From positions 682,001 through 746,000 of the forward strand of contig NZ_CP099993.1 of assembly GCF_024138125.1 (NCBI RefSeq): a stretch of DNA of 64,000 nt, in the 5' to 3' direction. Position 1 is the stretch's first letter. Each line of letters opens with the position of its first letter. Made by a program: the position numbers and the translations under genes. Source of the stretch: Halorussus salilacus. Its GTDB lineage: Archaea > Halobacteriota > Halobacteria > Halobacteriales > Haladaptataceae. Shown here one piece after another: positions 1-64,000 of the stretch. The notes under the pieces are model-generated. The model worked only from the letters and a program-made list of their open reading frames with translations, did no database searches and had not been told where the DNA came from.

Positions 1-1137
1 CTGTACGCCACCGTCTACGGCCTCATCCCGCTGACGGGCGTCGGGTTCCTCGTGCTGGTCTCGACGGTCAAGCAGGACGACCCCGGCGACGGCTACCTCG
101 ACCCAGACGACGGCGGCGAGCGCGTCGCGACGACCACCGGCGCGGGCCTGCTCCACCTCGGCCTCGTCGAGAAGTACGTCGGCGAGTTCTCGGTGTTCGA
201 CCGCATCAAGAGCCGCGAGGGGACCTACGAGACGGTCGCATTGCTCAAGCGCCCCCACGTCTTCTTCCGGGACCACCCCCTGTTCACGCTGGGGCTGACG
301 GTGCCCGCGGCGCTGGTGCTGGTCGGCAACGCGGTCTTGACCGGCGCGGCACCCCGGACGTTCGACGGCATGATAGCGAGTCCCGTCTGGGGGACGTTCA
401 TCTACGTCTACGTCCCGGTGTACGTCGTCCTCCTGCCGCTTGCGGTGTTCCACGAGTGGAACGTCCGGTCGCGCCGCACGGTCGTCGAGAAGCTCTCGGA
501 CAACCTCCGAAAGCTGTCGAGCGCCAACGACACGGGGTTGACCCTCCTCGAATCCATCCGGACCGTGGCCGATACCTCCTCCGGGAAGCTGGCCGACGAG
601 TTCGACGTCATCCACGCCAAGGTCGAGTACGGCATGGGGCTGAAGGCCGCACTGATCGAGTTCAACAACAAATACCACATCCCGCGGCTCGCGCGCACCG
701 TCAAGCTGGTGGGCAAGGCCCAAGAGGCCTCCAGCCAGATATCGGCGGTGCTCTCGACCGCCGCGCAGGCCAGCGAGAACCAGGACGACATCGCCCGCGA
801 GCGCCGGTCGCGCTCGCGGATGCAGGTCGTCATCATCATCATGACCTACCTCACCCTGCTCGCGGTGATGGCCATCCTGAAGGTCGAGTTCCTCGACGTG
901 ATGGGCGGGCTCGCGGGACAGGCCGACGGCGGTGGCGGCGCGAGCGCGGGCGGCATGGACTTCGGGGGCGGTCTCGACACCAACCTCCTGTCGATGCTGT
1001 TCTTCCACGCCGTGACCCTCCAGGCCATCCTGTCGGGGTTCATCGCGGGCTACATCCGCGACGCCTCGCTGTTGGCTGGCGTGAAGTTCGCCGTCGTGCT
1101 ACCGACCGTCGCGCTCGTCGTGTTCAGTTTCATCTGA
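1..1137 (+). CDS. Type IV pilus assembly platform protein, TadC/PilC family (5' truncated by window)
   Basis: This is the C-terminal part of an archaeal TadC/PilC (type II secretion F domain) integral membrane protein, the inner-membrane platform that works with a PilB-type ATPase to build pili. The reading frame is open from base 1, so the true start lies upstream. At least four hydrophobic segments are visible near bases 286-350, 400-450, 824-885 and 991-1135. Between the second and third lies the helical cytoplasmic F domain, with the LTLLESIRTVAD stretch typical of the family. A glycine-rich loop (bases 920-970) follows the third segment. The six pilin-like genes that follow support a pilus locus. 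The family call is secure; the substrate pilus is unknown. Confidence 0.9.
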   Translation: MYATVYGLIPLTGVGFLVLVSTVKQDDPGDGYLDPDDGGERVATTTGAGLLHLGLVEKYVGEFSVFDRIKSREGTYETVALLKRPHVFFRDHPLFTLGLTVPAALVLVGNAVLTGAAPRTFDGMIASPVWGTFIYVYVPVYVVLLPLAVFHEWNVRSRRTVVEKLSDNLRKLSSANDTGLTLLESIRTVADTSSGKLADEFDVIHAKVEYGMGLKAALIEFNNKYHIPRLARTVKLVGKAQEASSQISAVLSTAAQASENQDDIARERRSRSRMQVVIIIMTYLTLLAVMAILKVEFLDVMGGLAGQADGGGGASAGGMDFGGGLDTNLLSMLFFHAVTLQAILSGFIAGYIRDASLLAGVKFAVVLPTVALVVFSFI

Positions 1138-1139
1138 CC

Positions 1140-1814
1140 ATGTTCCGCGAGACCATCACTTCGGACGAGAACGGCCGACCCTCCCACGAGAATCGCCGCC
1201 GCTCGGCGTCCCGACGGGAACGCTCGGGTACGCCGTCCACCCGTCTGGGCGGACTGAAAGGGGCCGAGGTCTCTCGGAGCGACCACGTCGGCGTTCGAGC
1301 CCCCGGTTCCGACGGCCGTGACGATTCCGCGCGCGCCCAGACCAGCATCGACTTCGTGGTCGGGATGAGCGTCTTCCTGCTGACGGTGGCGTTCGTCGTC
1401 GCGTTCGTCCCGGACGTCTTCGAGCCCTTCACCGCGAGCGGCGAGGGAGACGCGCTGGCGGCCGACCGGACCGCCGCACTGCTCTCCGAGCACCTGCTGG
1501 TCGACCCGGCGACGCCGAACGCGCTGAACGCCACCTGCACCGTGGTGTTCTTCGATACCGACGCCACCGCCGACGAGGTCGAGGAGTGTCGGTTCGACGC
1601 CAACGCCGACGACCTCGAAACCGCGCTGGGCGTCTCGGCGACCACCTCGGTCAACGTCACCGTCGAGGAGGACGGAGCGGTCCACGAACTCGGCGGCGAG
1701 GGACTGGAACTGCGCGCGGGAGCGACCCCGCCCGAGTCAGAGAGCGCCACGACCGCCCGCAGGGTCGTCCTGCTCGACGGCGAGGAGCGCGACCTGTACG
1801 TGAGGGTGTGGTAG
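1140..1814 (+). CDS. Pilin-like membrane protein with long basic leader
   Basis: 224 residues, beginning 2 bases after tadC. Residues 1-64 form an Arg/Ser-rich hydrophilic leader. Residues 65-69 (RAQTS) precede a 22-residue hydrophobic helix (70-92), the layout of an archaeal class III (prepilin peptidase) signal. The rest is an acidic ectodomain with NxT/S sequons. It resembles the uncharacterised haloarchaeal pilin-like families encoded beside tadC. I infer a minor pilin or pseudopilin. The start is uncertain because the leader is unusually long; no better internal ATG precedes the helix. The next gene starts 1 base after the stop, so the genes are cotranscribed. Confidence 0.75.
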   Translation: MFRETITSDENGRPSHENRRRSASRRERSGTPSTRLGGLKGAEVSRSDHVGVRAPGSDGRDDSARAQTSIDFVVGMSVFLLTVAFVVAFVPDVFEPFTASGEGDALAADRTAALLSEHLLVDPATPNALNATCTVVFFDTDATADEVEECRFDANADDLETALGVSATTSVNVTVEEDGAVHELGGEGLELRAGATPPESESATTARRVVLLDGEERDLYVRVW

Positions 1815-1815
1815 C

Positions 1816-2541
1816 GTGGCCGAGAGCGACGCTCCGCGCGGGCCGGGACGCGCCTCTTCGCGAGGGAAGGGACACACCTCCTCGCGCGGGAAGGGGCGCG
1901 CCTCCTCGCGCGGGAAGGGGCGCGCCTCCTCGCGCGGGCGGTCCCCCACCGGCGCTCGCGGGCAGGTCCACACCCTCGAAGCGTTCACCGCCGCGTTGCT
2001 GGTGGTCTCGGGCGTCCTCTTCGCGATGCAGTCGACCGCGGTGACGCCGCTGACCGCCAGCACGTCGAACCAGCACATCGAGAACCAACAGCAGGCCGCC
2101 GCCGCCGACCTGCTCGCGACCGCGGCCGAGCGCGGGAGCCTCCGCCCGGCGCTCACCTTCTGGGATTCGGACGACCGGGCGTTCGTCAACGCGTCCGACC
2201 GGGGATTCTACTCGAACGGCGGGCCGCCGAACGACTTCGGGCGCGCCCTGAACGAGACGTTCGGCGAGGTGGGCGGGTCCGACGGGCGGGTCGCCTACAA
2301 CGTCTACGTCGAGTACCGACTGCCCGACGATTCCACCGACAGCAAGACGATGGTGTACATGGGTTCGCCGAGCGACAACGCCGCGTCGGCGACGCGAACG
2401 GTCGCCGTCTACGACGACACGCCGGTCTCCGGACCCGCGGGCGAGACCGCGGGCGAGGCCGACCTCTACGCGCCCGACGCCGCACCCGACGCCGCGCTGT
2501 ACAACGTCATGGAGGTGCGAATCGTCGTATGGCAGATGTGA
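1816..2541 (+). CDS. Pilin-like membrane protein with 8-residue N-terminal repeats
   Basis: 241 residues with a GTG start 1 base after the preceding stop. Residues 11-42 are four copies of an 8-residue basic unit close to GRASSRGK, encoded by a 24-base tandem repeat. They are followed by RGQ (48-50) and a hydrophobic helix at about 56-71, again the class III signal layout. The ectodomain is about 170 residues with few recognisable motifs. The gene overlaps the next by 13 bases. The neighbourhood and the shared N-terminal architecture suggest a minor pilin. If prepilin peptidase cuts at RG/Q, the whole repeat block would be removed from the mature protein. Confidence 0.72.
   Translation: MAESDAPRGPGRASSRGKGHTSSRGKGRASSRGKGRASSRGRSPTGARGQVHTLEAFTAALLVVSGVLFAMQSTAVTPLTASTSNQHIENQQQAAAADLLATAAERGSLRPALTFWDSDDRAFVNASDRGFYSNGGPPNDFGRALNETFGEVGGSDGRVAYNVYVEYRLPDDSTDSKTMVYMGSPSDNAASATRTVAVYDDTPVSGPAGETAGEADLYAPDAAPDAALYNVMEVRIVVWQM
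1858..1945 (+). repeat. 24-base tandem repeat inside a pilin-like gene
   Basis: About four head-to-tail copies of a 24-base unit (GGGAAGGGGCGCGCCTCCTC plus GCGC) with a few substitutions in the first copy. The period is a multiple of three and keeps frame, giving the 8-residue Arg/Ser/Gly repeat. Confidence 0.85.
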
Positions 2542-3587
2542 GCGACCGCGGTCGGTCCGGCGGTGACCGACTCGGAGAGGGTCGGTCTCGGTCCGGAGAG
2601 GGTCGGTCTCGGTCTGGAGAGGGTCGGTCTCGGTCCGGAGCCGGTCGGCCGCGACCCGACGACGACCCACGCGAGCGGGCCCAGCTCATCCTCGTGACCG
2701 GGCTCGCGGTCGCGGTGACGCTGGTCGCGCTCGTGTTGCTCCTGAACACCGTCATCTACACCCAGAACCTCGCCACCCGCGGGGCCCAAATCGAGGACGG
2801 CGAGGCGGTCGCGTTCCGGGCCGAGGCCGTCGACGGCGTCGGCGACCTCCTCGACGCCGAGAACCGCGAGGAGTACGCCGACCGGGACGACCTCGACGAG
2901 GCGGTCCGGGACGGAATCGCCAGATACGACGACCTGCTCTCGCGGTACCACGCCGAGGACGGGACGGTCGCCGAGATACGCACGGACACCGTGACCACGA
3001 CCGAGGGCGTCCTCGTTCGACAGACCGACCCCTCGCGGAACTTCACGAACGTCGACGACGAGGAGAGCGACTGGACCCTCGCCGAGGACGTAGACGACGC
3101 CCGGAACGTCAGGCTGACCGTCTCGGACGACGAGCTGGCCGCCGACTCCGACGACGCGTTCGCGGTGGTGCTCGACGACGGGAGCGAGACGTGGCGCGTC
3201 CCCGTCCACGAGGACGGCGACGGCGACATCGCGGTCGGGGGCGACTCGGCCCCCGACGAGTGCCGAGTCGACGGTTCGACGGCGAGCGTCGACCTGACCG
3301 CCGGAACCGTCAACGGTAGCGAGTGTCCCGAACTCGATTACCCGACCGAGATGGACTCGTACGACATCGAGTTCGAGAACCCCGACCGGGTCACCGGGAC
3401 CTACGAGCTGACCGTCGACACCTCCGAGGGCGCGACCGTCGAGGAGTCGAACTTCGCCGCCCCCGGCTCCGAGGACTCGCCGCGCCGGACGCCCGCGGTC
3501 TACGCCGCGGAGTTCGAGGTTCACTTCCAGACGCCCCGCGTCGAGTTCCACACAGCGGTCCGGGCCGCCCCGGGTGAGCCGCGATGA
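2529..3587 (+). CDS. Pilin-like membrane protein with 7-residue N-terminal repeats
   Basis: 352 residues. Residues 16-36 are three copies of GEGRSRS. RAQ at 50-52 precedes a long hydrophobic helix (53-77) ending in LLNTVIYTQ. The large acidic ectodomain carries several Cys (CRVDGS and SECPELD regions) and sequons. The ATG lies 13 bases inside the previous gene, so translational coupling is likely, and the gene overlaps the next by 4 bases. I infer a pilus-associated membrane protein of a haloarchaea-specific family. The basic leader differs in sequence from those of its neighbours but has the same character. Confidence 0.74.
   Translation: MADVSDRGRSGGDRLGEGRSRSGEGRSRSGEGRSRSGAGRPRPDDDPRERAQLILVTGLAVAVTLVALVLLLNTVIYTQNLATRGAQIEDGEAVAFRAEAVDGVGDLLDAENREEYADRDDLDEAVRDGIARYDDLLSRYHAEDGTVAEIRTDTVTTTEGVLVRQTDPSRNFTNVDDEESDWTLAEDVDDARNVRLTVSDDELAADSDDAFAVVLDDGSETWRVPVHEDGDGDIAVGGDSAPDECRVDGSTASVDLTAGTVNGSECPELDYPTEMDSYDIEFENPDRVTGTYELTVDTSEGATVEESNFAAPGSEDSPRRTPAVYAAEFEVHFQTPRVEFHTAVRAAPGEPR
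2574..2643 (+). repeat. 21-base tandem repeat inside a pilin-like gene
   Basis: Three and a part copies of a 21-base unit (GGAGAGGGTCGGTCTCGGTC plus C), in frame and encoding GEGRSRS. The copies differ by one or two bases, so the array is young. Confidence 0.85.
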
Positions 3588-4066
3588 CCGGGCGAACGGG
3601 GCGAACCGGCGGCGACCGCCGCCGGTTCGCCCGCGACGAGCGCGCGGTGTCGGTCACGGTCACCTACGCGCTCAATCTGATGGTGGCGGCCCTGCTCGTC
3701 GGGGGCGTGCTGACCGCGACCGGCGGCATGGTCGAGGACCGCCGGGACGCGGCGGTCCGGTCGGAACTGGAGGTCGTCGGCGAGCGCGTGGCGACCGACC
3801 TGTCCGCGGCCGACCGCCTCGCTGTCGTCGGGTCCGACGACCCGACCGTCTCGGTGTCGGTCACGTTGCCCGCACGAGTCGGGGGGAACCGGTACGACGT
3901 GACCGTGGAGGGTTCACAGCTGGAACTGGTCTCGCGCGACCCCGAGGTCCGGGTGACGGTCGGGTTCCACGCCGAGACGCCGGTCGCCGAGACCACGGTT
4001 CCCGGCGGCGACCTCCGGGTCGAGTTCGACACCGACTCGGACCGACTGGAGGTGCGGTCGGGATGA
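3584..4066 (+). CDS. Pilin-like small membrane protein
   Basis: 160 residues, overlapping the previous stop by 4 bases. A short basic leader ends at R20-A21-V22-S23, followed by a hydrophobic helix at about 25-47, which fits a class III signal. The ectodomain (about 110 residues) is rich in beta-prone Val/Thr stretches, as in archaeal pilin headgroups. It overlaps the next gene in an ATGATGA junction. It is probably a minor pilin of the same locus; no enzymatic motif is visible. Confidence 0.75.
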   Translation: MTGRTGRTGGDRRRFARDERAVSVTVTYALNLMVAALLVGGVLTATGGMVEDRRDAAVRSELEVVGERVATDLSAADRLAVVGSDDPTVSVSVTLPARVGGNRYDVTVEGSQLELVSRDPEVRVTVGFHAETPVAETTVPGGDLRVEFDTDSDRLEVRSG

Positions 4067-4836
4067 TGGACGACCGCGCGGTCAGCGAGACCCTCGGGTT
4101 CGTGTTCGCGTTCGCGCTGGTGACCGCCTCGGTCGGCGCGGTGTACACGACCGGCATCGGCGGGCTACAGGACGCCCGCGAGGACGAGCAGGTGACCAAC
4201 GCGGTCCGGGCGATGGACGTGCTGGCCGACAACGTCCGGGACGTGACGACCGCAGACGCCCCGAGCAGGGCGACCGAGCTGAAGCTCTCGGGCGCGACGC
4301 TGCGGTACGGCGACCCGGTCGAGATCGAGGTACAGGCCAACACCACCGACCCCGACGACGACCGGAACGCCACCTACCGGACGACCACCCGGCCGCTGGT
4401 CTACGACGCCCCGGCGGGCGAGGTGGTCTACGCCAACGGCGCGACCTTCCGGGTCGACGACGGCCGCGCGGCGATGCGGTCCGAACCCGGGTTCGTCGTG
4501 GGCGAGGGCGAGGAAAACACCTCGGTCGTCCCGCTGGTGCTCACCTACCCCCGCGGGGACTCGGGGGGAGTCGGCGGGAGCGGGACGGTGCTGGTCGTCG
4601 CCCACCGCCAGAGCGTGGAACTCGACGGCCGGTTCGACACGCCCGCGGAGTCGGGAGAGACGGACGCCAGAATCAACGTCACGGTCGATTCCCCGCGCGC
4701 CGACGCGTGGGGCCGGTACTTCGAGGCTCAGGGAATGGACCGAATCGACCACGGCGAGGGCTCGGTGACCTACCAGTTCCACACCGACGGACTGGTCGTT
4801 CCCGAGGCGGCCGTGGAGTTCGAGCTGAGACACTAG
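4063..4836 (+). CDS. Pilin-like membrane protein, archaellin/pilin N-terminal type
   Basis: 257 residues. The N-terminus is close to the standard haloarchaeal pilin pattern: DDRAVSETLGF (R5-A6-V7-S8) and then a hydrophobic helix to about residue 28. The ectodomain has several NxT/S sequons and no catalytic motif. There are two possible starts, ATG 4063 or ATG 4066. It is the last gene of the rightward pilus operon. Its stop region overlaps the end of the convergent gene at 4833 by 4 bases, so there is no room for a terminator between them. Confidence 0.78.
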   Translation: MMDDRAVSETLGFVFAFALVTASVGAVYTTGIGGLQDAREDEQVTNAVRAMDVLADNVRDVTTADAPSRATELKLSGATLRYGDPVEIEVQANTTDPDDDRNATYRTTTRPLVYDAPAGEVVYANGATFRVDDGRAAMRSEPGFVVGEGEENTSVVPLVLTYPRGDSGGVGGSGTVLVVAHRQSVELDGRFDTPAESGETDARINVTVDSPRADAWGRYFEAQGMDRIDHGEGSVTYQFHTDGLVVPEAAVEFELRH

Positions 4837-6575
4837 GTGGCCGTGACGTTCACTCGATTGACCGAGACGTGCATGTAGGTGACGTACGGGGCGGTCTCGT
4901 AGTCCTCGGGGAGCGTCGACGACCGGGCCAGCGCTTGGTCGTAGTGGACCACGCCGCCCGACTGGAGGGTCGTCTGACCGCCGACCAGCGCGCCGAACAC
5001 CTCCGCCTGAGACGTGACCGATATCTCGCCCTGCCGACCGTCGCTGTCGGGGGCGTACACCATGCCGTCGAACTCCGAACTGGAGAACTCGGCGTCGAGT
5101 CCCGGCGGGGCGTAGATGCGGAAACTCCCGGCCTTCTCGTCGGGCACGTCGACCTCACCGTCCGTGACCGCGAGCTCCGAGCTGTCCATGTAGACGTCGA
5201 CTCTCCCGTCGTCGGGGTTCTCGACCTCGATGGTGCCGCCACCGACCGCGATGGGTCCGGCGACCGCGATGTCGATGTCCCCCTCCGAGAGGTCGAGCGT
5301 GAGCGTGCCGCCGTCGTGGTCGAGCTCGTCGAGGTAGTAGGACCCCGACGACAGCTCGCAGGTCGAGTCGCAGTCCAGCCTGTCGCCGTCGATGGCGTCG
5401 GCGTCGTCGTTGTCGTTGTCGTCGTGGATGCTCTCGTTGCGCGAGGAGACCATCGAATCCACGGGGTCGATCTCGCTGACCGACCCGTTCGACTCGGTCC
5501 AGCCGCCGACGGTCGCCTTCTTGTGGAGGTCGGCGCTCCCGCCGTACGAGAGGTTGCCGTCGATCTCGGTGTTCGAACTCTCCATCTCGACCTCGCCGCC
5601 GCCCGAGACGAGGTCGCCGCGTATCTCGGCTCCGCCGCTCATCGTCACGCCGCCGACCGTCTCGATGGTCCCGTCGTCGCCCTCGGTCGAGTCGTAGTCG
5701 CCGTCCGAGGAGTTGTAGCTGTCGGTGAACGAGGGATTGCCTCCCGCGCCCTGAATCGAGAGCTCCTGGGAGGAGGTAGAGGCGATGCCCTGCTCTATCT
5801 CGGGGACGTTCGGGGGCGTGACGAGTCGGAGGGTGACCGACTCCTCGTCGTGGTCGACGGTCGCCTCGCCGCCGGTCCGCTCCTCGAAGAACCGACCCCA
5901 CGCCTCGTAGTACTCGCTCTCGACCGTGAGGTTGACCTCCGCCTGCAGGAGGGGGTTGCGGAGGTCCTCGCCGTCCTCGACCTCGACGGGGTACATCGGC
6001 TCGCTGGACCCGTTCTTGGTCGCGACGGTCCTGCCGTCGAGCGGTCCCTGCCCCGAGACGGCCACGAGCGGGAGCGTCAGGGTGGTATCGCGGTAGTGGA
6101 CCTCCGGCGGGGAGACCATCGTGGTCCCGTTGTCGGTCCGCCGCCAGACGCCCCCGCCCTGGTACGCGACCCTACTGCCGCCGTTCTCGTAGACCACCGC
6201 GCCGAGGCTCTGGTTCATCACCTCTGTCTCGGGGACCTCCGAGCCCTCGGTTGGATTTATCGACACCACCATCCGCCCGCTCTCGTTCTCGACGGCGGTG
6301 TGGCCGTCCACGCCGAGCGACATCGACTGGGAGTCCGAGTCGCCCACGCCGACGAGGCTGAGCTTCGAATCGAGCTGGGTCATGGCGTGCTCGGCGCTGT
6401 CGAGCTCGGACGCCTGCTTGGAGTCGTCGAGCGCCGAGGACCCGAACGCGACGATGACCCCCGTCCCGGTGATGGTGAGTCCAAGCAACAGGACCACGCC
6501 AAGCACCTCCGACTGGCCGCGCCCCGCCGACGACCGGCCGCGCCCTGCCCCCGACGACGTCGCCCGCGATGTCAT
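4833..6575 (-). CDS. Large pilin-like protein with bactofilin-like/beta-rich C-terminal region
   Basis: 580 residues. The N-terminus is RGQSEVLGVVLLLG (R19-G20-Q21-S22), a clear class III signal with a hydrophobic helix at about 23-44. Residues 45-270 form a typical pilin-like ectodomain. After a Gly/Asn/Asp linker, residues 300-550 contain short repeating beta segments such as GGVTMSGGAEIRGDLVSGGG. These resemble the polymer-forming (bactofilin-like) fold or the haloarchaeal DUF7305-type region. It is convergent to the pilus operon and has its own TATA box. I infer a surface adhesin-like pilin. The domain name for the C-terminus is tentative. Confidence 0.78.
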   Translation of the reverse strand: MTSRATSSGAGRGRSSAGRGQSEVLGVVLLLGLTITGTGVIVAFGSSALDDSKQASELDSAEHAMTQLDSKLSLVGVGDSDSQSMSLGVDGHTAVENESGRMVVSINPTEGSEVPETEVMNQSLGAVVYENGGSRVAYQGGGVWRRTDNGTTMVSPPEVHYRDTTLTLPLVAVSGQGPLDGRTVATKNGSSEPMYPVEVEDGEDLRNPLLQAEVNLTVESEYYEAWGRFFEERTGGEATVDHDEESVTLRLVTPPNVPEIEQGIASTSSQELSIQGAGGNPSFTDSYNSSDGDYDSTEGDDGTIETVGGVTMSGGAEIRGDLVSGGGEVEMESSNTEIDGNLSYGGSADLHKKATVGGWTESNGSVSEIDPVDSMVSSRNESIHDDNDNDDADAIDGDRLDCDSTCELSSGSYYLDELDHDGGTLTLDLSEGDIDIAVAGPIAVGGGTIEVENPDDGRVDVYMDSSELAVTDGEVDVPDEKAGSFRIYAPPGLDAEFSSSEFDGMVYAPDSDGRQGEISVTSQAEVFGALVGGQTTLQSGGVVHYDQALARSSTLPEDYETAPYVTYMHVSVNRVNVTAT

Positions 6576-6596
6576 ATCCGGGCCAAGGAACCCCGG

Positions 6597-6607
6597 TATT
6601 ATAAACT
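6597..6607 (-). promoter_or_regulatory. TATA box for the leftward pilin-like gene
   Basis: AGTTTATAATA on the minus strand lies 22-32 bases before the ATG at 6575. That spacing suits a leaderless or near-leaderless haloarchaeal message. Confidence 0.7.
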
Positions 6608-6751
6608 AATCCGCCACTCCTCGGAAATGTATCAGCTTCCACTCTCGCCCGCGGGGGAGGCCGCGAGGGAGGCAGGAAAAGCGACTGCAGTCTGGCGGTT
6701 TCCCCCATCGCAACACCTATGTGCGTGCCACCCTGAGAGGGCGTAGCATCA

Positions 6752-7078
6752 ATGAGTTCGTCGAACGACATCCACCCGGTCGAAATCGAAGCCGAAGCCG
6801 ACAACGGCGATTCGACCTCTACCTACATCTTCAACGTCAGCGACTACATGCTCTACGGGGAGGTGTGCACCGGCATCGCGCTGGCGCTCTCGGACGTGGT
6901 GGGCCGCCCGCCCGAGCGACTCACCCCGCTGAGTTCCGTCGTGGACTGCGACGCCCTGGGGATGCTCTTTCACACGCGACGCTACGGCGACCTCCGGGAC
7001 GACGTGTCGGTGTCGTTCCCCTACGACGTCTACGAGGTCACGGTGCATTCGAGCGGCCGCGTCGTGGTGCGGGGATAA
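6752..7078 (+). CDS. HalOD1 output-domain protein
   Basis: 108 residues made almost entirely of one HalOD1 domain, a haloarchaeal output module often fused to receiver or PAS domains and predicted to act in signalling. Diagnostic features are the PPERLTPLSSVVDCDALGML region (about 52-71) and the closing VTVHSSGRVVVRG strand. It stands alone here with no receiver domain. A long palindrome (7085-7120) follows its stop by 6 bases. Its partner and signal are unknown. Confidence 0.85.
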   Translation: MSSSNDIHPVEIEAEADNGDSTSTYIFNVSDYMLYGEVCTGIALALSDVVGRPPERLTPLSSVVDCDALGMLFHTRRYGDLRDDVSVSFPYDVYEVTVHSSGRVVVRG

Positions 7079-7084
7079 GTCGAA

Positions 7085-7120
7085 GGCGCTCGCGTCGCCC
7101 CGCGGGGCGACGCGAGCGCC
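7085..7120. terminator. Perfect 36-base palindrome after the HalOD1 gene
   Basis: Two 18-base arms (GGCGCTCGCGTCGCCCCG and its exact complement) with no spacer. It begins 6 bases after the stop at 7078. It could end transcription by forming a hairpin, but there is no T-run, so it may instead be a protein-binding or cruciform site. Confidence 0.6.
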
Positions 7121-7157
7121 AACAGTAATGCGCCCCGGGCCCGTACTCGGCCGACAA

Positions 7158-7349
7158 ATGGGAGCGCTCACCGTCAGCGGCTATCGGAACGCCGCCGCGG
7201 TCGTCGCGGTCGCGGCCACGCTCGCCACCGCGTACCTCCTCTTTCCCCACCCGCTGGTCCGGTACGGCGCGTGGCTGGTCGCCTTCGCGGTGTGGATGGC
7301 GTGGTTCGTGGCCGCGGCCCGCGACTGGATCGCAGACGCCGACTTCTGA
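7158..7349 (+). CDS. Small membrane protein, unknown function
   Basis: 63 residues from ATG 7158, or 73 from ATG 7128. The shorter form begins directly with a compact N-terminus before two hydrophobic helices (about 10-27 and 34-53), so I prefer it. Conserved-looking aromatic residues (WLVAFAVWMAWF) fall in the second helix. There is no recognisable family. It lies between the palindrome and another small membrane gene. Confidence 0.55.
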   Translation: MGALTVSGYRNAAAVVAVAATLATAYLLFPHPLVRYGAWLVAFAVWMAWFVAAARDWIADADF

Positions 7350-7397
7350 GTCTGCGCTGGCGACAGGACTACGTAACCGGGAAAGTTATGTCATACC

Positions 7398-7595
7398 ATG
7401 GCAAACGTATTCGGTCGGTTCGACTGGCGACTCGTCGCACTGCTGGGAGTCGTCGTGGGTGCTGGCGCGGTCCAGACCCTCGCCGCCGCGGGGGCGGCCG
7501 ACGGGGACGTGCAACTGCTCGTCATCGGGACGGCGGCCATCCTGATGTTCTCGGCGGTCGGAATCGCGTCGTATCTCCTCCGAGGGGGCGGGTGA
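7398..7595 (+). CDS. Small two-helix membrane protein, unknown function
   Basis: 65 residues with two hydrophobic helices (about 11-33 and 39-60), a short Asp-containing loop between them and a Gly/Arg end. The ATG is preceded by AAGTTATG at 7384-7391, which could be a TATA-like element too close for a leaderless start. It resembles the many small uncharacterised haloarchaeal membrane proteins. No function can be assigned. Confidence 0.6.
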   Translation: MANVFGRFDWRLVALLGVVVGAGAVQTLAAAGAADGDVQLLVIGTAAILMFSAVGIASYLLRGGG

Positions 7596-7637
7596 GATGA
7601 CTGGCCCGCCCACGACCCCACTTCGAAAATCCGACCA

Positions 7638-7644
7638 CTTAAAC
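7638..7644 (+). promoter_or_regulatory. TATA box for aIF1A
   Basis: CTTAAAC lies 23-29 bases before the GTG start at 7667, the standard haloarchaeal leaderless spacing. Confidence 0.7.
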
Positions 7645-7666
7645 GTCCCCACACCGTATTACGACC

Positions 7667-7954
7667 GTGAGTGAAGAATCCGGGCGACGGAACCTCCGCA
7701 TGCCCAACGACGACGAGCAGTTCGCAATCGTCACCGAGATGTTAGGTAAGAACCGCGTCAGACTCCGATGCAACGACGGCGTAGAGCGAATGGGCCGAAT
7801 TCCGGGCCGGATGCGAAAGCGCATCTGGATTCGGAAGGACGACATCGTGCTCTGCGAACCGTGGGACTGGCAGGACGAGAAGGCCGACATCGAGTGGCGC
7901 TACGACGGCTCCGCGCAGGACCAACTCCGGCGCGAGGGCCACATCAACGTCTGA
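7667..7954 (+). CDS. eif1a: Translation initiation factor aIF-1A
   Basis: 95 residues, GTG start. This is the archaeal eIF1A OB-fold protein, which binds the 30S A site and helps scanning and start-codon selection. Visible family features are [16 protein letters not shown] near the start, the [18 protein letters not shown] core and [18 protein letters not shown]. Length and motifs match full-length archaeal aIF1A, and a TATA box sets the start. It stands as a single gene next to tRNA-Ala. The call is confident. Confidence 0.96.
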
Positions 7955-8101
7955 ACTGGCGATTTTCTCTGCGGTTATCGAGTGCAGTAGCAAGCTCGCC
8001 GTGCAGAAAATAGACTCGCCGGGACCGAGCGGACGCGGTTTGTTCGCGAGGGTCGGCGAGTCCACGACTGCCTGACCAAGCGAAGCGAGGGAAGGAAGGA
8101 G

Positions 8102-8173
8102 TGGACTCGCCGGGATTTGAACCCGGGGCCTCTCCCATGCCAAGGGAGTGATCTACCGCTGATCTACGAGCCC
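8102..8173 (-). tRNA. tRNA-Ala (anticodon GGC)
   Basis: The minus strand folds as a full cloverleaf of 72 bases. The acceptor stem GGGCTCG/CGAGTCC has one G-T pair. The D arm contains AGATCAGCGGTAGATC. The anticodon stem CTCCC/GGGAG holds loop TTGGCAT, so the anticodon is GGC. The T arm has GGTTCAAATCC, and the discriminator base is A. CCA is not encoded. No intron is seen. Confidence 0.96.
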
Positions 8174-8203
8174 TCGAACGCATTCCAACGTAGTCCGGGG
8201 GTA

Positions 8204-8212
8204 TTGATAAAC
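8204..8212 (-). promoter_or_regulatory. TATA box for tRNA-Ala
   Basis: GTTTATCAA on the minus strand is about 31-39 bases before the tRNA 5' end. That is consistent with a TATA box and a short leader. Confidence 0.55.
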
Positions 8213-8434
8213 CTCTCGGAATCCTGCGCGGCGCGGCACTTCACCCCACGACCCGAATAGCAATCATTTAACTACCTCGGGCCATTCCTCCTGAACACGG
8301 GAACAGCACAGCCGCAAATCTGACTCGCCGGGCGATTGCTCGGCTCGGGATTGCGGACGTGCACGCGTCAGACCGACGCACCGCACGCCTACACTCAAAG
8401 CGACAGCGGTCTGTGCAGTTCCAATCCAGAAACC

Positions 8435-8899
8435 ATGGCACGAATGCACACCCGCCGTCGCGGGTCGTCCGACTCGGACAAACCCGTGGCAGACGAACCG
8501 CCGGAGTGGAGCGACGTAGACGAAGACGAGATTGTCGACCGCGTGGTCGAACTGGCCGAGCAGGGCCACAGCCCCAGCGAGATCGGCCTGAAGCTGCGCG
8601 ACGAGGGCGTGAAGGGCACGCCCGTCCCGGACGTCAAGCTGGCGACGGGTAAGAAGGTCACCGAGATTCTGGAGGAGAACGACGCCGCGAGCGACCTCCC
8701 CGAGGACCTCCGGAGCCTGATGGAGCGGGCCGTCCGACTGCGCGAGCACATGGACGAGCACCCCCAGGACGCCGCCAACAAGCGCGCGCTCCAGAACACC
8801 CAGTCGAAGGTCCGGCGTCTCGTCGACTACTACCGCGGCGACGAACTCGACGCCGACTTCACGTACTCCTACGACACCGCCAAGGAACTCCTCGACTAG
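8435..8899 (+). CDS. rps15: 30S ribosomal protein S15
   Basis: 154 residues, the archaeal/eukaryotic long form of S15 (uS15). It has an N-terminal extension beginning MARMHTRRRG, the HSPSEIGLKLRDEG helix region and the C-terminal DYYRGDELDADFTYSYDTA segment that binds 16S rRNA. The ATG at 8435 is chosen because all archaeal S15 proteins start with a similar basic block; in-frame codons further upstream have no family match. It directly abuts the RecJ-like gene, forming an operon with pcc1 and rps3ae. Confidence 0.96.
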   Translation: MARMHTRRRGSSDSDKPVADEPPEWSDVDEDEIVDRVVELAEQGHSPSEIGLKLRDEGVKGTPVPDVKLATGKKVTEILEENDAASDLPEDLRSLMERAVRLREHMDEHPQDAANKRALQNTQSKVRRLVDYYRGDELDADFTYSYDTAKELLD

Positions 8900-10075
8900 A
8901 TGTCGACCTCGGGCCGAACCGGAACCGACGGGTCAGCCTCCGACGCCAGCGACGCGGCCGCGACGCTCCGCGATGCGGCGTTCGTCCGCGTGCTCGTGCG
9001 CGCCGACGGCGACTGCCTCGCGGCCGCTGGACTGCTCGCGCGCGCACTCGGCGGGCGCGGCGTCCCGTATCAGGTTCGCGTCGGTCGGTTCGGCGAGACG
9101 CTCGCCGACCCCGACGACGCGAACCGGGCCAGTTCCGAGGACACCACGGTCGGTATCGGTCTCGACCCCGGGGCCGACGCCCACCTGCCAGCCGCGGCCA
9201 CCCCGGCGAGCGCGACCGCCTACGACGTCGCGCGGGAACTCGACGCCCGGCCCGACCCGACGCTCGCGCTCGCGGGCGTCCTCGCGGCCGACGGCGTTCC
9301 GAGCGCTGGCGAGACGGCTCACGTCCTCGAAGCGGCCCGCGAGCGCGGCGTCGAGCGCCGACCCGGCGTCGGCGTCCCGACCGACGACCTCGCCGACGGC
9401 CTCGCGCACGCGACGCTCGCGCACGCCGACTACTCCGGAGACGCCGGGGCCGCGCAGGCCGCGCTCGCGGAGCTCGGCCTGCCCGCCGAACTCGACGAGT
9501 CGGCCCACCGGCGGGTCGCCTCGGAGTTCGCGCTCGCGGTCACGGGCGGGCAAGCCGCGACCGCGCGGGCCGCCGACGCGGTCGAGCGCGCGCTCCGACC
9601 CCACACCGCGCCCGAGGGCCCCTTCGCCACGGTGGAGGGGTACGCCGACGTGCTGGACGCGGTCGCGCGCGAGCGACCCGGCACGGCGACCGCGCTGGCG
9701 CTGGGTCACGACGCCCGCGCCGACGCGCTCGACGCGTGGCGCGACCACGCCGAGCGCGCCCACGCGGTCCTCCGAGAGGGGACGACCGGCCGGTACGACG
9801 GCCTGTTCGCCCTTCGAACGGACTCTGCGCCCGTGGAGACCGTCGCCCGACTCCTCAGGGACTTCCGGTCGCCCGAACCGGTCGCGCTCGTCGTCGCCGA
9901 CGAGGCGGCCGCCGCGGCCGCGACCGACGACCGGAGGATCGGCGCGGCGATGAGCGAAGCGGCCCGGAGCGTGGGCGGTCTCGGCGGCGGCCTCGCCGAC
10001 CGCGGCTACGCCCGGTTCGACCCCGAGACGGACACCAAGGAGTTCCTCGCCGAGTTCCGGGAGGCCCGACGATGA
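8900..10075 (+). CDS. Degenerate RecJ-like (DHH superfamily) protein
   Basis: 391 residues, starting at the base after the S15 stop. Residues 28-50 (VLVRADGDCLAAAGLLARAL) match the first DHH-family motif, but the later DHH triad and most metal-binding aspartates are missing. The protein is therefore probably not an active nuclease. Haloarchaea usually carry such a RecJ-like gene between S15 and Pcc1. Archaeal RecJ relatives associate with replication and KEOPS-linked gene clusters. Function is unproven; a structural or binding role is likely. Confidence 0.75.
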   Translation: MSTSGRTGTDGSASDASDAAATLRDAAFVRVLVRADGDCLAAAGLLARALGGRGVPYQVRVGRFGETLADPDDANRASSEDTTVGIGLDPGADAHLPAAATPASATAYDVARELDARPDPTLALAGVLAADGVPSAGETAHVLEAARERGVERRPGVGVPTDDLADGLAHATLAHADYSGDAGAAQAALAELGLPAELDESAHRRVASEFALAVTGGQAATARAADAVERALRPHTAPEGPFATVEGYADVLDAVARERPGTATALALGHDARADALDAWRDHAERAHAVLREGTTGRYDGLFALRTDSAPVETVARLLRDFRSPEPVALVVADEAAAAAATDDRRIGAAMSEAARSVGGLGGGLADRGYARFDPETDTKEFLAEFREARR

Positions 10076-10335
10076 AGCCGACCCGAACCGCGACGATTCG
10101 GACCGAACACGACGACGCCGAGATAGTGGCGGCGTCGGTTCGCCCCGACAACACGCCTCAGATCGACACGCGCGTCGAGCGCGAGTCGGGCGTCGAGCGG
10201 GTCGTCACGACCGTCGAGCGCGAGACCACCGGCGGCCTCCGGACCACGGTCGACGACTACGTCGTCAACCTCGCGGTGGCCCAGGAAGTCGTACAGACAG
10301 CCAAGCGACACGCAGACACGACAACACAATCATGA
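10072..10335 (+). CDS. pcc1: KEOPS complex subunit Pcc1
   Basis: 87 residues. Pcc1 is the dimerisation subunit of KEOPS, which makes N6-threonylcarbamoyladenosine on ANN-decoding tRNAs with Kae1, Bud32 and Cgi121. The small alpha-beta fold is recognisable from the VAASVRPDNTPQID strand-turn and the closing DDYVVNLAVAQEVV helix. It overlaps the previous stop and the next start by 4 bases each, tying tRNA modification to ribosomal protein expression. Confidence 0.9.
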   Translation: MKPTRTATIRTEHDDAEIVAASVRPDNTPQIDTRVERESGVERVVTTVERETTGGLRTTVDDYVVNLAVAQEVVQTAKRHADTTTQS

Positions 10336-10967
10336 GCGAACGATCAGTTTCCAAGCAGAAACAGGAGAAGCGGTGGTACACCATCCACGCCCCCCAGCAG
10401 TTCGACCGGGCGGAGCTCGGTGGCACCCCCGCAGACGAACCGGAGAAGGTCCTCGGCCGCAACGTCGAGACCACGCTGGGCGAGCTGAAGGACGACGCCA
10501 GCGAGAACAACACCAAGCTCACGTTCAAGATCAACGACGTGGGTAGCGACGCGGCCTACACCGAGTTCATCAAGCACGAACTCACCCGCGACTACCTCCG
10601 CAGTCTGGTGCGCCGCGGTGCCTCGAAGGTCGAGGCCTACGTCACGGTCCTGACGACCGACGACTACCGCGTGCAGGTCCAGCCGGTCGCCTTCACCACG
10701 AAGGACGCCGACGCGAGTCAGGAGAAGGCCATCCGCGAGACGATGACCGAGATCGTCGAGGACGCCGCCGAGGACCGCACCTTCGAGGACCTCATCGACA
10801 GCGTGATCGAGGGTCGGATGTCCTCGGCCATCTACGGCGAGGCCAAGACCATCTACCCGCTCCGCAGAGTGGAAATCCAGAAGGCGACGCTCGAAGCCCG
10901 GCCCGAGGAGGTCGCCGCCGAGGAGGAGACCTCGGTGGACGTGGACGAAGAAGAAGTCGAAGTCTGA
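10332..10967 (+). CDS. rps3ae: 30S ribosomal protein S3Ae
   Basis: 211 residues, archaeal S3Ae (eS1). Key features are KRWYTIHAPQQFDRAELGGT near the N-terminus and the RRGASKVEAYVTVLTTDDYR core, followed by an acidic tail (EEETSVDVDEEEVEV) typical of halophiles. It is the last gene of the S15-RecJ-like-Pcc1-S3Ae operon. The length is standard. Confidence 0.97.
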   Translation: MSERSVSKQKQEKRWYTIHAPQQFDRAELGGTPADEPEKVLGRNVETTLGELKDDASENNTKLTFKINDVGSDAAYTEFIKHELTRDYLRSLVRRGASKVEAYVTVLTTDDYRVQVQPVAFTTKDADASQEKAIRETMTEIVEDAAEDRTFEDLIDSVIEGRMSSAIYGEAKTIYPLRRVEIQKATLEARPEEVAAEEETSVDVDEEEVEV

Positions 10968-11030
10968 GACGCCTCTCGAATCGATTCTCGTTTTATCGGC
11001 CGTAATCGCGACGCCGCGAGCGTCGAGTCC

Positions 11031-11483
11031 CTACTCCGTCACCACGACGCGCCCGACCATCGCCGACGCCTCGTGGGGGATGCAGAAGTAGTCGTACTCG
11101 CCGGGCACCTCGAAGGTGTGTTCGTACTCTTCGCCGGATTCGATTTTGCCGCCGAAGTCGTCCATCCACGCGTCGCGGGCGGCCTGCTCGGAGTCGAAGT
11201 CGCCGGAGGCGAAGAAGTCGGCGTCGTCGGGAATCTCGCCCTCGTAGGCGGTGACGGTGTGACGGCGGTTGCCGGTGTTGCGCCAGACGACGGTCTCGCC
11301 CACCGCGACCTCGACCTCCTCGGGGCGGAAGAACGACGCGCCCATCCCGACGTCGTAGTCGTCTTCCTCCTCGTCGTCCCCTTCCTCCCCGTCGCTGTCT
11401 CCGTCGCTTCCGGACTCCAGACACCCCGCGAGCGCGACGAGCGTCGCCCCCGCGCCTCCCGCGAGGAACGTTCGGCGGTCCAT
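11031..11483 (-). CDS. Halocyanin-type blue copper lipoprotein (Tat)
   Basis: 150 residues. MDRRTFLAGGAG is a Tat signal, and ALAGC (Cys21) is a lipobox, so the protein should be a lipid-anchored surface electron carrier. An acidic linker (28-43) leads to a plastocyanin-like domain. The type 1 copper ligands are visible as RHTVTA (His75) and, near the C-terminus, YFCIPHEASAM (Cys, His, Met). The ATG at 11483 is chosen because it places the twin-Arg signal at the N-terminus. It is monocistronic. The redox partner is unknown. Confidence 0.92.
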   Translation of the reverse strand: MDRRTFLAGGAGATLVALAGCLESGSDGDSDGEEGDDEEEDDYDVGMGASFFRPEEVEVAVGETVVWRNTGNRRHTVTAYEGEIPDDADFFASGDFDSEQAARDAWMDDFGGKIESGEEYEHTFEVPGEYDYFCIPHEASAMVGRVVVTE

Positions 11484-11523
11484 GCCAGAGCCTCGGGACG
11501 CGGGGAGTATAGGCCTCACGAAT

Positions 11524-11574
11524 CCGACCGCGAGCGCGCCGGACCGCTCCGCGGTCCGGCGCGCTCGCGGTCGG
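11524..11574. repeat. Perfect inverted repeat, 24-base arms with a 3-base loop
   Basis: CCGACCGCGAGCGCGCCGGA and four more bases form an arm that is exactly repeated as its complement after the loop TCC. It lies between the halocyanin start and a divergent CDP-alcohol transferase, so it does not sit where a terminator is expected. Confidence 0.85.
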
Positions 11575-11582
11575 GGAGGTCG

Positions 11583-11695
11583 CCCGAAACGCCCGCTGGG
11601 CCTTCCACCGAAACGCCCGAGGGACCTTCCACCGAAACGCCCGCGGGACCTTCCACCGAAACGTCCGAGACGACCTTCCATCGAAACGACTCCCC
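11583..11695. repeat. 24-base tandem repeat, intergenic
   Basis: About four and a half copies of a 24-base unit (CGAAACGCCCGAGGGACCTT plus CCAC) with decay at both ends. No gene overlaps it. It fills most of the divergent gap 11484-11772, together with the palindrome just before it. Confidence 0.85.
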
Positions 11696-11772
11696 GGGTC
11701 GGGGCGCACCGCGCCCCGACCCTGGCGTCCGATTATAAAAACGTATCAAGGGCGGTCACCCACCCCGAACGT

Positions 11773-12513
11773 ATGCAACCCCGGTTCGTCGGACGGCTGG
11801 GTCTGGCCGACGCCGTCACCGTCGCCAACGCCGCGCTGGGCTTTCTCGCGGCGGTCGCGGCGACGCTCGACCCCGGACTCGCCGCGCGCCTCGTCCTGCT
11901 CGCGGCGGTCGCCGACGGCCTCGACGGGGTCATCGCGCGCAAGACCGGGGGCACGCCAGCGGGCGAGTACCTCGACTCGCTTGCCGACGTGGCGTCGTTC
12001 GGGGTCGCGCCCGCGGTGCTCGTGTTCGCCCTCGCGCGCGAGCAGTGGGGACTGGCCGACCCCACGCTCGCGACCGCGGCGGCGTTCTGCGTCCCCGCGG
12101 TGTTCGTCGCGATGGCGGTCGTCCGACTCGGCCTCTACACCGCCTACGACATCGGCGACGCCCACACGGAGGGGGTCCAGACCACCCTCTGTGCGACCCT
12201 GCTCGCGGCCGCGGTGCTCGCGGGCGTCGACGACGCCGCGGTCCTGCTCGGCGCGACCGCGGCGTTCGCGTACCTGATGGTGACCTGCGTGCCCTACCCC
12301 GACCTCTACGCCCGAGACGCGCTCGCGATGGGCGGGGTCCAGATGCTGGCCGTCCTCGCGCCCGCGGCGTTCGGTCGGGCGTTCCCCCGCCTCCTGCTCG
12401 GGGCCGCGCTGGCGTACCTCCTGCTCGCGCCCCGGTTCTACTGGCGGGACGCCGACGACCCCGACGCGAGGGGCCGAGTCGAGCGCCGCGACGTGGAAGG
12501 GAAACGCTCTTGA
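11773..12513 (+). CDS. CDP-alcohol phosphatidyltransferase, archaetidylserine synthase type
   Basis: 246 residues, polytopic. The signature D48xxD51G52xxA55R56...G64xxxD68xxxD72 is complete, so the enzyme should be active. It would transfer a CDP-activated archaeol lipid to an alcohol such as serine in the membrane. About six hydrophobic helices follow. The C-terminal tail (DADDPDARGRVERRDVEGKR) is hydrophilic. The PssA-like subtype is the usual haloarchaeal neighbour assignment, but serine versus glycerol or inositol cannot be settled from motifs alone. ATG 11773 follows a TATAAAA stretch at 11734-11740. Confidence 0.85.
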   Translation: MQPRFVGRLGLADAVTVANAALGFLAAVAATLDPGLAARLVLLAAVADGLDGVIARKTGGTPAGEYLDSLADVASFGVAPAVLVFALAREQWGLADPTLATAAAFCVPAVFVAMAVVRLGLYTAYDIGDAHTEGVQTTLCATLLAAAVLAGVDDAAVLLGATAAFAYLMVTCVPYPDLYARDALAMGGVQMLAVLAPAAFGRAFPRLLLGAALAYLLLAPRFYWRDADDPDARGRVERRDVEGKRS

Positions 12514-12570
12514 GGCGTACGGACCGACTTTCGGGCATATGAGCCGAGTCAGGAAAACGGGGTGGACCGC

Positions 12571-13827
12571 ATGAGCGACGACGAGGAGGCACCCGAGGAG
12601 ACCGAGGACGCCGAGGAGGAGACGGCCCTCGAAGAGAAGGTCACCGAGGAGACCGTCGAGGAGGAGCTGGACGCCGCCGAGGCCGACCTCGAATCCGCCG
12701 AGACCGAGACCGACCTCGACGCGGTCGAGGCCGAACTCGACAAAATCGAGGGGCTCATCGAGAGCGCCGACCTCCCCGAACCCGACGACGAGGACGAGGA
12801 GAGCGTGCGCGAGGCCTTCGAATCCCGGCTCGCCGACCTCCGCGACGACCTCGAAGAAGCCCGCGGCCCCTACGACGAGGACGTCATCGAGATCGTCGAG
12901 GACGCGGGCACCACCGTCGAGGAGACGCGCTGGACCGAGCGGGGCGTCGAGCAACTCCGCGAGGCGGTCGAGACCTTCGTCGCCGAGGTCGAGGCGGTCC
13001 TCGACACCGACCTCGGAGCCGACGTGGCCGGCGACACCGACGACCTCGTGAGCGCGCTCGAAGACGCCGCGGTCGCGGTCGGCGACGCCAGCCTCGACCC
13101 CGACGACGACGCCGAGACGGTCGAGACCCTGCTGGCGGCCGCTGAGGACCTGGAGGCGGGCGTCGAGGACGCCGAGGAGTGGGACGATCTGGAGACCCGC
13201 GAGCAGTTGCAGGCGCAGGGCTACTTCGACGTGCTCGACCACCGCAAGGACTACCCGCCCGAGTGGCACGCGCTCAAGATCTGGGAGAAGCGCGACCGGG
13301 CCGACATGGTCCTGCTGGCGCTCGACAGCCTCCAGTCGAACTTCATGGAGGAACACTGCCTCGACGCCCTCAAGCGGATGGGCAACCCCGAGTCGCTCGA
13401 CGAGATGAAAGAGCGCGCCCAGCGCCGCGACGAGGACGCCATCGAGATCATCGGGAAGATCGGCGACGAGGACGGCCTCGACGCCGTCCTCGACTACGTG
13501 GACTCGGACCCCGGCCTCGCCAAGCCCGCCCTGAAGGCGGTCGGCGAAATCGGTAGCGAAGAGGCGACTCAGGACGTTGCGAACCGGCTCGCGGCCGACG
13601 ACGCCTCGGTCCGGAGTCAGGCCGCCCGCGCGCTGGGTCTCATCGGCGACACCCGCGCCATCGAACCGCTCGCCGACGTGCTCGAAGACGACGAGGCCGA
13701 CGAGGTCCGCGCGAGCGCGGCGTGGGCGCTCAACCAGATCGCCACGGAGCGCGCCCGCGAGACGGTCCGAGAGTACCGCGACGACCGGGCGTTCCTCGTC
13801 CAGACCGAGGCCGAGAAGGCGCTGTAA
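12571..13827 (+). CDS. HEAT-repeat protein with coiled-coil acidic N-terminus
   Basis: 418 residues from ATG 12571; an in-frame GTG lies at 12562. Residues 1-75 are almost pure Glu/Asp/Ala with coiled-coil character. Residues 220-400 hold repeated helical pairs of HEAT/PBS-lyase type, for example AVGEIGSEEATQDVANRLAA and ALGLIGDTRAIEPLADVLED. It is probably a protein-interaction scaffold; no catalytic motif is seen. An 11-codon reading frame starting at 12539 runs into the ATGA at 12571 and could be a leader peptide. Confidence 0.85.
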   Translation: MSDDEEAPEETEDAEEETALEEKVTEETVEEELDAAEADLESAETETDLDAVEAELDKIEGLIESADLPEPDDEDEESVREAFESRLADLRDDLEEARGPYDEDVIEIVEDAGTTVEETRWTERGVEQLREAVETFVAEVEAVLDTDLGADVAGDTDDLVSALEDAAVAVGDASLDPDDDAETVETLLAAAEDLEAGVEDAEEWDDLETREQLQAQGYFDVLDHRKDYPPEWHALKIWEKRDRADMVLLALDSLQSNFMEEHCLDALKRMGNPESLDEMKERAQRRDEDAIEIIGKIGDEDGLDAVLDYVDSDPGLAKPALKAVGEIGSEEATQDVANRLAADDASVRSQAARALGLIGDTRAIEPLADVLEDDEADEVRASAAWALNQIATERARETVREYRDDRAFLVQTEAEKAL

Positions 13828-13881
13828 GGCGGTAACGGCTCGTTACGCCGGGTTACCCGACGAATAACAAAGACCCTCGTG

Positions 13882-13892
13882 TGCTTTTTTCG
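13882..13892 (+). terminator. T-rich terminator candidate after the HEAT gene
   Basis: TGCTTTTTTCG, 55 bases after the HEAT-protein stop, is the kind of short T-run at which archaeal RNA polymerase releases. No strong hairpin precedes it. Confidence 0.45.
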
Positions 13893-13904
13893 GCGTAGCG
13901 GGCC

Positions 13905-14057
13905 ATGACACGCGTAACGACGCTTGGGTGCTGTCCGAACTGCGGTAGAGCGATCACCCGCGATTACCTCCTCATCGAGTACGAGTCCGACGGCTGCCCG
14001 GCCAAGTTCGCGGAGTGTCCCGACTGCCGAGACGTGGTCCACCCCTCCGCCGAGTAG
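13905..14057 (+). CDS. Small zinc-ribbon protein
   Basis: 50 residues. Two CxxC knuckles (C10-P-N-C13 and C38-P-D-C41) define a rubredoxin-like zinc ribbon. The sequence between them (ITRDYLLIEYESDG) is a beta hairpin. Proteins of this type are abundant and mostly uncharacterised in haloarchaea. The start ATG is the first codon consistent with the fold. It lies convergent to the small membrane gene at 14068, 10 bases apart. A role in nucleic-acid or protein binding is possible but unproven. Confidence 0.75.
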   Translation: MTRVTTLGCCPNCGRAITRDYLLIEYESDGCPAKFAECPDCRDVVHPSAE

Positions 14058-14067
14058 CGTCGCCGGG

Positions 14068-14307
14068 TCAGCCGAGCAACGCCACGAGGAACTGAATCGC
14101 GAACGCGACCGCGAGCAGGAAGGCACCGACGCGTCCGGCCCACGAGTACTCGTCGGCGTCCTTGGGAGAGATATCGACGCTGTAATCGTTGTACTCGGTA
14201 CTGTACTCGACGTAGCTCGGCATCTGGAAGAACTCGAAGAAGACGAGACTGGCTCCCAGCGCGCCGAGCGCGTAGCCCGCGAGTTCGAGCGCCAGCACGT
14301 ATTCCAT
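14068..14307 (-). CDS. Small membrane protein, unknown function
   Basis: 79 residues from ATG 14307, with two hydrophobic helices (about 3-25 and 58-78). Between them is a hydrophilic, Tyr-rich segment (PSYVEYSTEYNDYSVDISPK). An upstream in-frame ATG would add ten residues (MSCRFADVS) that look unlike a membrane start. It is divergent from the PLD gene and shares a 79-base promoter gap with it. The family is not recognised. Confidence 0.65.
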   Translation of the reverse strand: MEYVLALELAGYALGALGASLVFFEFFQMPSYVEYSTEYNDYSVDISPKDADEYSWAGRVGAFLLAVAFAIQFLVALLG

Positions 14308-14354
14308 ACTGACATCGGCGAACCTGCAACTCAAATATCCACCGGTCGGTGAAG

Positions 14355-14362
14355 GTTTAAGT
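14355..14362 (+). promoter_or_regulatory. TATA box for the PLD-like gene
   Basis: GTTTAAGT is 25-32 bases before GTG 14387, the expected leaderless spacing. Confidence 0.7.
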
Positions 14363-14386
14363 CCGAGAACGGGACCACTTCGCGGC

Positions 14387-16105
14387 GTGCGCGCTTCGAT
14401 ACTCGTCGCCGTCCTGCTCGTCGGTACGGTGGTCGCGCTCGCCGGACCCGTCGCGGCCGCGGGAGCGACCGCTCCCGCGGCCGCGACCGGGCCCTCGACC
14501 GCCGCCGTCGGTCCCGGCGCTTCCGACGTTTCGGGCGATTCCGGCGCTTCCGACGTTTCCGCCCCGGAAATCGTCGCCGTCTACCCGAACCCCGCGACCC
14601 CGGAGGACGCCGGGGAGTTCGTCGTGGTCCGGGTCCCGCGCGAGACGAACGTCTCCGGGTGGGTCCTCGAAGACGACGAGACGGCCGCCCGACTCCCGAA
14701 CGTCACCGTCTCGGGCGAAGTCGCGCTCTCGACCGACCCCGAGGTCGCCCGAAACCGGACCGAAAGGCGGGTCCTCGGCCTTTCGGGCCACCTGTCGCTG
14801 GCGAACGGCGGCGACACGGTTCGTCTCGTCCCCGACGACTCGACCGCCACGACAGGGACCGGCAACGTCACCTACCCGCGAGCGCCCGAGGGCGAGCGCT
14901 GGAACCGCACCGACGGCGAGTGGTCGTGGGAGCACCTCGGCGCGACCGACTTCGAAGTCGGTCGCGCCGGACCCGCAGACGCGCGGGCCTTCGTCCTCCC
15001 CGACTCGCCCGCGGTCCCGCTCGAAACCGTCCGGAGCGCCGACGAGCGACTCCTGCTCGCGGGCTACACGTTCACCTCCGAGCGGGTCGCCGACGCGCTC
15101 GACGCCGCGCGCGAGCGCGGCGTCGAGGTCCGGGTCCTCGTCGAGGGCGGCCCAGTCGGCGGACAGACCCGCAGGCAGGCGAGAGTCCTCGACGGACTCG
15201 CCGACCGAGGAATCGAGGTCCGGGTCGTCGACGGCCCGCTCGCGCGCTACGACTTCCACCACCCGAAGTACGCCGTCGCCGACGACCGCGCGCTCGTCCT
15301 CACCGAGAACTGGAAGCCCGCCGGAACCGGCGGCGCGGGAAGCAGGGGATGGGGCGTCGCCCTCGACAGCCCCGCGGCCGCAGACCACCTCGCCGACGTG
15401 TTCGCCGCCGACGCCGGGTGGCGCGATTCGGTCCCGTGGACCGAGTTCCGCGAGGACCGGCGCTTCGAGGAGGCCGACCCCGCGAACGGGTCGTACCCCG
15501 CGGAAATCCCTCCCGAGACCCTCCCGGTCGAATCGGCCGACGTACTGGTCGCGCCCGAGAACGCAGAGGACGGGATGGTCGGCCTGCTCGACTCGGCCGA
15601 CGAGTCGATCCGCGTCCAGCAAGCGGGAATCGGCGGCCGGGACCAGCCCTTCCTGCGCGCGGCGCTCAGAGCGGCCGACCGGGGCGTCGAGGTTCGCGTC
15701 CTGCTGAGCGGCGCGTGGTACGTCGAGGAGGAGAACGCCGCGATGGTCGAGTGGCTGAACGAGCGCGCCGACGACGAGGACCTCCAGATAGAGGCCCGAC
15801 TCGCCGACCCACGAGGTCGCTACGAGAAGGTCCACGCGAAGGGCGTGGTCGTGGACGGCGAGTCGGCCGTGGTCGGGAGCCTCAACTGGAACAACAACTC
15901 CGCGCGCCAGAACAGGGAGGTCGCGGTCGTCTTACACGGCGAAGAGGTCGCCGGATTCTACGCCGGGGCGTTCGACGCCGACTGGCAGGCCAGCGCCGAC
16001 GGAGGCAAGAAGGTGCCGTTCGGGCTGCTCGTCGGGGTCGCGGTCGGCGCGCTCGCGGCGCTACTGCTGGCGAGGCGGGAGGTGCACTTCGAGCGGGAGG
16101 TGTGA
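14387..16105 (+). CDS. Secreted, membrane-anchored phospholipase D-like protein with lamin-tail-like domain
   Basis: 572 residues, GTG start. An N-terminal signal peptide (1-25) is followed by an Ala/Gly/Ser linker. Then comes a beta-rich lamin-tail-type domain (about 58-165, EIVAVYPNPATPEDAGEFVV), then two PLD half-sites. These are H292-x-K294-xxxx-D299 and H483-x-K485-xxxx-D490. A C-terminal helix (about 545-562) followed by basic residues should anchor it to the membrane with the catalytic domain outside. Both HKD motifs are intact, so it is probably an active phosphodiesterase. Substrate (lipid or extracellular DNA) is unknown. Confidence 0.88.
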   Translation: MRASILVAVLLVGTVVALAGPVAAAGATAPAAATGPSTAAVGPGASDVSGDSGASDVSAPEIVAVYPNPATPEDAGEFVVVRVPRETNVSGWVLEDDETAARLPNVTVSGEVALSTDPEVARNRTERRVLGLSGHLSLANGGDTVRLVPDDSTATTGTGNVTYPRAPEGERWNRTDGEWSWEHLGATDFEVGRAGPADARAFVLPDSPAVPLETVRSADERLLLAGYTFTSERVADALDAARERGVEVRVLVEGGPVGGQTRRQARVLDGLADRGIEVRVVDGPLARYDFHHPKYAVADDRALVLTENWKPAGTGGAGSRGWGVALDSPAAADHLADVFAADAGWRDSVPWTEFREDRRFEEADPANGSYPAEIPPETLPVESADVLVAPENAEDGMVGLLDSADESIRVQQAGIGGRDQPFLRAALRAADRGVEVRVLLSGAWYVEEENAAMVEWLNERADDEDLQIEARLADPRGRYEKVHAKGVVVDGESAVVGSLNWNNNSARQNREVAVVLHGEEVAGFYAGAFDADWQASADGGKKVPFGLLVGVAVGALAALLLARREVHFEREV

Positions 16106-16107
16106 GC

Positions 16108-18012
16108 TCAGTCGTCCTGCTCGTGGCCGACGACCGTGCTCTGCAACTCCTCGTCCAGTTCGGCGTCGGCCATCTTCTCGACCAGCGCGTCGAGGACCGC
16201 CTCGCGCATCCCCGGCACGAACTTGATGGAGCCGACGACGAGGTGGCCGCCGCCCGAGACGCCGCCGCCGACGACCTCCTCGTCGAGTTCCGATACCATC
16301 TCGGGGATGTCGAGCCGGACGCCGTCGCTCCGGAGGACCGCGAAGTCGGGCCCGTAGCCGATGGTGATGACGGGGTCGCCGGTCTCCCGGACCTTCCGGT
16401 CGTGTATCTCCCCGGTGGTCTTGCCCGGCGCGGGGTAGGTGAACCGGTGGGCGTGGTTCTCCACGTCGATTCGGTAGAGGTGGGCGTCGCTGTCGAGGCG
16501 CTCGTGTTCGACGTGGGGCATGGCGGCGTCGAGTTGCTTGTCGACGGCAACCTCGCTGCGCTCGGCGAGGAACTCCACGAGTTCGCGGTGGCGCTGCTCG
16601 CTGTCGGCCCCCACGTTCAGCACGTCGTTGATGAGGTTGCGCCCGTCGTCGTACTTGAGCCAGTGGGCCTCGTAGTCGAGGGCCTCGCCGATCTCCCGGA
16701 GGAACGACTCGGCGTAGCCCTCCGACTCGGCGAGTTCGACGTAGTCGGTCATCGCGTCGGCCTTCGAGCGGTCGCAGAGCCCGGCGACCGCCGGGACGTG
16801 GCGCAGCTCCTCGGTGATGTCGGGCCAGATCATCCGCGCCAGCTCGACGCACATCATCCCGGTCGTGATGCGGTAGTCCTCGTCGTGGAGGTAGGGGTTG
16901 ACGTGGGCGTCGACGAAGGGTTCGACCGCGTCGGGGTCGGGGTGGTGGTGGTCCACGACCACGATGGGGATGTCGTAGTGGGCGAGGTTCTTGTACGCGG
17001 GCACGTCCTCGGCGGTGCTCCCGTTGTCGAGCATCAGCAACATCGGGAGCTTCTGGCCGTGGCGGGCCTGGTCTTCGAGCGCGAAGTTGAGGTCGCGGGT
17101 CACGTCCTCCATCTCGTAGAAGGGGGCCTTCGAGGGGAGGCGCTTGAACAGGTGGCGCTTGGCCTCGGGGTCCTGATGGGTCTCCTCGATGAAACGTTCG
17201 AGGGCGAGCTGGACCGGAATCGACGCGCACATCCCGTCGCCGTCGGCGTGGTGGCGCACCCGAATCGGCCTGCTTTCGAGGACGGTCCGGCGGAGTTGCG
17301 TGGCGACCTCTCGGAGGTCGGGGAACAGCTGGGACAGCGCGGGCCACTCGACGAGGGGTTCGACCTCGTGGGGTTCGGCGCGGGCTTCGAGCGCGGCCGC
17401 GAGTCGGCCCTCGACCTCGTCGGCCTCCTCGCCGGTCAGCACGTCGAGCTTCTCGACCTCGACTTGGAGGGCGTTGTCGCGCTCCTCGACCAGTCCGGTC
17501 ACTCGGATCACGTCGTCTATCTCGACTTCGGGATACGCACGGACGCCAGCCTCCTCGAAGGCGGCACAGGGGATGACGCCGGTCTCGTCGCTCAGGTGGA
17601 AGATGGTCGGGCCGCCCGTCTGCTTGATCTGGACCACTTCGCCTTCGAGGTGAACGGTCTCGCCGACCGCGTCGGTGAGTTCGCCAGCGTCCGAGACGTC
17701 GTAGTCGTGACCGACTTCGACGGTCTCGTAGTCGTCGAGGTCGGCGGGCTCGAAGCTCAGGTCGCCGTTCTCGCGTATCTCGGTGAGTTCGACCACGAGT
17801 TCGTCGTCGACCTCGTAACTGCCGTCGTAGGTCGATTCGTGGGCGAGACCGGAGACCGAGTCGGAGAGGTCGACGAACACGCCGTAATCGACGACGCCGT
17901 TGACCGTCGCGCGGTAGTAGTTGTCGGGTTCGACGTCCGAGAGCGTGCAGTCCGGGTCGAGGTCGAAGACCACGGGTCGCTCCCCGGCGTCGGGGTCGGA
18001 AGACGGAGTCAT
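16108..18012 (-). CDS. recJ: RecJ-like DHH phosphoesterase with S1 and OB domains
   Basis: 634 residues. Residues 30-90 are an S1 RNA-binding domain, and 108-192 an OB-fold (nucleic acid binding). HHADGDG (254-260) and D354-H355-H356 are the first two DHH catalytic motifs. The DHHA1 substrate-binding region ends in GGGVSGGGHLVVGS. All metal ligands appear present, in contrast to the paralogue at 8900. It probably has 5'-3' exonuclease or nanoRNase activity in repair or replication. The ATG at 18012 is chosen as the first before the S1 domain; upstream in-frame codons are Arg-rich and unconvincing. Confidence 0.9.
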   Translation of the reverse strand: MTPSSDPDAGERPVVFDLDPDCTLSDVEPDNYYRATVNGVVDYGVFVDLSDSVSGLAHESTYDGSYEVDDELVVELTEIRENGDLSFEPADLDDYETVEVGHDYDVSDAGELTDAVGETVHLEGEVVQIKQTGGPTIFHLSDETGVIPCAAFEEAGVRAYPEVEIDDVIRVTGLVEERDNALQVEVEKLDVLTGEEADEVEGRLAAALEARAEPHEVEPLVEWPALSQLFPDLREVATQLRRTVLESRPIRVRHHADGDGMCASIPVQLALERFIEETHQDPEAKRHLFKRLPSKAPFYEMEDVTRDLNFALEDQARHGQKLPMLLMLDNGSTAEDVPAYKNLAHYDIPIVVVDHHHPDPDAVEPFVDAHVNPYLHDEDYRITTGMMCVELARMIWPDITEELRHVPAVAGLCDRSKADAMTDYVELAESEGYAESFLREIGEALDYEAHWLKYDDGRNLINDVLNVGADSEQRHRELVEFLAERSEVAVDKQLDAAMPHVEHERLDSDAHLYRIDVENHAHRFTYPAPGKTTGEIHDRKVRETGDPVITIGYGPDFAVLRSDGVRLDIPEMVSELDEEVVGGGVSGGGHLVVGSIKFVPGMREAVLDALVEKMADAELDEELQSTVVGHEQDD

Positions 18013-18209
18013 TCTTGACCGGGACTTCGGCGTCGCCGTTTTTAACGCTTCGCAAGTGGTTCGAGACGGTCGCCGTAGCGCCCGCCTCGTTCGAAGCATC
18101 GTCCGCGAAAAGACGTCCCGGCGCACTCACACCGAGTGCGCCGTCGGATCGAACGTCTCGCCGGTCGGTGAACCGCCGTCGTCCACCATCGGTGAACGTC
18201 CGGCAGGAG

Positions 18210-19091
18210 CTACTGACGACCGCCGCACTCGGTGGTCCACTTGCAGTCGTAGAAGCCGCTGCGGTCTGCCTCGTGTCGGGTCACCGTCGTCGCGTTCAGC
18301 GACTGTCGACCCTGCGTGTTGTTCGCGTCGAGGTACGCGGAGAACTCGCCCGCGGGGCCCTTCTCGACGCCGCCGGTCTCGGGACCGAAGGTGGCGTCCT
18401 TGACGTAGACCTCGCCGGAGATACCGAACTCCGCACCGCCGTAGCCGACGGTCACGCCGACGCTCTTCTGGCGGCCGTTGAGGTCGCTCGTAGAGGAGGG
18501 CGAGATCTTCGTGACCTCCTCGTCGTTGCTCCGGATGTTGAGCCGGTTCCGGATGAACTGAAGGTGGGTCTCGTCGTGCCAGTAGTCGCTGTTGGTTTCG
18601 GTCTGGGACCAGTGCCAGTAGAAGTACCGGTACCGGCCTTGATCGTCCGTGTCGTTCGACTTGTACACCGACAGGAAGTGGTCGGTCGTCAGCAGAAGGC
18701 GTTCGGGAGTCCCGCCCTGAACCTTGTACTCCTGGTTCCAGCTCTTGAGGTAGTTCAGGTTCGTCGTGTTGTCCGGTCCGCTCCCCGAGACGCTCACCAC
18801 GTCCTCGCCGAACTTTCCGGTCTCGGTATCGACCGGCCCCGCGAGGACGTTCTGGGCGGCCTCGTCGCCGTACTTCTCCGAGAGGCGCTGGACCTCCTTC
18901 TCGACCTGACTGCGACTGAGCGCGTTCTCGTCGGTCAGTCGCGTCGTCTTCGACGCCGCTCCGGCTTTCGTCTCGCTTTTGGTGTCGGACTGCGCGGCCT
19001 GTGCCGACCCAGCGACGCCGAGCAGGGTCGCCGACCCGACTATCGATTTGATCACGTTTCGCCGACTGGATGGGAGTTTGTCATTTCCCAT
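18210..19091 (-). CDS. Tat-exported protein, unknown function
   Basis: 293 residues from ATG 19091. SSRRNVIKSIVGSATLLGVAGSAQAAQ (about 8-34) is a twin-arginine signal with an AQA cleavage site. The mature part is Ser/Thr/Asn-rich and much less acidic than its neighbours. Aromatic clusters (YRYFYWHW near 150) and two Cys near the end could form a disulphide. No known family is recognised. Upstream DNA (19104-19180) is strikingly AT-rich. It could be a horizontally acquired secreted factor. Confidence 0.75.
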   Translation of the reverse strand: MGNDKLPSSRRNVIKSIVGSATLLGVAGSAQAAQSDTKSETKAGAASKTTRLTDENALSRSQVEKEVQRLSEKYGDEAAQNVLAGPVDTETGKFGEDVVSVSGSGPDNTTNLNYLKSWNQEYKVQGGTPERLLLTTDHFLSVYKSNDTDDQGRYRYFYWHWSQTETNSDYWHDETHLQFIRNRLNIRSNDEEVTKISPSSTSDLNGRQKSVGVTVGYGGAEFGISGEVYVKDATFGPETGGVEKGPAGEFSAYLDANNTQGRQSLNATTVTRHEADRSGFYDCKWTTECGGRQ

Positions 19092-19103
19092 GAAATTATA
19101 CAA

Positions 19104-19180
19104 CGAATTGACAGTGTTATATTTTTCTTCTAGAATATGATAAATTTAGTTTATTTAGTTTGTGATTATTATGGCTCCCG
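19104..19180. promoter_or_regulatory. AT-rich promoter region of the exported-protein gene
   Basis: Contains several TATA-like runs (TTATATTTTT at 19118-19127, ATAAATTTAG at 19140-19149) in a window that is otherwise very GC-rich. No convincing gene lies here. A short rightward frame from 19137 has no support. Confidence 0.5.
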
Positions 19181-19269
19181 ATTTTCCCGGCGCACCCGAG
19201 GGAGGCGGTATCGAAAACCGCCAGTAACGGTCGAGAACTCGAACGCAGCGGTCCACGTCGAGCGGGCGA

Positions 19270-19710
19270 CTACTCCGGAGACGCGGTTCCGTCCCCGCCG
19301 TCCGTCTGCGTACCGCACCTCGAATAGAACCGTGCGGTGTCGATCACCGAATCGTCGCCGTCCGAGGCGGTGATGTCGAACACCGTCGCGTTCCCGGCGC
19401 GGAACGTAATCTTCTGCTCGCCCGGTTTCACGTTCGAGACGGTCCGAATCGTCTCGCCGTCCGAACTGACCGCTATCCGCGCTACGTCGCTCTGCTTGAC
19501 TTCCAGTCGGAGTTCCAGTTCGTCGAAGTGGAGTATGTTGACGAACTCGAACGTCCCGTTCTCGGGACGCTCGGACACTCCGTTCCGGCAGCCTCGACCC
19601 TGTCCGTTCGTATCCATCGACTCTCCCTCCGAATCGGACCAATTCACCGCGAGGTACCCTCCGCCGACGACACATCCCGATAACCCCAACAGGACGGTTC
19701 TTCGTTTCAT
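19270..19710 (-). CDS. Exported protein (lipoprotein-like), unknown function
   Basis: 146 residues from ATG 19710; a GTG one codon upstream is possible. MKRRTVLLGLSGCVVGGGYL is an N-terminal signal with a possible lipobox Cys13. The mature region holds a predicted beta sandwich (VNILHFDELELRLEVKQSD, SSDGETIRTVSNVKPGEQ), as in small archaeal immunoglobulin-like exported proteins. Two further Cys may pair. It is on the same strand as the Tat protein and lies upstream of it, with a 178-base gap. Confidence 0.68.
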   Translation of the reverse strand: MKRRTVLLGLSGCVVGGGYLAVNWSDSEGESMDTNGQGRGCRNGVSERPENGTFEFVNILHFDELELRLEVKQSDVARIAVSSDGETIRTVSNVKPGEQKITFRAGNATVFDITASDGDDSVIDTARFYSRCGTQTDGGDGTASPE

Positions 19711-19799
19711 CACTTAAATGTAATATAATTATCCGGAGTGCAATAAGCTTGTGGCTGTTCGACCCCGCGGAGAGTCACGATTCGCCCGCGCAACGCAAC

Positions 19800-19807
19800 C
19801 TTTAGAA
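19800..19807 (+). promoter_or_regulatory. TATA box for the JAMM gene
   Basis: CTTTAGAA lies 24-31 bases before ATG 19831. Confidence 0.6.
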
Positions 19808-19830
19808 CGCGCCCGACCGGACGTTTCACC

Positions 19831-20337
19831 ATGCGGTTGTTCCGGTCGAGCGAAATCCTCGGCATCGCCGAGGACGCCCTCCAGTTCGCGCTCGAAGCGT
19901 CGGCCGACGCCCACCCCCACGAGTACATGGGCTTCCTCCGCGGCGAGGACGCCCGGAGCCTCGGGCTCGACCGCGACGGGACCGTCATCACCGACGTGCT
20001 GGTCATCCCCGGCACCGATACCAACCCGGTGAGCGCGACCGTCAAGACCAGCCAAGTCCCCAACGACTTCAACTCGGTCGGGTCGGTCCACTCCCACCCG
20101 AACGGCGTGCTCCGGCCGAGCGACGCCGACCTCGCCACCTTCGGCCGCGGGAAGGTCCACATCATCATCGGCTACCCCTACGAGCGCGACGACTGGCAGG
20201 CCTTCGACCGCGAGGGCAAGCCCCGGAAGCTGGACGTACTGGACGTCTCGTTGCCCGAGGGCGAATCGTTCTTCGACTTCACGCAGGAGGACATCGACGC
20301 CGAGCTGGGCTACGACTTCGACGAGGACACCAGATGA
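19831..20337 (+). CDS. JAMM/MPN+ metalloprotease (desampylase-type)
   Basis: 168 residues. The complete JAMM signature is present: Glu31 and H87-S-H89-x7-S97-xx-D100. The Zn site should therefore be functional. In haloarchaea this family cleaves ubiquitin-like SAMP conjugates from proteins. It lies just upstream of an FAD-synthase-type gene, with a 21-base tandem repeat joining the two. Which JAMM paralogue it corresponds to cannot be decided here. Confidence 0.88.
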
Positions 20338-20434
20338 ATCCCGAAGGACACCAGACGACCCCGACAGGTCTCCAGACGAACCCCGCAGGACGCCAGACGA
20401 ACCCCAGACGACACCACACGAACCACGAGGACCC
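20330..20434 (+). repeat. 21-base tandem repeat bridging two genes
   Basis: Five head-to-tail 21-base units (consensus CCAGACGAACCCCGCAGGAC plus A). The first contains the JAMM stop codon. The last ends 3 bases before the next ATG at 20438. In the frame of the downstream gene it would read roughly PDEPRRT. Confidence 0.85.
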
Positions 20435-20437
20435 AGA

Positions 20438-20866
20438 ATGACCCACGTCATCGCACAGGGAACCTTCGACTTACTCCACCCCGGACACGTCCACTACCTC
20501 CGGGACGCGGCGGGGATGGGCGACCGCCTGACGGTCATCGTCGCCCGCCGGGAGAACGTCACGCACAAGGAGCCGCCGATCTTGCCCAACCGCCAGCGCC
20601 GGGACGTGGTGGCCGCGCTCGACGCGGTCGACGACGCCCGCGTGGGCCACCCCGAGGACATCTTCGCGCCCATCGAGGAACTCGACCCCGACGTCATCGC
20701 GCTGGGCTACGACCAGCACCACGACGAGGCCGCAATCGCCGAGGAGCTCGCCCGGCGCGGAATCGACTGCGAGGTCCGGCGCGCGAGCCCGCGCGACCCC
20801 GCCTACGAGGGCGAACTCCTCTCGACGGGCCGCATCATCGACCGGATTCTGGAAGAGCGAGGATAG
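20438..20866 (+). CDS. ribL: FAD synthase / cytidylyltransferase-fold enzyme
   Basis: 142 residues. [14 protein letters not shown] (8-21) is the HxGH nucleotidyltransferase motif, and [18 protein letters not shown] matches archaeal RibL, which adenylates FMN to [12 protein letters not shown] near the end replaces the usual ISSTRI-like signature. Length matches RibL. Glycerol-3-phosphate cytidylyltransferase is the main alternative. Upstream of its start is the repeat block, so its translation signals are unusual. Confidence 0.85.
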
Positions 20867-20947
20867 CGCTAGCGGGCCGGAGGACGCTCGGTAGCCACGG
20901 CTCGGAAACCGAGCGCGTCGAAAACGAACCGCGACGAATCGACGGTT

Positions 20948-22105
20948 CTACAGGGAGTCCCAGGACTTCATCGCGCGGGGCCACGAGGTCAGTCCGGCGA
21001 TCCAGCGCGCGGCGACCATCTTCTTGAGGAACTTCGCGGGGTACGAGCCGAAGGTCCGGACGGGCAGGGCGTCCACGTCGTGGGCGACCGCCTCCTCGCC
21101 GATGGAGACGAGCGTCCCCTTGTCGTCGTAGGTCCACGTTTCGAGGGGCTGGTCGTTGATGGCGCGGGCGATGTTCTGCCCGGCGACCTCGGCGGCCTGC
21201 CACGCGGCCTGCGCGGTCGGCGGCGCGGGGTCGTTGCCCTGGTCGATGATGGCCGAGTCGCCGATGGCGAACACCCGGTCGTCGCTCGTCCGGAAGTCCG
21301 ACTCGCAGGTCACGCGGTTGTGCTCGTTGTCGAGGCCGCAGTCGGCCATGGCGTTCTGGCCCGTGATGCCGCCGGTCCAGACGAACACGTCGTAGTCCAG
21401 CGGGTCGCCCTCGTCGAAGTGGATGGTCGACTCGTCGGCCTCGGTGATGGGGTCGTCGGTCAGAATGTCGATGTCGGCGTCTTCGAGGCGCTTGCGGACC
21501 GCGCCCTGGAGTTCCGAGTCCTGACCCGGCATTATCTCGTCGAGCGCCTCGACGAGGTAGATGTCGATGGGCGCGCGGCGCTCGTCGCGGAGTTCCGCGA
21601 CCTCGCCCGCGGTCTGGATGCCCGACAGCCCCGCGCCGCCGATGACCACTTTGGCGGGGTCGTTGCGGGTGGCCTCGGCGGCGGCCTCGGTGACCCGCTC
21701 GTGGATGTCGAGCGCGTCGTCGAGGCTCTTGAGCGTCAGCGCGTTCTCGGCCATGCCGGGGATGCCGTAGAAGGCGGTCTGGCTGCCGAGCGCGACCAGT
21801 AGGTAGTCGTACTCGACATCCTCGCCGCCGTCGAGTTCGACCGTCTGGCCCTCGGTGTCGACGCCCTCGACGGTCGCCTGCACGAACTCCGTGCTCGGGC
21901 TGGCGATGTCGCCGACCGGAATCGTGATGTCGGTCTCGACGCCCGGGTCGCGGATGGCCCGGTGGGCCTCGTGGAGAACGAGGTGGTAGTCGTCGTCGGA
22001 CACCCACGTCAGTTCTGCGTCGGCGTGTTCGAGTTCTTCTTCGAGTCGCTGTATCGCGCCCGCACCGGCGTAGCCCGCGCCGAGTACGACGACCTTCTCA
22101 GTCAT
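20948..22105 (-). CDS. Type II NADH dehydrogenase (NDH-2) family oxidoreductase
   Basis: 385 residues. Two Rossmann motifs are visible: VVVLGAGYAGAGAI (4-17, FAD) and VVIGGAGLSGIQTAGEV (NADH). FAIGDSAIID is the FAD-binding C-terminal motif. The amphipathic C-terminal segment (KFLKKMVAARWIAGLTSW) fits peripheral membrane anchoring. It should feed electrons from NADH to quinone without proton pumping. It is preceded by an Rrf2-like regulator on the same strand, 147 bases upstream. The start at 22105 is the first Met before the dinucleotide motif. Confidence 0.88.
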   Translation of the reverse strand: MTEKVVVLGAGYAGAGAIQRLEEELEHADAELTWVSDDDYHLVLHEAHRAIRDPGVETDITIPVGDIASPSTEFVQATVEGVDTEGQTVELDGGEDVEYDYLLVALGSQTAFYGIPGMAENALTLKSLDDALDIHERVTEAAAEATRNDPAKVVIGGAGLSGIQTAGEVAELRDERRAPIDIYLVEALDEIMPGQDSELQGAVRKRLEDADIDILTDDPITEADESTIHFDEGDPLDYDVFVWTGGITGQNAMADCGLDNEHNRVTCESDFRTSDDRVFAIGDSAIIDQGNDPAPPTAQAAWQAAEVAGQNIARAINDQPLETWTYDDKGTLVSIGEEAVAHDVDALPVRTFGSYPAKFLKKMVAARWIAGLTSWPRAMKSWDSL

Positions 22106-22135
22106 ACGCGAAACTCCGGAGTCCTCCGATACAAA

Positions 22136-22148
22136 GGCTTTGAAAGCC
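22136..22148. promoter_or_regulatory. Palindromic promoter element before NDH-2
   Basis: GGCTTTGAAAGCC, two 6-base arms around one central base, centred 37 bases before the NDH-2 start, where TFB/TBP would bind. It is a candidate operator, possibly for the adjacent Rrf2-like protein. Confidence 0.5.
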
Positions 22149-22252
22149 CGAGGAGATTGATTGAGAATACCTATCACGGATTTGCGCACGTCGAAGAATC
22201 GAAGAAAACGGAGAGTACCGCAGAAGGACGTTCGACCTCCGGAAGCGTGGCG

Positions 22253-22786
22253 CTAGTGGGCCGTCTCCTCGGCGGGGGCCTCCATCGAGTCGATCTTCAG
22301 GATGAGGATGTTGCTGGTGTCGTCCTTGCCGTCGAGGGTGCCCTCGACGACCAGTTTCGAGAGGGGCGTCGGACCCACGCGGACGGTGTCGCCCTCGTGG
22401 AACTCCCGGACCGACCCGCGGAGGTGAATCTCGGCCCGGCAGAGTTCGGGGTGGTGGACGCTCGTGAAGTCGATCTCCTCGACGTTCGACTCCTCGACGG
22501 CCTCGCCGTTGTGGAACAGGGGGACCTCGGCGGCGCTGTCCATCTTCTGAACGTCGAGCGCTTCGAACGCGGTGGCGGTCGGCTTGTAGCCGCCCTTCGG
22601 GCCGGGGACGCCCTCGACCAACTGGAGGGCCTTCAGACTCTGCATCTGGTTGCGGATGGTGCCGGGGTTGCGGTCGACCTCGGCGGCGATGTCCTCGCCC
22701 TTGACCGCGTCCTCGGTCTCGCGATGGAGGTTGACGAGGGCGGTGAGTATCGTCTTCTGGCTCGGCGTCAGCTCGATGGCGGACAT
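22253..22786 (-). CDS. Winged-helix transcription regulator, Rrf2-like
   Basis: 177 residues. Residues 1-75 form a winged helix (LTPSQKTILTALVNLHRE, DIAAEVDRNPGTIRNQMQSL), with a wing GPKGGYKPT reminiscent of Rrf2 regulators. The C-terminal half (about 85-170) is a TRASH/RAM-like beta domain with no Fe-S cysteine cluster, so iron-sulfur sensing is unlikely. A TATA box (22811-22819) is 26-33 bases upstream. It probably controls NDH-2, which follows on the same strand; this is inference. Confidence 0.8.
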   Translation of the reverse strand: MSAIELTPSQKTILTALVNLHRETEDAVKGEDIAAEVDRNPGTIRNQMQSLKALQLVEGVPGPKGGYKPTATAFEALDVQKMDSAAEVPLFHNGEAVEESNVEEIDFTSVHHPELCRAEIHLRGSVREFHEGDTVRVGPTPLSKLVVEGTLDGKDDTSNILILKIDSMEAPAEETAH

Positions 22787-22810
22787 TGGCGAATTCTTGG
22801 TAATAGATGG

Positions 22811-22819
22811 CCTTAAATG
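22811..22819 (-). promoter_or_regulatory. TATA box for the Rrf2-like regulator
   Basis: CATTTAAGG on the minus strand, 26-33 bases before ATG 22786. Confidence 0.65.
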
Positions 22820-22869
22820 CGGCGAACCGCCCGAAAATCCCGGGACGGTCGGAGTTCTTGCCGATTCGA

Positions 22870-22876
22870 TTTAAGC
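22870..22876 (+). promoter_or_regulatory. Probable TATA box for the epimerase
   Basis: TTTAAGC is about 80 bases before ATG 22953, so this gene would have a leader of roughly 50 bases unless translation begins upstream at TTG 22926. Confidence 0.45.
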
Positions 22877-22952
22877 GTCTCGGACTGGATTCGAACCGAA
22901 CGTCCGGCGACGGAGCGACACCGATTTGACGCTGGGCCGGGAGGGTCCGGAC

Positions 22953-23873
22953 ATGCAAGGGAAACGCGTCCTCGTGACCGGCGGCGCGGGATTCATCGGA
23001 TCGAACCTCGCGAACCACCTCGCGGCCGACAACGACGTGGTGGCGGTCGACGACTGCTACCTCGGGACGCCCGAGAACCTCGGCGACGCGGTCGAGTTCC
23101 GCGACGCGAGCGTGCTCGACGACGACCTCCCGACCGAGGGCGTCGATATACTGTTCCACCTCGCGGCGCTGTCGTCGTACCAGATGCACGAGGACGAGCC
23201 CGTCCGGGGCGCGCGGGTCAACGTCGAGGGGTTCGTCAACACCGTCGAGCAGGCCCGCGAGGACGGCTGTGACACCGTGGTCTACGCCTCGACCTCCTCG
23301 ATATACGGCGACCGGACCGAGCCCTCGCCCGAGGACATGGACGTGGAGGCCCGGACGGGCTACGAGGCCTCGAAGCTCGCCCGCGAGCGCTACGGCGAGT
23401 ACTTCTCGTACCACTACGACATGTCGATGGCGGGGATGCGATTCTTCAGCGTCTACGAGGGGTTCGGCGGTTCGGAGGAACACAAGGGCGAGTTCGCCAA
23501 CCTCATCGCGCAGTTCGCCGACGACATCGCCAACGGCGAGCCGCCGGTCATCTACGGCGACGGCACCCAGACCCGCGACTTCACCCACGTCGACGACGTC
23601 GTCCGGGGGCTCGAACTCGCGGGCGACCACGAACTCGACGGCATCTACAACCTCGGCACCGGCGAGTCCTACAGCACCAACACGCTGGTCGAGCGCCTGA
23701 ACGAGGAACTCGGGACCGACGTCGAACCCGAGTACGTCGAGAACCCCATCCCGGAGAAGGTGTACGTCCACGACACGATGGCCGATAGCTCGAAGATGAA
23801 AGAGGCGACCGGGTGGGAACCGGAGGTCAGCTTCGAGGAGGGGCTGGCGCGGGTCTGTTCGCAGTACGAGTAG
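22953..23873 (+). CDS. NAD-dependent sugar epimerase/dehydratase (extended SDR)
   Basis: 306 residues. LVTGGAGFIGSNLA (7-20) is the NAD Rossmann motif. Y137-xxx-K141 (in GYEASKLARE) with the STSS serine is the SDR catalytic triad. DFTHVDDVVRGLELA and YNLGTGESYSTNTL match UDP-glucose 4-epimerase-type enzymes. It probably makes a nucleotide sugar for surface glycans. Substrate is not determined. It is monocistronic and followed by a large non-coding region. Confidence 0.87.
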   Translation: MQGKRVLVTGGAGFIGSNLANHLAADNDVVAVDDCYLGTPENLGDAVEFRDASVLDDDLPTEGVDILFHLAALSSYQMHEDEPVRGARVNVEGFVNTVEQAREDGCDTVVYASTSSIYGDRTEPSPEDMDVEARTGYEASKLARERYGEYFSYHYDMSMAGMRFFSVYEGFGGSEEHKGEFANLIAQFADDIANGEPPVIYGDGTQTRDFTHVDDVVRGLELAGDHELDGIYNLGTGESYSTNTLVERLNEELGTDVEPEYVENPIPEKVYVHDTMADSSKMKEATGWEPEVSFEEGLARVCSQYE

Positions 23874-24000
23874 CGTACGATTCGTTTCTCTTTCGTTCGG
23901 CTTCGGTTCCGTCTCGCGGTCTGCTTCGATTCCATTTGTCGGTCTGCTTCAATTCCATCTCTTCGAAAGTGGCGATTCCTCGCGCGTCACAACTGAGAGA

Positions 24001-24120
24001 CCGCAACCACACGCCTCCCCAACCGACTGCGGTCCTCGGTCGCTTCGCTCCCTGCGGTCCTCATCCCTCACGCGGTTGGCGCGGCCCCAAACTGCGGGGC
24101 CGCGCCAGCACACGCCAAGG
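24001..24120 (+). repeat. Family B dispersed hairpin element, copy 1
   Basis: It shares with four other places in the window the blocks CCTCCCCAACCGACTGCG, TCATCCCTC and CGCGCCAGCAC. A perfect 11-base hairpin (24078-24088 with 24096-24106) forms its 3' half. It lies in the 777-base gap after the epimerase gene. No protein is encoded. The downstream short inverted repeat 24121-24157 abuts it. Confidence 0.8.
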
Positions 24121-24157
24121 GGACTGTCCCACCGGCTGATTCTTCGTGGGACAGTCC
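24121..24157. repeat. Inverted repeat between family B and family A elements
   Basis: GGACTGTCCCAC and its exact complement, 13 bases apart. The right arm contains ACAGTCCACC, which also precedes the other long copies of family A. Confidence 0.75.
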
Positions 24158-24191
24158 ACCGACCGACGACCGACGAGACGACCCACCGGGG

Positions 24192-24508
24192 GGGACTGAA
24201 AGGGGCCGCCCGCTCGCGGTCACGCGAGGGAAGCGAGTGTGACCTCGGGAGACGCGGTTTGTCTCCCGGCGTTTACGTGGTCGTCTCAGCGACCCCTATC
24301 CGAGCGAGCGAGGATATATCGCTGAGCGGCCTCCTCGTGAGCGAAGTCTGCGCGAGCGAAGCGAGCGCAGGCTCGTCGGAGCATGCTCCGACGGTGCGAA
24401 CGAGGGCTCGGCAGAGCGGAGCTCTGCCGGTGGCGAGCGGGCGGGGGCTTTCTGGGCGGGCTCGTTCACGGACTCTGTTTTTCGTAGCGAGCGGGCGGGG
24501 GCTTTCTG
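24192..24508 (+). repeat. Family A dispersed element, copy 1 (expanded form)
   Basis: It begins GGGACTGAAAGGGGCCGCC and ends in two copies of GCGAGCGGGCGGGGGCTTTC. The internal stem is CAGCGAC/ATCGCTG (24287-24293 with 24318-24324), then CCCT opposite AT, then ATCC/GGAT. Compared with copies 2 and 3 it carries extra hairpins, for instance GTCGGAGCATGCTCCGAC and GGGAGAC...GTCTCCC. It is oriented like both flanking genes (epimerase, arginase). No credible reading frame is present. Confidence 0.85.
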
Positions 24509-24621
24509 GCTGTTCTCGATGTCGGTTTTTCCGGCGATTCATGACGACCGATGGATAGCGTTCGAGACAGAACCGTCCGAAGACGCGGCAACTGGGACTC
24601 CTCGAACCGAATGCAGGTGTT

Positions 24622-24628
24622 CTTTATC
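24622..24628 (+). promoter_or_regulatory. TATA box for arginase
   Basis: CTTTATC, 23-29 bases before ATG 24651. Confidence 0.7.
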
Positions 24629-24650
24629 CCCACCGTCCGAAGCCTCACAC

Positions 24651-25571
24651 ATGAACCGACAGGTGCGGATAATCGGCGCGCCGATGGACCTGGGAGCGAA
24701 CCGACGCGGCGTCGACATGGGACCCTCGGCCATCCGGTACGCGGGACTGGCCGACGAACTCCGGGCGGCGGGCGTCGACCCGACCGACGCGGGCGACCTG
24801 CTGGTGCCCCGCGCCGAGGAGCGCGACCCCGACGCAGAGCAACCCTCCGAGGGCTCGGCGAAGTTCCTGCGCGAGACCGCAGACGTGTGCACCCGTCTCG
24901 CCGACGAGGTCGCCGGAGCGCTCGACGCCGAGGCGTTCCCGCTGGTGCTGGGCGGCGACCACTCCATCGCCATCGGCACGATGCGCGGCGCGGGCCGGGA
25001 CGCAGACCTCGGGGCGATCTGGTTCGACGCCCACGGCGACTTCAACACGCCCGCGACCTCGCCGAGCGGCAACGTCCACGGCATGCCGCTGGCGGCCGCG
25101 CTCGGCGTCGGCGACTTCGCCGACACCGAGTGGGCCAACGTCCCCACGCTCCGCGAGGAGAACGTCGCCATCGTGGGCCTCCGTAGCCTCGACGACACCG
25201 AGCGCGAGGAGGTCCTCGACAGCGACGTGACCGTCTACACCATGTCCGACATCGACGAGCGCGGGGTCGTCCCGGTCACCGAGGACGCCCTCGACGTTGC
25301 GACCGACGGCGTCGACGGCGTCCACGTCAGCCTCGACCTCGACTGGCTCGACCCCAAGGAAGCGCCCGGCGTCGGCACGCCCGTCCGGGGCGGGGTCACC
25401 TACCGGGAGGCCCACTCCGCGCTGGAGACGGTCGCCGAGCGCGACGAGGCCGAGGGCGTCCTCCGGTCGATGGAGGTCGTCGAGGTCAATCCGATTCTGG
25501 ACGAACACAACGAGACCGCCGAGCTGGCGACTGAACTGGCCGCGAGCGCGGTCGGGAAAAGAATCCTCTGA
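24651..25571 (+). CDS. rocF: Arginase (ureohydrolase family)
   Basis: 306 residues. The two-manganese site is intact: GGDHS (His104), D126-A-H128-G-D130 and D229-x-D231 in SLDLDWLDP. Motifs favour arginase over agmatinase, but both share this site. It hydrolyses arginine to ornithine and urea in nitrogen catabolism. It starts 143 bases after a family A element. The enzyme class is confident and the substrate moderately so. Confidence 0.88.
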   Translation: MNRQVRIIGAPMDLGANRRGVDMGPSAIRYAGLADELRAAGVDPTDAGDLLVPRAEERDPDAEQPSEGSAKFLRETADVCTRLADEVAGALDAEAFPLVLGGDHSIAIGTMRGAGRDADLGAIWFDAHGDFNTPATSPSGNVHGMPLAAALGVGDFADTEWANVPTLREENVAIVGLRSLDDTEREEVLDSDVTVYTMSDIDERGVVPVTEDALDVATDGVDGVHVSLDLDWLDPKEAPGVGTPVRGGVTYREAHSALETVAERDEAEGVLRSMEVVEVNPILDEHNETAELATELAASAVGKRIL

Positions 25572-25582
25572 CTTCGACACCG

Positions 25583-26182
25583 CTATTGCTGTTGTCTCGG
25601 GTTGCAGTACAGTTCGATTCCAACGTCGGTGATGAATAGCGCGACCAAGACGGCCAGAGGTGCGAACATCCCCAGAACGAGTGTCCCGGCGAGCGCGCCG
25701 ACGATTATCGGCGTGATTGCGGCGGCGAATTCTTTCCCACTCAATTCGAACACGCCGTCTAACGCACAGATTTCCTTCTTACAGGCCGCGGCGAGTCGTC
25801 GAAGCAGTTTTCGCCCGACTCGTCTGGTTTCTTCGTCGGGGTCGCTAAGGCTTCCGTGATCGAACACGGTTTCGTCGAGTTCCCGGTCCCCGTCAGCGAT
25901 CTCCCTTGCGATACCGTAGTCCGTCTCCGTTTCCGTCGAGAGACCGAACTCCGAAGCGCGGTCGTCACGGAGAACTCGCGCTTCGGTCTTCACAATGTCG
26001 TACGGTTGCTGAAATTCCGGAGAACTCGGTGCGGGCATCTCCTCAAGTTCAGCGTTGATATCGTCGCTGAGTTCTGCAACGGCCGCCTCGAGTTGTTCCG
26101 TCTCTAGCTCTCGGGCCTGTTCGACTAGCGTCTCGATTCGATTCTCCGGAAGGTCGTTCGCTCGCTCGAATTCCCCCATCAT
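25583..26182 (-). CDS. Membrane protein with acidic helical N-terminus, unknown function
   Basis: 199 residues. Residues 1-135 are hydrophilic with a helical, coiled-coil-like segment (VEQARELETEQLEAAVAEL) and scattered acidic residues. Residues 148-190 are a hydrophobic block of one or two helices (ITPIIVGALAGTLVLGMFAPLAVLVALFI). Two Cys (near 133 and 138) lie just before the membrane part. Two adjacent ATGs start it. No family is recognised. The gene converges on arginase and is followed leftward by nothing. Confidence 0.65.
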   Translation of the reverse strand: MMGEFERANDLPENRIETLVEQARELETEQLEAAVAELSDDINAELEEMPAPSSPEFQQPYDIVKTEARVLRDDRASEFGLSTETETDYGIAREIADGDRELDETVFDHGSLSDPDEETRRVGRKLLRRLAAACKKEICALDGVFELSGKEFAAAITPIIVGALAGTLVLGMFAPLAVLVALFITDVGIELYCNPRQQQ

Positions 26183-26331
26183 TAGTTGACGGACCTACAC
26201 GAGGTCCGGCTCTGGTACGACAACGACCGGCATAAGATTTGGGACCAGTATCGTTACAACGTTGGGGGTTCGGCGTCGTTCGACCCGAAGCGAGCGTCGA
26301 GGCCGTCCTCGACTTGTGCGAGTCCGACTCC

Positions 26332-28821
26332 TCACTCCTCGCTCTCGGCCGACTCCTCGGAGTCGTCGCCGCTGGAGTCCGGCAACACGTCGACGCTGGC
26401 GACGGTATCGTCGCCTTCGAGGTCCATCACCGTCACGCCCATCGTGTTCCGGCCAACCTCGGAGATGTCGGCCGCGCGGATGCGCATGATCTGGCCCGCG
26501 GCGCTCATGATGACGAGGTCGTCGTCCGGTCCCACGGCCTTGACCGAGGTGACCCCGCCGTTCCGGCCGTCGGTCTTGATGTCCACCAGTCCGTAGCCGT
26601 TGCGCGACTGGCGGCGGTACTCTTCGAGGGGCGTGCGCTTGCCGTAGCCGTTCTCGGTGACCGTCAGCAGGTCGCGGTCCTCCTCGTCGCCCGCGGCGAC
26701 CATGCCGACCACCTCGTCGTCGCCGCGGAGTTCGACGCCGTGGACGCCCCGAGCGCTCCGGCCCATCTCGCGGGCTTCGGCCTCGTCGAACCGGATGGCC
26801 ATCCCCCCGCAGGTCGCGAGCAGGAGGTCCTTGGTGCCGTCGGTCACCCGCACGTCCACGAGTTCGTCGCCGTCTTCGAGTTTGGCTGCGATGATGCCGG
26901 TCGAGAGGATGTTCTCGAACTCCGTGGCGGCGGTCCGCTTGACGTAGCCGTCGCGGGTCACCATGCTGATGCACTCGCCGTCCTCGAACTCGTCGGTGTT
27001 GACGACCGCGGTTATCTCCTCGCCGTCATCTAAGTCGAGGAGGTTGATGGCCGACTTGCCGCGGGCGGTCCGGGACATCTCCGGAATCTCGTAGGTCTTC
27101 AGGCGATAGACCTGCCCGTGGTTGGTGAAACACAGCAGGTAGTCGTGGGTGTTCGCGCGGAACACCTTCGACACCCGGTCGCCCTCCTTGATGTCACCGC
27201 CGATGATGCCCTTGCCGCCGCGGTTCTGGGCGTCGAACTGGGCGACGGGCATGCGCTTGACGTAGTCCTGCTCGGTGACGACGACGACCACGTCCTCCTC
27301 GGCGATGAGGTCCTCGCGGGTCACCTCGTCGGTGTCCTCGATGAACGACGTACGGCGCTCGTCGGCGTACTCCTCCTTGATTTCGAGGAGTTCCTCCTTG
27401 ACGACCGAGAGGAGTTCGGACTCGTCTCCGAGGATGGTTTCGAGGCGCTCGATGCGCGCGTTGACCTCCTCGTACTCGTCTTCGATCTCGGCGGCCTCCA
27501 GCGAGGTGAGGCTCCCGAGCTGCATCCGGACGATGTGGTCGACCTGCTCCTCGGAGAAGTCGTACGCTTCCCGCAGTTCGGCCTTCGCCTCGTCGCGGTC
27601 CTCGGCGTCCTGGATGATGTCGACCACGTCGTCGGCGTTCTCTAAGGCCGTGAGCCGCCCTTCGAGGATGTGGGCGCGGTCCTCGGCCTCGTCGAGTTCG
27701 TACTGGCTGCGCCGCCGGACGACCTCCTTGCGGTGGTCGAGGTAGTGTTCCAGCGTCTCCTTGAGCGTGAGCACCTGCGGCTGGCCGTCGACCAGCGCGA
27801 GGTTGATGACGCCGAAGGTCTTCTCCAGATAGCTCTCCAGCAACTGGTTCTTGACGACCTCCGCCATCGCGTTCTGCTTGAGTTCGACCACGATGCGGAT
27901 GCCGTCGCGGTCGGACTCGTCGCGCAGGTCCCGGATGCCCTCGATGGTGCCCTCGTTGACCGCGTCGGCGATCTTCTCGATCATCCGGGCCTTGTTGGTC
28001 TGGAACGGGAGTTCGGTGATGACGATGCGGTCGCTGCCGTTCTCGCGCTCCTCGACCTCGAACTCCGCGCGCACCCGGATGCGGCCCCGACCCGTCTTGT
28101 ACGCGGCGTGGACCGCGTTCCGGCCGACGATGTTCGCGCCGGTCGGGAAGTCCGGACCCTTGACGTGGTCCATCAGGTCCTCGACGGTCGCGTCGGGGTT
28201 CTCGATGAGTTCGACCGTCGCGTCGATGACCTCCCCGAGGTTGTGCGGCGGGATGTTCGTGGACATGCCGACCGCGATGCCCGACGAGCCGTTCACGAGG
28301 AGGTTCGGGAACGCGGCGGGCAGGACCTCGGGCTCCTGAAGGCGGTCGTCGTAGTTCGACTGCCAGTCGACCGTGTCCATGTCGATGTCGGCCAGCAGCT
28401 CCTCGGCGATGGAGTCCATCCGCGCCTCGGTGTACCGCATGGCGGCGGGCGGGTCGCCGTCGACCGAGCCGAAGTTGCCCTGACCGTCGATGAGCGGATA
28501 GCGCATCGAGAAGTCCTGGGCCATCCGGGCCAGCGCGTCGTAGATGGACTGGTCGCCGTGGGGGTGGAAGTCGCCCATCGTGTCGCCCACGATGTTCGAG
28601 GACTTGCGGTGGCTCGCGCCGCTGGTGATGCCAGACCGGTGCATCGCGTAGAGGATGCGCCGGTGGACGGGCTTGAGCCCGTCGCGCACGTCGGGGAGCG
28701 CGCGGCCCGCGATGACGCTCATCGCGTAGTCGATGTAGCTCTGCTCCATCTCGTCTTCGACCCGGACGTTGCGCACTCGCTCGGCGACGTCGTCCGGGAC
28801 GTCTGGTGTGTCCGTGCTCAT
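26332..28821 (-). CDS. gyrA: DNA gyrase subunit A
   Basis: 829 residues, full length. The catalytic Tyr130 is in [23 protein letters not shown] marks the winged-helix domain. The C-terminal beta-pinwheel has a GyrA-box-like QNRGGKGI, so it can wrap DNA and supercoil. It starts 1 base after the GyrB stop, so it is the second gene of the operon. In haloarchaea the gyrase is the target of novobiocin and ciprofloxacin. The tail is acidic. Confidence 0.98.
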
Positions 28822-28822
28822 A

Positions 28823-30823
<2,001 letters not shown>

Positions 30824-30894
30824 TTATGGACGCGGTAATCACCGATTATCAGCCGAGTAAGAGATGTGTTCGGGCCGATCCCGCCCGGAGGATA

Positions 30895-31806
30895 TCAGTC
30901 GCCTGTCGCTTGAAGCTGGTCGAGGTTGCCGACCTCCTGAATGTCGATGTCACCCGTGAGCTCGCGGTGGGGGTAGGGGATGTCGATTCCCGCCTCGTCG
31001 AACCGCTGCTTGACGCCCTTGACGTGCTCGGAGAGCGCCGACTTGAACTTCCCGCGTCCGGGGTCGTCTATCCAGATGCGCGATTCGAGTCCCACGTACG
31101 AGTCGCCGAGTTCCGTGGTCCGGACCGAGGGTTCGGGGTCGTCCAGAATCGCGGGGTTGCTCCGCGCGTCGTCGAGGATGATGTCGGCCGCCTCGTCGAT
31201 GTCGTCGTCGTAGCCGATACCGAAGGTGAACTGGAGTCGGAGCCGGTCGTTCGCCATCGGGTTCGTGACGGGGTTGTTCGCGAGGTCGGAGTTGGGGACC
31301 GTGATGAGCTCGTTGTTGAACGTCTCGACCTTCGTGACCCGGAGGTCGATGTCCCGGACGACGCCGCTTTTGTCCTCCCACTCTATCCAGTCGCCGATCT
31401 CGAACGGCTTGTCCTTGAGGATGAACACGCCCGCGACGAAGTTGGCGACGATGTCCTGCGCGGCGAACCCCAGCGCCAGCGCGAGCGCGCCCCCCAACGT
31501 GGCGAACGCCGCGAGGAAGCTCCCGAACCCGGCCACCGTGAACGCGACCGCGACCGCGACGAAGAACGAGAGCGCCTGCACCGTCTTGGTCGCCAACTGT
31601 GCCACCGTCTCGTCGAATCCGCGGGCGTCCATCGACCGCCGGACGAGACCCACCAGCACGTACCGCCCGAGGACGTACACCACGACGAACGCGAGGACGA
31701 ACGCGACGACGTCGGCGATGAGACCGCCGAACTGGTCTATCAGTTCGGCGGTCGTCATCGCCGACCAGTCGGTCTGTAACGGCAACATTTCCAGATACGT
31801 ACGCAT
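30895..31806 (-). CDS. mscS: Small-conductance mechanosensitive channel, MscS family
   Basis: 303 residues. There are three membrane helices: about 28-50, 70-92 and the glycine/alanine-rich pore helix in the region TLGGALALALGFAAQDIVAN. The cytosolic beta domain follows (ILKDKPFEIGDWIEWEDKSG, VPNSDLANNPVTN). It would release solutes on hypo-osmotic shock. The frame stays open far upstream into topoisomerase VI sequence; the ATG at 31806 is taken because it lies just before the first helix. It sits between the gyrase and topoisomerase VI units. Confidence 0.9.
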   Translation of the reverse strand: MRTYLEMLPLQTDWSAMTTAELIDQFGGLIADVVAFVLAFVVVYVLGRYVLVGLVRRSMDARGFDETVAQLATKTVQALSFFVAVAVAFTVAGFGSFLAAFATLGGALALALGFAAQDIVANFVAGVFILKDKPFEIGDWIEWEDKSGVVRDIDLRVTKVETFNNELITVPNSDLANNPVTNPMANDRLRLQFTFGIGYDDDIDEAADIILDDARSNPAILDDPEPSVRTTELGDSYVGLESRIWIDDPGRGKFKSALSEHVKGVKQRFDEAGIDIPYPHRELTGDIDIQEVGNLDQLQATGD

Positions 31807-31976
31807 GGGGGTGGTAAAGAAATTGGGGTCGACCCACGATGTGGCGACGGGCCCGCCCTCGAACGGGCCGATATCGCCCGCGGCCCCGGATATTCTGTAT
31901 ATCCGTATCTGATTTATCACCGGGCGGTAGGTACCGGCGCTACCACTTTCACTTTCACCCCGCTTCACCGAGAAGC

Positions 31977-31984
31977 CTTTAAGA
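31977..31984 (+). promoter_or_regulatory. TATA box for top6BA
   Basis: CTTTAAGA, 27-34 bases before ATG 32011. Confidence 0.65.
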
Positions 31985-32010
31985 GTCCCGTCGCTACGTG
32001 ACCTCACAGA

Positions 32011-34407
32011 ATGCCATCCATCCAGTCGACGCTCGGCGAGGAGGAGGGGATCGCCGAGGAGCTGGCCGAGAGCCAGCGTCAGATCTCCATCGCCGAGTTC
32101 TTCGAGAAGAACAAGCACATGCTCGGGTTCGACAGCGGTGCCCGGGCGCTGGTGACGGCGGTCAAGGAGGCGGTCGACAACGCCCTGGACGCGACCGAGG
32201 AGGCTGGCATCAAGCCCGACATCTACGTCGAGATCGACGACGTGGGCGACTACTACACCCTCGTCGTCGAGGACAACGGGCCCGGCATCACCAAGGAACA
32301 GGTCCCCAAGGTGTTCGGCAAGCTCCTCTACGGCTCGCGGTTCCACGCCCGCGAGCAGTCCCGCGGCCAGCAGGGTATCGGTATCTCTGCCGCGGTGCTG
32401 TACTCTCAACTGACCTCCGGCAAGCCAGCGAAAATCACGAGTCGGACGAAGGGAAGCGCCGAGGCCCAGTACTTCGAACTCGTCATCGACACCGACGAGA
32501 ACGAACCCGAGATACGCACCGAGGAGACTACCTCGTGGGACCGGACCCACGGCACGCGCATCGAGCTGGAGATGGAGGCCAACATGCGCGCCCGGTCCCA
32601 GCTGGTCGAGTACGTAAAGCGCACCGCGGTCGTCAACCCCCACGCCCGGCTCACCTTCAAGGAGCCGAGCATGGACGAACCCGAGCAGTTCGAGCGCGCG
32701 GAGGGCGCAGACCTCCCCGCGGAGACCGAGGAGATTCGGCCCCACCCCCACGGCGTCGAACTCGGGACGGTGCTCAAGATGCTCGCCGACACCGATTCCC
32801 ACAGCGTCTCGGGGTTCGTCCAGTCGGAGTTCACCCGAGTGGGCAAGAAGACCGCCGACTCCATCATCGACAACTTCCGCGACCGCCACTTCGGGCGCGA
32901 GATGGCGTGGCGGCCACCGCAGGCCCACGACGAGGCCGACGTGGCCCGCGCGGTCCAGCAGGCCGTCGCCAACAAGGGTGCCGACGCGACCGACGCCTTC
33001 GCCGACGAAGTCTCCCGGAACGTCGACGCCCGCGACCGAGTCGCCCATCACGAACTGGCCGAAATCGTCGACGAGGTCGCCGACGAAATCGGCGACGAGT
33101 ACGGCGTCACCTTCGGCGACACGGTCCAAGAGAACGCGGTCGAAGCGGCGTGGGACGAACTCACCGCCGACCGGACCAGCGACCTCTACCGACTGGTGGA
33201 CAAGGCGACAAGCACCCGGAAGGACGACGAGGCAATCAACGGCCTCGCCGAGCGCCTCGAAAAGCGATTCGAGAAGGGACGCGAGCGCGACCGCGCCACC
33301 CGCGCGCAACTCCGGGAGTACGTCGACCGCGCCGCCGACCAGACGGAGGAGTACGACGACGCCACCTTCGGCGACACCGCCCGCGAGAACGTCGTGACCG
33401 AACTCTGGTCGGTGATGGTCACGGTTCCCGACGAGGTGCCGAAGGTCCGGGACCTCGCCGACGACCGCGACGCGACAAGCGAACTCACGGAGGCGATGCG
33501 CGAGACCGACATCATCTCGCCCCCGACCAACTGCCTGTCGCCCATCACCGCCGACCTCTTGGAGGCCGGACTCCGCAAGGAGTACGACGCCGACTTCTAC
33601 GCCGCTTCGACCCGCGACGCCGACGTTCACGGCGGCGACCCGTTCATCGTCGAGGCTGGCATCGCGTACGGCGGTGACCTCCCCGCGGAGGGAAGCGCCG
33701 ACGTGTTACGGTTCGCCAACCGCGTCCCCCTCGTGTACCAGCGGGGGGCCTGCGCGACCACCGACGTGGTCAAGTCCATCGGCTGGCGCAACTACAACCT
33801 CGACCAGCCCGGGGGCTCGGGCATCCCGAACGGTCCCGCGGTCATCATGGTCCACGTCGCCTCCACCAACGTCCCGTTCACGAGCGAGAGCAAGGACGCC
33901 GTCGCCAACGTCCCCGCAATCGAGGACGAAATCGAGCTGGCGATTCGGGAGGCCGCGAGGGAGCTCAAGTCGTACCTCAACAAGCGCAAGTCGCTGGAGA
34001 AGCGCAAGAAAAAGCAGAACGTCATCGCCTCGATTCTGCCGAAGATGGCCGAGAAACTGGCCGACGTGACCGAGGCCGAGGAACCCGAGTACGACGACGC
34101 GCTTGCCCGCATTATGAACAACGTCCTCGTCGAACGGGAGCGAGAGGACGGACGGGTCCGACTCGTCGTCGAGAACCACACTAGCTCCAACGAGTCGCCC
34201 GAAGTCACCGAGATCGTGACCGCAGAGCCGTCGAACCTCTCGGATGGGGCGACCGCGGTCGACATGGACGGCGAGTGGTTCATCAAGTGGTCGCCGACGG
34301 TCGCGAGCGGCGAGGAGGCCGTGCTGGAGTACGACATCGACGGCGACGCATCGTTCGACGTCAGCGTCGAAGGAATCGAGGACGCCAAACTCACCAACAA
34401 CGCATGA
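32011..34407 (+). CDS. top6B: DNA topoisomerase VI subunit B
   Basis: 798 residues. GHKL features: [12 protein letters not shown] (about 53-64), VEDNGPGI (86-93) and [14 protein letters not shown] transducer domain follows, with the switch-lysine region after [14 protein letters not shown] long acidic helical insert (about residues 310-500) with [11 protein letters not shown] repeats is present. The C-terminal domain is beta-rich. It overlaps top6A by 4 bases. Together they form the type IIB topoisomerase that decatenates chromosomes. Confidence 0.97.
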
Positions 34408-35495
34408 GCGCAGACAACGAAGCCAAGGCCCAGGAGAAACTCATCGACCTCGCCGCGGAGTTCTACGACCAGCTCGAACGGGGCGACATCCCCGAGATGT
34501 CGGTCCCGACGCGGACCAAGAGCAACATCGTCTTCGACGAGGACGAGGACGTGTGGGTGTACGGCGACCGCGAGAGCACCCGGAGCGCCAACAGCGTCCG
34601 GGGCGCTCGTAAACTGCTGAAGGCGATATACACCATCGACTTCCTCGCCGACCAGCTCGACGCCGACCGGTCGTCGACCCTGCGTGAGCTCTACTACCTC
34701 AGCGAGAGCTGGGACGTCGAGGAGGCGCAGTTCTCCTCGCAGGACGAGTCGAACCAGCTCGTCGAGGACTTAGAAATCGTCTCGGAGGTCACCCGCGAGG
34801 ACTTCCACATGCGCCCGGAGGAGTCGGGCGCGACCATCATGGGGCCACTGTACCTCCGCGAGCAGACGCGCAGAGGCGAGCGGGACATCCACTGTCAGGA
34901 GGACGTGGGGGAAGGAGGGTATCAGATTCCGAACAACCCCGACACAATCGAGTTCCTCGACAACGACGCCGACTTCATCCTCGCGGTCGAGACCGGCGGC
35001 ATGCGCGACCGGCTCGTCGAGAACGGGTTCGACGACGAGTACAACGCGCTCGTCGTCCACCTCAAGGGCCAGCCCGCGCGTGCGACCCGCCGCATCACCA
35101 AGCGCCTCCACGACGAACTCGGCCTGCCGGTCACGGTCTTCACCGACGGCGACCCGTGGTCGTACCGCATCTTCGGGTCGGTCGCCTACGGCTCCATCAA
35201 GTCTGCCCACCTCAGCGAGCACCTCGCGACGCCGGAGGCGGAGTTCATCGGCATCCAGCCCGAGGACATCGTGGAGTACGACCTGCCGACAGACCCCCTC
35301 AGCGACTCGGACGTGAACGCGCTCGAAAGCGAGTTGGAGGACCCGCGCTTCCAGACCGACTACTGGGAAGAGCAGATCGAGATACAGCTCGACATCGAGA
35401 AGAAGTCCGAACAGCAGTCGCTTGCGTCTCACGGGCTCGACTTCGTCACCGAAACCTATCTTCCCGAGCGATTGGACGCGATGGGCGTGCTGTAA
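34404..35495 (+). CDS. top6A: DNA topoisomerase VI subunit A
   Basis: 363 residues, Spo11 family. The catalytic tyrosine is in [10 protein letters not shown] (Y97/Y98). The TOPRIM domain shows ETGGMRDRL and [17 protein letters not shown] 34404 overlaps the previous stop as ATGA, so expression is coupled with top6B. The length is standard, and the C-terminus (ERLDAMGVL) resembles other archaeal subunits. Confidence 0.97.
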
Positions 35496-35537
35496 TCCGC
35501 CGCGGCCTTTTTCACTCTCGTCGGCGTACCCCGCGAG

Positions 35538-35750
35538 ATGCCGCTTAGCGCACGCAACCGACTCGCGGGGACAGTGCAATCGGTCGAGACCGAGGGACTG
35601 ATGGCGGAGGTCGAAATCGAGACCGACGGCGGGCAGACGGTGACGGCGGTCATCACTGCGAACTCCGCGGAACGCCTCGGCCTCGCCGAGGGCGAGGCGG
35701 TGAACGCGGTCGTGAAGGCGACCGAGGTGCTGGTCGAGAGCCGCGAGTAG
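35538..35750 (+). CDS. Mop/TOBE domain protein (molybdate-binding type)
   Basis: 70 residues forming a single TOBE/Mop fold: MPLSARNRLAGTVQSVETEG at the start and ANSAERLGLAEGEAVNAVVKATEVLV at the end. Such molbindins bind molybdate or tungstate oxyanions in the cytosol. It lies 42 bases after top6A with its own likely promoter; T-run CTTTTTC at 35507-35513 may end the topoisomerase message. No transporter or Mo enzyme is nearby. Confidence 0.85.
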   Translation: MPLSARNRLAGTVQSVETEGLMAEVEIETDGGQTVTAVITANSAERLGLAEGEAVNAVVKATEVLVESRE

Positions 35751-35756
35751 CCCGAC

Positions 35757-36506
35757 TCACCGCTCGTCCAGCACCACGGGAACTCCGCGACTCGCCACGT
35801 CGGCGGCGAACGCCCCCGAATCGGTCTCTAGCGCGTCGAAGGTGTTGTAGTGAATCGGAAGCACGAGGTCGGGGTCCATCGCCTCGGCGAGGTCGGCGGC
35901 CTCCCGGCGGTCCATCGTGAACGACCCGCCGATGGGCGGGCAGAACAGCGACACGTCGAGTTCGGCGTGGCCGTCCAGCGCGTCGGTGTCACCGGGCCAG
36001 AAGACGGTGGTGTCGGCGAGCGTGACGTGGTAGCCGACGCCGAACCCCTCGGGGTGGAAGGGTTCGCCGGTCGAATCGGTGTGGGGGCCGTCGGGTTCGT
36101 TGTACGCCGCCACGGTGCGCACGATAACGTCGCCGAACATGCGGTCTTCCTCGTCGCCGACCCGAACTGTCTCGTAGGGGAGGTCCCGGAGGTCGGCCAC
36201 GTCGCGGTCGATTCCCGGCGGGTAGACCGCGTCGTAGACCGCCACGGTGGCGTCCTCGCCCGCCACGCGCTCGATGCCGTCCGAGTCGTAGTGGTGGTCG
36301 TGAGTGACGAGAACGAGGTCACCGTCCTCGGGCCGGTAGTCGCGCGCTGGCGGGTGGCCCGCGCCCGCCGAGTCGGGTGTCCACTCGCCAGTGAGGGTGC
36401 CGTACCGGCCGGGGTCGAGGTAGACCACGGGGCCGTCTGGCACTTCGAGTCGAAGGCCCGCGTAGCCGAGCCACTCCGCGGTGATGCCGTCGTGTCGGAT
36501 GGTCAT
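35757..36506 (-). CDS. MBL-fold metal-dependent hydrolase (UlaG-like)
   Basis: 249 residues. The metallo-beta-lactamase HxHxxD-type motif is TH-D-HHYDSDG (about 69-78), with further ligands in AAYN and FWPGDTD (Asp near 171) and LPIHYNTFD near 217. It resembles the UlaG/L-ascorbate lactonase-like branch and YtnP-like proteins. It probably hydrolyses a small phosphoester or lactone in the cytosol. It faces the Mop gene with 6 bases between stops. Confidence 0.85.
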   Translation of the reverse strand: MTIRHDGITAEWLGYAGLRLEVPDGPVVYLDPGRYGTLTGEWTPDSAGAGHPPARDYRPEDGDLVLVTHDHHYDSDGIERVAGEDATVAVYDAVYPPGIDRDVADLRDLPYETVRVGDEEDRMFGDVIVRTVAAYNEPDGPHTDSTGEPFHPEGFGVGYHVTLADTTVFWPGDTDALDGHAELDVSLFCPPIGGSFTMDRREAADLAEAMDPDLVLPIHYNTFDALETDSGAFAADVASRGVPVVLDER

Positions 36507-36531
36507 GGGCGGAGGTTCGGTGGGGACGGGC

Positions 36532-36960
36532 CTAAAGCCCGCGGTCCGCGGGGAGGTGGTGGCGAAGGACGTAGGCCGACCCCACGGGAACCATCGCCAG
36601 CGCGAGCGCGACCCCCGGCTCCCAGAGGCCGAAGAACGCGTCGTCGCCCGTGCCGTGGTAGCTCAGGACGACCGCGACGGTGAGCGCGCTACCGGCGTAC
36701 CACAGCGCTGGCGTCCTCTTCCGTCGTCCGTCGAGTACCAACCCCGCGAAGGATAGTACCCCGACGACCGGCGTCGCGTAGGTCAGAAAGACGCCGAGCG
36801 CGCCCGTGGCGGCGTGGCTCGGACCGAGAGTGTAGGAGGACGCCATCGCGAGGCCCGCGACCGGCAGTTCGGCGGCGGGGAGCACGACGAGGTAGCGCCA
36901 CGGGAAACCGTCCGTTTCGGACCCCGCTCCGGTCGGTCCGACCGCCGTTTTCCGCGTCAC
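36532..36960 (-). CDS. Four-helix membrane protein, unknown function
   Basis: 142 residues with four hydrophobic helices (about 23-42, 52-75, 86-101, 112-131). Basic and acidic loops alternate. The sequence is rich in Ala/Gly/Val. Nothing identifies a transporter or enzyme family. It is co-directional with the metallohydrolase gene (25-base gap), so the two may be one transcript. Confidence 0.65.
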   Translation of the reverse strand: MTRKTAVGPTGAGSETDGFPWRYLVVLPAAELPVAGLAMASSYTLGPSHAATGALGVFLTYATPVVGVLSFAGLVLDGRRKRTPALWYAGSALTVAVVLSYHGTGDDAFFGLWEPGVALALAMVPVGSAYVLRHHLPADRGL

Positions 36961-36996
36961 GGTTGACCAGACGAACGACTGACAGAGATAGCTATC

Positions 36997-38715
36997 TCAC
37001 TGCTTCTCTGCCAACCGCTCGACCCGCTCCAGCGAGTCGGCGTCCTCAGGGTCCTTGTCGTCGCGAACTCCCAAGAAGCGCGGGAACCGGAGGGCGTACC
37101 CCGACGAGTAGGTCGGCGACTCCTGTATCTCCTCGTAGCCGACCTCGAAGACGACCTCGGGGCGAATATCGACCTCCTGTCCGTCTTGGGCCCGGATGTG
37201 TGGTTCGAGCAGTTCCGTGAGGTCGGCCAGCTCCTCGTCTGTGATGCCGGTGGCGACCTTCCCGAGGGTCTCGAACTCGTCGCCCGCGTCGCCGACGCGG
37301 GCCGACAGCAGGAAGGTCCCGAGGAACTTCGCGCGCCGACCCTCGCCCCACTCCGCGCCCGTGACCACGAGGTCTAACGTCTCTACTGCTGGCTTTCGCT
37401 TGAGCCAGTTCTTCCCGCGTCGGCCGGGCGAGTAGGTCGACTCGGGGTCCTTGAGCATGATTCCCTCGTGGCCCGCGTCGAGGGCGTCGGCCTCGATGTC
37501 GGCTATCTCGTCGGCGTCGTCGGTGATCCGGAGGTCGGCGACGCCGGAGGCAAGCACCGCGTCCAGTCGCTCGTGGCGTTGCGCGACGGGCGCGCCGAGC
37601 AGGTCCTCGCCCCCGGCGTGGAGGCAGTCGAACGCGAACAGGTCGAGTTCGACCGCCTCGCGGGCGCGGGCCACGTCGTGCTTCCGGCGAAAACGTCTGA
37701 GGACCTCCTGAAAGGGCAGGGGGTCGCCGTCGTCGTCGGTCGCGACCACCTCGCCGTCGAGGATGGCCGGGACGTCGAGGTGCGCCTCGACGAACTCGAC
37801 GACCTCGGGGAGGGCGTCGGTCACGTCCTCCATGTTGCGCGAGAAGACCGCGACCTCGCGGGCGTCGCCGTCGGTCGCGGCGTCTGCGGTCGCCTCGCCA
37901 GCCCAGCCGAGTCCCTCGGGGTCGTGGTGGACCTGAACGCGCGCGCCGTCGTACTTCGTCTCGACCGCCGCCTCGCCCCACTCGTCGAGCGCGTCGCTCA
38001 CGGTCCCGGCCTGCGCGAGCATCGCCTGGACGGGACGGCCGAGTTCGAGGTCCATCGCGTCGAGTCCGGCCTCGCCCTCCTCGCGGGCGACACGGGCGAC
38101 CTCGCCGTAGTCGTTCGACACCTGGAGGGCGCGCTCGACCGACTCGACGGGCACGTCGAACGCCGACGCGACCGCGTCCCGGACGGTGCCCTCGCCGACG
38201 CCGATTCGCATCTCCGAGAGGACGAGCCGGGCGAGGTACCGGGCCTCGCGGGGGCTCGCGCGGTTGAACAGGCCGAACAGGATGTCTATCTTCTTGTCCC
38301 GGCTCCCCGACCCCTCGGCGTCTGCCAGCGCCGCCAGTTCGTCGGCGACCCCCGCGACCGAGAGGGCCGAGTCGTCGCCGCCGGACCCGAACGCCGCGAG
38401 TCCCCGCTGGCCGCCGAACTCGTAGCTCGCGGCGACCTCGCCGATGTCGCCCACGTCGGCGAGTCGGGCCTCCACGTCCCCCGCGGAGACGTTCGTGCCC
38501 GCGGCGCGCGCGACGGCCTCGTAGCAGTAGTTCGGGCCGATGTCGAGCGTCTCCGAGGACCACGCCGGAAACACCCGGCCCTGCACGAACCGCGCGAGGA
38601 CGGGGAGGTCGTCGGTCGCGCTCCCGAGGAGCGAGGTCACTCGCTCGGTTATCTCGGTGTCGGCGCTCAGCTGCTCGATCTCGGCCGCGGCGTCGGCGAA
38701 CTCCCCGAACTCCAT
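36997..38715 (-). CDS. ligA: ATP-dependent DNA ligase
   Basis: 572 residues, archaeal LigA. The N-terminal DNA-binding helical domain includes LARLVLSEMRIGVGEGTVRD. The adenylation motif is K254-Y-D-G-A-R (KxDG). LDGEVVA, LFAFDCL and EGIMLKDPESTYSPGRR are nucleotidyltransferase motifs III-IV. LKRKPA with the OB domain ends in VFEVGYEEIQ. The ATG at 38715 is chosen because a TATA box (TTTAAA) lies 26-31 bases upstream. It joins nicks in replication and repair. Confidence 0.96.
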   Translation of the reverse strand: MEFGEFADAAAEIEQLSADTEITERVTSLLGSATDDLPVLARFVQGRVFPAWSSETLDIGPNYCYEAVARAAGTNVSAGDVEARLADVGDIGEVAASYEFGGQRGLAAFGSGGDDSALSVAGVADELAALADAEGSGSRDKKIDILFGLFNRASPREARYLARLVLSEMRIGVGEGTVRDAVASAFDVPVESVERALQVSNDYGEVARVAREEGEAGLDAMDLELGRPVQAMLAQAGTVSDALDEWGEAAVETKYDGARVQVHHDPEGLGWAGEATADAATDGDAREVAVFSRNMEDVTDALPEVVEFVEAHLDVPAILDGEVVATDDDGDPLPFQEVLRRFRRKHDVARAREAVELDLFAFDCLHAGGEDLLGAPVAQRHERLDAVLASGVADLRITDDADEIADIEADALDAGHEGIMLKDPESTYSPGRRGKNWLKRKPAVETLDLVVTGAEWGEGRRAKFLGTFLLSARVGDAGDEFETLGKVATGITDEELADLTELLEPHIRAQDGQEVDIRPEVVFEVGYEEIQESPTYSSGYALRFPRFLGVRDDKDPEDADSLERVERLAEKQ

Positions 38716-38740
38716 CGCGCGGGAGTAGTGACGGCCCGGA

Positions 38741-38746
38741 TTTAAA
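38741..38746 (-). promoter_or_regulatory. TATA box for ligA
   Basis: TTTAAA, 26-31 bases before ATG 38715, giving a leaderless transcript. The palindrome 38760-38804 begins 13 bases upstream of it. Confidence 0.75.
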
Positions 38747-38759
38747 CCGTGTGGGTTCC

Positions 38760-38804
38760 GGTGTCCGAGGGCCCGGTCGCGAGGCGACCGGGCCCTCGGA
38801 CACC
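38760..38804. repeat. Perfect inverted repeat, 21-base arms with a 3-base loop
   Basis: GGTGTCCGAGGGCCCGGTCG plus C, loop GAG, then the exact complement. It sits in the divergent promoter gap between ligA and a rightward membrane-protein gene. It is therefore upstream of both genes, so it cannot be a terminator for either. Confidence 0.9.
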
Positions 38805-38821
38805 TTCGGGAGTGAACAAGA

Positions 38822-38828
38822 CTTATCG
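38822..38828 (+). promoter_or_regulatory. TATA box for the 38854 membrane protein
   Basis: CTTATCG, 26-32 bases before ATG 38854. Confidence 0.55.
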
Positions 38829-38853
38829 CGTCGGACTCCCCCAGTTCCGGGCG

Positions 38854-39654
38854 ATGCCCTCCACCGACCGACCATTCTCCGCCCGACTCGAAGCCGGGTG
38901 GGAGCGAGCGACCGAACACCTCCCGCTGGCGGCCGTCCCCGTGATTTCGAGCCTCGCGAGCGTCGACGAGGTCCGGCGCGTCCTCGAATTCCGGGACGGC
39001 GCGCACTTCGGACTCGCCTTCCGGTTCCCGCCCGCGCTGGCAGACGTCTGGACGTTCGTGAGCCTGCCGAACCGAGAGCCGGGAGTCCACGTCTCGCCGA
39101 CGCTCGCGCTCCTGCCGGTGGTGATACTCGTCGAGTCGGTCCTGCTCGCGGGCCTGCTCGGGAGCGTCCGCGAGGCGCTTGAGACGGGCCGGTACGACTT
39201 CGGGGAGAACGCCCGGCGGTACTTCGCGCCGGTGTTGGTCTATCAGGCGCTGGTCGCGGTCGTCGGGTTCGCGGCGTTCGCGGTGATGGCGGCGGTCCTC
39301 CCGCTCGCGGTCGTCCTGATTCCGGCGTTCATCGCGCTCTCGTACCTGTTCTACGCCGCGCCGTACCTGCTCGTGGTCGCCGACGCGGGCGTGGAAGACG
39401 CGCTGGTCCGGAGCTACGAGTGGGCGGTCGCTGGCGGGCCGTACCTCCGGTTCGGCGTCGGCTACCTGCTCGTCGTGACCGCCGTCTCGCTGGTCGGGAC
39501 CGCGGTCGTGGTCAACCTCGGCGCGCTCGGGGTGCTGGTCGGGGCGTTCGCGTCGGCCCCGGTCGCGCTCGCGCTGACGTTCGCCACGGCCGAGTTCGTC
39601 GCCGAGATGGACCGGGAGGGGATGGGGACTGCGGGGACCGACGCGGGGAGATAG
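38854..39654 (+). CDS. Polytopic membrane protein, unknown function
   Basis: 266 residues. Four to five helices are visible (about 88-112, 125-165, 168-180, 206-246), with an amphipathic N-terminal third. The loops contain no catalytic signature. It resembles the haloarchaeal class of DUF membrane proteins with a repeated helical unit. It is co-directional with the glutamate-cysteine ligase-like gene, 61 bases downstream. Confidence 0.65.
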   Translation: MPSTDRPFSARLEAGWERATEHLPLAAVPVISSLASVDEVRRVLEFRDGAHFGLAFRFPPALADVWTFVSLPNREPGVHVSPTLALLPVVILVESVLLAGLLGSVREALETGRYDFGENARRYFAPVLVYQALVAVVGFAAFAVMAAVLPLAVVLIPAFIALSYLFYAAPYLLVVADAGVEDALVRSYEWAVAGGPYLRFGVGYLLVVTAVSLVGTAVVVNLGALGVLVGAFASAPVALALTFATAEFVAEMDREGMGTAGTDAGR

Positions 39655-39715
39655 CCCGCGGCCCGCCGAGGACGTAGCCCGTGGATTGAAGGCGATTCCG
39701 TGAGACCTACTCCCC

Positions 39716-41263
39716 ATGCCCGAGTCCGACCTCGCAGCGCGGGTCGAAGACGTGCGCTCGGTCGACCCCGAGACGTTCCAGTCGCGAGTCGAAGCCGACG
39801 CGGAGGTCATCATCGAGGAGATAGACGCCGGGACCTTCGACAACCCGCAGGCGATAATCGGGTTCGAGTACGAGTTCTACGCGGTCGACGCCGAGACCGC
39901 CGCCCTCACGCGAGTCCCGCGCCAACTGCTCGACCTCATCGGATTCGAGAAGGAACTCGGTCTGCACAACGCCGAGATGTCCACGAGCCCCCAGCCGCTG
40001 AACCCCCACGGTCTCGACGCTCAGGAGTCGGAGGTCAAAGCCCGCCTCTCGGCCGCCGAGGACCGGACCGGCGCGGAGGGGATGCGACTCGTCAGCGACG
40101 CGATGTGGACCATCCCGCCCGAGGGCGAGACCGCCCGGGGGTACCTCACGAACAGCGTCGAGGACCGCGGGGTCCGAATCGCCTCGAACATGAGCGACTC
40201 GGTGCGCTACCACGCGATGGCCAACACCGACGCCGACGTGGGGATGGGACTCGACGCGCCCCATGTGAGCCTCGACGCCGACACCGTGATGCCCGAGAGC
40301 CTCATCACCTCCATCCAGCCCCACTACCAAGTGCCTCACGCACGCGACCTGCCGACCTACTTCCAGTACGCGGTCCGTATCGCCGCGCCCCTGCTCGCGC
40401 TCGGGGTCAACTCTCCCTTCTTTCCGCCGGACCTCTACGACGCCGACGCCGACCCCGAGGAGATACTCGCCGACGGGTGGCACGAGAACCGAATCAGCGT
40501 GTTCGAGACCGTGCTCAACGGCCGCGAGGGCGTCCCCGACAAGGTCCGATTCCCCGAGGACATCGCGAGCGCCGTGGAGGCGGTCGAGCGAGTCGCGGCC
40601 GACCACACGGTCGTGCCGATGCCGGTCGAGTCGAGCGACCGCTTCGACGACGAGTTCGCCCACTTCCGGCTGAAACACGGCACCTTCTGGCGGTGGGTCC
40701 GGCCGGTCTTCGGCGGGGCCACGCGGTCGGATGCCAACGCCCGCATCGAGTTCCGGCCCATCGCGGCCCAGCCCACGGTCCGGGACTCCATCGCGTTCCA
40801 GGCCGCGTTCGCGGGGCTTCTGGAGTCGATGTTCCGGCGCGAGCATCCGGTCCACCACCTCGACTGGGTGGTCGCCCGGGACAACTTCTACGCCGCGATG
40901 CGCGACGGACTGGACGCCGACGTCTACTGGATCACCAACGCGGGCGAGGAGACCACCGACACCGAGAAGCTGTACACCGACGTCTTCGCCCACGCCAAGG
41001 ACGGCCTCCAGGCCCGCGGGCTGACCGACGAGCAGGCCGCCAAGTACCTCTGGCCGCTCCGCCAGCGCGCCCGCCACGGGCTGACGCCCGCGAGTTGGAA
41101 GCGCGAGCGGGTTCGAGAGCGACTCGACGACGGCGAAGACTTCGAGGAGGCGGTCTACGGCATGCAGCGCGAGTACATCAAGCACCAGTCCGAGACCCTC
41201 ATCGACGGGAGCTTCGCCGACTGGGTCGGCCGCGGCGGGGGCGAGATGGACCGCGAGGAGTGA
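39716..41263 (+). CDS. Glutamate-cysteine ligase-like (GCS2 family) protein
   Basis: 515 residues. GFEYEFYAVDAETA (about 49-62) and the following LHNAEMSTSPQPLNPH resemble the carboxylate-amine ligase/GCS2 fold. Other family-like segments are GVNSPFFPPDLYDAD and RIEFRPIAAQPTVRDSIAFQ. It is longer than typical YbdK enzymes and may be a paralogue with another substrate. Gamma-glutamylcysteine is the main low-molecular-weight thiol of haloarchaea, which makes this role possible but not certain. It is followed by two hairpins (41303 and 41391). Confidence 0.78.
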   Translation: MPESDLAARVEDVRSVDPETFQSRVEADAEVIIEEIDAGTFDNPQAIIGFEYEFYAVDAETAALTRVPRQLLDLIGFEKELGLHNAEMSTSPQPLNPHGLDAQESEVKARLSAAEDRTGAEGMRLVSDAMWTIPPEGETARGYLTNSVEDRGVRIASNMSDSVRYHAMANTDADVGMGLDAPHVSLDADTVMPESLITSIQPHYQVPHARDLPTYFQYAVRIAAPLLALGVNSPFFPPDLYDADADPEEILADGWHENRISVFETVLNGREGVPDKVRFPEDIASAVEAVERVAADHTVVPMPVESSDRFDDEFAHFRLKHGTFWRWVRPVFGGATRSDANARIEFRPIAAQPTVRDSIAFQAAFAGLLESMFRREHPVHHLDWVVARDNFYAAMRDGLDADVYWITNAGEETTDTEKLYTDVFAHAKDGLQARGLTDEQAAKYLWPLRQRARHGLTPASWKRERVRERLDDGEDFEEAVYGMQREYIKHQSETLIDGSFADWVGRGGGEMDREE

Positions 41264-41302
41264 CGCGACGATGAGGCGGTCCACCGACGAGCGACCGAGC
41301 GA

Positions 41303-41329
41303 GAGCAAGGCGGCAGAGCCGCCTTGCTC
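41303..41329. terminator. Hairpin downstream of the GCS2-like gene
   Basis: GAGCAAGGCGG / CCGCCTTGCTC with a 5-base loop (CAGAG). It starts 40 bases after the stop at 41263 and could end that transcript, but there is no T-run after it. Confidence 0.5.
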
Positions 41330-41384
41330 GACGCGAACGAGGAGGTGACCCCGGTTTTGGCCCGGGTTTCATCAGAAAAGAATC

Positions 41385-41406
41385 GCGGCGAAGCCGCGAT
41401 TTTGAA
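41385..41406 (-). terminator. Hairpin and T-rich terminator for psmB
   Basis: On the minus strand AATCGCGGC-TTC-GCCGCGATT is followed by CTTTTCT. It lies 17 bases after the psmB stop and is the best terminator in the window. Confidence 0.65.
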
Positions 41407-41422
41407 CGCGATAAACGGCCGG

Positions 41423-42151
41423 TTATAGCGCGTCGTCGTAGTCCTCGAACTCCGAGATCTCGACGCCCTCGCCGTCCATCTCGGCCATCCACATCCCGTT
41501 TCCGGAGGCGGTGTCGCGCTCGACCGCGCTCTTGAGCGCGCGGACCGCGACTTCGCGGGCCTCGTCCTGACCGATGTCCTCGTGGTAGTCCTGTTCGAGC
41601 ACGCCGAGCGCGAACTGCGACCCCGACCCCGAGACGGTGTAGGTCTCCTCGGTCACGCCGCCGAGCGCGTCGAACGAGTAGACGTGGCCGCCCTCGTCGT
41701 CGACGCCGCCGAGGATGGGGACCACGATGAGGAACGCGCCCGACCGCAGGAGGTTGGCCGTCAGCGTCGAGAGCGCGTCCATGCTCATGTCCTCGCCCCG
41801 GCGGGTCTCGTAGAGGTTGCCCTCGACCTTCAGGGTGCGGATGAGCGACTGGGCCGCCGAGACCGACCCGGCGATGGTGAGCGCGCCGTTGGGGTGGACC
41901 TGCTCGACCTTCTGGGCGGTCTTGCTGGAGACCATGTTGCCGAGGCTGGCGCGCTTGTCGGTCACCATCACCACGCCGTCGGCGGTCGTCAGGCCGATGG
42001 TCGTGGTGCCGGTCTTGAGCTGCTCGACCTCGGACATGTCGACCGACCGCTCGGGAAGCGAGCCGAGTTCGGGCTCGTAGGGGTTCGGGCCGGAAGATTC
42101 GAGGTTCGCTGCGTTCTGTGAGAACTGGGAGCCGTCCATTGGGTTACGCAT
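41423..42151 (-). CDS. psmB: 20S proteasome beta subunit
   Basis: 242 residues. A propeptide of about 48 residues ends at TG/TTTIG (cleavage G48/Thr49), exposing the catalytic threonine. GVVMVTDKRASLGNMVSSK and the SGSGSQFALGVLEQDY segment are family signatures. It forms the inner rings of the 20S core together with alpha subunits encoded elsewhere. PAN (59274) and a JAMM protease (19831) in the same window belong to the same system. Confidence 0.96.
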   Translation of the reverse strand: MRNPMDGSQFSQNAANLESSGPNPYEPELGSLPERSVDMSEVEQLKTGTTTIGLTTADGVVMVTDKRASLGNMVSSKTAQKVEQVHPNGALTIAGSVSAAQSLIRTLKVEGNLYETRRGEDMSMDALSTLTANLLRSGAFLIVVPILGGVDDEGGHVYSFDALGGVTEETYTVSGSGSQFALGVLEQDYHEDIGQDEAREVAVRALKSAVERDTASGNGMWMAEMDGEGVEISEFEDYDDAL

Positions 42152-42256
42152 TACCCGTCCCTAGCCCGCCAGCACTGATAAAACCAACCCTTCCGGAGAG
42201 TCGACGTACCGGCGGCTCGCCGGTCGGATTCGCCGGAGAACTCCCGGGACTCGCCG

Positions 42257-42424
42257 TCAGGCCGCGGCGTCGTAGGCCCGGCCGAGTCGGTTCACCACCC
42301 GGTGGACGGGGAGCGGAATGCCAGCCTGCTTGGCGGCGACCGCCAGCGGCAACAGGCAGATGCTGATTGCGACGCTCAGCTGGTACAGGGCGAACAGGGT
42401 CGCGCGTCGGAGCCGTGTGGGCAT
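42257..42424 (-). CDS. Small membrane protein, unknown function
   Basis: 55 residues beginning MPTRLRRATLFALYQ, with one hydrophobic segment (about 9-31) and a basic C-terminus HRVVNRLGRAYDAAA. It is independent of psmB and upstream of it, and its promoter could be TTTATACC on the minus strand (42460-42467). It matches the style of short haloarchaeal membrane genes. No function is recognised. Confidence 0.6.
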   Translation of the reverse strand: MPTRLRRATLFALYQLSVAISICLLPLAVAAKQAGIPLPVHRVVNRLGRAYDAAA

Positions 42425-42725
42425 TGGACTGCGTACCTCGTTCGGGGGTCAGCCCACCCGGTATAAAAGTGTTTCTGGATTCTAAAATTCATAATTATCT
42501 ATATTATCGATAGGAGTCGCCGCCCTCTTGCGATTCAAGTCAGGTTGCGTTACGTCCAACGAGCGAGGAGTCGGCGTCCGCGCGGCCGTATGTCCGGACT
42601 TGGCGACGCCCGGCGTACGCATAACTTATGAGAATTATCGGACTCACGTCCGGGGCTCGCGCGCGCCGACCGCGCCCGCCGGTCGAAACCATAAAGCACG
42701 ACATGGCCCGCGACGACTGCTACGT
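42425..42725. promoter_or_regulatory. AT-rich divergent intergenic region
   Basis: 300 bases between the small membrane gene and the UPF0212 gene. It has two AT-rich blocks (42471-42512 and 42625-42642) in GC-rich surroundings, suggesting promoters in both directions. GAAACCATAAAGC (42685-42697) is a likely TATA region for 42726. No coding potential was found. Confidence 0.5.
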
Positions 42726-43103
42726 ATGAGCAATTACCTCGTTGCGATGGAAGCGGCATGGTTGGTACGCGACGTCGAGGACATCGACGACGCAATCGGC
42801 GTCGCGGTCAGCGAAGCCGGAAAGCGGCTGAACGACCAGAGCATGGACTACGTCGAGGTCGAGGTCGGCGCGACGGGCTGTCCCGCCTGCGGCGAACCGT
42901 TCGACTCGGCGTTCATCGCGGCCGGGACCGCGCTGGTCGGACTCGTACTGGAGATGAAGGTGTTCAACGCCGAGGGCGAAGAGCACGCCCAGCGCATCGC
43001 CAAGAGCGAGATCGGCGGAGCGCTCCGGGACGTTCCCCTCGAAGTCGTCGAGACCATCGAGTACGAGGAGGACGAGGACATCGAGTTCGGCGGCGAGGAG
43101 TGA
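42726..43103 (+). CDS. UPF0212/DUF555 family protein
   Basis: 125 residues. [36 protein letters not shown] and the [24 protein letters not shown] stretch are typical of this small archaeal family, including the CPAC metal-binding pair (Cys52, Cys55). The acidic tail ([14 protein letters not shown]) is halophilic. Function is unknown in all members. Its closest feature downstream is a family A element. The start is ATG 42726 with a TATA region about 33 bases upstream. Confidence 0.87.
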
Positions 43104-43201
43104 CTCCGGCGGGAGTGACGTGACCACCGGGTTCGGAGACGAATCGCCCGTCGAGACCGACCTCGGGAATCGTCCGATGAACCATCCGCCGAGAACCGCC
43201 C

Positions 43202-43300
43202 GGTGACACAGTCCACCGTGAAACGGCCGGTGACACAGTCCACAGGAAAACGGCCGATTGCGCAGTCCACGGGAAAACGACCGGTGACACAGTCCACCAT
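43202..43300 (+). repeat. 27-base tandem repeat at the 5' side of family A copy 2
   Basis: Four units (about GGTGACACAGTCCACCGTGA plus AACGGCC) with a few changes. The same array, inverted, borders family A copy 3 at 51607-51700. Confidence 0.88.
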
Positions 43301-43530
43301 CGGGTGGGACTGAAAGGGGCCGCCCGCTCGCGCTTGCGTGGTCGTCTGGCCGACCCCTATCCGCGCGCGGTTTGCGCGGATATGTCGGCCAGCGACCGCG
43401 AGCGGGCGGGGGCTTTCTGGGTGTTAGTCGTGGAGTGTTCGCAGAGGGTTCGTAGCGAGCGGGTGGGGGCTTTCTGGGCGTTCTCGGTTTTGGAAGTGGT
43501 AGCTCGTAGCGAGCGGGCGGGGGCTTTCTG
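43202..43530 (+). repeat. Family A dispersed element, copy 2
   Basis: Array 43202-43300, then a 65-base block shared exactly with copy 3, then the internal hairpin GGCCGAC-CCCT-ATCCGCGC / GCGCGGAT-AT-GTCGGCC (43348-43390). A second shared block follows, with three GCGAGCGGG(C/T)GGGGGCTTTC arms. It fills the gap between the UPF0212 and GNAT genes and has the same direction as both. Short frames through it have no coding support. Confidence 0.88.
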
Positions 43531-43610
43531 ACGCTTCACGACTCCGTCCTGCAGATTCCCTCTCGCATCGTACCCGAGTCTCTATCTTGACTTCCAACAC
43601 CCGAGAAAGG

Positions 43611-43619
43611 ATTAAGTAA
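43611..43619 (+). promoter_or_regulatory. TATA box for the GNAT gene
   Basis: ATTAAGTAA, 23-31 bases before ATG 43642. Confidence 0.65.
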
Positions 43620-43641
43620 TTGCGGTGTGTTATCATTAATC

Positions 43642-44421
43642 ATGGAGTTCTCCGAGTCGCTGGAGTTCGACCACGAGGACCGCAAGCGAATCTACGAGTT
43701 CGTCGAGCGCCACGGCGAGGTCGAGGCCGACGACGCGCGCGACCGCCTCCGCGTGGACCCCGGTGGGTTCCGCCACCACGTCGCCATCCTCAAGCGCGAC
43801 GGCTACCTCGAAGAGCTCGACGGCCGCCTCCGGGCGGCGTTCGAGGAGGGCGCGGCCGAGGAGTACGAGACCGACGGCGTCGAGTTCACCATCCGGCCTG
43901 CCCGACAGGAGGACCTCTCGGGCATCGTGGGCGCGATTCGCCGGGTCGCCGAGCGGGGCCGATACATCGTCGCCGAGAGCGTCGCCGACGAGGTCGACCA
44001 CCAGGAGGCCCTGCTCCGGCACAACGAACTCGAATCGCGGATGTTCTTCGTCGCCACCGTCGGGAGCGAGACCCGCCGTAGCTCCGAGGGGCCCGGGACC
44101 ACGGACCCCGGCGACGAGGTGGTCGGGTGGGTCCACCTCCACGCGCCCGAACTCGACAAACTCGCGCACACCGCCGAGCTGACCGTGGGCGTCCTCGACG
44201 AGTACCGGGGCCACGGCATCGGGAGCCACCTCCTCGAACGCGGGCTGGCGTGGGCGGCCGCCAACGGACTGGAGAAGGTCTACCAGAGCGTCCCCTCCAC
44301 CAACGAGGACGCCATCGCGTTCCTCGACGCCCACGGCTGGGAGACCGAGGCGGTCCGGGAGGACCACTACAAGATCGACGACGAGTACGTCGACGAGGTG
44401 ATGATGGCGGTGGAGTTGTAG
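43642..44421 (+). CDS. GNAT N-acetyltransferase with N-terminal winged helix
   Basis: 259 residues. Residues 1-65 look like a winged helix (EFVERHGEVEADDARDRLRV, HHVAILKRDGYLEE). From 80 the GNAT fold follows, with motif A as VGVLDEYRGHGIGSHLLERG (acetyl-CoA pyrophosphate loop) near 190-210 and a variable loop (TRRSSEGPGTTD). It may be an acetyltransferase coupled to DNA binding. The substrate is unknown. The start at 43642 is 27 bases after a TATA box and follows a family A element. Confidence 0.85.
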   Translation: MEFSESLEFDHEDRKRIYEFVERHGEVEADDARDRLRVDPGGFRHHVAILKRDGYLEELDGRLRAAFEEGAAEEYETDGVEFTIRPARQEDLSGIVGAIRRVAERGRYIVAESVADEVDHQEALLRHNELESRMFFVATVGSETRRSSEGPGTTDPGDEVVGWVHLHAPELDKLAHTAELTVGVLDEYRGHGIGSHLLERGLAWAAANGLEKVYQSVPSTNEDAIAFLDAHGWETEAVREDHYKIDDEYVDEVMMAVEL

Positions 44422-44460
44422 CGCGAAAGAGCGGTCCGTCGCCGACCGACCTCCCGGCCC

Positions 44461-44667
44461 TCACTCGTCGTGAACCGGGAACGCGATCTCGGCGGTCGCG
44501 TGGTACTCCTGTATCTCGCCGTCCTCGACCTTCGCGGTCCAGTCCTCGACTTCGATGCCGCTGATGTCGTCGACGGTCTTACTGGCCTCGCGGAACGCCT
44601 CCTCGGCGGCGTCCTGCCACGATTCCTCGGAGGTGCCGAGCACCTTGATGACTTTGACTGCCGTCAT
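44461..44667 (-). CDS. Dodecin (flavin storage protein)
   Basis: 68 residues, the full length of a dodecin. TAVKVIKVLGTSEESWQDA and EYHATAEIAFPVHDE match the beta-alpha-beta-beta fold. Trp17 and the ISGIEVEDWTAKV Trp stack on riboflavin in haloarchaeal dodecins, where twelve subunits form a hollow sphere that binds flavin dimers. It is convergent to GNAT and preceded upstream (minus) by the short family A hairpin 44765-44812. Confidence 0.93.
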   Translation of the reverse strand: MTAVKVIKVLGTSEESWQDAAEEAFREASKTVDDISGIEVEDWTAKVEDGEIQEYHATAEIAFPVHDE

Positions 44668-44764
44668 GGCACCGGTGGTACGACGAGGTGGGTGTAGCGC
44701 TTTGTGGCCGCGAGGAACGACGCTGCGTGGTTCCGGTTACGGGTGAGTCAGGGCGAGAGCGAAG

Positions 44765-44812
44765 GCCCAGAAAGCCCCTGCGTGCTCGCGGTCGCACAGG
44801 CCCTTTCAGTCC
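44765..44812 (-). repeat. Family A element, minimal hairpin form
   Basis: On the minus strand it runs GGACTGAAAGGGCCTGTGCG, then ACCGCGAGCACGCA, then GGGGCTTTCTGGGC. It keeps the outer GAAAG/CTTTC pairing and a GCG-based stem but lacks the long internal stem. It lies in the divergent gap between dodecin and YchF and is co-directional with dodecin. Confidence 0.75.
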
Positions 44813-44830
44813 GACCGACAGCAGCGCGAC

Positions 44831-44983
44831 CGCGACCGCGACCGCAGGCCTCGAACCTCCCCAGCCTCTTGCGTTTCTCGGTCGCTCACTACGTTCGCTT
44901 CCTGCGATACTCATCCCTCGCGCGTGTCGGCGCGGCCGTCGGTCGCTTCGCTCCCGACGACCGCGCCAGCACGCGCCGGGCGG
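44831..44983 (+). repeat. Family B dispersed hairpin element, copy 2
   Basis: It contains ACCGCAGGCC, CCTCCCCAGCC, CTCATCCCTCGCGCG and CGCGCCAGCACGCGCC. The terminal hairpin arm is GGCGCGGCCGTCGG (44929-44942), matched with one mismatch by CCGACGACCGCGCC. It occupies most of the gap before YchF. Confidence 0.8.
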
Positions 44984-45087
44984 AGTAGTTCACGTTCGAG
45001 ACGGTCGCTGGACCACTCGGACTTCACATCTCCCCCGAAGTCCACGGAACCGAAAGGCAGTTCCCCCGGACGCCGGTACACTCTCGC

Positions 45088-46269
45088 ATGATCTCCATCG
45101 CGCTGGCGGGCAAGCCCAACGCGGGCAAGTCCACCTTCTACAAGGCCGCGACCATGGCCGACGTGGACGTGGCGAACTACCCGTTCACCACCATCGACGC
45201 CAACCGCGGGGTCAGCCACGTCCGGACCGAGTGTCCCTGCCTCGAACGCGACGAGCGATGCGGCGACGAGAACTGCCGGGCGGGCAAGCGCTACGTCCCC
45301 ATCGAACTCCTCGACGTGGCCGGACTCGTCCCCGGTGCCCACGAGGGCAGGGGACTGGGCAATCAGTTCCTCGACGAACTCACCAACGCCGACGCCATCG
45401 TCAACGTGGTCGACGCCTCGGGCGGGACGAACGAGGAGGGCGAACCCGTCGAAATCGGCACCTACGACCCGGTCGAGGAGGTCGACTTCATCGAGGAGCA
45501 ACTGGACCAGTGGCTCGCGAGCATCGTCGACCGCAACTGGGAGACGGTCGAGCGCCAGTCTCGCTCGCCCGATTTCGACATCGACGACGCGCTCGCGGAG
45601 ATGCTGACCGGGTTCGGCGCGAGCGAGGCCGACGTGGCCGCCAGCCTCCGCGAACTCGACTACCCCGAGGACCCGATCCAGTGGACCGACGACCACCGGG
45701 TCGCGCTCGCCCGCGACGTGCGCGCCCGGACCAAACCCATCATCCTCGTGGCGAACAAGGCCGACGTGGCCCCGCCGGAGAACATCGAGCGACTCCAGGA
45801 GACCGGCAAGCCCGTCATCCCCGCGACCGCCGAGGGCGAACTCGCGCTCCGACAGGCCGCCGATGCGGGCGTCGTCGGGTACGACCCCGGCGACGAGGAC
45901 TTCGAGATAGTCGGGGACCTCTCAGACGAGCAGGAGGCGGGCCTCGAAAAGATTCGGGGAGTCATGCGCGAATCCGGCGGCACCGGCGTCCAGACCGCCC
46001 TGAACGAGGCGGTCTACGGCCTGCTCGACCGAATCACGGCCTACCCGGTCCAGAACGAGACCCGGTGGACCGACGCGAAGGGCAACGTCCTCCCCGACGC
46101 CTTCCTCCTTCCCCGCGGGTCGACCCCGAAGGACCTCGCGTACGCGGTCCACAGCGACATCGGCGACGGGTATCTGCACGCCGTGAACGGAAAGACGAAC
46201 CGAGAGGTCAGCGAGAGCTACGAGCTGGAGGAGGGCGACGTGATAAAGATCGTGAGCACCGCGAAGTAG
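45088..46269 (+). CDS. ychF: YchF/OLA1-type GTPase (Obg family)
   Basis: 393 residues. G1 is GKPNAGKS (8-15), G3 is DVAGL and G4 is NKAD. A coiled-coil insert and a C-terminal TGS domain (GSTPKDLAYAVHSDIGDG) follow. The protein binds ribosomes and hydrolyses nucleotides. A CxC-type cysteine cluster (CPCLERDERCGDENC, near 50-64) is an extra feature seen in archaeal members. It is monocistronic, placed after a family B element. Confidence 0.95.
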   Translation: MISIALAGKPNAGKSTFYKAATMADVDVANYPFTTIDANRGVSHVRTECPCLERDERCGDENCRAGKRYVPIELLDVAGLVPGAHEGRGLGNQFLDELTNADAIVNVVDASGGTNEEGEPVEIGTYDPVEEVDFIEEQLDQWLASIVDRNWETVERQSRSPDFDIDDALAEMLTGFGASEADVAASLRELDYPEDPIQWTDDHRVALARDVRARTKPIILVANKADVAPPENIERLQETGKPVIPATAEGELALRQAADAGVVGYDPGDEDFEIVGDLSDEQEAGLEKIRGVMRESGGTGVQTALNEAVYGLLDRITAYPVQNETRWTDAKGNVLPDAFLLPRGSTPKDLAYAVHSDIGDGYLHAVNGKTNREVSESYELEEGDVIKIVSTAK

Positions 46270-46360
46270 GCGCGGCGCTCGGATTCGGCGTCGGTATCGC
46301 CGCGAACACGTCCGAATTCTTACGGAGCGCTTTCACGGGTCGGCGTCGCACCCTGTTCGC

Positions 46361-46906
46361 ATGACAAGCGTCGATTCCGACCTCGTCGAGAACCTCGCCC
46401 ACCACGACGACTACCTCACTGCACGGGAACTCGTCCAGTATCTCGAACGCCACCACCCGGTCGAGGGGCCCGGCGTCCCCCGGGACTTGGTCGAAGCCTA
46501 CGCCGAGGAGCTCGACTACGACCCCCACCGACTCGCGACTTCGCTCGACGACCGCACGACCGACTCGCCGACGTGGCAACCCGGAGACCGCGTCTACCGA
46601 ATCGAGGGCAACCTCAGCATCTACCCGGCGTCGTGGCACGAACGGCTCGCCGACACCACCGACCTCTCTCGGTTCGTCGAGGTCATGCTCGAAAGCGTGG
46701 CGGCCCCCGATGGGGTCGAAGTCGAGCGCGGGGACCTGGGCGTCAGGCAGGACGACCTGATAACCGCGGTCGAGATAATCGCCGAGATCGGTCGGGGCGA
46801 GGCCCACGGACTCCTCCGAGACCAGCGCGTCGCGGGCGACATCGTCCTCTACGCGTTCCAGAACCCCGAGGAGGTCGTCCGACTCCCGGAGGAGGACTCC
46901 GAGTAG
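46361..46906 (+). CDS. Hypothetical protein, mainly helical
   Basis: 181 residues with no clear domain. A helical N-terminus (LARELVQYLERHHP-like region 20-35) is followed by a segment rich in Asp/Arg and a beta hairpin around GDRVYRIEGNLSIYP (about 70-84). The remainder ends with a helical region with HGLLRDQRVAGDIVLYAF. Length and acidic bias match genuine haloarchaeal genes. Its last codon lies in a 26-base tandem duplication shared with the end of the convergent gene. A function cannot be proposed. Confidence 0.6.
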   Translation: MTSVDSDLVENLAHHDDYLTARELVQYLERHHPVEGPGVPRDLVEAYAEELDYDPHRLATSLDDRTTDSPTWQPGDRVYRIEGNLSIYPASWHERLADTTDLSRFVEVMLESVAAPDGVEVERGDLGVRQDDLITAVEIIAEIGRGEAHGLLRDQRVAGDIVLYAFQNPEEVVRLPEEDSE

Positions 46907-46952
46907 CTCCCTCCCCGTCACTCCCCGAGTAGCTCCCTCCTCGTCACTCCCC
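46901..46952. repeat. 26-base tandem duplication at convergent gene ends
   Basis: Two adjacent copies of GAGTAGCTCCCTCCCCGTCA plus CTCCCC with a single change. Each copy contains a stop codon for the rightward gene and one for the leftward gene. Confidence 0.9.
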
Positions 46953-47843
46953 GAAGAACGCCAGCAGTCGCTCGGTCACGTCGTCGGGGCGGTCGTTCTG
47001 GACCCAATGGGTCGCCTCGGGCAGGCGCTCGACCCGGAGGTCCGGAACCCACCCGTCGAGTCCTTCGGTCAGCTCCACGACGAGCGCGGGGTCGCGTTCG
47101 CCCCAAATCAGGAGGGTCGGCGCGTCGACGACCGCCGACCGCCCGCCGAAGCCCAGCCACTCGCGAATCTCTCGGCGGAGGTTCCCCCGTAACGCCGCCC
47201 GGTAGTAGTTCAGCGCCGCGGTCAGCGCGCCCGGCCGAGACGCCGCCTCCCGGTAGCGCCGGAGGTCGTCCTCGTCGAAGGTGCCTGGATTCGCGGTCTC
47301 GCGGAGTAGCCGACCCACTCCGGCACAGTCGCGCGCCCCGAGCAGGGCCTCGGGGACCAACGGAAGCTGGAAGGAGACGGCGTACCACGACCGCCGCCAC
47401 TGGTCGGAGTTCCGGCGGAGTTCCCGCCGGTAGGCGGCCGGGTGGGGCGCGTTCAGCACCGCCAACTGGTCGACCACCTCCGGATACCGGATGGCGGTCT
47501 CCCACGCGACGAGGCCGCCCCAGTCGTGGCCCACGATTCGGGCCGACGACGAGTCCCCGAAGCGGTCTATCAGCCCGACCACGTCGCCGACCAGTTCCGC
47601 GGTCCGGTAGCTTCCCACTCCAGGAGGCTTCTCCGAGCGGTTGTACCCCCGCATGTCGGGCGCGACCACCCGGTAGCCCGCGTCGGCGAGCGCGGGAAGC
47701 TGTTCGCGCCACGAGTACCAGAACTCCGGGAAGCCGTGGAGGAGGACGACCAGCGGGTCGTCCTCCTCGCCCGCGGCGACGTAGTGGAGGCGAACGTCGT
47801 TCACGACGGTCTGGCCGTGGGTCCACGCGCCGTCGAGTGCCAT
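46944..47843 (-). CDS. Alpha/beta hydrolase, epoxide-hydrolase/dehalogenase type
   Basis: 299 residues. HGFPEFW (36-42) is the HGxP oxyanion region, and GHDWGG (105-110) supplies the nucleophile Asp107. A later Asp in RDPALVVEL and His in ATHWVQNDRP (about 282) complete the triad. The Asp nucleophile points to epoxide hydrolase or haloalkane dehalogenase rather than an esterase. The cap-domain tyrosines SWYAV and NYYRAA support an epoxide hydrolase. It is cytosolic and monocistronic. Confidence 0.85.
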   Translation of the reverse strand: MALDGAWTHGQTVVNDVRLHYVAAGEEDDPLVVLLHGFPEFWYSWREQLPALADAGYRVVAPDMRGYNRSEKPPGVGSYRTAELVGDVVGLIDRFGDSSSARIVGHDWGGLVAWETAIRYPEVVDQLAVLNAPHPAAYRRELRRNSDQWRRSWYAVSFQLPLVPEALLGARDCAGVGRLLRETANPGTFDEDDLRRYREAASRPGALTAALNYYRAALRGNLRREIREWLGFGGRSAVVDAPTLLIWGERDPALVVELTEGLDGWVPDLRVERLPEATHWVQNDRPDDVTERLLAFFGE

Positions 47844-47896
47844 ACCGAAGATGTGACGGGCTAGCGATTAAGTCTTGAGGGACGCAATCGTCCGGT

Positions 47897-48283
47897 ATGC
47901 CCGACCGGTCGCGCTTCGAACTCCCACTCTCGGCGGTCCGACCGAGCCAACTCTACCTCGATGGCCGAAAGCTCGCGCTCGCGACCCGGTGGTTCGACTT
48001 CGACGACCCGAACTACGACCCCTTGCCGGTCCGCGAAATCGAGGGTCGCTGGACCCTGACCGACGGCCACACCCGCGCTTTCGTCGCGCATCTGGCGGGC
48101 GCGGACTCCCTTCGAGTGGTCGAGGACGCCGACGACCTCCCGATGGACGTCTATCGGCAGTGCGTCGAGTGGTGCGAAGCGGAGGAGGTCACCGAAATCG
48201 CCGACCTCGCGGGGCGCGTCGTGAGCGCCGAGGCCTTCGAGGAGCGGTGGGTCGCGCGGTGTCGGGCCGCGGCCGACGAGTAG
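47897..48283 (+). CDS. ParB/sulfiredoxin-like small protein, unknown function
   Basis: 128 residues. The central LTDGHTRAFVAHLAGAD resembles the DGHTR loop of ParB-N/sulfiredoxin-like domains. Before it lies FELPLSAVRPSQLYLDGRKL, typical of that fold. The C-terminal half is helical with several Cys and Trp (WCEAEEVTEIADLAGRV). It may bind nucleotide or act as a small regulator. It starts divergently from the hydrolase, with a TATA-like TTAAGTC at 47869-47875. Confidence 0.6.
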   Translation: MPDRSRFELPLSAVRPSQLYLDGRKLALATRWFDFDDPNYDPLPVREIEGRWTLTDGHTRAFVAHLAGADSLRVVEDADDLPMDVYRQCVEWCEAEEVTEIADLAGRVVSAEAFEERWVARCRAAADE

Positions 48284-48404
48284 GGCCCTCCCGCTCGCCG
48301 GTCGTCACGAACACCCCGGTCCCGACCGGCGCGGAAGACGACGGACCCGAATCGCGGATTCAGTCGGTCACGGTTCCCGCGGTCGCTCGCCGCCGATTGA
48401 CCGC

Positions 48405-49256
48405 TCAGGCCAACGGCCGGAACCACACCGCCACCAGCAACAGCGCGAGGAAGACGTACGACCCCCGGACGAGGAGCATGGTCGCCAGCGTGGGGTCTGC
48501 CCGGCGCGCGGCGAGCGCGACCGCCCCGAACCCCGCGACGGCGGCGACACTGCTCGGCGGGAAGACGGCGAGCGCCGCGAACCCGACCACGAGGACGAGC
48601 GCGGCCGTCATCAGGGCGTAGGCGGCGGTCCGGGCGCGGCGGGGGCCGAGCGCCACCGCGACGGTTCGTTTGTCGATGGAGCGGTCGTACTCGAAGTCCT
48701 GGGCGTCGTCGATCACCTTCACGCCCGAGAGCAGGACGAGGAAGACGGCGGCGAACGCCAGCGGGACCGCCCCGAGCGCGTCGGCCTGCGCGTAGTAGCC
48801 GCCCAGAATCGAGAGCGCGATGCCGAGGGGGTAGCCCGTGGTCGCGGTGACGGGGTTGGTGTCGAGCTGGGGCGCGTGGTGGTAGGCGACGAGCCACGTC
48901 GGAAGCGTGAGCAGGGCCGCGCCGGGGCTCGCGGCGAGCCACAGGCCCCCGAGACAGGCGAAGAAGAGCGCGGTCGAGGCCGCGAGCGCGCCCTTGCAGC
49001 CCCGCTCGGTCAGCGGGTGGTCGTCGTCCTCGCCGCGGACGTGGAAGTCGACGTAGCCGTCCTTGACGTGGGCGGTGTACACCGCCGCGAAGATGGCGGT
49101 CGCGTGGAGCGCTCCCGACAGGGGGGCGAACGCGCCCGCCAGCACCCCGCCGAACAGCGAGCAGGCGACCGGCGGGAGCATGAAGACGGGGTGGACCTGC
49201 GAGGCGAGCGCGCGGGTCGCGGGCGCGACGCCGGAGCCTCGACGCGAAAGTGGCAT
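48405..49256 (-). CDS. UbiA-family prenyltransferase
   Basis: 283 residues, polytopic with about eight helices. The second Asp-rich motif is complete as DDAQDFEYDRSIDKRTVAV, while the first is altered to KDGYVDFHVRGEDDDH. Such enzymes attach prenyl chains to quinones, haem or lipids (for example geranylgeranylglyceryl phosphate synthesis or menaquinone). The substrate cannot be assigned. The ATG at 49256 is chosen because upstream codons lack membrane or family character. Confidence 0.82.
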   Translation of the reverse strand: MPLSRRGSGVAPATRALASQVHPVFMLPPVACSLFGGVLAGAFAPLSGALHATAIFAAVYTAHVKDGYVDFHVRGEDDDHPLTERGCKGALAASTALFFACLGGLWLAASPGAALLTLPTWLVAYHHAPQLDTNPVTATTGYPLGIALSILGGYYAQADALGAVPLAFAAVFLVLLSGVKVIDDAQDFEYDRSIDKRTVAVALGPRRARTAAYALMTAALVLVVGFAALAVFPPSSVAAVAGFGAVALAARRADPTLATMLLVRGSYVFLALLLVAVWFRPLA

Positions 49257-49380
49257 AGACTCTCGCACAACGGGCGCACCCATAAATCTCGGGCGGAGTG
49301 AGTGTTCGTGATAGGAACGAATCTGCTCTGGAAGGAAGGATGACAGCGAGAAGCTAGCTACTGCCGTCACCGATGAGGAC

Positions 49381-49523
49381 CGCAACCGCACCGCGACCGC
49401 AGGCCACGACCCTCCCCAACCGACTGCGCTTCTCGGCTCCTCGTTTCACTCGTTGCCTGCGATGCTCATCCCTCGCGCGGTTGGCGCGGCCACTGACGGG
49501 CCGCGCCAGCACGCGCCGGGGTG
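49381..49523 (+). repeat. Family B dispersed hairpin element, copy 3
   Basis: It has GACCGCAGGCCACGACCC, TCCCCAACCGACTGCGCTTC and CTCATCCCTCGCGCGGTTGG. The terminal hairpin is GGCGCGGCC/GGCCGCGCC (49483-49491 with 49499-49507). It fills the gap between the UbiA and aminotransferase genes, antisense to both. GTCACCGATGAG precedes it, as at copy 61243. Confidence 0.82.
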
Positions 49524-49548
49524 GAAAAAGTCGCTATCCCGAAATTGC

Positions 49549-50670
49549 CTACCGAACCGCCTCGGTCGCCTCGCGCATGATTTCGACCGCTTCCTTCAGT
49601 TCCTCCGTCCCCGTCGCGTAGGAGATGCGGGCGTAGCCCTCGCCGTGCTCGCCGAACGCCTCGCCGGGGACGACGACGACGCCGCGGTCGATGACCTCCT
49701 CGACCCAGCCCTCGGGCACCTTCGGCATCGCGTAGAACGCCCCGCGGGGCGTCGGGGTCTCGAGGCCCATGTCCGAGAGGCCGTCGAGCAGGAGGTCCCG
49801 GCGCTCCTCGAAGGCGGCCACCATCTCCTCGACCTGGTCCTGCGGTCCGGAGAGGGCGGCCTCGGCGGCGTACTGGGCGGGGGCCGACGCGCAGGCCTGG
49901 GCGTACTGGTGGACCCGGAGCATGCGCTCGATTCGCTCGTCGCTCGCGGCGACCCAGCCGAGTCGCCACCCGGTCATCGAGTAGGTCTTCGAACAGGCGT
50001 TGACGACCACGACGTTGTCCGAGTCGGCGAACTCCATCGGCGAGCGGTGCTCGCCGTCGAAGACGATGTGTTCGTACACCTCGTCGGAGATACAGAGCAC
50101 GTCGTGTTCGTCGGCGATGCGGGCGAACTCCCGCATGTCGTCCTCGCTCTGGACCGCGCCCGTGGGATTGGCGGGGCTGTTGACCACGAACGCGGCGGTG
50201 TCGTCGGTGATGGCGTTCTCGACCGCCCCGGGGTCGAGGGTGAGGTCCTCGCGGAGTGCGACCGGCTTGGGCGTCCCGCCCGCGAGGTGGGTCAGCGCCT
50301 CGTAGGAGACGAACCCGGGGTCGGGGTAGACGACCTCCTCGCCCGGGTCGACGTGGGCCTCCAGCGCGATGTGGAGCGCCTCGCTCCCGCCCGAGGTGGC
50401 GATGAGGTTCTCGGGCGGGACCGAGAAGCCGTTGTCGCGCTCGTGTTTCGCGCTGATGGCCTCCCGGAGTTCGAGCGTCCCCTTGTTGGAGGTGTAGGCG
50501 TCGGCCTTCCCGGCCTCGATGGCCTCTATCGCGGCCCGACGGGCGTGCTCGGGCGTCGGGAAGTCGGGTTGGCCGAGTCCGAGGTTGATGGCGTCCTCGC
50601 CCGCCGCCTCGAACACTTCGCGGATGCCGCTGATGGAGACCTGCTCTACTCGCTCGGAGAAGTCGGTCAT
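49549..50670 (-). CDS. aspC: Pyridoxal-phosphate aminotransferase, class I (AspC-like)
   Basis: 373 residues. The PLP lysine is K228 in SKTYSMTGWRLGW. N168 in NSPANPTGAV, D196 and Y199 in SDEVYE complete the cofactor site. It is a cytosolic aspartate or aromatic aminotransferase. GLGQPDFPTPEHARRAA matches the substrate-binding N-terminus. It is followed by a family B element and preceded by the HTH-CBS regulator. Confidence 0.92.
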   Translation of the reverse strand: MTDFSERVEQVSISGIREVFEAAGEDAINLGLGQPDFPTPEHARRAAIEAIEAGKADAYTSNKGTLELREAISAKHERDNGFSVPPENLIATSGGSEALHIALEAHVDPGEEVVYPDPGFVSYEALTHLAGGTPKPVALREDLTLDPGAVENAITDDTAAFVVNSPANPTGAVQSEDDMREFARIADEHDVLCISDEVYEHIVFDGEHRSPMEFADSDNVVVVNACSKTYSMTGWRLGWVAASDERIERMLRVHQYAQACASAPAQYAAEAALSGPQDQVEEMVAAFEERRDLLLDGLSDMGLETPTPRGAFYAMPKVPEGWVEEVIDRGVVVVPGEAFGEHGEGYARISYATGTEELKEAVEIMREATEAVR

Positions 50671-50731
50671 GTGTTCGTCTGTGTCACCACGAACGATAAT
50701 TGTTGGTGGTTCGAAACCGCCGCTCGTCCCG

Positions 50732-51271
50732 TCAGGACAACCGCGCCGCGATGTCGGCCTCGGTGATGATTCCGACCGTGTTGCCCCGCTCGGTCACGAT
50801 GACTGCCTTGTTGTGACCGAGGTCGGTGCTTATCTCGTCGAGGGTGGCGCTGCGGGACTTGGTGGGGAAGCTCTCGCCCATGAACTCGCTGACTGGACGG
50901 TCGCGGGCGTCCTCGTCGACGCTCATCAGGTCCTCGAAGCTGATGGACCCGACCGGGACGCCGTCCTTGATGACGGGGAGTTGGGAGTAGCCAGCGTCCT
51001 GCATGGCGGAGACCGCCTCGCTGACCGACGCGTCGGGGCCGACGCTGACGACTTCCTCGTGCATCAGGTCGTCTGCACGGACGATGTCGCCCTCCGAGCG
51101 TTCGAGCGCGTCGACGATCCGCCGGAGCGTCGAGAGCCGGGGGTCGACGTCGCCGCCCTCGATGCGCGCGATGAGCGGCTGAGAGACGTCGGCCTGCCCA
51201 GCCAGTTCGCTCTGGGTCAGCCCGAGTTCGGTCCGTCGCTCCCGGATATCCTGGGGCGTCGGGAGTTCCAT
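50732..51271 (-). CDS. HTH (XRE)-CBS transcription regulator
   Basis: 179 residues. An N-terminal XRE helix-turn-helix (about 6-60, LTQSELAGQADVSQPLIARI) is followed by two CBS domains (about 65-115 and 125-178). CBS pairs usually bind adenosyl nucleotides, so it may sense AMP/ATP or SAM levels. It is a compact archaeal regulator of unknown targets. It lies downstream of a family A element and upstream of aspC on the same strand. Confidence 0.88.
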   Translation of the reverse strand: MELPTPQDIRERRTELGLTQSELAGQADVSQPLIARIEGGDVDPRLSTLRRIVDALERSEGDIVRADDLMHEEVVSVGPDASVSEAVSAMQDAGYSQLPVIKDGVPVGSISFEDLMSVDEDARDRPVSEFMGESFPTKSRSATLDEISTDLGHNKAVIVTERGNTVGIITEADIAARLS

Positions 51272-51362
51272 GCGACCGGATTACCACGGGTTATAGATAA
51301 AGCTTCGGACTATCGGTCGTTGGATAGCGTTTCGAGAACGGATTCCAGACAGAGATGTCCTC

Positions 51363-51699
51363 GAAAGCCCCCGCCCGCTCGCTACGAGCTACCACTTCCA
51401 AAACCGAGAACGCCCAGAAAGCCCCCGCCCGCTCGCTACGAACCCTCTGCGAACACTCCACGACTAACACCCAGAAAGCCCCCGCCCGCTCGCGGTCGCT
51501 CCGGCGGATATTCGGCGCTCTCCGCAACGCCCGCGCCGAATGGAGCCGCCGGAGACGACCACGCAAGCGCGAGCGGGCGGCCCCTTTCAGTCCCACCCGA
51601 TGGTGGACTGTGTCACCGGCCGTTTTTCGGTGGACTGTGTCACCGGCCGTTTTCCCGTGGATTGCGTCACCGGCCGATTCTCGGTGGACCGTGTCACCG
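51363..51699 (-). repeat. Family A dispersed element, copy 3
   Basis: Read on the minus strand, it matches copy 2 exactly across the GGGACTGAAAGGGGC block and, with one mismatch, across the following 3' block. In between it has the different hairpin CCGGCGG-CTCC-ATTCGGCGC / GCGCCGAAT-AT-CCGCCGG (51501-51552). It is oriented like its flanking genes and carries the 27-base array at 51607-51700. Confidence 0.9.
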
Positions 51700-51700
51700 A
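51607..51700 (-). repeat. 27-base tandem repeat linked to family A copy 3
   Basis: About three and a half copies of GGCCGTTTTTCGGTGGACTG plus TGTCACC, the complement of the array at 43202-43300. Confidence 0.88.
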
Positions 51701-51710
51701 GCGCGACGAC

Positions 51711-52076
51711 CTACGCACGCCGCGCCGGAACGCCGGTCAACAGTTGGGCGGTGTCGGTCAGGTCCCGAGTGTCAACCACCAGTTCGGCGATCTCTCGGAG
51801 CGTGAACGCGGCGTCGATGTCGCGGCCGTGACACCGGGCGTAGAGTTCGAGCCAGTCGTTGAGCGCGCGCTCCAGCAGGGCCATCTCCGCGGCGTCGAGC
51901 GGGACGAACTCGCCGGTCCGAGCCTCGACGTAGACCGCGACCGCGTCGCCGACGCCCTCCCGGAGGTATCGCAGAGCGCGCTCGTCGTCGGGCGGGTCGT
52001 CGGGCGGGTCGAACGCCTCGCGGTCCTCGCGAGCGCGGTCGGCGAGGTCGGCGATTCGCTCGCGAAGCTCGCTCAT
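51711..52076 (-). CDS. Hypothetical acidic helical protein linked to fixCX
   Basis: 121 residues, mostly charged helices (ELRERIADLADRAREDREAF, MALLERALNDWLELYARC). Two sites could bind substrate or metal: CHGRD and the ending LLTGVPARRA. It overlaps the fixCX stop by 4 bases in an ATGA junction, so it is the last gene of the fix operon. It could be an assembly or stability factor for the ETF-quinone oxidoreductase; this is inference. Confidence 0.68.
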   Translation of the reverse strand: MSELRERIADLADRAREDREAFDPPDDPPDDERALRYLREGVGDAVAVYVEARTGEFVPLDAAEMALLERALNDWLELYARCHGRDIDAAFTLREIAELVVDTRDLTDTAQLLTGVPARRA

Positions 52077-53740
52077 CCCTGCTTGAACTCGACGCCCTTG
52101 CCGCCCCGCGGGTGTTCCCAGTCGGTGTCGGCGACGACCGCGCAGGTGCCACACTCCACGCAGGGCTGGGTGTCGAGGCTGACCAGTTTCTCCTCGTCGC
52201 CGTTGGTCTTCACGGTCTCCTCGCGGTAGCACCCGCCGCCGAAGTCCTGGGCGCTGACCGGACACGCCGAGACGGCCGCGCCGCTGGCCTCGACCGAGTC
52301 GTCCCGGAGTTCGATGTGGGCGTTGCCCACGTCGGTGTCGTAGGTCAGGTCGCCGATGCGGTCGAGCAGGCTCTTTGGCTCGTAGTCGGCCTCGCCCTCG
52401 ACCGGGTCGCCCAGTTCCTCGGCGATGACCGTCGGCAACGTGACGTACGGCGTCCGAGTGTCGGGCACGATTTGGGAGAGTCTGGGCGAGGAGTACAGCC
52501 CCTCCAGTCGGTCGCCGAGAAGCGAGACCGCCCGCCTGCCCACGCCGGAGGTCAGCACCGCGTCGGCGAGGTCCGTCACGGTCTCGCGCTCGCCGAGGAC
52601 GCGCGCGGCCCGGTACCCCCGCGGTCTGAGCTTCGCCATCAGCCCCTCGTCGTAGAGCTTCTTCTCGTAGAGGTCGCCCGCCGACTCGGGGTCGTTGCGC
52701 AGGGTCGCCTCGACGAACGCCTCGCCCGCGAGCGCCCCGGCGCTCACGGCGTGGTTCATCCCCTTGATGATGGGGCCCTGAGCCTGCATCTGCCCGGCCG
52801 CGTCGCCCACGACGAGCAGGCGGCCCTCGTGGGGCGAGGGGTGGGCGGCCTTCTTCGAGTCCGGGACGAGCTTCGCGCTGTACTCGACCTCGTCGTAGTG
52901 GCCCTCCAGCCACTGGGCCATCAGGGGATGTGTGAGCAGGCCATCGAGGAGTTCGTGGGGTTCGGCCTCCTCGGCGACGAGGCTGTCGAGGTGGAAGACG
53001 GTCCCTATCGACAGCGAGTCCTCGTTGGTGTAGCAGAACCCGCCGCCGCGCACGTCGCCGAACAGGTCGCCCGAGAACAGATGGGCCTCGCCCTCGTCGT
53101 CGCCGACGCCGAAGCGGTCGGCGATCACGTCCTCGGGCACGTCCACCACCGCCTTCACGCCCTGGAACCACTCCTCGGGCTCGTCCCAGTCCATCAGGCC
53201 CGCGTCGCGGGCGAGTTCGGAGTTGACGCCGTCGGCCGCGATTATCACGTCGGCCCTGATGGGGTCGAGTTCGTCGCAGGTGACCCCGACTATCTCGCCG
53301 TTCTCCCGCAGGAGGCCGTCGACCCGGACCTCCGTGAGGAGGCCGCCGCCGGTCTCGCTCGCCAGTTCGTGGACCCTGTCGGCGACCCACGAGTCCATCC
53401 TCCGCCGGAGGACCGCGTCCGACCACTCGGTGTCGTGGTCGTGGAGGTCGGTGATGTCGAAGGTCTCGACCTGCTGGCCCGCGACGTTGTGGAGGTAGTA
53501 GTCGGTGACCGGCCGCTCGGTCGCCTCCGCGCGGAACTCGGGGAACAGGTCGTCCATGGTGTACGGCGCCGACTCCTCGGCGTAGATGAGTCCGCCCGTC
53601 ACGTTCTTCGACCCGGCCTCGACGCCGCGTTCGAGGACCAGCGTTTCCACGTCGTTTCGCGCCAGCGTCGCCGCGGCCGCCGCCCCGCCGGGCCCGGCCC
53701 CGACGACGACCGCCTCGTAGTGTTCGTATTCGTCAGTCAT
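52073..53740 (-). CDS. fixC: ETF-quinone oxidoreductase, FixC-FixX fusion
   Basis: 555 residues. VVVGAGPGGAAAAATLARND (11-30) is the FAD Rossmann motif, and GDAAGQMQAQGPIIKGMNHA is the conserved GD motif. The C-terminus has a FixX-like ferredoxin segment with ACPVSAQDF and PCVECGTC, which together should bind one [4Fe-4S] cluster. In most bacteria FixC and FixX are separate; here they are joined. It passes electrons from ETF (FixAB) to the membrane quinone. It overlaps fixB by 8 bases. Confidence 0.93.
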   Translation of the reverse strand: MTDEYEHYEAVVVGAGPGGAAAAATLARNDVETLVLERGVEAGSKNVTGGLIYAEESAPYTMDDLFPEFRAEATERPVTDYYLHNVAGQQVETFDITDLHDHDTEWSDAVLRRRMDSWVADRVHELASETGGGLLTEVRVDGLLRENGEIVGVTCDELDPIRADVIIAADGVNSELARDAGLMDWDEPEEWFQGVKAVVDVPEDVIADRFGVGDDEGEAHLFSGDLFGDVRGGGFCYTNEDSLSIGTVFHLDSLVAEEAEPHELLDGLLTHPLMAQWLEGHYDEVEYSAKLVPDSKKAAHPSPHEGRLLVVGDAAGQMQAQGPIIKGMNHAVSAGALAGEAFVEATLRNDPESAGDLYEKKLYDEGLMAKLRPRGYRAARVLGERETVTDLADAVLTSGVGRRAVSLLGDRLEGLYSSPRLSQIVPDTRTPYVTLPTVIAEELGDPVEGEADYEPKSLLDRIGDLTYDTDVGNAHIELRDDSVEASGAAVSACPVSAQDFGGGCYREETVKTNGDEEKLVSLDTQPCVECGTCAVVADTDWEHPRGGKGVEFKQG

Positions 53741-55355
53741 CGCTCGCCTCCGCTCGCAGGGTCAGTTCGCCCGCCTCGACGGATTCGGTCAGGCGGGGGA
53801 GCACCTCGAAGAGGTCGCCCTCGATGAAGTAGTCGCTGAAGTCCCGGATTCGGGCCTCGGGGTCGGTGTTGATGGCGACGATGGTGTCGGATTCGTCCAT
53901 CCCGACCTTGTGCTGGACCGCGCCCGAGATTCCGGCCGCGATGTAGAGTCGGGGTTCGACCTCTTGGCCGGTCTCGCCGATCTGCCGTTCCTCGGCGACG
54001 TAGTCGGCGACGTGGCCGTCGACGCTGTAGGAGGCCGTGACCACGCCCCGCGAGAGGCCGAGCGCGGCGTCCTCGAAGGCCTCGACGAGGTCGATACCGA
54101 GTTCGATTCCCTCGGTCGGGTCGTCGCCGATGCCGCGCCCGAGCGCGACCACCACGTCGTGGCCGGTGAGGTCGACGCCGTCGTCGAGGCGGTCCCACTC
54201 GGACACCTCCACCCGGAACCAGTCGTCGGGGAGGTCGAGGTCGTGCTCGACGAGTTCGCCCTCTCGGTCGTGGTCGGGGTCGATGGCGTCGAAACTGCCG
54301 GGAATCACCGAACACCCCTGCGGGTGGAACTCCCGGCCGGGGTTGTCGAGACACAGAATCGTGGAGTACTCGAACCCCGAGAAGTCGGGGCGCTTCATGT
54401 GGAGGACGCGCTCGAACTCCACCTTCTCGCCGGGTTCGCCCGTCTTGACCGGGTTGGAGATGAGTTCCTCCTCGATGGAGAGTCCCGAGCAGTCGCTCGC
54501 CAGCCCGGAGTCGAGTTCGCCCTGCACCTGCGCCGAGAGGTCCCGGCCGTTGTTGGTCGCCGGGAACAGGAAGTAGCGGGGCTTGTCGTAGTCGCGCCAG
54601 TCGACGGTGGGTTCGGTGCCGGGGTCGCCGGTCGCCCAGTTCGGAGGGTCTGCGCCGCCGCGGGCCATGTCCGAGACGATCTCGGTGTAGGGCTTGTGGC
54701 GGAAGCGTTCGAGTCGGTCGTCCTCGTGGTATATCGCCACGTCGGCGCCGTAGGCGACCGCCTCCTCGGCGAGCGGCTCCATCTCGTCGCCGACGAGGAC
54801 GCCGACGACTCGCTCGTCCCCACCGTCGGACTCATCCGACGAGCCTCCGTTCGCTTCGCTCACGGAGACGCCGTAGTCGTCGTTGTAGCCGTCCATCAGG
54901 TCGCGGGCCTTCCCGAGCATCTCCTTCGAGACGTCGAGGAGTTCGCCGCCCTGGGTCTCGCAGTAGACCCACATGTCCCGATACGTGCCGCCCTTCAGCG
55001 CGCGGACGTGGTGCTTGTCCCACGTCCGGTTCTCGACCTCGTAGCTCACGTCGGTCTCGTCTGGCGATTCGTCTCCCTGTTCTGCATCGCCTGCCGCCTC
55101 GGGAGTGTCGGTGCCTTCTTCGCCCGCGTACTCCTCCTCGTGGTCGGTGTCTGTCGGTTCGCCTTCGGTTTCCACCTCCAACGCGTCGATGCGCTTCCGG
55201 ATGGCCTCCTTGGCGGTCTTGCGGTCCTTCCCCGACTCCTCGGCCGCCAGCACCGCGTCGAGGTCCGAGGGGTTCGACACCGCGTTCAGCTCCGCTTCGA
55301 GTTCGTCGACCGTGTACTCGCTCGGGTCGAGGCCCGCGTCTGTCTCGTCGGCCAC
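53733..55355 (-). CDS. fixB: Electron transfer flavoprotein alpha subunit, FixB, with N-terminal extension
   Basis: 540 residues, much longer than standard ETF-alpha (about 310). Residues 1-60 form a small helical module (DPSEYTVDELEAELNAVSNP ... GKDRKTAKEAIRKRID), perhaps SAP/Rho-N-like, followed by an acidic linker. The canonical alpha domain lies in the C-terminal half, with GETGQEVEPRLYIAAGISGA and DTIVAINTDPEARI (FAD site). It pairs with FixA. The start is ATG 55355, two bases after fixA ends. Confidence 0.93.
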   Translation of the reverse strand: MADETDAGLDPSEYTVDELEAELNAVSNPSDLDAVLAAEESGKDRKTAKEAIRKRIDALEVETEGEPTDTDHEEEYAGEEGTDTPEAAGDAEQGDESPDETDVSYEVENRTWDKHHVRALKGGTYRDMWVYCETQGGELLDVSKEMLGKARDLMDGYNDDYGVSVSEANGGSSDESDGGDERVVGVLVGDEMEPLAEEAVAYGADVAIYHEDDRLERFRHKPYTEIVSDMARGGADPPNWATGDPGTEPTVDWRDYDKPRYFLFPATNNGRDLSAQVQGELDSGLASDCSGLSIEEELISNPVKTGEPGEKVEFERVLHMKRPDFSGFEYSTILCLDNPGREFHPQGCSVIPGSFDAIDPDHDREGELVEHDLDLPDDWFRVEVSEWDRLDDGVDLTGHDVVVALGRGIGDDPTEGIELGIDLVEAFEDAALGLSRGVVTASYSVDGHVADYVAEERQIGETGQEVEPRLYIAAGISGAVQHKVGMDESDTIVAINTDPEARIRDFSDYFIEGDLFEVLPRLTESVEAGELTLRAEASDD

Positions 55356-55357
55356 GC

Positions 55358-56206
55358 TCAGTCACCCCCCGCGAGCGGCCGCATCGTTTCGAGCACGTCG
55401 GCCATCGCGTCCTCGTCGCCCGGGTCGACCATCGTCGCCTCGCGCTCGGAGGGGGCCTTCGGGATGGGGTCGACACCGGAGACGATGGTCGGCGACCCGT
55501 CGAGGCCGATGAAGTCGGGGTCGAGGTCGAGGTCCTCGTGGTCCCACGTCGTGAGGTGGTCCTCGTAGCTCTCGACGCGCTCGTCGGTCTCGGCCTTCAG
55601 TTGCTTGTGTCGAAGCCGGTGTTCGGCCCGCCGGTAGGAGGGCTCGAACTCGGGGTCGGTCACCACGAACGCGGGCAGGGGAGCCTCGACGGTCTCTATC
55701 TCGTCGGCGTCGCCCTCGACGAGTCGCTTCGCGCGGATGCGGCCCGCGTCCTCGTCGACCTCCAGCGCGATGACGTGGGTCACGATGGGTCGGTCGAGAC
55801 ACCACGCGGTCTGGGGGCCGGTCTGGCCGGTCTCGCCGTCTGCGGTCTTGAACCCCGCGAAGATGAGGTCCGGTTCGCCGATCTTTTCGATGCCCGCCGA
55901 CAGCGTGATGGCGGTCGCCCATGTGTCGGCCGCGGCCATCTCACGGTCCGACAGCAGGTAGAGGTCGTCGGCGTACACGCCCATCGCCTCTTCGAGGACG
56001 CTCTCGTAGCCCGGCGGACCCATGCTCATCACGGAGACCTCCCCGCCGCGTTTCACCTTGGTCTGGAGCGCCGCCCTGAGCGCGAACTCGTCGTTCGGGT
56101 TCATCACGGTCGGGGTCTTCCCGCGTTCGAGGTGGCCGTCCTCGTCGAACGACACCTGCCCCTCCCGGAAGTCCGGGACCCCCTTCGTCAGCACTACCGA
56201 GTGCAT
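55358..56206 (-). CDS. fixA: Electron transfer flavoprotein beta subunit, FixA
   Basis: 282 residues. MHSVVLTKGVPDF is the usual N-terminus, with FALRAALQTKVKRGGEVSVM, ITLSAGIEKI and DGETGQTGPQTAWCLDRP as ETF-beta features binding AMP. It is the first gene of the fixABCX operon. Its promoter lies in a 223-base divergent gap shared with the sulfatase. The operon feeds electrons, for example from acyl-CoA dehydrogenation, into the quinone pool. Confidence 0.95.
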   Translation of the reverse strand: MHSVVLTKGVPDFREGQVSFDEDGHLERGKTPTVMNPNDEFALRAALQTKVKRGGEVSVMSMGPPGYESVLEEAMGVYADDLYLLSDREMAAADTWATAITLSAGIEKIGEPDLIFAGFKTADGETGQTGPQTAWCLDRPIVTHVIALEVDEDAGRIRAKRLVEGDADEIETVEAPLPAFVVTDPEFEPSYRRAEHRLRHKQLKAETDERVESYEDHLTTWDHEDLDLDPDFIGLDGSPTIVSGVDPIPKAPSEREATMVDPGDEDAMADVLETMRPLAGGD

Positions 56207-56265
56207 TGGCACCACCTGACACGAATGTCCATCTCTCCCATGCGTGCCCCCGTATTGTACGCCAA

Positions 56266-56280
56266 TGTTTATTACATTAA
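56266..56280 (-). promoter_or_regulatory. AT-rich promoter core of the fix operon
   Basis: TTAATGTAATAAACA on the minus strand, 60-74 bases before ATG 56206. It has a partial dyad (TTAATG...TAATAA), so it may be both promoter and operator. A leader of about 35 bases would follow. Confidence 0.45.
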
Positions 56281-56399
56281 CCCCGTGACTAATCTGTTCG
56301 CGGCCGACGGACCTCAATCGTCGGAGGGCGAAAAGGACTGGCGAGACGCGCCGTAACGCCGGTTCTCCCGAACGCCACCGACGGGCGACAGCTACAACG

Positions 56400-56406
56400 C
56401 TTATGG
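56400..56406 (+). promoter_or_regulatory. TATA box for the sulfatase-like gene
   Basis: CTTATGG, 24-30 bases before ATG 56430. It overlaps an earlier in-frame ATG (56403), so 56430 is the likelier start. Confidence 0.65.
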
Positions 56407-56429
56407 AGGGGAACGTGGTTGGACGGGGT

Positions 56430-57677
56430 ATGTCAGTAGCCGAGCGGCCCCTCTCCGAGTTGGCGTCGGCGGACACGGTCGACAACGTCCTCGTCTTCGT
56501 CTCCGACAGCACCCGGTTCGACGCGCTCCCGGACCGGGTGGCCGAGCGAGGGGTGACCGCGGAGGCAATCGCGCCGAGTACGTGGACGGCCTCGAGCCTG
56601 CCCTCGCTGACCACCGGTCGGTACCCGACCACACACGGGGTGTGGGGGTTCGACACCCGGCTCGCCCGGACGCCCCGCCTGCTCTCCGAGCCCGAGAACG
56701 TCGGGTTCGACGCGGGCACCATCTGGACCCACGTCGAGTCGGCCGAGAAGCCGCCGCTGTGGATGAACCGGCTGACCGACGAGACGACGCTCGACGAACT
56801 CGAACCGCCGTTCGTCCACGTCGTCCACGACAAGGGCGGTCACGCGCCCTACGGCCAGTCGTTCGACGACTGGGAGGTCTCCTCGGAGTTCTTCGACGCG
56901 TACGCCGACCGCCCGGACGACATCGCCGAGTGGTACGAGCGGGGCGTCTCGGAGTCGGTCGACCGGTTCCTCGCGCTGGTGGACCGACTGGACGAGCGCG
57001 GAATCCTGGAGGACACGCTCGCGGTCTTCACCAGTGACCACGGCGAACTCCTCGGCGAACCCTCGCGGGGCGGAATCTACGGACACAGCGCGCCCCTCGT
57101 GCCCGAACTCGCCCGGGTGCCCGTCGCGTTCGTGGGCGCGGGCCTCCCGGCTGGCGAGCGGTACGACCACCTCCTGTCGGGCGTCGACCTCGCGCCGACC
57201 GCGCTCAGCGCGTACGGAATCGAGCCCGGGCGGGGCTTCGACGGCGTCGACGCGTGGCGGTCGAGTCCGCCGACAGACCGGTGGCCCCGCAGCGAAATCT
57301 GGAGCCAGTACACGTTCGAGCCGCTGGACCGCACGATGCCGCTGTACGCCGCGACCTCGGTCTGGAGCGACGAGGGCGGCGTGGTGTTCCACCACGGCTC
57401 GACCGCGATTCGGACGGCCTACGGACTCGGGGGCTACCTCCTCTTCGAGGGCACCGCGGCGGCGATTCGCGCCAACATGACGCCTCGAAAGCTTCTCGCG
57501 CTCGCGCGGACCTTCGGCCCGAGAACCGTGACCTACGGGAGCGTCTCCCGGCCGATGCTCGACGCGCGGTCGGGCCTCCCGACCGAGTTCGCCCGCTCGC
57601 CCGACCGGGAACCGACCGACGACGCGGAGGGACACCTCGACAAGGAACAGTTGCGAAAGCTCGGCTACATCGAGTAG
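56430..57677 (+). CDS. Sulfatase/alkaline-phosphatase superfamily enzyme
   Basis: 415 residues from ATG 56430. The fold shows VFVSDSTRFDALPD (metal ligand Asp), SLTTGRYPTTHGVW and FTSDHGELLGEPSRGGIYGHSAPLVPE. The usual Cys/Ser-x-Pro-x-Arg site for formylglycine is replaced by STWTASSLPS. If hydrolytic, it must rely on a Ser/Thr nucleophile, as in phosphonate- or phosphoglycerol-transferring relatives. There is no signal peptide. It abuts the bactofilin-like gene tail to tail. Confidence 0.85.
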   Translation: MSVAERPLSELASADTVDNVLVFVSDSTRFDALPDRVAERGVTAEAIAPSTWTASSLPSLTTGRYPTTHGVWGFDTRLARTPRLLSEPENVGFDAGTIWTHVESAEKPPLWMNRLTDETTLDELEPPFVHVVHDKGGHAPYGQSFDDWEVSSEFFDAYADRPDDIAEWYERGVSESVDRFLALVDRLDERGILEDTLAVFTSDHGELLGEPSRGGIYGHSAPLVPELARVPVAFVGAGLPAGERYDHLLSGVDLAPTALSAYGIEPGRGFDGVDAWRSSPPTDRWPRSEIWSQYTFEPLDRTMPLYAATSVWSDEGGVVFHHGSTAIRTAYGLGGYLLFEGTAAAIRANMTPRKLLALARTFGPRTVTYGSVSRPMLDARSGLPTEFARSPDREPTDDAEGHLDKEQLRKLGYIE

Positions 57678-57678
57678 C

Positions 57679-58704
57679 CTACGTCTCGGGCGGGGCTTCG
57701 CCGGACGACTCAGCGACCGAAGCGTCCTCGGACGACTCAGCGACCGAAGCGTCTCCGGACGACCCGGAATCGGGAGCGGCCGCTCCCGATTCCGGGTCGC
57801 TCGCGTCGTCGTCGGCCTCCTCGCCGACATCGGCACCGTCGCCGTCGGCCGCGATGCGCTTGGTCCGCCCGGCCTGCATCATCGTCATCTCGCCGCCTGC
57901 GCGCATGGTCCCGTCGACGACCGCGCCCTCGTGGAACCGGAGGTCCTCGCAGGAGACGTCGCCGCGAATCTCGACGCCGTCGGCGAGTTCGACCGTCCCG
58001 TTCCGGGTGGTCACGTCGCCGTGGATGACGGTGTCCTCGCCGACCGTGATGTCCCCACGGGCGCGGAGACTGCCGAACACCTCGTTGCGCTCGCCGACCG
58101 CGATGGACTCCGCACGGAAGTTGCCGTGGAGTCGACAGTCGTCACCGATTCTCGCGGGGGTCGAGACCCGCCACGAGTCGTCGCTGACGTGGCCGTTCCG
58201 GGGGACGACCAGCGGGTCGGCCTCGACCTCCTCGTTTTCGAGCAGGTCCGAAACGAGGTCCTCGGCGGCCTCCTCCTCGCCGATTCGGAGGAGTTGAGAG
58301 AGGTAGACGAACACGAACACGATGGTCGGCATGGGGTTGCGGATGACGATCCAGCCGTTGGCCTCGAACCCCTCCTCGATGTTCACGTCGTCGCCGATGT
58401 CGAGGTCGCCGGAGACCATCAGCCTGCCCGCGACGTGGACGCGCTCGCCGAGGTAGGCGTCCCGACCGACGAGGACGTTGGCTTCGACGTCCGACCACAT
58501 GTCGAGGCGGCAGTCGGCCTCGGCCTCGATGTGGCCGCCGAACCGGACGCGTTCGCCCGCGATGACGTTGTGGCCGCGCACGCCGAACTCCACGGTACTC
58601 TGACCGCCGATTATCACGTCGCCGTCGGTCACGAGGTCGTGCTCCTCGACGGTCGTCCCGTCGGGGATGGCGAGTTCGTCGAGCGGGTCCGAGCGCAGCG
58701 ACAC
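57679..58704 (-). CDS. Polymer-forming (bactofilin-like) protein with internal hydrophobic segment
   Basis: 341 residues. Residues 15-120 and 185-285 are bactofilin-type beta-helix repeats (VIAGERVRFGGHIEAEADCR, GDITVGEDTVIHGDVTTRNG). Between them residues 121-142 are strongly hydrophobic (NPMPTIVFVFVYLSQLL), a possible membrane-associated helix. The C-terminus has two 9-residue DASVAESSE repeats and a perfect 38-base DNA palindrome (57761-57798). It may form a membrane-associated scaffold. Function is inferred from the fold only. Confidence 0.8.
   Translation of the reverse strand: MSLRSDPLDELAIPDGTTVEEHDLVTDGDVIIGGQSTVEFGVRGHNVIAGERVRFGGHIEAEADCRLDMWSDVEANVLVGRDAYLGERVHVAGRLMVSGDLDIGDDVNIEEGFEANGWIVIRNPMPTIVFVFVYLSQLLRIGEEEAAEDLVSDLLENEEVEADPLVVPRNGHVSDDSWRVSTPARIGDDCRLHGNFRAESIAVGERNEVFGSLRARGDITVGEDTVIHGDVTTRNGTVELADGVEIRGDVSCEDLRFHEGAVVDGTMRAGGEMTMMQAGRTKRIAADGDGADVGEEADDDASDPESGAAAPDSGSSGDASVAESSEDASVAESSGEAPPET
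57706..57760. repeat. 27-base tandem repeat in the bactofilin-like gene
   Basis: Two in-frame copies (GGACGACTCAGCGACCGAAG plus CGTCCTC) encode the DASVAESSE repeat. Confidence 0.8.
57761..57798. repeat. Perfect 38-base palindrome in coding sequence
   Basis: GACCCGGAATCGGGAGCGG and its exact complement meet with no spacer. It encodes the PESGAAAPDSGS part of the bactofilin-like protein. The exactness exceeds what the amino acids need. Confidence 0.88.
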
Positions 58705-58807
58705 ACCAACACCTGTTCGGTTCCCCCCTAATAAACTTCCGTCAGACGACCCCCTGTCGGCGGCCCGGTTCTGTGGGTTTTTAAACGATGGGGGCGAACG
58801 CCGCTAC

Positions 58808-59005
58808 ATGACGACACTCGCGTTCGACGAGGACGGGGTCGACGTGGTCTACGAGGGGACGGAGTTCCGCCTCTCGAAGGACCTCATCGAGGGTGCGACT
58901 GGCAAGTCGTACTTCGACGTGACCGACCACGAGGTCCTCCGGATAGTCGAGGAGGACCCCGAGCTGACGGGCCAAGCGCGGAGAATCGGCGACATCGTGA
59001 GGTAG
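58808..59005 (+). CDS. DUF5800 family protein
   Basis: 65 residues, the usual length of this haloarchaeal family. FDEDGVDVVYEGTEFRLSKD (about 6-25) and the GKSYFDVTDHEVLRIVEED stretch are characteristic. It is a small soluble protein of unknown function. A TATA-like TTTTTAAAC at 58779-58787 precedes the ATG by about 25 bases. Confidence 0.83.
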   Translation: MTTLAFDEDGVDVVYEGTEFRLSKDLIEGATGKSYFDVTDHEVLRIVEEDPELTGQARRIGDIVR

Positions 59006-59061
59006 GCGCACGCGGGGTCGTCGGGGAGGGATTTAAGGTCCGGCGTCGCCTCGCTTCGAGC

Positions 59062-59196
59062 ATGAACGCGCTCGCCGACTTCGACCACCCCTCGTGGTGG
59101 ACCGCGCTCGGGACGTTCGCCGGATACGGCCTGATTCTGCTCGTGATGACCGTCGTCCTGTTCCTCGTCCCCTACGCCATCTACGCGGGTCTCTGA
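59062..59196 (+). CDS. Small single-helix membrane protein, unknown function
   Basis: 44 residues. ATG 59062, stop 59196. One hydrophobic helix (about 21-43, LILLVMTVVLFLVPYAIYAG) follows an aromatic N-terminus (FDHPSWWTALG). GATTTAAGG at 59030-59038 gives a TATA at a leaderless distance. It may be a subunit or regulator of a larger complex; nothing identifies it. Confidence 0.65.
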   Translation: MNALADFDHPSWWTALGTFAGYGLILLVMTVVLFLVPYAIYAGL

Positions 59197-59273
59197 CCAC
59201 GACGGCCGTGGCTGTTCCGTGAGTCGCGAGAGAGAGTCGAAGAACGACGAGGAGTTGCCCGCAGAACCGCGTT

Positions 59274-60488
59274 CTACGCGAAGGTCTTCGAGATTTCCTC
59301 GTCCTCGTCCTCGGCGTCGATCTTGGACTTGGCGTTCTCGAAGTCGGCCATCGTGATCTCGGTCCGGTCGTCGCGGATGGCGAACATCCCCGCCTCGGTG
59401 CAGACCGCCTTGATGTCGGCACCCGAGGCGTCCTCGGAGTCCTTCGCGAGCTTCTCGAAGTCCACGTCGTCGGCGACGTTCATGTCGCGGGTGTGGATGC
59501 GGTAGATCTTCTCGCGGCCTTCGAGGTTCGGCTTGGGGACCTCGATGAGGCGGTCGAAGCGGCCGGGCCGGAGGATGGCGCGGTCGAGCATGTCGAAGCG
59601 ATTCGTGGCGGCGATGATGCGAATCTCCCCGCGGTCCTCGAAGCCGTCCATCTCCGAGAGCAGTTGCATCATCGTCCGCTGGACCTCGGCATCCCCCGAG
59701 GTCTTCGAGTCGGTCCGCTTGGCCGCGATGGCGTCTATCTCGTCGATGAACAGCACGGCGGGCTCGTGCTGGCGGGCGACCTCGAAGAGGTCCCGGACCA
59801 GCTTCGCGCCCTCACCGATGAACTTGTGGACCAGTTCGGAGCCAGCCATCTTGATGAAGGTGGCGTCGGTCTGGTTCGCGACCGCCTTCGCCAGCATCGT
59901 CTTGCCGGTGCCGGGCGGGCCGTAGAGGAGGACGCCGCTGGGCGGGTCGATGCCGACCTCGCCGAACATGTCGGGATTTTCGAGGGGCATCTCGACCGTC
60001 TCCCGTACCTCCTGCATCTGCTCTTCGAGACCGCCGATGTCCTCGTAGGTGACCTCGGGGCTCTCCTCGACCTGCATGACTCTAGCGCGCACGTCGGTCT
60101 CGTTGTCGAGGGTCTTGACGATAGACAGAGAGTTGTTGACAGCGACCCGGCTGTCGGGTTCGAGCTCCTCACGCATCTCGTCGGTCACTTCCGTGACCGC
60201 CTCCTGGTTGTTGCCGTGCTGTTTGATGATGACGCCCTCGTCGGTCATCTCTTGGACGGTGGCGACGAACAGCGGGGACTGCTTGAGCTTCTTGTTCTCG
60301 TGAGTGAGCCGTTCGAGCTTCTGCTGGTACTTGTTGTTCTCCGCGTTGGCATCCAGGAGCTTGTCGCGCATCTCCTCGTTCTGGGATTCGAGGACTTCGA
60401 GCCGTTCCTGTAACGCCTCGATCTTCTCCTGTTGGGACGCGCTCTCCTCGTCGTACGGGAGATCGACGTCTTCCACGGTGTCGGTCAT
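59274..60488 (-). CDS. pan: Proteasome-activating nucleotidase PAN
   Basis: 404 residues from ATG 60488 (a GTG one codon upstream is possible). A coiled coil (about 15-70) and OB domain (70-140) lead into the AAA+ domain: Walker A GPPGTGKT (190-197), Walker B LFIDEIDAI (246-254), and the ISRELATED SRH-type FDRAILRPGRFDR segment. The C-terminus SKTFA is a weak form of the HbYX docking motif, with Phe in place of Tyr. PAN unfolds substrates for the 20S core whose beta subunit is at 41423. Confidence 0.96.
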   Translation of the reverse strand: MTDTVEDVDLPYDEESASQQEKIEALQERLEVLESQNEEMRDKLLDANAENNKYQQKLERLTHENKKLKQSPLFVATVQEMTDEGVIIKQHGNNQEAVTEVTDEMREELEPDSRVAVNNSLSIVKTLDNETDVRARVMQVEESPEVTYEDIGGLEEQMQEVRETVEMPLENPDMFGEVGIDPPSGVLLYGPPGTGKTMLAKAVANQTDATFIKMAGSELVHKFIGEGAKLVRDLFEVARQHEPAVLFIDEIDAIAAKRTDSKTSGDAEVQRTMMQLLSEMDGFEDRGEIRIIAATNRFDMLDRAILRPGRFDRLIEVPKPNLEGREKIYRIHTRDMNVADDVDFEKLAKDSEDASGADIKAVCTEAGMFAIRDDRTEITMADFENAKSKIDAEDEDEEISKTFA

Positions 60489-60592
60489 CACGCCCGTCTA
60501 GGTGCCACCCTCATAAGAGGCTTCGGGTGGGGGTGAGGCCCGTCGGTTCGGGCCGAGAGACCGCCGCGAGAGGCGTTCCGGTACGACGGGTA

Positions 60593-60643
60593 GGATACCC
60601 TACAGTAATATATTGAAAGGAGAAATATTATTACCCTGTATCC
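60593..60643. promoter_or_regulatory. Candidate promoter/operator with dyad symmetry
   Basis: GGATACCCTACAGTAATAT and AATATTATTACCCTGTATCC face each other across GTGAAAG-like spacer sequence, with GGATAC...GTATCC as the exact ends. It lies 17 bases before the start at 60660 and includes TATA-like runs. It may bind the small HTH regulator or drive both 60660 and pan. Confidence 0.55.
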
Positions 60644-60659
60644 GGAACGTGGGAGTAGC

Positions 60660-60935
60660 ATGAGCACCTCAGAAACCACGCGAGCCGACGAAAGCCGCCT
60701 CACGGGGGAGAACGTGACCGAATCAATCCGGGACCTCCCGCCGAGCGCGAAGCTGGTCGCCAAGGTACTGGAGTACAACGACACCCTGACCCAGAGCCAG
60801 ATCGCCGAGGAGTCGCTGCTCCCCGACCGGACGGTCCGATACGCGCTGAATCGACTCGACGACGAGGGACTGGTGGACTCGCGGTTCTCGTTCTCGGACG
60901 CCCGCAAGCGCCTCTACTCGCTAGATCTGGAGTAG
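60660..60935 (+). CDS. Small winged-helix transcription regulator (MarR/ArsR-like)
   Basis: 91 residues. The helix-turn-helix is LPPSAKLVAKVLEYND, TLTQSQIAEESLLPDRTVRYALNRL, with a wing LVDSRFSFSDARKRLYSL. No cofactor or metal site is visible. The dyad element 60593-60643 upstream suggests autoregulation. It is divergent from pan by 171 bases. Family B elements follow. Confidence 0.82.
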   Translation: MSTSETTRADESRLTGENVTESIRDLPPSAKLVAKVLEYNDTLTQSQIAEESLLPDRTVRYALNRLDDEGLVDSRFSFSDARKRLYSLDLE

Positions 60936-61014
60936 CTGGCTCTGCGAAAGTTCGGTTCTTCTCTACTTCGCTTCGCGTTTTTCGCCGTTCTCGCTTCGCG
61001 TTTTTCGCCTTTCC
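60936..61014. other. Repetitive spacer after the HTH gene
   Basis: Three near-copies of CTTCGCGTTTTTCGCC-type sequence (60968-61008) between the HTH stop and the family B pair. The T-runs could serve as terminators for the HTH transcript. No gene is seen. Confidence 0.5.
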
Positions 61015-61130
61015 ACCTCGGCGCGTGCTGGCGCGACCCGAATGTGGTCGCGCCAACCGCGCGAGGGATGACTGAGCGACTGAACGGAGCGAAGGAATCG
61101 GCTGGGGAGGCGTGTGGCCTGCGGTTTTCC
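61015..61130 (-). repeat. Family B dispersed hairpin element, copy 4 (inverted)
   Basis: Read on the minus strand it contains ACCGCAGGCC, CGCCTCCCCAGCCGA, TCATCCCTCGCGCGGTTGG and CGCGCCAGCACGCGCCGAGG. It pairs with copy 5 as the left half of a large inverted repeat. Confidence 0.82.
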
Positions 61131-61132
61131 TA

Positions 61133-61227
61133 GGTGACGTGCGAGCAGGACGCTTCGGCCTCGGTTACTTTCTGTAATCGCGCTCGCGTCACTTTCTGGG
61201 TCGTATCGTGTCTGCTCGCACGTCACC
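61133..61227. repeat. 16-base inverted repeat between the two family B copies
   Basis: GGTGACGTGCGAGCAG (61133-61148) and its exact complement (61212-61227) flank a 63-base centre containing ACTTTCTG twice. It is nested within the family B pair, making a palindromic region of about 360 bases. Confidence 0.85.
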
Positions 61228-61242
61228 GATGAGACCGCACAG

Positions 61243-61378
61243 CACCGCAACCGCAGGCCACGTCCTCCCCAGCCGACTGCGCTTCTCGGGCGTTCGCTTC
61301 GCTCGCGCCCTGTGATGCTCGTCCCTCGCGCGCCTTGGCGCGACCCAAACCACGGGTCGCGCCAGCACGCGCCGAGAG
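61243..61378 (+). repeat. Family B dispersed hairpin element, copy 5
   Basis: It has ACCGCAGGCCACGTCC, TCCCCAGCCGACTGCGCTTC and CGCGCCAGCACGCGCCG. The terminal hairpin is GGCGCGACCC/GGGTCGCGCC (61337-61346 with 61354-61363). It lies before mre11. Bases 61379-61555 after it hold no supported gene. Confidence 0.83.
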
Positions 61379-61555
61379 GAAGGTGAACATTTACTCGCTT
61401 CACACCCGTTCGACCACACACTTATACCCGATAACGGGACCATACCGGGGTATGTCGAACGCGGGGACGAGAATCACGACCGACCCGTTCGCGAGACCGT
61501 CGCCATCCACAACGTCGCGGAACGCCTTTAGGCTCCGGATGCGAACGTCGCCCCA

Positions 61556-62875
61556 ATGACACGGGTGATACACACGGGGGACACCCATCTCGGGTACCGC
61601 CAGTACCACTCCCCCGAGCGACGGGCCGACTTCCTCCAAGCGTTCGAGCAGGTGATAGACGACGCCATCGCCGAGGATGTGGACGCGGTGGTCCACGCGG
61701 GCGACCTGTTCCACGACCGGCGGCCCGACCTGTCGGCCCTCCACGGCACCATCTCGGTCCTCCGAACGCTCCGTGATGCGGACATCCCGTTCCTCGCCAT
61801 CGTCGGCAACCACGAGGGGACGCGGGGCCGCCAGTGGCTCGACCTCTTCGAGATGCTGGGGCTCGCCACGCGCCTCGGCGACGAACCCGAAGTAATCGGC
61901 GAGACCGCCTTCTACGGCCTCGACCACGTCCCCAAGTCGAAGCGCGAGGACCTCGACTACGACTTTTCGGACCACGACCGGGACCACGCCGCGCTGGTGA
62001 GCCACGGCCTGTTCGAACCCTTCGACCTCGGCGACTGGGACGCCGAGGAGGTGCTGACCGAGGCCAACCTCGACTTCGACGCGATGCTGTTGGGCGACAA
62101 CCACAAGCCCGGCCGGAAGGAGGTCGCGGGCGCGTGGGTCACCTACTGCGGGTCGACCGAGCGCTGTAGCACCGACGAGCGCGAGGACCGGGGGTACAAC
62201 ATCGTGGAGTTCGACGGCGAGGTCTCAATCACCCGACGAGGGCTCGACGCTACCCGAGACTTCGCGTTCGTCTCGGTCGACCTCGGCGAGGACGAGGGCA
62301 TCGACCGCGTCCGCGAGGCGGTCCGTGAGTACGACCTCGACGACGCGGTCGCCGTCATCGAAATCGAGGGCGAGGGCGAGCAGGTCACGCCCGCACGCGT
62401 CGAGGAGTTCGCGCTGGAGGAGGGCGCGCTCGTCGCTCGCGTCAAGGACCGCCGGGAGGTCGAGGAGAGCGACGAGGACGTCGAGGTGTCCTTTGCCGAC
62501 CCCGACGACGCGGTCCGAGAGCGCGTCCGGGACCTCGGACTCAGCGAGGCCGCCCGGGATATCGACGAGACGGTGCGGGCGAGCAAGGTCGCCGACTCGA
62601 ACGTCCGCGAGTCGGTCCGGAATCGCGTGAGCGCCGTGATGGAGGAAGGCGACCTCACGGCGTTCGAGTCCGCGCCCGACGACGGTGGCCCCGAGGACGA
62701 ATCGACCGACGCCGAACCGACCGACGCCGAACCGACCGACCCCAGAGGCGAACCCGAACCGGCCGACGCTGAATCCGGACCGGCCGAGTCGAAGCCCGAA
62801 TCCGACGAACCGGCGGCCGACGCCGAACCGACCGACGCTACCGACGACCAGCGTTCGATGGAGGAGTACCTATGA
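61556..62875 (+). CDS. mre11: DNA double-strand break repair nuclease Mre11
   Basis: 439 residues. The metallophosphoesterase motifs are D9-T-H11, GDLFHDRRP (Asp50), GNHEG (Asn85-His86) and GDNHKPG. A capping region follows, then a long acidic C-terminal tail with three (E)PTDA-type repeats around residues 384-395. It is 4 bases overlapped with rad50, so the two are cotranscribed. With Rad50 it processes DNA ends. The start is ATG 61556, as [13 protein letters not shown] matches the family N-terminus. Confidence 0.95.
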
Positions 62876-64000
62876 AGTTCGAGCGCGTCCGCCTGCACAA
62901 CTTCAAGTGCTACGCCGAGGCCGACCTCCGACTCGACGCCGGAGTGACGGTCATCCACGGGCTCAACGGGAGCGGGAAGTCCTCCCTGCTGGAAGCCTGC
63001 TTCTTCGCGCTCTACGGCGCGACGGCGCTCGACAGGACCCTCGACGACGTGGTCACCATCGGGGCCGAGGAGGCCGAAATCGAGCTGTGGTTCACCCACG
63101 AGGGCGGCGACTACCACGTTCGCAGGCGGATTCGGGCGACGGGCGAGCGCGCCCAGACCGCCGAGTGCGTGCTCGAAACGCCCGACGACACCGTCGACGG
63201 CGCGCGCGACGTGCGCGAGGAGATAACCCGGCTGTTCCGGATGGACTCGGAGGCGTTCGTCAACTGCGCGTACGTCCGGCAGGGCGAGGTCAACAAGCTC
63301 ATCAACGCCACGCCGGGCCAGCGCCAGGACATGATCGACGACCTCCTCCAGCTCGGGAAGCTGGAGGAGTACCGCGAGCGCGCCAGCGACGCCCGCCTCG
63401 GGGTCAAGAGCGTGCTGGACGACAAGCGCGGGAGCCTCTCGGAACTCGACGCTCAAGTCGAGGCCAAAGAGGAAAAGGACCTCCACGCCCGTCTCAACGA
63501 CCTCGAATCCGACCTCGAGGAGGTCGAGGCCGACATCGAGGACTTCGAGGACAACCGCGAGACCGCCCGGAAGACCCGCGATCAGGCCATAGAGGTGCTC
63601 GACTCCTACGAGGAGAAGCGCGAGGAGCTCGAATCGCTCGAAGACGACATCGAGGAACTGGAGTCCGAGATCGGCGAGACCGAACAGGAGCGAGTCGAAC
63701 ACGCCGAGCGCGTGCGAGAGCTCCGCGAGTGCATCGAGGACCGCGAAGCCGAAGTCGAGGACCTGCTCTCGGAGACCGCCCTCGACTCGGCCGACGAGGA
63801 CGCCATCGAGGCCCGAATCGACGAACTCGACGCCGAGGACGAGGACCTCGCGGCCGACCTCAACGACGCGAAGACGCAGGCCCAGATGTTCGGCAATCAG
63901 GCCGACAACCTCGCCGACCGGGCCGAGGAGTTCGAGTCGCGGGCCGAACGGAAGCGCGAGGACGCCGCCGACCTCGACGCCGAGGCCGAGGAGGCCGAGG
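62872..64000 (+). CDS. rad50: DNA double-strand break repair ATPase Rad50 (3' truncated by window)
   Basis: The first 376 residues are visible and the frame is open to the end of the window. [19 protein letters not shown] is the SMC/Rad50 N-terminus. The Walker A is GLNGSGKSS (about 30-38), and YVRQGEVN is the Q-loop. From about residue 180 there is a long coiled coil ([20 protein letters not shown]). The Zn-hook, second coil, signature and Walker B lie outside. It overlaps mre11 by 4 bases. Confidence 0.97.

Follow-up and report, generated by a model that had tools for sequence, protein, structure and literature searches.

The window analyzed here comprises 64,000 nt of Halorussus salilacus contig NZ_CP099993.1 (assembly GCF_024138125.1, positions 682,001-746,000 of the forward strand). 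It carries a 261-nt element that is copy 1 of a repeat designated family A (24192-24452, plus strand). The flanking genes, both on the plus strand and named by reading their sequences, are NAD-epimerase-like (start near 22926, stop 23873) and, on the other side, speB-like, of the arginase/agmatinase family (24651-25571). The copy lies upstream of TTCTTTA, a promoter-like motif that precedes speB and is conserved among the species compared. The original prediction extended the element to 24508; the element is real, but its nearest right arm ends at 24452, and we take 24192-24452 as the true span because the further right arm at 24487-24506 belongs to a 54-nt tandem unit (24453-24506, plus strand) located 3′ of the copy and outside the element proper. 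Another intergenic repeat, family B (GGCTGGGGAGG), often stands directly upstream of A elements, as at 24000-24115 and 44820-45000 (both minus strand) in the window and at loci L025, L061, L065, L070, and L080.

Copy 1 begins with the conserved left arm GGGACTGAAAGGGGCC (24192-24207), whose exact 15-mer, GGGACTGAAAGGGGC, is found 57 times in this genome as against 0 for the reversed control, and it ends with the right arm GCGAGCGGGCGGGGGCTTTC (24433-24452), the partner of the left arm and outer stem. The core (24277-24328) consists of a GGTCG strand, the stem CAGCGAC/ATCGCTG, a CCCT/AT internal loop, and an apical hairpin; GTGGTCGTCT is read at 24277-24286, and the stem, which starts at 24287, pairs at six of seven positions. 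The left arm, lead-in, internal stem, internal loop, and CTTTC arm that had been described from the letters alone are all present at their coordinates. Four or more additional perfect hairpins had also been claimed, and we read five: GGGAGAC/GTCTCCC, GTCGGAGC/GCTCCGAC, GGTCAC/GTGACC, CTGCG/CGCAG, and GGCAGAGC/GCTCTGCC. These hairpins are real, but they are copies of a separate dispersed repeat, XY, rather than free-form growth of the element. Three XY modules, each a double hairpin on the plus strand, are accommodated in copy 1: the 5′ junction of the fold is occupied by module 1 (24218-24271; XY model match, E = 2e-8), the 3′ junction by module 2 (24332-24432), and module 3 (24347-24396; E = 1.8e-10) lies nested within module 2, interrupting its first hairpin. 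Folded as RNA, copy 1 has a z-score of -4.5, and no shuffled sequence folds as well.

The window holds two further standard copies of family A, at 43306-43417 (plus strand, a short copy) and at 51474-51594 (minus strand, with a different inner stem), each followed by two more right arms, those of the former reaching about 43528. A short A-type hairpin at 44767-44813 (minus strand), read by eye, has a left arm, one stem, and a right arm without a core, and folds no better than shuffled sequences (z = -0.02); an XY double hairpin at 54821-54868 (minus strand; E = 2.9e-9) lies within no A element. We discounted a near-match to the left arm at 1250-1265, which lies within coding sequence, lacks a right arm, is missed by the model, and is probably due to chance. 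Some copies (L009, L038, L039, and 43418-43528 in the window) are followed by a tandem series of right arms at intervals of 54-57 nt, each of them a potential partner of the one left arm, and the pattern is seen with different stem sequences in other genera (L080, L084). A tandem array of units of approximately 24-27 nt (CCGGTGACACAGTCCACCGAAAACGG) separates the left arm of many A elements from the upstream gene, including 43180-43305 and 51600-51720 (minus strand) in the window and many other loci of this genome. Searched against Rfam at the gathering threshold, the entire window gives only an S15-Halobacteria ribosomal leader (RF03143, 8297-8362) and tRNA, leaving the A element unmatched; at a lax threshold the element gives only weak matches at chance level. 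Literature searches with sequence strings from A and XY returned only unrelated papers.

A covariance model built from 41 copies, the check proposed with the original prediction, detects 95 copies in this genome (G000) at E <= 1e-6 and matches 122 of 292 genomes of the class at E <= 1e-4, so that structurally consistent relatives were indeed found; some of the weakest of these 122 may be GC-rich hairpins that match by chance. On inspection, the 25 best distant matches plainly have the same fold, good matches occur in other haloarchaeal families, and close relatives reside on plasmids of Haloarcula and Haladaptatus. Standard copies measure 112-140 nt. Copy number among 17 Halorussus congeners varies widely (0, 1, 6, 9, 10, 22, 23, 33, 41, 50, 50, 57, 65, 84, 85, 87, and 141, the value of 84 coming from a genome, G011, that is 62% complete), and the congener with 0 copies, G008, branches among species with 33-57 in a tree of one 20-kb region (support 0.83-0.84). 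Haloarcula has one A copy at a conserved place (L066, L067, L069, L072, L073, L075, L081-L083; L164 is on plasmid pNG500). The pNG500 copy precedes an SSB-like (SOSS B) gene by approximately 500 nt, with a DNA-binding protein of type IV secretion encoded nearby, a setting that by analogy recalls the single-stranded DNA hairpin promoters of conjugative plasmids. Blastn found no match in phage records, and on that ground we rejected a phage origin for the repeat.

At the speB site, the two genes are adjacent in 16 species; 3 of these (G000, G012, and G015) have an A element, and most of the others have instead a spacer of 41-118 nt. When 21 loci of G010 were sampled, 11 matched element loci of G000 by their flanking sequence, and the inner stems at these shared loci often differ wholesale. 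Outer stem sequences are typical of each genome, and in seven copies of G000 a G stands opposite a G in the outer stem, as expected of an old left arm combined with a new right arm. Together, the mismatched outer stems and changed inner stems look like turnover or conversion at standing sites.

The claim that family A is conserved at the level of structure is supported by covariation. Among 97 distinct copies from G000, 98.2% of paired cells are standard pairs (shuffled, 85.5%), compensatory double changes occur in 31 of 39 pairs (shuffled mean, 14.9), and 394 cells are doubly changed as compared with 102 in shuffled alignments, a number that collapses to 10-30 in slid controls. That alignment was fitted to the model and so leans towards the structure; in an unfitted MAFFT alignment of 41 copies, double changes occur in 20 of 39 pairs. 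Covariation above both the shuffled and the slid controls fits a structured RNA or a single-stranded DNA alike. Over three sets of sequences, G-U outnumbers A-C in the stems by 50 to 7 (the cells are not independent events), and the plus strand is therefore the strand that is kept foldable. Within G000, G-U makes up 0.5% of A stem pairs versus 4.2% in the stems of 14 tRNAs from the same genome (Fisher p = 1e-4), a rarity that is unusual for RNA.

In nearly all copies the GAAAG/CTTTC arms and the outer stem pair, forming an outer capsule, GGGACTGAAAG-GGG ... GGG-CTTTC, around a jointed core hairpin. The stems vary, with sequences particular to each genome, and the junctions and loops stay conserved. 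The internal loop of GGG opposite GGG in the outer stem is conserved across the A copies (A1, columns 12-14); other genera have GG-C-GA-G / C-GA-GG-G in its place, a sequence in which tandem G.A pairs could form. We tried and rejected CGA-NN-GNA-NN-GAG (tandem GA with a GNA triloop) as a DNA motif enriched genome-wide; no enrichment was seen across 397 kb of DNA, most of it coding, and a loop tally proved too noisy for use. A second, unrelated core (GACGTAAGCAC ... CGCAGCGAG) occurs in the same outer capsule at L008, L029 (minus strand), L031, and L049, and at L068, L074, and L079, where the copy and a standard A element face each other head to head.

XY is a unit of approximately 50 nt in which two hairpins are joined by CTCG and which ends in GGTG or GGCG. 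In 19 copies, 98.2% of cells pair, with 63 doubly changed cells versus 19.6 in shuffled alignments. The XY model, whose training copies came mostly from G000, finds 56 copies in that genome and 14-128 in each of the 18 Halorussus genomes searched, including G008, which has no A element. The growth by hairpin insertion envisaged in the original prediction takes the form of exact XY insertions. The paralogues L018 and L019 are nearly identical (2 mismatches over the 125 nt that they share) apart from one 51-nt XY in the apical loop of L018, and the orthologue of L018 in G010 (L161) is without XY; module 2 of copy 1 is identical to the module at L140 except for one nested 50-nt XY. As regards target-site duplication, the L018 insert is flanked on both sides by GTG, which may be the module's own end, and the ends of an insert at L014 are ambiguous by only 1 nt. 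All 13 XY units within A or XY copies sit at unpaired positions (several may share descent), of four kinds: either junction (5′ or 3′), the apical loop, and the loop of a further XY.

How might such an element persist? The serious rival to an explanation based on mobility is a role as RNA at the level of the UTR: the element could function in 3′ UTRs or in intergenic read-through, bound by protein or stabilizing or ending transcripts, and copies would be kept for that purpose. REP/BIME sequences in enterobacteria can act in this way in transcripts. Plus-strand pairing with its G-U excess over A-C (50 to 7) and variable stems between conserved junctions and loops are what one sees in functional RNAs. 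The copies of G000 are intergenic, with two apparent exceptions as called by our home-made gene caller; of those between tandem genes, 36 are in sense orientation and 12 run antisense to both neighbors (p = 0.0007), and this bias, like the 11 of 21 sampled G010 loci that correspond to element loci of G000, speaks for the RNA role. The same 12 antisense copies speak against it, as do 24 copies between divergent genes (15 lie between convergent genes), the rarity of G-U, and the congeners with 0 copies (G008) and 1 copy (G013). Further, the median distance from an A copy to the next gene is 153 nt and most haloarchaeal mRNAs are leaderless, so many copies lie upstream of the promoter, and we noticed no TATA-like sequence before the A element. 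On balance we consider an RNA role possible rather than likely.

Selection for structure could be dispensed with if the perfect stems were a by-product of DNA metabolism, through template switching and gene conversion between arms. Such an origin would suit the near absence of G-U intermediates in G000, the many C-G to G-C swaps, the homogenization of outer stems in each genome, and the G opposite G between the arms of the seven mismatched copies. We think it improbable: a ratio of 50 G-U to 7 A-C requires one strand to be under selection, and correction between arms would erase the CCCT/AT and GGG/GGG loops, which are unpaired and conserved. Still harder to credit is a transcription terminator or an insulator between genes; GC-rich intergenic hairpins, often with several right arms in series, could suggest one, but no T-run follows the element (CTTTC gives way to GC-rich sequence) and its orientation does not follow that of the upstream gene, with which 56 of 95 copies share a strand.

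We favor DNA mobility over RNA function with moderate confidence, and we assign a probability of roughly 55% to the reading of copy 1 as an intergenic, dispersed repeat that has no transposase, conserves the fold of its plus strand, carries XY copies in its unpaired junctions, and spreads as DNA. Both A and XY would spread as DNA, probably by way of a hairpin in single-stranded DNA exposed during replication or recombination, which an enzyme acting in trans may recognize or copy; standing copies might then be homogenized within each genome. XY modules can accumulate because insertion at unpaired positions leaves the fold of the host element intact, and a function for the host organism would not be needed. 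Mobility is favored by the lineage-specific presence of the element at the speB site, at the level of species, by the range of 0-141 copies within one genus, by the exact ends of XY and its absence from L161, by the branching of the copy-free G008 among species with 33-57 copies, by the unpaired sites of the 13 XY units, by the covariation, by the plus-strand G-U excess over A-C together with the rarity of G-U relative to tRNA stems, by the location of copy 1 upstream of the conserved speB motif, and by the two core types that share the same ends. Against it, the 11 of 21 G010 loci shared with G000 point to retention or site preference beyond what free hopping would give, the sense bias of 36 to 12 is unexplained by DNA mobility alone, the inserts give no clear target-site duplication, and a mobilizer did not come to light. 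Our transposase search covered the Y1 family: Y1_Tnp (PF01797; IS200-type) is absent from four congeners rich in A copies (G010, with 85; G002, 87; G003, 57; and G001, 50), so that a Y1 transposase shows no association with copy number and was rejected as the mobilizer of A, along with derivation from REP/RAYT or IS200/IS605 elements, which would call for this HUH enzyme. No autonomous copy is apparent in G000, where no pair among the listed arms encloses a gene-sized stretch and a left arm is found within about 500 nt of nearly every right arm; a MITE with an autonomous partner of the same ends was rejected for that genome.

More speculatively, A and XY might constitute a two-tier system that replicates structure, the 50-nt XY inserting into exposed loops of A and of itself. 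In recognition their fold would count for more than their sequence, and an undescribed enzyme of the host or of the element would spread both. Whatever the mechanism, the two repeats combine strong covariation and exact insertion units and yet match nothing in Rfam or in the literature searched by string. Their natural pairs with and without the insert offer a system for asking how transposase-free repeats spread, and they carry a warning that strong covariation alone is no proof of a functional RNA.

Several known repeat systems bear comparison. REP/BIME sequences with their RAYT (Y1) enzymes resemble family A in having many intergenic hairpin copies; family A differs in its occurrence in several copy-rich genomes without Y1, in its much larger, jointed, covarying structure, and in its nested modules. 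The PATEs and IS605-type elements of haloarchaea are likewise palindromic, non-coding, and dispersed, but PATEs have near-terminal palindromes at each end and a parent with a Y1 transposase (PMC3119063), whereas an A element is one long hairpin with both ends paired and no link to Y1. The repetitive hairpin and double-hairpin elements of mitochondria, in sponges (PMC2800124) and as the GC clusters of yeast (PMC4478555), share with A and XY their short single or double hairpins, their dispersal in intergenic DNA, and the lack of an established mechanism of spreading; the sponge elements have conserved stems and variable loops (PMC2800124), the opposite of A and XY, in which stem changes are compensated and loops and junctions are conserved. 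In behavior and general traits, A and XY are most comparable to the small mobile repeats (SMRs) of Haloquadratum walsbyi. SMR-A and SMR-B are non-coding, approximately 80-110 bp long, and bounded by terminal inverted repeats unrelated to known transposons; SMR-A inserts into palindromes of other elements, and the mobilization of SMRs has been called enigmatic (PMC3119063). A and XY are also haloarchaeal and non-coding, and XY inserts into the hairpins of A and XY much as SMR-A does into palindromes. Family A has the terminal inverted repeats, is too short to code, and shows lineage-specific insertion at the species level, as seen at the speB site, in the L018/L019 and module 2/L140 pairs, and in the L161 orthologue. 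SMR copies of one type are commonly >95% identical (PMC3119063), unlike those of A and XY, in which the structure is kept and the sequence of the stems is changed.

Follow-up and report, generated by a model that had tools for sequence, protein, structure and literature searches.

A dispersed hairpin repeat of haloarchaea with labile extra 3' arms that look like local tandem copies

Results

Organization of the element upstream of the acetyltransferase gene

The window considered here is a stretch of 64,000 nucleotides of Halorussus salilacus DNA, and the features discussed are collected in Table 1. Upstream of an acetyltransferase gene lies an intergenic element in which a single 5' arm beginning with GAAAG is followed by three arms complementary to it. 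A sequence-only reading of the region had described this arrangement, and its coordinates proved to be off by at most about 3 bases. The arm counts given there for two other copies in the window, two in copy 1 and three in copy 3, were likewise confirmed, and both linkers between the arms are letter-for-letter identical in copy 3 and in the present element (copy 2). The word GGGGGCTTTC occurs 8 times in the window, each time within one of these three elements, compared to 0.27 occurrences expected from base composition. The first hairpin folds far below shuffled sequences (z of -5.8 as RNA and -6.8 as DNA).

Table 1. Features of the hairpin element and its relatives, in window coordinates
Feature	Position	Strand	Evidence
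Copy 1: core with additional inserted sub-hairpins, two 3' arms	about 24188-24506	+	core match 24254-24348, E 7.5e-5
Upstream array of ~27-bp degenerate repeats, core GGCCGGTGACACAGTCCACCG	43185..43292	+	repeat search, spacing 27, 27
Inverted repeat CAGTCCACC-ATC-GGGTGGGACTG, 5' foot	43290..43312	+	sequence and fold
Single 5' arm GAAAGGGGCCGCCCGCTCGC	43312..43331	+	sequence, repeats; P1 pairs covary between copies
GGG of near-invariant GGG/GGG symmetric mismatch, partner 43410-43412	43317..43319	+	counts over 63 copies
Inner core	43332..43397	+	alignment and pair counts, 63 copies
3' arm 1, closing main hairpin	43398..43417	+	sequence, repeats, fold
57-bp unit: linker and 3' arm 2 (43455-43474; one base different)	43418..43474	+	arm comparison
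54-bp unit: linker and 3' arm 3 (43509-43528)	43475..43528	+	arm comparison
Non-conserved tail, last arm to core promoter of acetyltransferase gene (GATTAAG...ATG)	43529..43605	+	comparison with relatives
~8-kb inversion with respect to congeners, ends at copies 2 (+) and 3 (-)	43530..51360		gene order
Fourth, minimal copy: outer stem, short core	44770..44813	-	E 0.0079
Copy 3: arms and linkers as copy 2, inner hairpin different	51363..51594	-	sequence comparison

Each of the upstream repeats of about 27 bp contains CAGTCCAC, which is complementary to GTGGGACTG in the hairpin foot. Words like CAGTCCAC were found 74 times within the 150 nt upstream of 96 copies in the source genome, compared to 16 times on the opposite strand and once for a reversed control. 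On the downstream side, comparison with relatives demonstrated that the core promoter of the acetyltransferase gene is conserved and that the tail between it and the last arm is not.

Structure of the hairpin and identity of the folded strand

The core of the element is a hairpin of about 115 nt with fixed bulges. Its outer stem, GAAAG-GGG-CCGCCCGCTCGCG paired to GCGAGCGGGCGG-GGG-CTTTC, encloses a short bulge or an optional small hairpin, followed by a second stem (P3, GTCG/CGAC) with a one-base bulge and by P3b; beyond these lie an asymmetric internal loop, an invariant UAU/AUA, the distal stem P4, and the terminal loop. We aligned 63 copies that had been picked for a complete core of the main type. 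In this alignment 97.6% of the cells are paired, compared to 33-51% in slid controls. Changes on both sides were found for 25 of the 42 pairs, and double-changed cells number 214, compared to 58 in shuffles. Covariation exceeding that of shuffled and slid controls is expected of a structured noncoding RNA, and a structure in single-stranded DNA would show it too. The three positions of the GGG/GGG mismatch, at the foot of the stem, are G-G in 62, 63, and 61 of the 63 copies, while the neighboring pairs vary freely.

Not all copies share this core. Five of the 102 copies compared combine the same outer stem with a different inner core (GTAAGCACCG...GAGGAGCACAG), which was seen at loci L019, L023, L047, L055 (+1508), L286, and L287; words resembling it recur in the plasmid noncoding stretches of L339 and L345. 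Some other copies have almost no inner core.

Wobble pairs are rare, making up 1.0 and 1.6% of pairs in two alignments, compared to 9.1% in 13 tRNAs (predicted structure). G.U nevertheless exceeds A.C by 24 to 9 in the first alignment and by 50 to 6 in the second (an independent one of 82 distinct rows), the latter having been fitted by an RNA model that itself favors G.U over A.C. In the first alignment the loop-side pairs contribute 10 of the 24 G.U, and without two loop-side pairs the ratio is 14 to 9. The excess of G.U over A.C suggests that it is the plus strand that folds, either as RNA or as single-stranded DNA; the support for this assignment is statistical and not strong.

Copy number, distribution, and placement of the family

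The element is present in about 100 dispersed, intergenic, non-coding copies in the Halorussus salilacus genome. A search with the element itself, in which 40 of 182 candidates were scored, returned at least 54 genomic matches; a search with the 15-base foot, allowing up to 2 mismatches, found 121 places compared to 6 for a reversed control; and a covariance model gave 102 matches. For comparison of copies, 83 loci were fetched, yielding 102 distinct pattern matches, a few of which are chance matches to the pattern. By the covariance model 17 of 18 genomes of the genus are positive, with 0 to 147 copies per genome, as are 26 of 28 at the level of the family. Across the Halobacteriales, 81 of the 195 genomes sampled and 29 of 66 genera had a match, with at most 18 candidates scored per genome. 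The named hosts among the matches listed are mostly relatives of Halorussus, Haladaptatus, and Haloarcula; three records among them carry bacterial names and are presumably chance matches.

No Rfam family matched the element at its gathering score, the only hits in the window being a tRNA and an S15-Halobacteria ribosomal protein leader (RF03143) at positions 8297-8362, and loci L024, L017, and L055 and the plasmid loci gave nothing near gathering. A viral origin was considered and rejected, as there was no match in 50,697 phage records and no exact match to the pattern in IMG/VR contigs. The literature searched, including the available portions of PMC3733652, PMC3119063, and PMC13107129, does not name this element. 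This family of dispersed haloarchaeal hairpin repeats is real and apparently undescribed.

Placement relative to genes was determined for the 97 copies that could be placed, using calls from a simple codon-usage gene finder that had not been benchmarked. None of the 97 lies inside a predicted gene. In spaces between tandem genes, 43 copies are aligned with transcription and 13 are reversed; divergent genes flank a further 22 copies and convergent genes 15, and 4 copies have only one neighbor in the stretch fetched. The distance from the last arm to the start codon of a downstream gene on the same strand is mostly about 90 to 150 bp. The bias of 43 to 13 hints at a role linked to transcription, although such a role is not needed by the explanation favored below.

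Recombination among copies and evolution in concert

The inversion of the segment between copies 2 and 3 was called from relatives having both gene pairs on the stretch fetched. In these, the HTH gene comes after the DUF555 gene, and g51711, read backwards, comes after the acetyltransferase gene. At the same two sites, the intergenic lengths are 538 and 439 bp in the source genome and 74 and 37 bp in G009, which has 0 copies; genome G012 has elements at both sites, and G013 and G003 have degenerate ones at one. The linkers and upstream repeats of copies 2 and 3 are identical, the repeats of copy 3 running on to about 51700, and the cores of the two differ. This is as expected of copies that recombine, and the inversion ends at these very copies, indicating that copies of the element recombine with each other.

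Dispersed copies also evolve together. At stem pair 18/124, 64 of the 96 copies examined in the source genome have C-G and 9 have G-C, whereas in the congener G001 G-C is found in 32 of 46 copies and C-G in 8. This opposite bias in two species demonstrates concerted evolution of the copies within a species.

Several additional modules were noted next to the hairpin. The minimal copy at 44770-44813 is preceded by a second repeat module, here called B (window 44770-44960, minus strand). Module B (GAGGGATGAG...GCAGTCGGTTGGGGAGG...), which looks structured too, lies directly 5' of seven listed hairpin copies, including those at L011, L036, L045, L064, L082, and L083. A third upstream module (CTTGTCTTTCGACTTCCCACTCGCTCCGCTCGC) takes the place of the 27-bp repeats at L020, L032, L042, L075, and L081; L032 and L081 are 97% identical up to the 5' arm of the hairpin and then diverge, in the manner of recombinants.

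A plasmid-borne form of the hairpin

Matches were found in 23 plasmid records, 13 of them from Haloarcula. In all 12 of the Haloarcula and Salinibaculum plasmid copies inspected, a divergent gene starts about 490-630 nt from the hairpin. A strict TATA word is present in 9 of the 12, lying about 262-265 nt 5' of the hairpin in eight and 378 nt in one, and two more read CATATAAA at the TATA position. At these 12 loci (L337:4720-5200 and 11 more), on plasmids such as pNG500 of Haloarcula marismortui (locus 88671-88794), a conserved noncoding stretch with a TATA box ends in the hairpin and is divergent from a putative OB-fold gene. The identification of the neighbor is based on weak OB-fold matches, below the curated cut-off, for five of the neighboring proteins. 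We rejected the OB-fold gene as a general partner of the hairpin: it has matches in 99 of 195 genomes, but its close relatives are restricted to one genus apart from genome G191. In 7 of the 12 loci fetched the hairpin adjoins this gene, the other five (L360-L364) being weaker or truncated forms at which it does not. Repeated AGTCCC words lie 3' of the plasmid hairpin, and these may be coding on the other strand.

Judged from sequence, a natural guess is that the plasmid stretch is a candidate noncoding RNA gene. It would then be possible, if unlikely, that the hairpin forms the 3' domain of a promoter-driven, hitherto undescribed noncoding RNA carried on plasmids, short promoter-less descendants of which have colonized Halorussus chromosomes in about 100 copies, a history broadly like that of SINEs descended from small RNAs; copying between sites would keep these descendants alike within each species, and they would trail spare arms arising in tandem. 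Consistent with such a descent are the near-constant distance of the TATA word on most plasmid copies, the conservation of the stretch between TATA word and hairpin in the 8 plasmids aligned, and the asymmetry of wobble pairs in favor of the plus strand. Against it, the alignment of the plasmid stretch revealed only slight covariation outside of the hairpin (covariation term +3.13; 13 of 138 pairs), the chromosomal copies are without a comparable TATA box by the strict test, and the 1.0-1.6% of G.U among pairs is low for a functional RNA when set against the tRNA value.

Origin of the extra 3' arms

For the extra arms, the sequence-only reading had offered two explanations, remnants of tandem insertion or alternative pairing acting as a switch. 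Our data favor the first, in the form of local tandem duplication; the second is physically possible, but it is not conserved.

Arm number varies widely among copies. Of 102 copies, 62 have one arm, 17 two, 11 three, and 7 four, with none recognized in 5; in a longer view of 96 copies, 60 have one arm, 18 two, 11 three, 2 four, and 5 more than four. Most repeat units measure 54 or 57 bp. Arm spacings are for the most part divisible by three (76 of 98 unique units, from several genomes, with a missing G added back), and we therefore considered a protein-coding array, which was rejected since every frame has stops and the best frame stops in 15 of 76 units. The units are near-identical inside one copy and differ between copies, and tandem duplication is for this reason better supported than a switch.

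Tandem duplications on either side of the hairpin would also be compatible with a purely mutational origin of the element, in which a long inverted repeat without function has its arms kept complementary by correction through template switching. The rarity of wobble pairs (1.0-1.6%) fits such a process. Correction of arms alone, however, would not be expected to maintain the near-invariant unpaired GGG/GGG, the bulges, and the UAU/AUA, nor to generate the asymmetry of G.U over A.C, and the spread of the element over 29 of 66 genera also argues against this reading, which we regard as quite improbable.

A switch would have the 5' arm, within a transcript that comes from the upstream gene or from the element, select among the 3' arms and thereby alter termination or expression downstream. 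When the 5' arm was forced to pair with arm 1, 2, or 3, the RNA energies were within about 1-6 kcal/mol of each other for 3 of 5 transcript ends; for the two longest stretches, arm 3 was worse by 9 to 22 kcal/mol and arm 2 was best or close to best. Among 71 multi-arm elements the preferred partner was a later arm in 36 and arm 1 in 34, with 1 undecided. Alternative pairings are thus nearly isoenergetic, which makes a switch physically possible. In keeping with a switch, extra arms fit the 5' arm of their own element more closely than they fit shuffled partners, in both groups, retaining the stem variants specific to each element, and the orientation bias in tandem gene spaces (43 to 13) is also in its favor.

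The comparative data point in the other direction. Single-arm copies are the majority in both counts (62 of 102 and 60 of 96). Orthologous sites were compared between the source genome and G001, for which 46 of about 90 copies were fetched; 13 pairs share both flanks in the same orientation, and three more pairings are reversed, coming from sites with two opposed elements. Arm number differs at 10 of the 13 sites, at a core identity of 34 to 91%; variation in arm number, one of the two observations that the sequence-only reading had named as counting against its proposal, is thereby largely borne out. We also followed which sequence the extra arms track, using 62 elements with 87 extra arms, after excluding any element whose arm 1 mismatches at over 3 of 12 positions, as well as any extra arm with over 6 mismatches. 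Arm 1 fails to pair with the 5' arm in 18 cells; of these, extra arms carry the letter of arm 1 in 12 (10 elements), the complement of the 5' arm in 5 (3 elements), and neither in 1; the number of elements is small. Furthermore, the 22 of 97 copies between divergent genes would not be expected to receive a read-in transcript, and a strict TATA box 60-420 nt upstream was found in 0 of 95 copies. We therefore consider a switch to be very improbable. The extra arms look like local tandem copies of the 3' side of the hairpin that are still able to pair, and the trio of arms is an eye-catching but labile feature of the family.

Discussion

A probable mobile-like repeat evolving in concert

The explanation that we favor, and hold to be probable though by no means certain, is that the element belongs to a family of dispersed haloarchaeal hairpin repeats that are mobile-like, evolve in concert, and act through the plus strand, the extra arms being transient tandem copies. 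Copies would spread and be overwritten by copying between sites. The long hairpin may promote slippage or template switching that duplicates a segment of the 3' flank together with the 3' arm, and the extra arms would be such tandem copies, gained and lost rapidly. Multi-arm copies would be structurally ambiguous since the extra arms still pair with the 5' arm; selection for this ambiguity was not seen. The stem with its GGG/GGG and fixed bulges may be kept because some factor recognizes the folded plus strand, either a protein that acts on DNA in single-stranded form or a partner that binds RNA.

With respect to mobility, no mobilizing enzyme was found; by eye, the four stretches between close pairs of copies contain ordinary-looking ORFs and none of the transposase type. 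The inserted block, of about 370-500 bp, is not sharply bounded, and no target-site duplication was resolved. Compared to MITEs, the GAAAG...CTTTC ends are inverted, and neither a matching transposon nor a duplication was seen. The compact sites in relatives could be losses of the element.

A family with up to about 150 copies per genome and no evident transposase offers a handle on how hairpin repeats spread and are homogenized in archaea. The element also marks sites of rearrangement in haloarchaeal chromosomes, such as the 8-kb inversion described here, and the Haloarcula plasmid form, with its candidate promoter and conserved neighbor gene, represents a testable candidate noncoding RNA.

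Comparison with known systems

ROOL, GOLLD, and HEARO are large structured RNAs of plasmids and phages. The Haloarcula form, and only that form, resembles them in being a long noncoding stretch that is conserved on plasmids and has a candidate promoter; the comparison was made via Rfam only, in which the element has no match, and the chromosomal copies differ in being short and promoter-less.

The right end of IS608 is laid out as a guide, a hairpin, and a complementary site, an order resembled by that of the element. The least probable of the readings, and a very doubtful one, is that the hairpin is a single-strand signal like those of IS200/IS605 elements (REP, PATE), a folded end for a Y1 (HUH) transposase in which GAAAG is the guide, CTTTC the cleavage site, and the extra arms spare cleavage sites; Haloquadratum PATEs, described in the available part of PMC3119063 as palindrome-bearing relatives of IS605 elements, lend it some plausibility, but Y1_Tnp is absent from G001, G003, G005, and G008 despite their 90, 103, 61, and 64 copies, its presence in 15 of 28 genomes is unrelated to copy number, and six Y1 loci that were fetched gave no hairpin match (one at E 0.52).

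The mobile-like repeat that we favor has its closest parallels in other high-copy repeats. The SMRs and PATEs of Haloquadratum walsbyi are likewise mobile-like, transposase-free haloarchaeal repeats present in high copy, the PATEs carrying palindromes, and the mode of spread of the SMRs is called enigmatic in the portion of PMC3119063 available. According to the same portion, SMRs have short terminal inverted repeats and PATEs near-terminal palindromes, whereas the element described here is, as a whole, a single long stem whose internal loops are conserved and in which compensatory change is pervasive, and no link to IS605 was found for it.

The Rep-Arvir origin of haloarchaeal viruses, as given in the accessible part of PMC13107129, has a 22-nt hairpin downstream of rep and is similar in being a conserved hairpin near a gene on haloarchaeal extrachromosomal elements; here, in contrast, a 110-nt hairpin lies upstream of the OB-fold gene, and the phage records searched held no match.

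REP, BIME, and REPIN sequences, which occur with RAYTs, are also dispersed intergenic hairpins (PMC3733652 and PMC3116915, as far as the available parts of these extend), sometimes in inverted pairs, as the present element is at L059, L289, and L290. REPs are described in the former as palindromes of 20-40 bp with a GTAG or CGTC tag. The element is at least about 115 nt long, has GACTGAAAG at its foot, and has a copy number unrelated to Y1 genes. Membership in the REP/REPIN class was rejected on the basis of this stem and foot, and of the absence of Y1 (RAYT) genes from four copy-rich congeners. Pairs of opposed hairpins around a short spacer, an arrangement similar to that of REPINs, were observed at L289, L290, L279, and L059.

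Follow-up and report, generated by a model that had tools for sequence, protein, structure and literature searches.

BIME- and BOX-type repeats are modular mosaics in which palindromic boxes alternate in orientation. The REPINs of Pseudomonas and enterobacteria are doublets of REP sequences, predominantly inverted (93%), each REP measuring 20–40 nt (PMC3116915). Two kinds of small element from the haloarchaeon Haloquadratum stand closer in setting: PATEs, which are transposase-free, multi-copy elements with palindromes near their ends and are related to the ends of IS605-type transposons, and SMRs (~80–110 bp), which are defined by terminal inverted repeats and have no known mobiliser (PMC3119063). 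The structured repeat that we analyze here (herein referred to as family B) works most like REPINs, resembles PATEs and SMRs in its setting, and misses a defining feature of each. Like REPINs, it comprises interspersed extragenic palindromes with compensatory changes, hairpins predicted in single-stranded DNA or mRNA, single copies seen as remnants, and inverted doublets (30 of 30 in the genomes of Halorussus salilacus, G000, and its sister species G001) with preferred spacings (PMC3116915). It differs from REP sequences in the length of its unit (about 115–185 nt, with two hairpins and an invariant unpaired motif) and in having no conserved GTAG or CGTC tag at its hairpins (alignments A1 and A2), and from REPINs in that it spans a whole class and the arms of its doublets are not better conserved than other copies; unlike the REP/REPIN-RAYT system, it has no REP-associated Y1 transposase (PF01797) beside its copies. 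Haloarchaeal hosts, multiple transposase-free copies, palindromes near the ends, frequent nested insertions and the apparent absence of target duplication are shared with PATEs, and the last of these, with a comparable length and the lack of a known mobiliser, is shared with SMRs; nested hairpins in family B tails also resemble the insertion of SMR-A into near-terminal palindromes (PMC3119063). However, family B is absent from the ends of the IS605-type genes of H. salilacus and, unlike PATEs, does not require a Y1 gene, and the head and tail ends of its unit are not inverted repeats as SMR ends are, terminal inverted repeats occurring with family B just at some doublets, through their heads. 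From BIME- and BOX-type repeats, with which it shares a modular mosaic, it differs in sequence, size and domain of life, and homology to them is not expected. The account of PATEs and SMRs, in the part available to us, describes neither the family B core nor its structure (PMC3119063), and a literature search that left subscription papers mostly outside its reach found no earlier description, PATEs/SMRs and REPINs being nearest; provisionally, therefore, family B appears to be undescribed.

The locus of interest is a palindrome in the window (the whole 64,000-nt stretch of H. salilacus DNA that was analyzed) between a MarR-type gene (60660–60935) and mre11 (61556–62875), which encodes a calcineurin-like phosphoesterase (Mre11) and is followed by the start of an AAA/SMC-type ATPase gene (Rad50). 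BLAST searches of the window and the whole genome show that the palindrome arms belong to a dispersed repeat, for which a covariance model (R1) was built from alignment A1, consisting of 29 folded copies from the H. salilacus genome. The initial annotation had proposed two facing copies with an exact 16-base inverted repeat and a 63-base centre, and its coordinates are correct: copy 4 occupies 61015–61148 on the minus strand (R1 match 61012–61119), with its tail hairpin lying at 61015 and its head module at 61148, and copy 5 occupies 61212–61378 on the plus strand (R1 match 61256–61381), its head module being at 61212 and its tail hairpin at 61378. The outer inverted repeat (61017–61376; arms 61017–61040 and 61353–61376) is 24 nt long and 100% complementary, and the inner arms (61128–61148 and 61212–61232; 21 nt, 90% complementary) contain the exact 16-nt repeat, formed by the head module of copy 4 (GGTGACGTGCGAGCAG, 61133–61148, minus strand) and that of copy 5 (CTGCTCGCACGTCACC, 61212–61227, plus strand). 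Further nested arms of 13–14 nt lie at 61058–61071/61319–61332, 61098–61110/61264–61276 and 61114–61126/61249–61261, and the 63-nt centre (61149–61211) is mostly variable among doublets. The near-invariant core of copy 5 (CCTCCCCAGCCGACT, 61264–61278, plus strand; per-column conservation in alignment A2) is unpaired in its 5′ part and leads into hairpin 1 (61275–61323, plus strand), where a conserved T.T mismatch (T61283, T61316) sits between covarying pairs, and then into tail hairpin 2 (61337–61363, plus strand; GGCGCGACCC...GGGTCGCGCC), where pairing is kept and sequence is free. The core of copy 4 lies at 61096–61110 on the minus strand and reads AATCGGCTGGGGAGG on the plus strand.

Folded as single-stranded DNA, the 370 nt from 61012 to 61381 form one long hairpin at −148.9 kcal/mol, compared with −85.8 ± 4.75 kcal/mol for shuffled versions (z −13.3), which bears out in silico the proposal that the whole element can fold as one cruciform. 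This symmetry is far beyond chance, and arises because two members of family B sit head to head. A recent inverted duplication of one arm was considered as its source and rejected, since the two arms (68% identical) are as diverged as random pairs of copies (mean 65%).

A family B unit of ~115–185 nt combines a core of ~115 nt with a head of 40–70 nt. From head to tail it consists of a head followed by (ACCGC)n, the head being GCTAGCTACTCCCGGTACCTATGAG or, as in the mre11 doublet, CTGCTCGCACGTCACC; an invariant unpaired CCACnnCCTCCCCAACC with the motif CCTCCCCAACC; hairpin 1; the segment CTCRTCCCTCGCRCG; a GC-rich hairpin 2 of ten pairs, every one of which shows double changes; and GCGCGCGCC. 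In an alternative arrangement, the head is a direct fusion to a structured repeat, “A” (GAAAGCCCC...GGCCCCTTTCAGTCC), again followed by (ACCGC)n. Within hairpin 1, pairs 28–90 and 30–88 flank the T29.T89 mismatch and run through all four Watson–Crick types (CG, TA, GC, AT), and T29 and T89 are each T in 95–96% of rows. Structure is conserved across the class: 81 class-wide matches contain 355 double-changed cells, against 96.8 ± 7.9 after shuffling and 38–62 with slid partners, and give a covariation score of 0.359 (control, 0.091). Among these matches, 93% of cells pair, a percentage that is partly built in because the alignment was fitted to the model; stronger evidence comes from the double changes and from the comparison with slid partners.

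Other structured repeats accompany these units. Repeat “A” (GAAAGCCCCC..stem..CGCGAGCGGGCGGCCCCTTTCAGTCC) occurs at many loci (e.g., L277 at ~1361–1485, L009, L015 and L005), is often fused to family B heads, both here and in other genera, and has a long stem that is replaced yet still paired between the genomes G002 and G016. A third, repeat “C” (H. salilacus loci L326–L343), has the head GCTAGCTACTCCCGGTACC with (ACCGC)n and the tail GCCCCGTGCCTCCCCGCGTGCG-stem-GCGGCGCATCCCGTGG; the family B head motif also begins this repeat, and the heads are therefore exchangeable modules. No transposase was identified beside repeat “C”, which has the same head and another structured tail. A palindromic module, CCGGAAGACAAACCGCGTCTTCCGAGCAATCGCGCCGTCGGCGCGATGACG, is nested inside hairpin 2 of several copies (L031, L016, L236, L295 and L336), and is present in one and absent from the other of two close species at an orthologous site.

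The R1 search of the H. salilacus genome returned 99 hits, four of which are overlapping hits or fragments of copies split by insertion, leaving ~95 copies spread round the chromosome at 6–17 per 304 kb. Three further copies lie in the window, all on the plus strand and all R1 matches, at 24005–24124, 44847–44985 (with a longer tail hairpin) and 49402–49525. Across the class, hits were found in 231 of 391 genomes and 54 of 86 genera, leaving 160 genomes without a hit; this search used stricter filters than the own-genome search, which cap its counts at 8 per genome, and is read as presence per genome, not as copy number. Within Halorussus, R1 gives 105 hits in G001 and 0 in G009, and counts of the core motif range from 3 (G007 and G009, at background level) to 144 (G006), with 89 in G001 and 123 in G003; the reversed pattern, used as a control, gives 0–6 per genome. 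A search of named genomes for the exact core pattern returned 120 stretches, nearly all of them haloarchaeal (Halorussus, Halosimplex, Natrinema, Haladaptatus, Haloterrigena, Halobaculum, Halococcus, Salinigranum and others); one contig came from a probably misbinned bacterial MAG. Plasmid records also contain family B; phage records gave no match, and a viral origin was set aside. That G009 and G007 are essentially free of the repeat, with other congeners holding more than 100 copies, makes these species useful for tracing the mobiliser, or a factor that silences the repeat. One genus from a different family (g10 of f3; L085, L090 and L094 at 1501–1614) retains a single copy at an identical position in several genomes, between consecutive same-strand genes that resemble, by eye, cbiG and a precorrin methyltransferase.

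All 50 copies examined with callable neighbours are intergenic according to a purpose-made gene caller, lying between divergent (19), tandem (20) and convergent (11) gene pairs. In 32 of the 50, a gene start lies on the tail side. Orientation to genes is mixed, which makes it unlikely that the copies act simply as terminators or promoters. An intrinsic terminator is also rejected at the palindrome itself, as no terminator-like site (hairpin and T run) was found in 60900–61600 and copies also occur in divergent regions.

Where copies neighbour each other at less than 500 bp, they are inverted without exception, in 12 of 12 pairs in H. salilacus and 18 of 18 in G001, the latter having no direct pair besides overlapping hits. 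The spacing of these doublets is constrained. In H. salilacus, tail-to-tail pairs at 533k, 589k, 813k, 965k, 1883k and 2721k have 24–32 nt between model ends, with wider spacing at 304k and 2851k, and head-to-head pairs occur at 495k, 743k (mre11), 987k and 2786k. Of 11 tail-to-tail spacers measured in G001, nine are 23–27 nt long and the others 52 and 78. Spacers also recur: those at 589k and 1883k in H. salilacus are homologous (GCGCGATACTGAC type), and at least six of the G001 tail-to-tail spacers form one family of the GTGACC.ACGGACG..TTCGCG type. The head type of copy 4, GTGACGTGCGAGCAG...CTGCTCGCACGTCAC, is seen again at 2786k, and the six head-to-head doublets of G001 all have this head, of GTGACGTGCGAGCAG type, in common with the mre11 doublet. 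Some tail-to-tail doublets (589k, 533k and 1883k) are bounded by inverted GCTAGCTACTCCCG heads, as single units are not. No target-site duplication was seen by eye at three doublets.

Turnover is visible between two close species, G002 and G016, whose mre11 genes are 97.8% identical. Most copies are orthologous between them, and movement is therefore slow or rare. At one locus, however, units A-B-A′ in one species correspond to A alone in the other, with a stem that is wholly different yet paired, and at another a nested hairpin lies inside hairpin 2 in one species only, the same nested module being found in H. salilacus copies. Comparison of the two genomes yielded no clean empty site, just unit loss or gain and nested insertions, which are signs of insertion and turnover. 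H. salilacus has six TnpB genes and two Y1 TnpA genes, each of the latter neighbouring a TnpB gene in the manner of IS605-type elements; none of the six TnpB loci has a family B core within 1 kb of either end, no copy lies beside the Y1 genes, and no Y1 TnpA gene was found in the copy-rich genomes G001 and G003. The REP-RAYT and IS605 routes are accordingly unsupported, and the possibility that family B belongs to a TnpB element, as its right end or its guide-RNA portion, is rejected for H. salilacus.

We hypothesize, and consider somewhat probable, that family B is mobile but non-autonomous: a REPIN-like mosaic repeat that acts as DNA in single-stranded or cruciform form. The palindrome would then be a head-to-head doublet of such an interspersed repeat, whose unit probably works as DNA, either extruded or single-stranded (e.g., on the lagging-strand template). 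We infer mobility in trans, recognition at the DNA level and the doublet as the copied unit: an enzyme acting in trans would recognise the hairpins and copy or move units into intergenic DNA, mainly as inverted doublets, with single copies representing decayed or half units. At mre11, a single insertion of this kind, made before the split from one sister species, would have placed the doublet upstream of the promoter. Against a mobile repeat stands the conservation of the core over 54 genera, which is unusual for a parasite, and against REPIN-like mobility the fact that no candidate mobiliser, clean empty site or target-site duplication was found. A bolder version, tentative and in our judgment doubtful, is that of a class-wide haloarchaeal system, REPIN-like but independently arisen in archaea, in which an undescribed enzyme, other than a Y1 HUH transposase, copies the two-hairpin DNA unit as inverted doublets by recognising the invariant single-stranded motif and the T.T mismatch bracketed by covarying pairs. 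If family B is what we propose, well over half of the sampled haloarchaeal genomes hold an uncatalogued structured repeat that forms cruciform-prone doublets and makes up ~0.5% of a copy-rich genome. Tractable archaea would thereby offer naturally occurring palindromes on which to test how Mre11-Rad50 and other nucleases handle hairpins, and family B poses the question of what moves a REPIN-like repeat in the absence of a Y1 transposase.

The strong class-wide covariation and the invariant unpaired motif would also fit a conserved structured RNA (a small RNA, a 5′ or 3′ UTR element, or a signal for processing or termination) that became multiplied among haloarchaea, and the retention of single copies at the cbiG/precorrin methyltransferase-like site in several genomes of a different genus, together with the somewhat more frequent facing of the tail side toward a gene start, points the same way. 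We nevertheless consider this reading unlikely. Neither the 3′ nor the 5′ ends of genes are preferred and orientation to genes is variable, no terminator-like T run adjoins the palindrome, and the family is wholly absent from one congener (G009). Searches of Rfam returned no family at gathering score, so that no known RNA is recognised, and the weak hits are mostly microRNA precursors, which are chance matches to a long hairpin. In addition, just 1.5% of family B stem cells are G.T pairs (0.6% if one column is left out) and 3.4% are A.C mismatches, whereas 18 tRNAs from the same loci, a set pre-filtered for good pairing, have 5.9% G.U and no A.C; as an indicator of strand, the wobble pairs disagree, one favouring plus and the others minus. 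Such strand-symmetric departures are moderate evidence for a DNA hairpin or cruciform over RNA. Pairing within the arms might also be maintained by quasi-palindrome correction through template switching and not by selection on shape, and G.T and A.C intermediates are indeed nearly absent at pairs 28–90 and 30–88 despite their four Watson–Crick types. Template switching would, however, erase the T.T mismatch that is kept in ~95% of copies, and we regard this explanation as very improbable.

A role for the copies as host DNA sites under selection (in nucleoid organisation, in supercoiling, or for a recombination or replication protein) would accommodate both their chromosome-wide spread and the conservation of sequence and shape in 54 genera. 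It sits poorly with copy numbers that range from none to more than 100 among congeners, with the 160 of 391 class genomes that have no hit at the stricter setting, and with repeated spacers and mosaic nesting that look like insertion history, and it seems to us distinctly unlikely. The initial annotation had also suggested a meaningful tie to mre11-rad50, while allowing for coincidence, and it is the coincidence that the data favour. In support of a functional tie, such as a self-regulating cruciform cut by the Mre11-Rad50 complex, the last base of the palindrome lies ~40 nt upstream of a TATA-like TTATACC ahead of mre11, and the inverted pair is retained in the sister species G001, whose doublet is orthologous to that of H. 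salilacus, with inner heads in common and differing arm hairpins. Yet the upstream regions of orthologous mre11 genes, which the annotation had proposed as a check, show that related genomes keep the gene without the palindrome: every one of the 18 Halorussus genomes carries mre11, and a family B core lies within 1.5 kb upstream of it in only four species (as an inverted pair in H. salilacus and G001 and as a single copy in G014 and G008), leaving 14 of 18 without one, including G009, which keeps mre11 and has no R1 hit in its whole genome. At least 11 other inverted doublets occur among the ~95 dispersed copies of H. salilacus, and G001 carries the same type of head-to-head doublet at five places other than mre11. 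The mre11 arrangement is therefore an instance of a genome-wide pattern, its place before this gene looks accidental, and the link to Mre11, which we reject, has hardly any probability left. The case counsels counting the relatives of a striking palindrome before a function is assigned to it.

The surroundings of the palindrome contain other features. Just after the MarR-type gene, two 23-nt direct repeats (60968–61013; TCGCTTCGCGTTTTTCGCC(G/T)TTC) with T5 runs look like a putative archaeal T-rich terminator. Between the palindrome and mre11, a short leader reading frame of ~30–35 codons (61453–61560) overlaps the mre11 start by ATGA, and its C-terminus (SRNAFRPRTQTT..) is conserved at the same place in nearly all 18 Halorussus species, suggesting a possible translationally coupled leader peptide. 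Elsewhere in the window are a tRNA-Ala(GGC) (8101–8173, minus strand) and an S15-Halobacteria ribosomal protein leader (8297–8362, plus strand).
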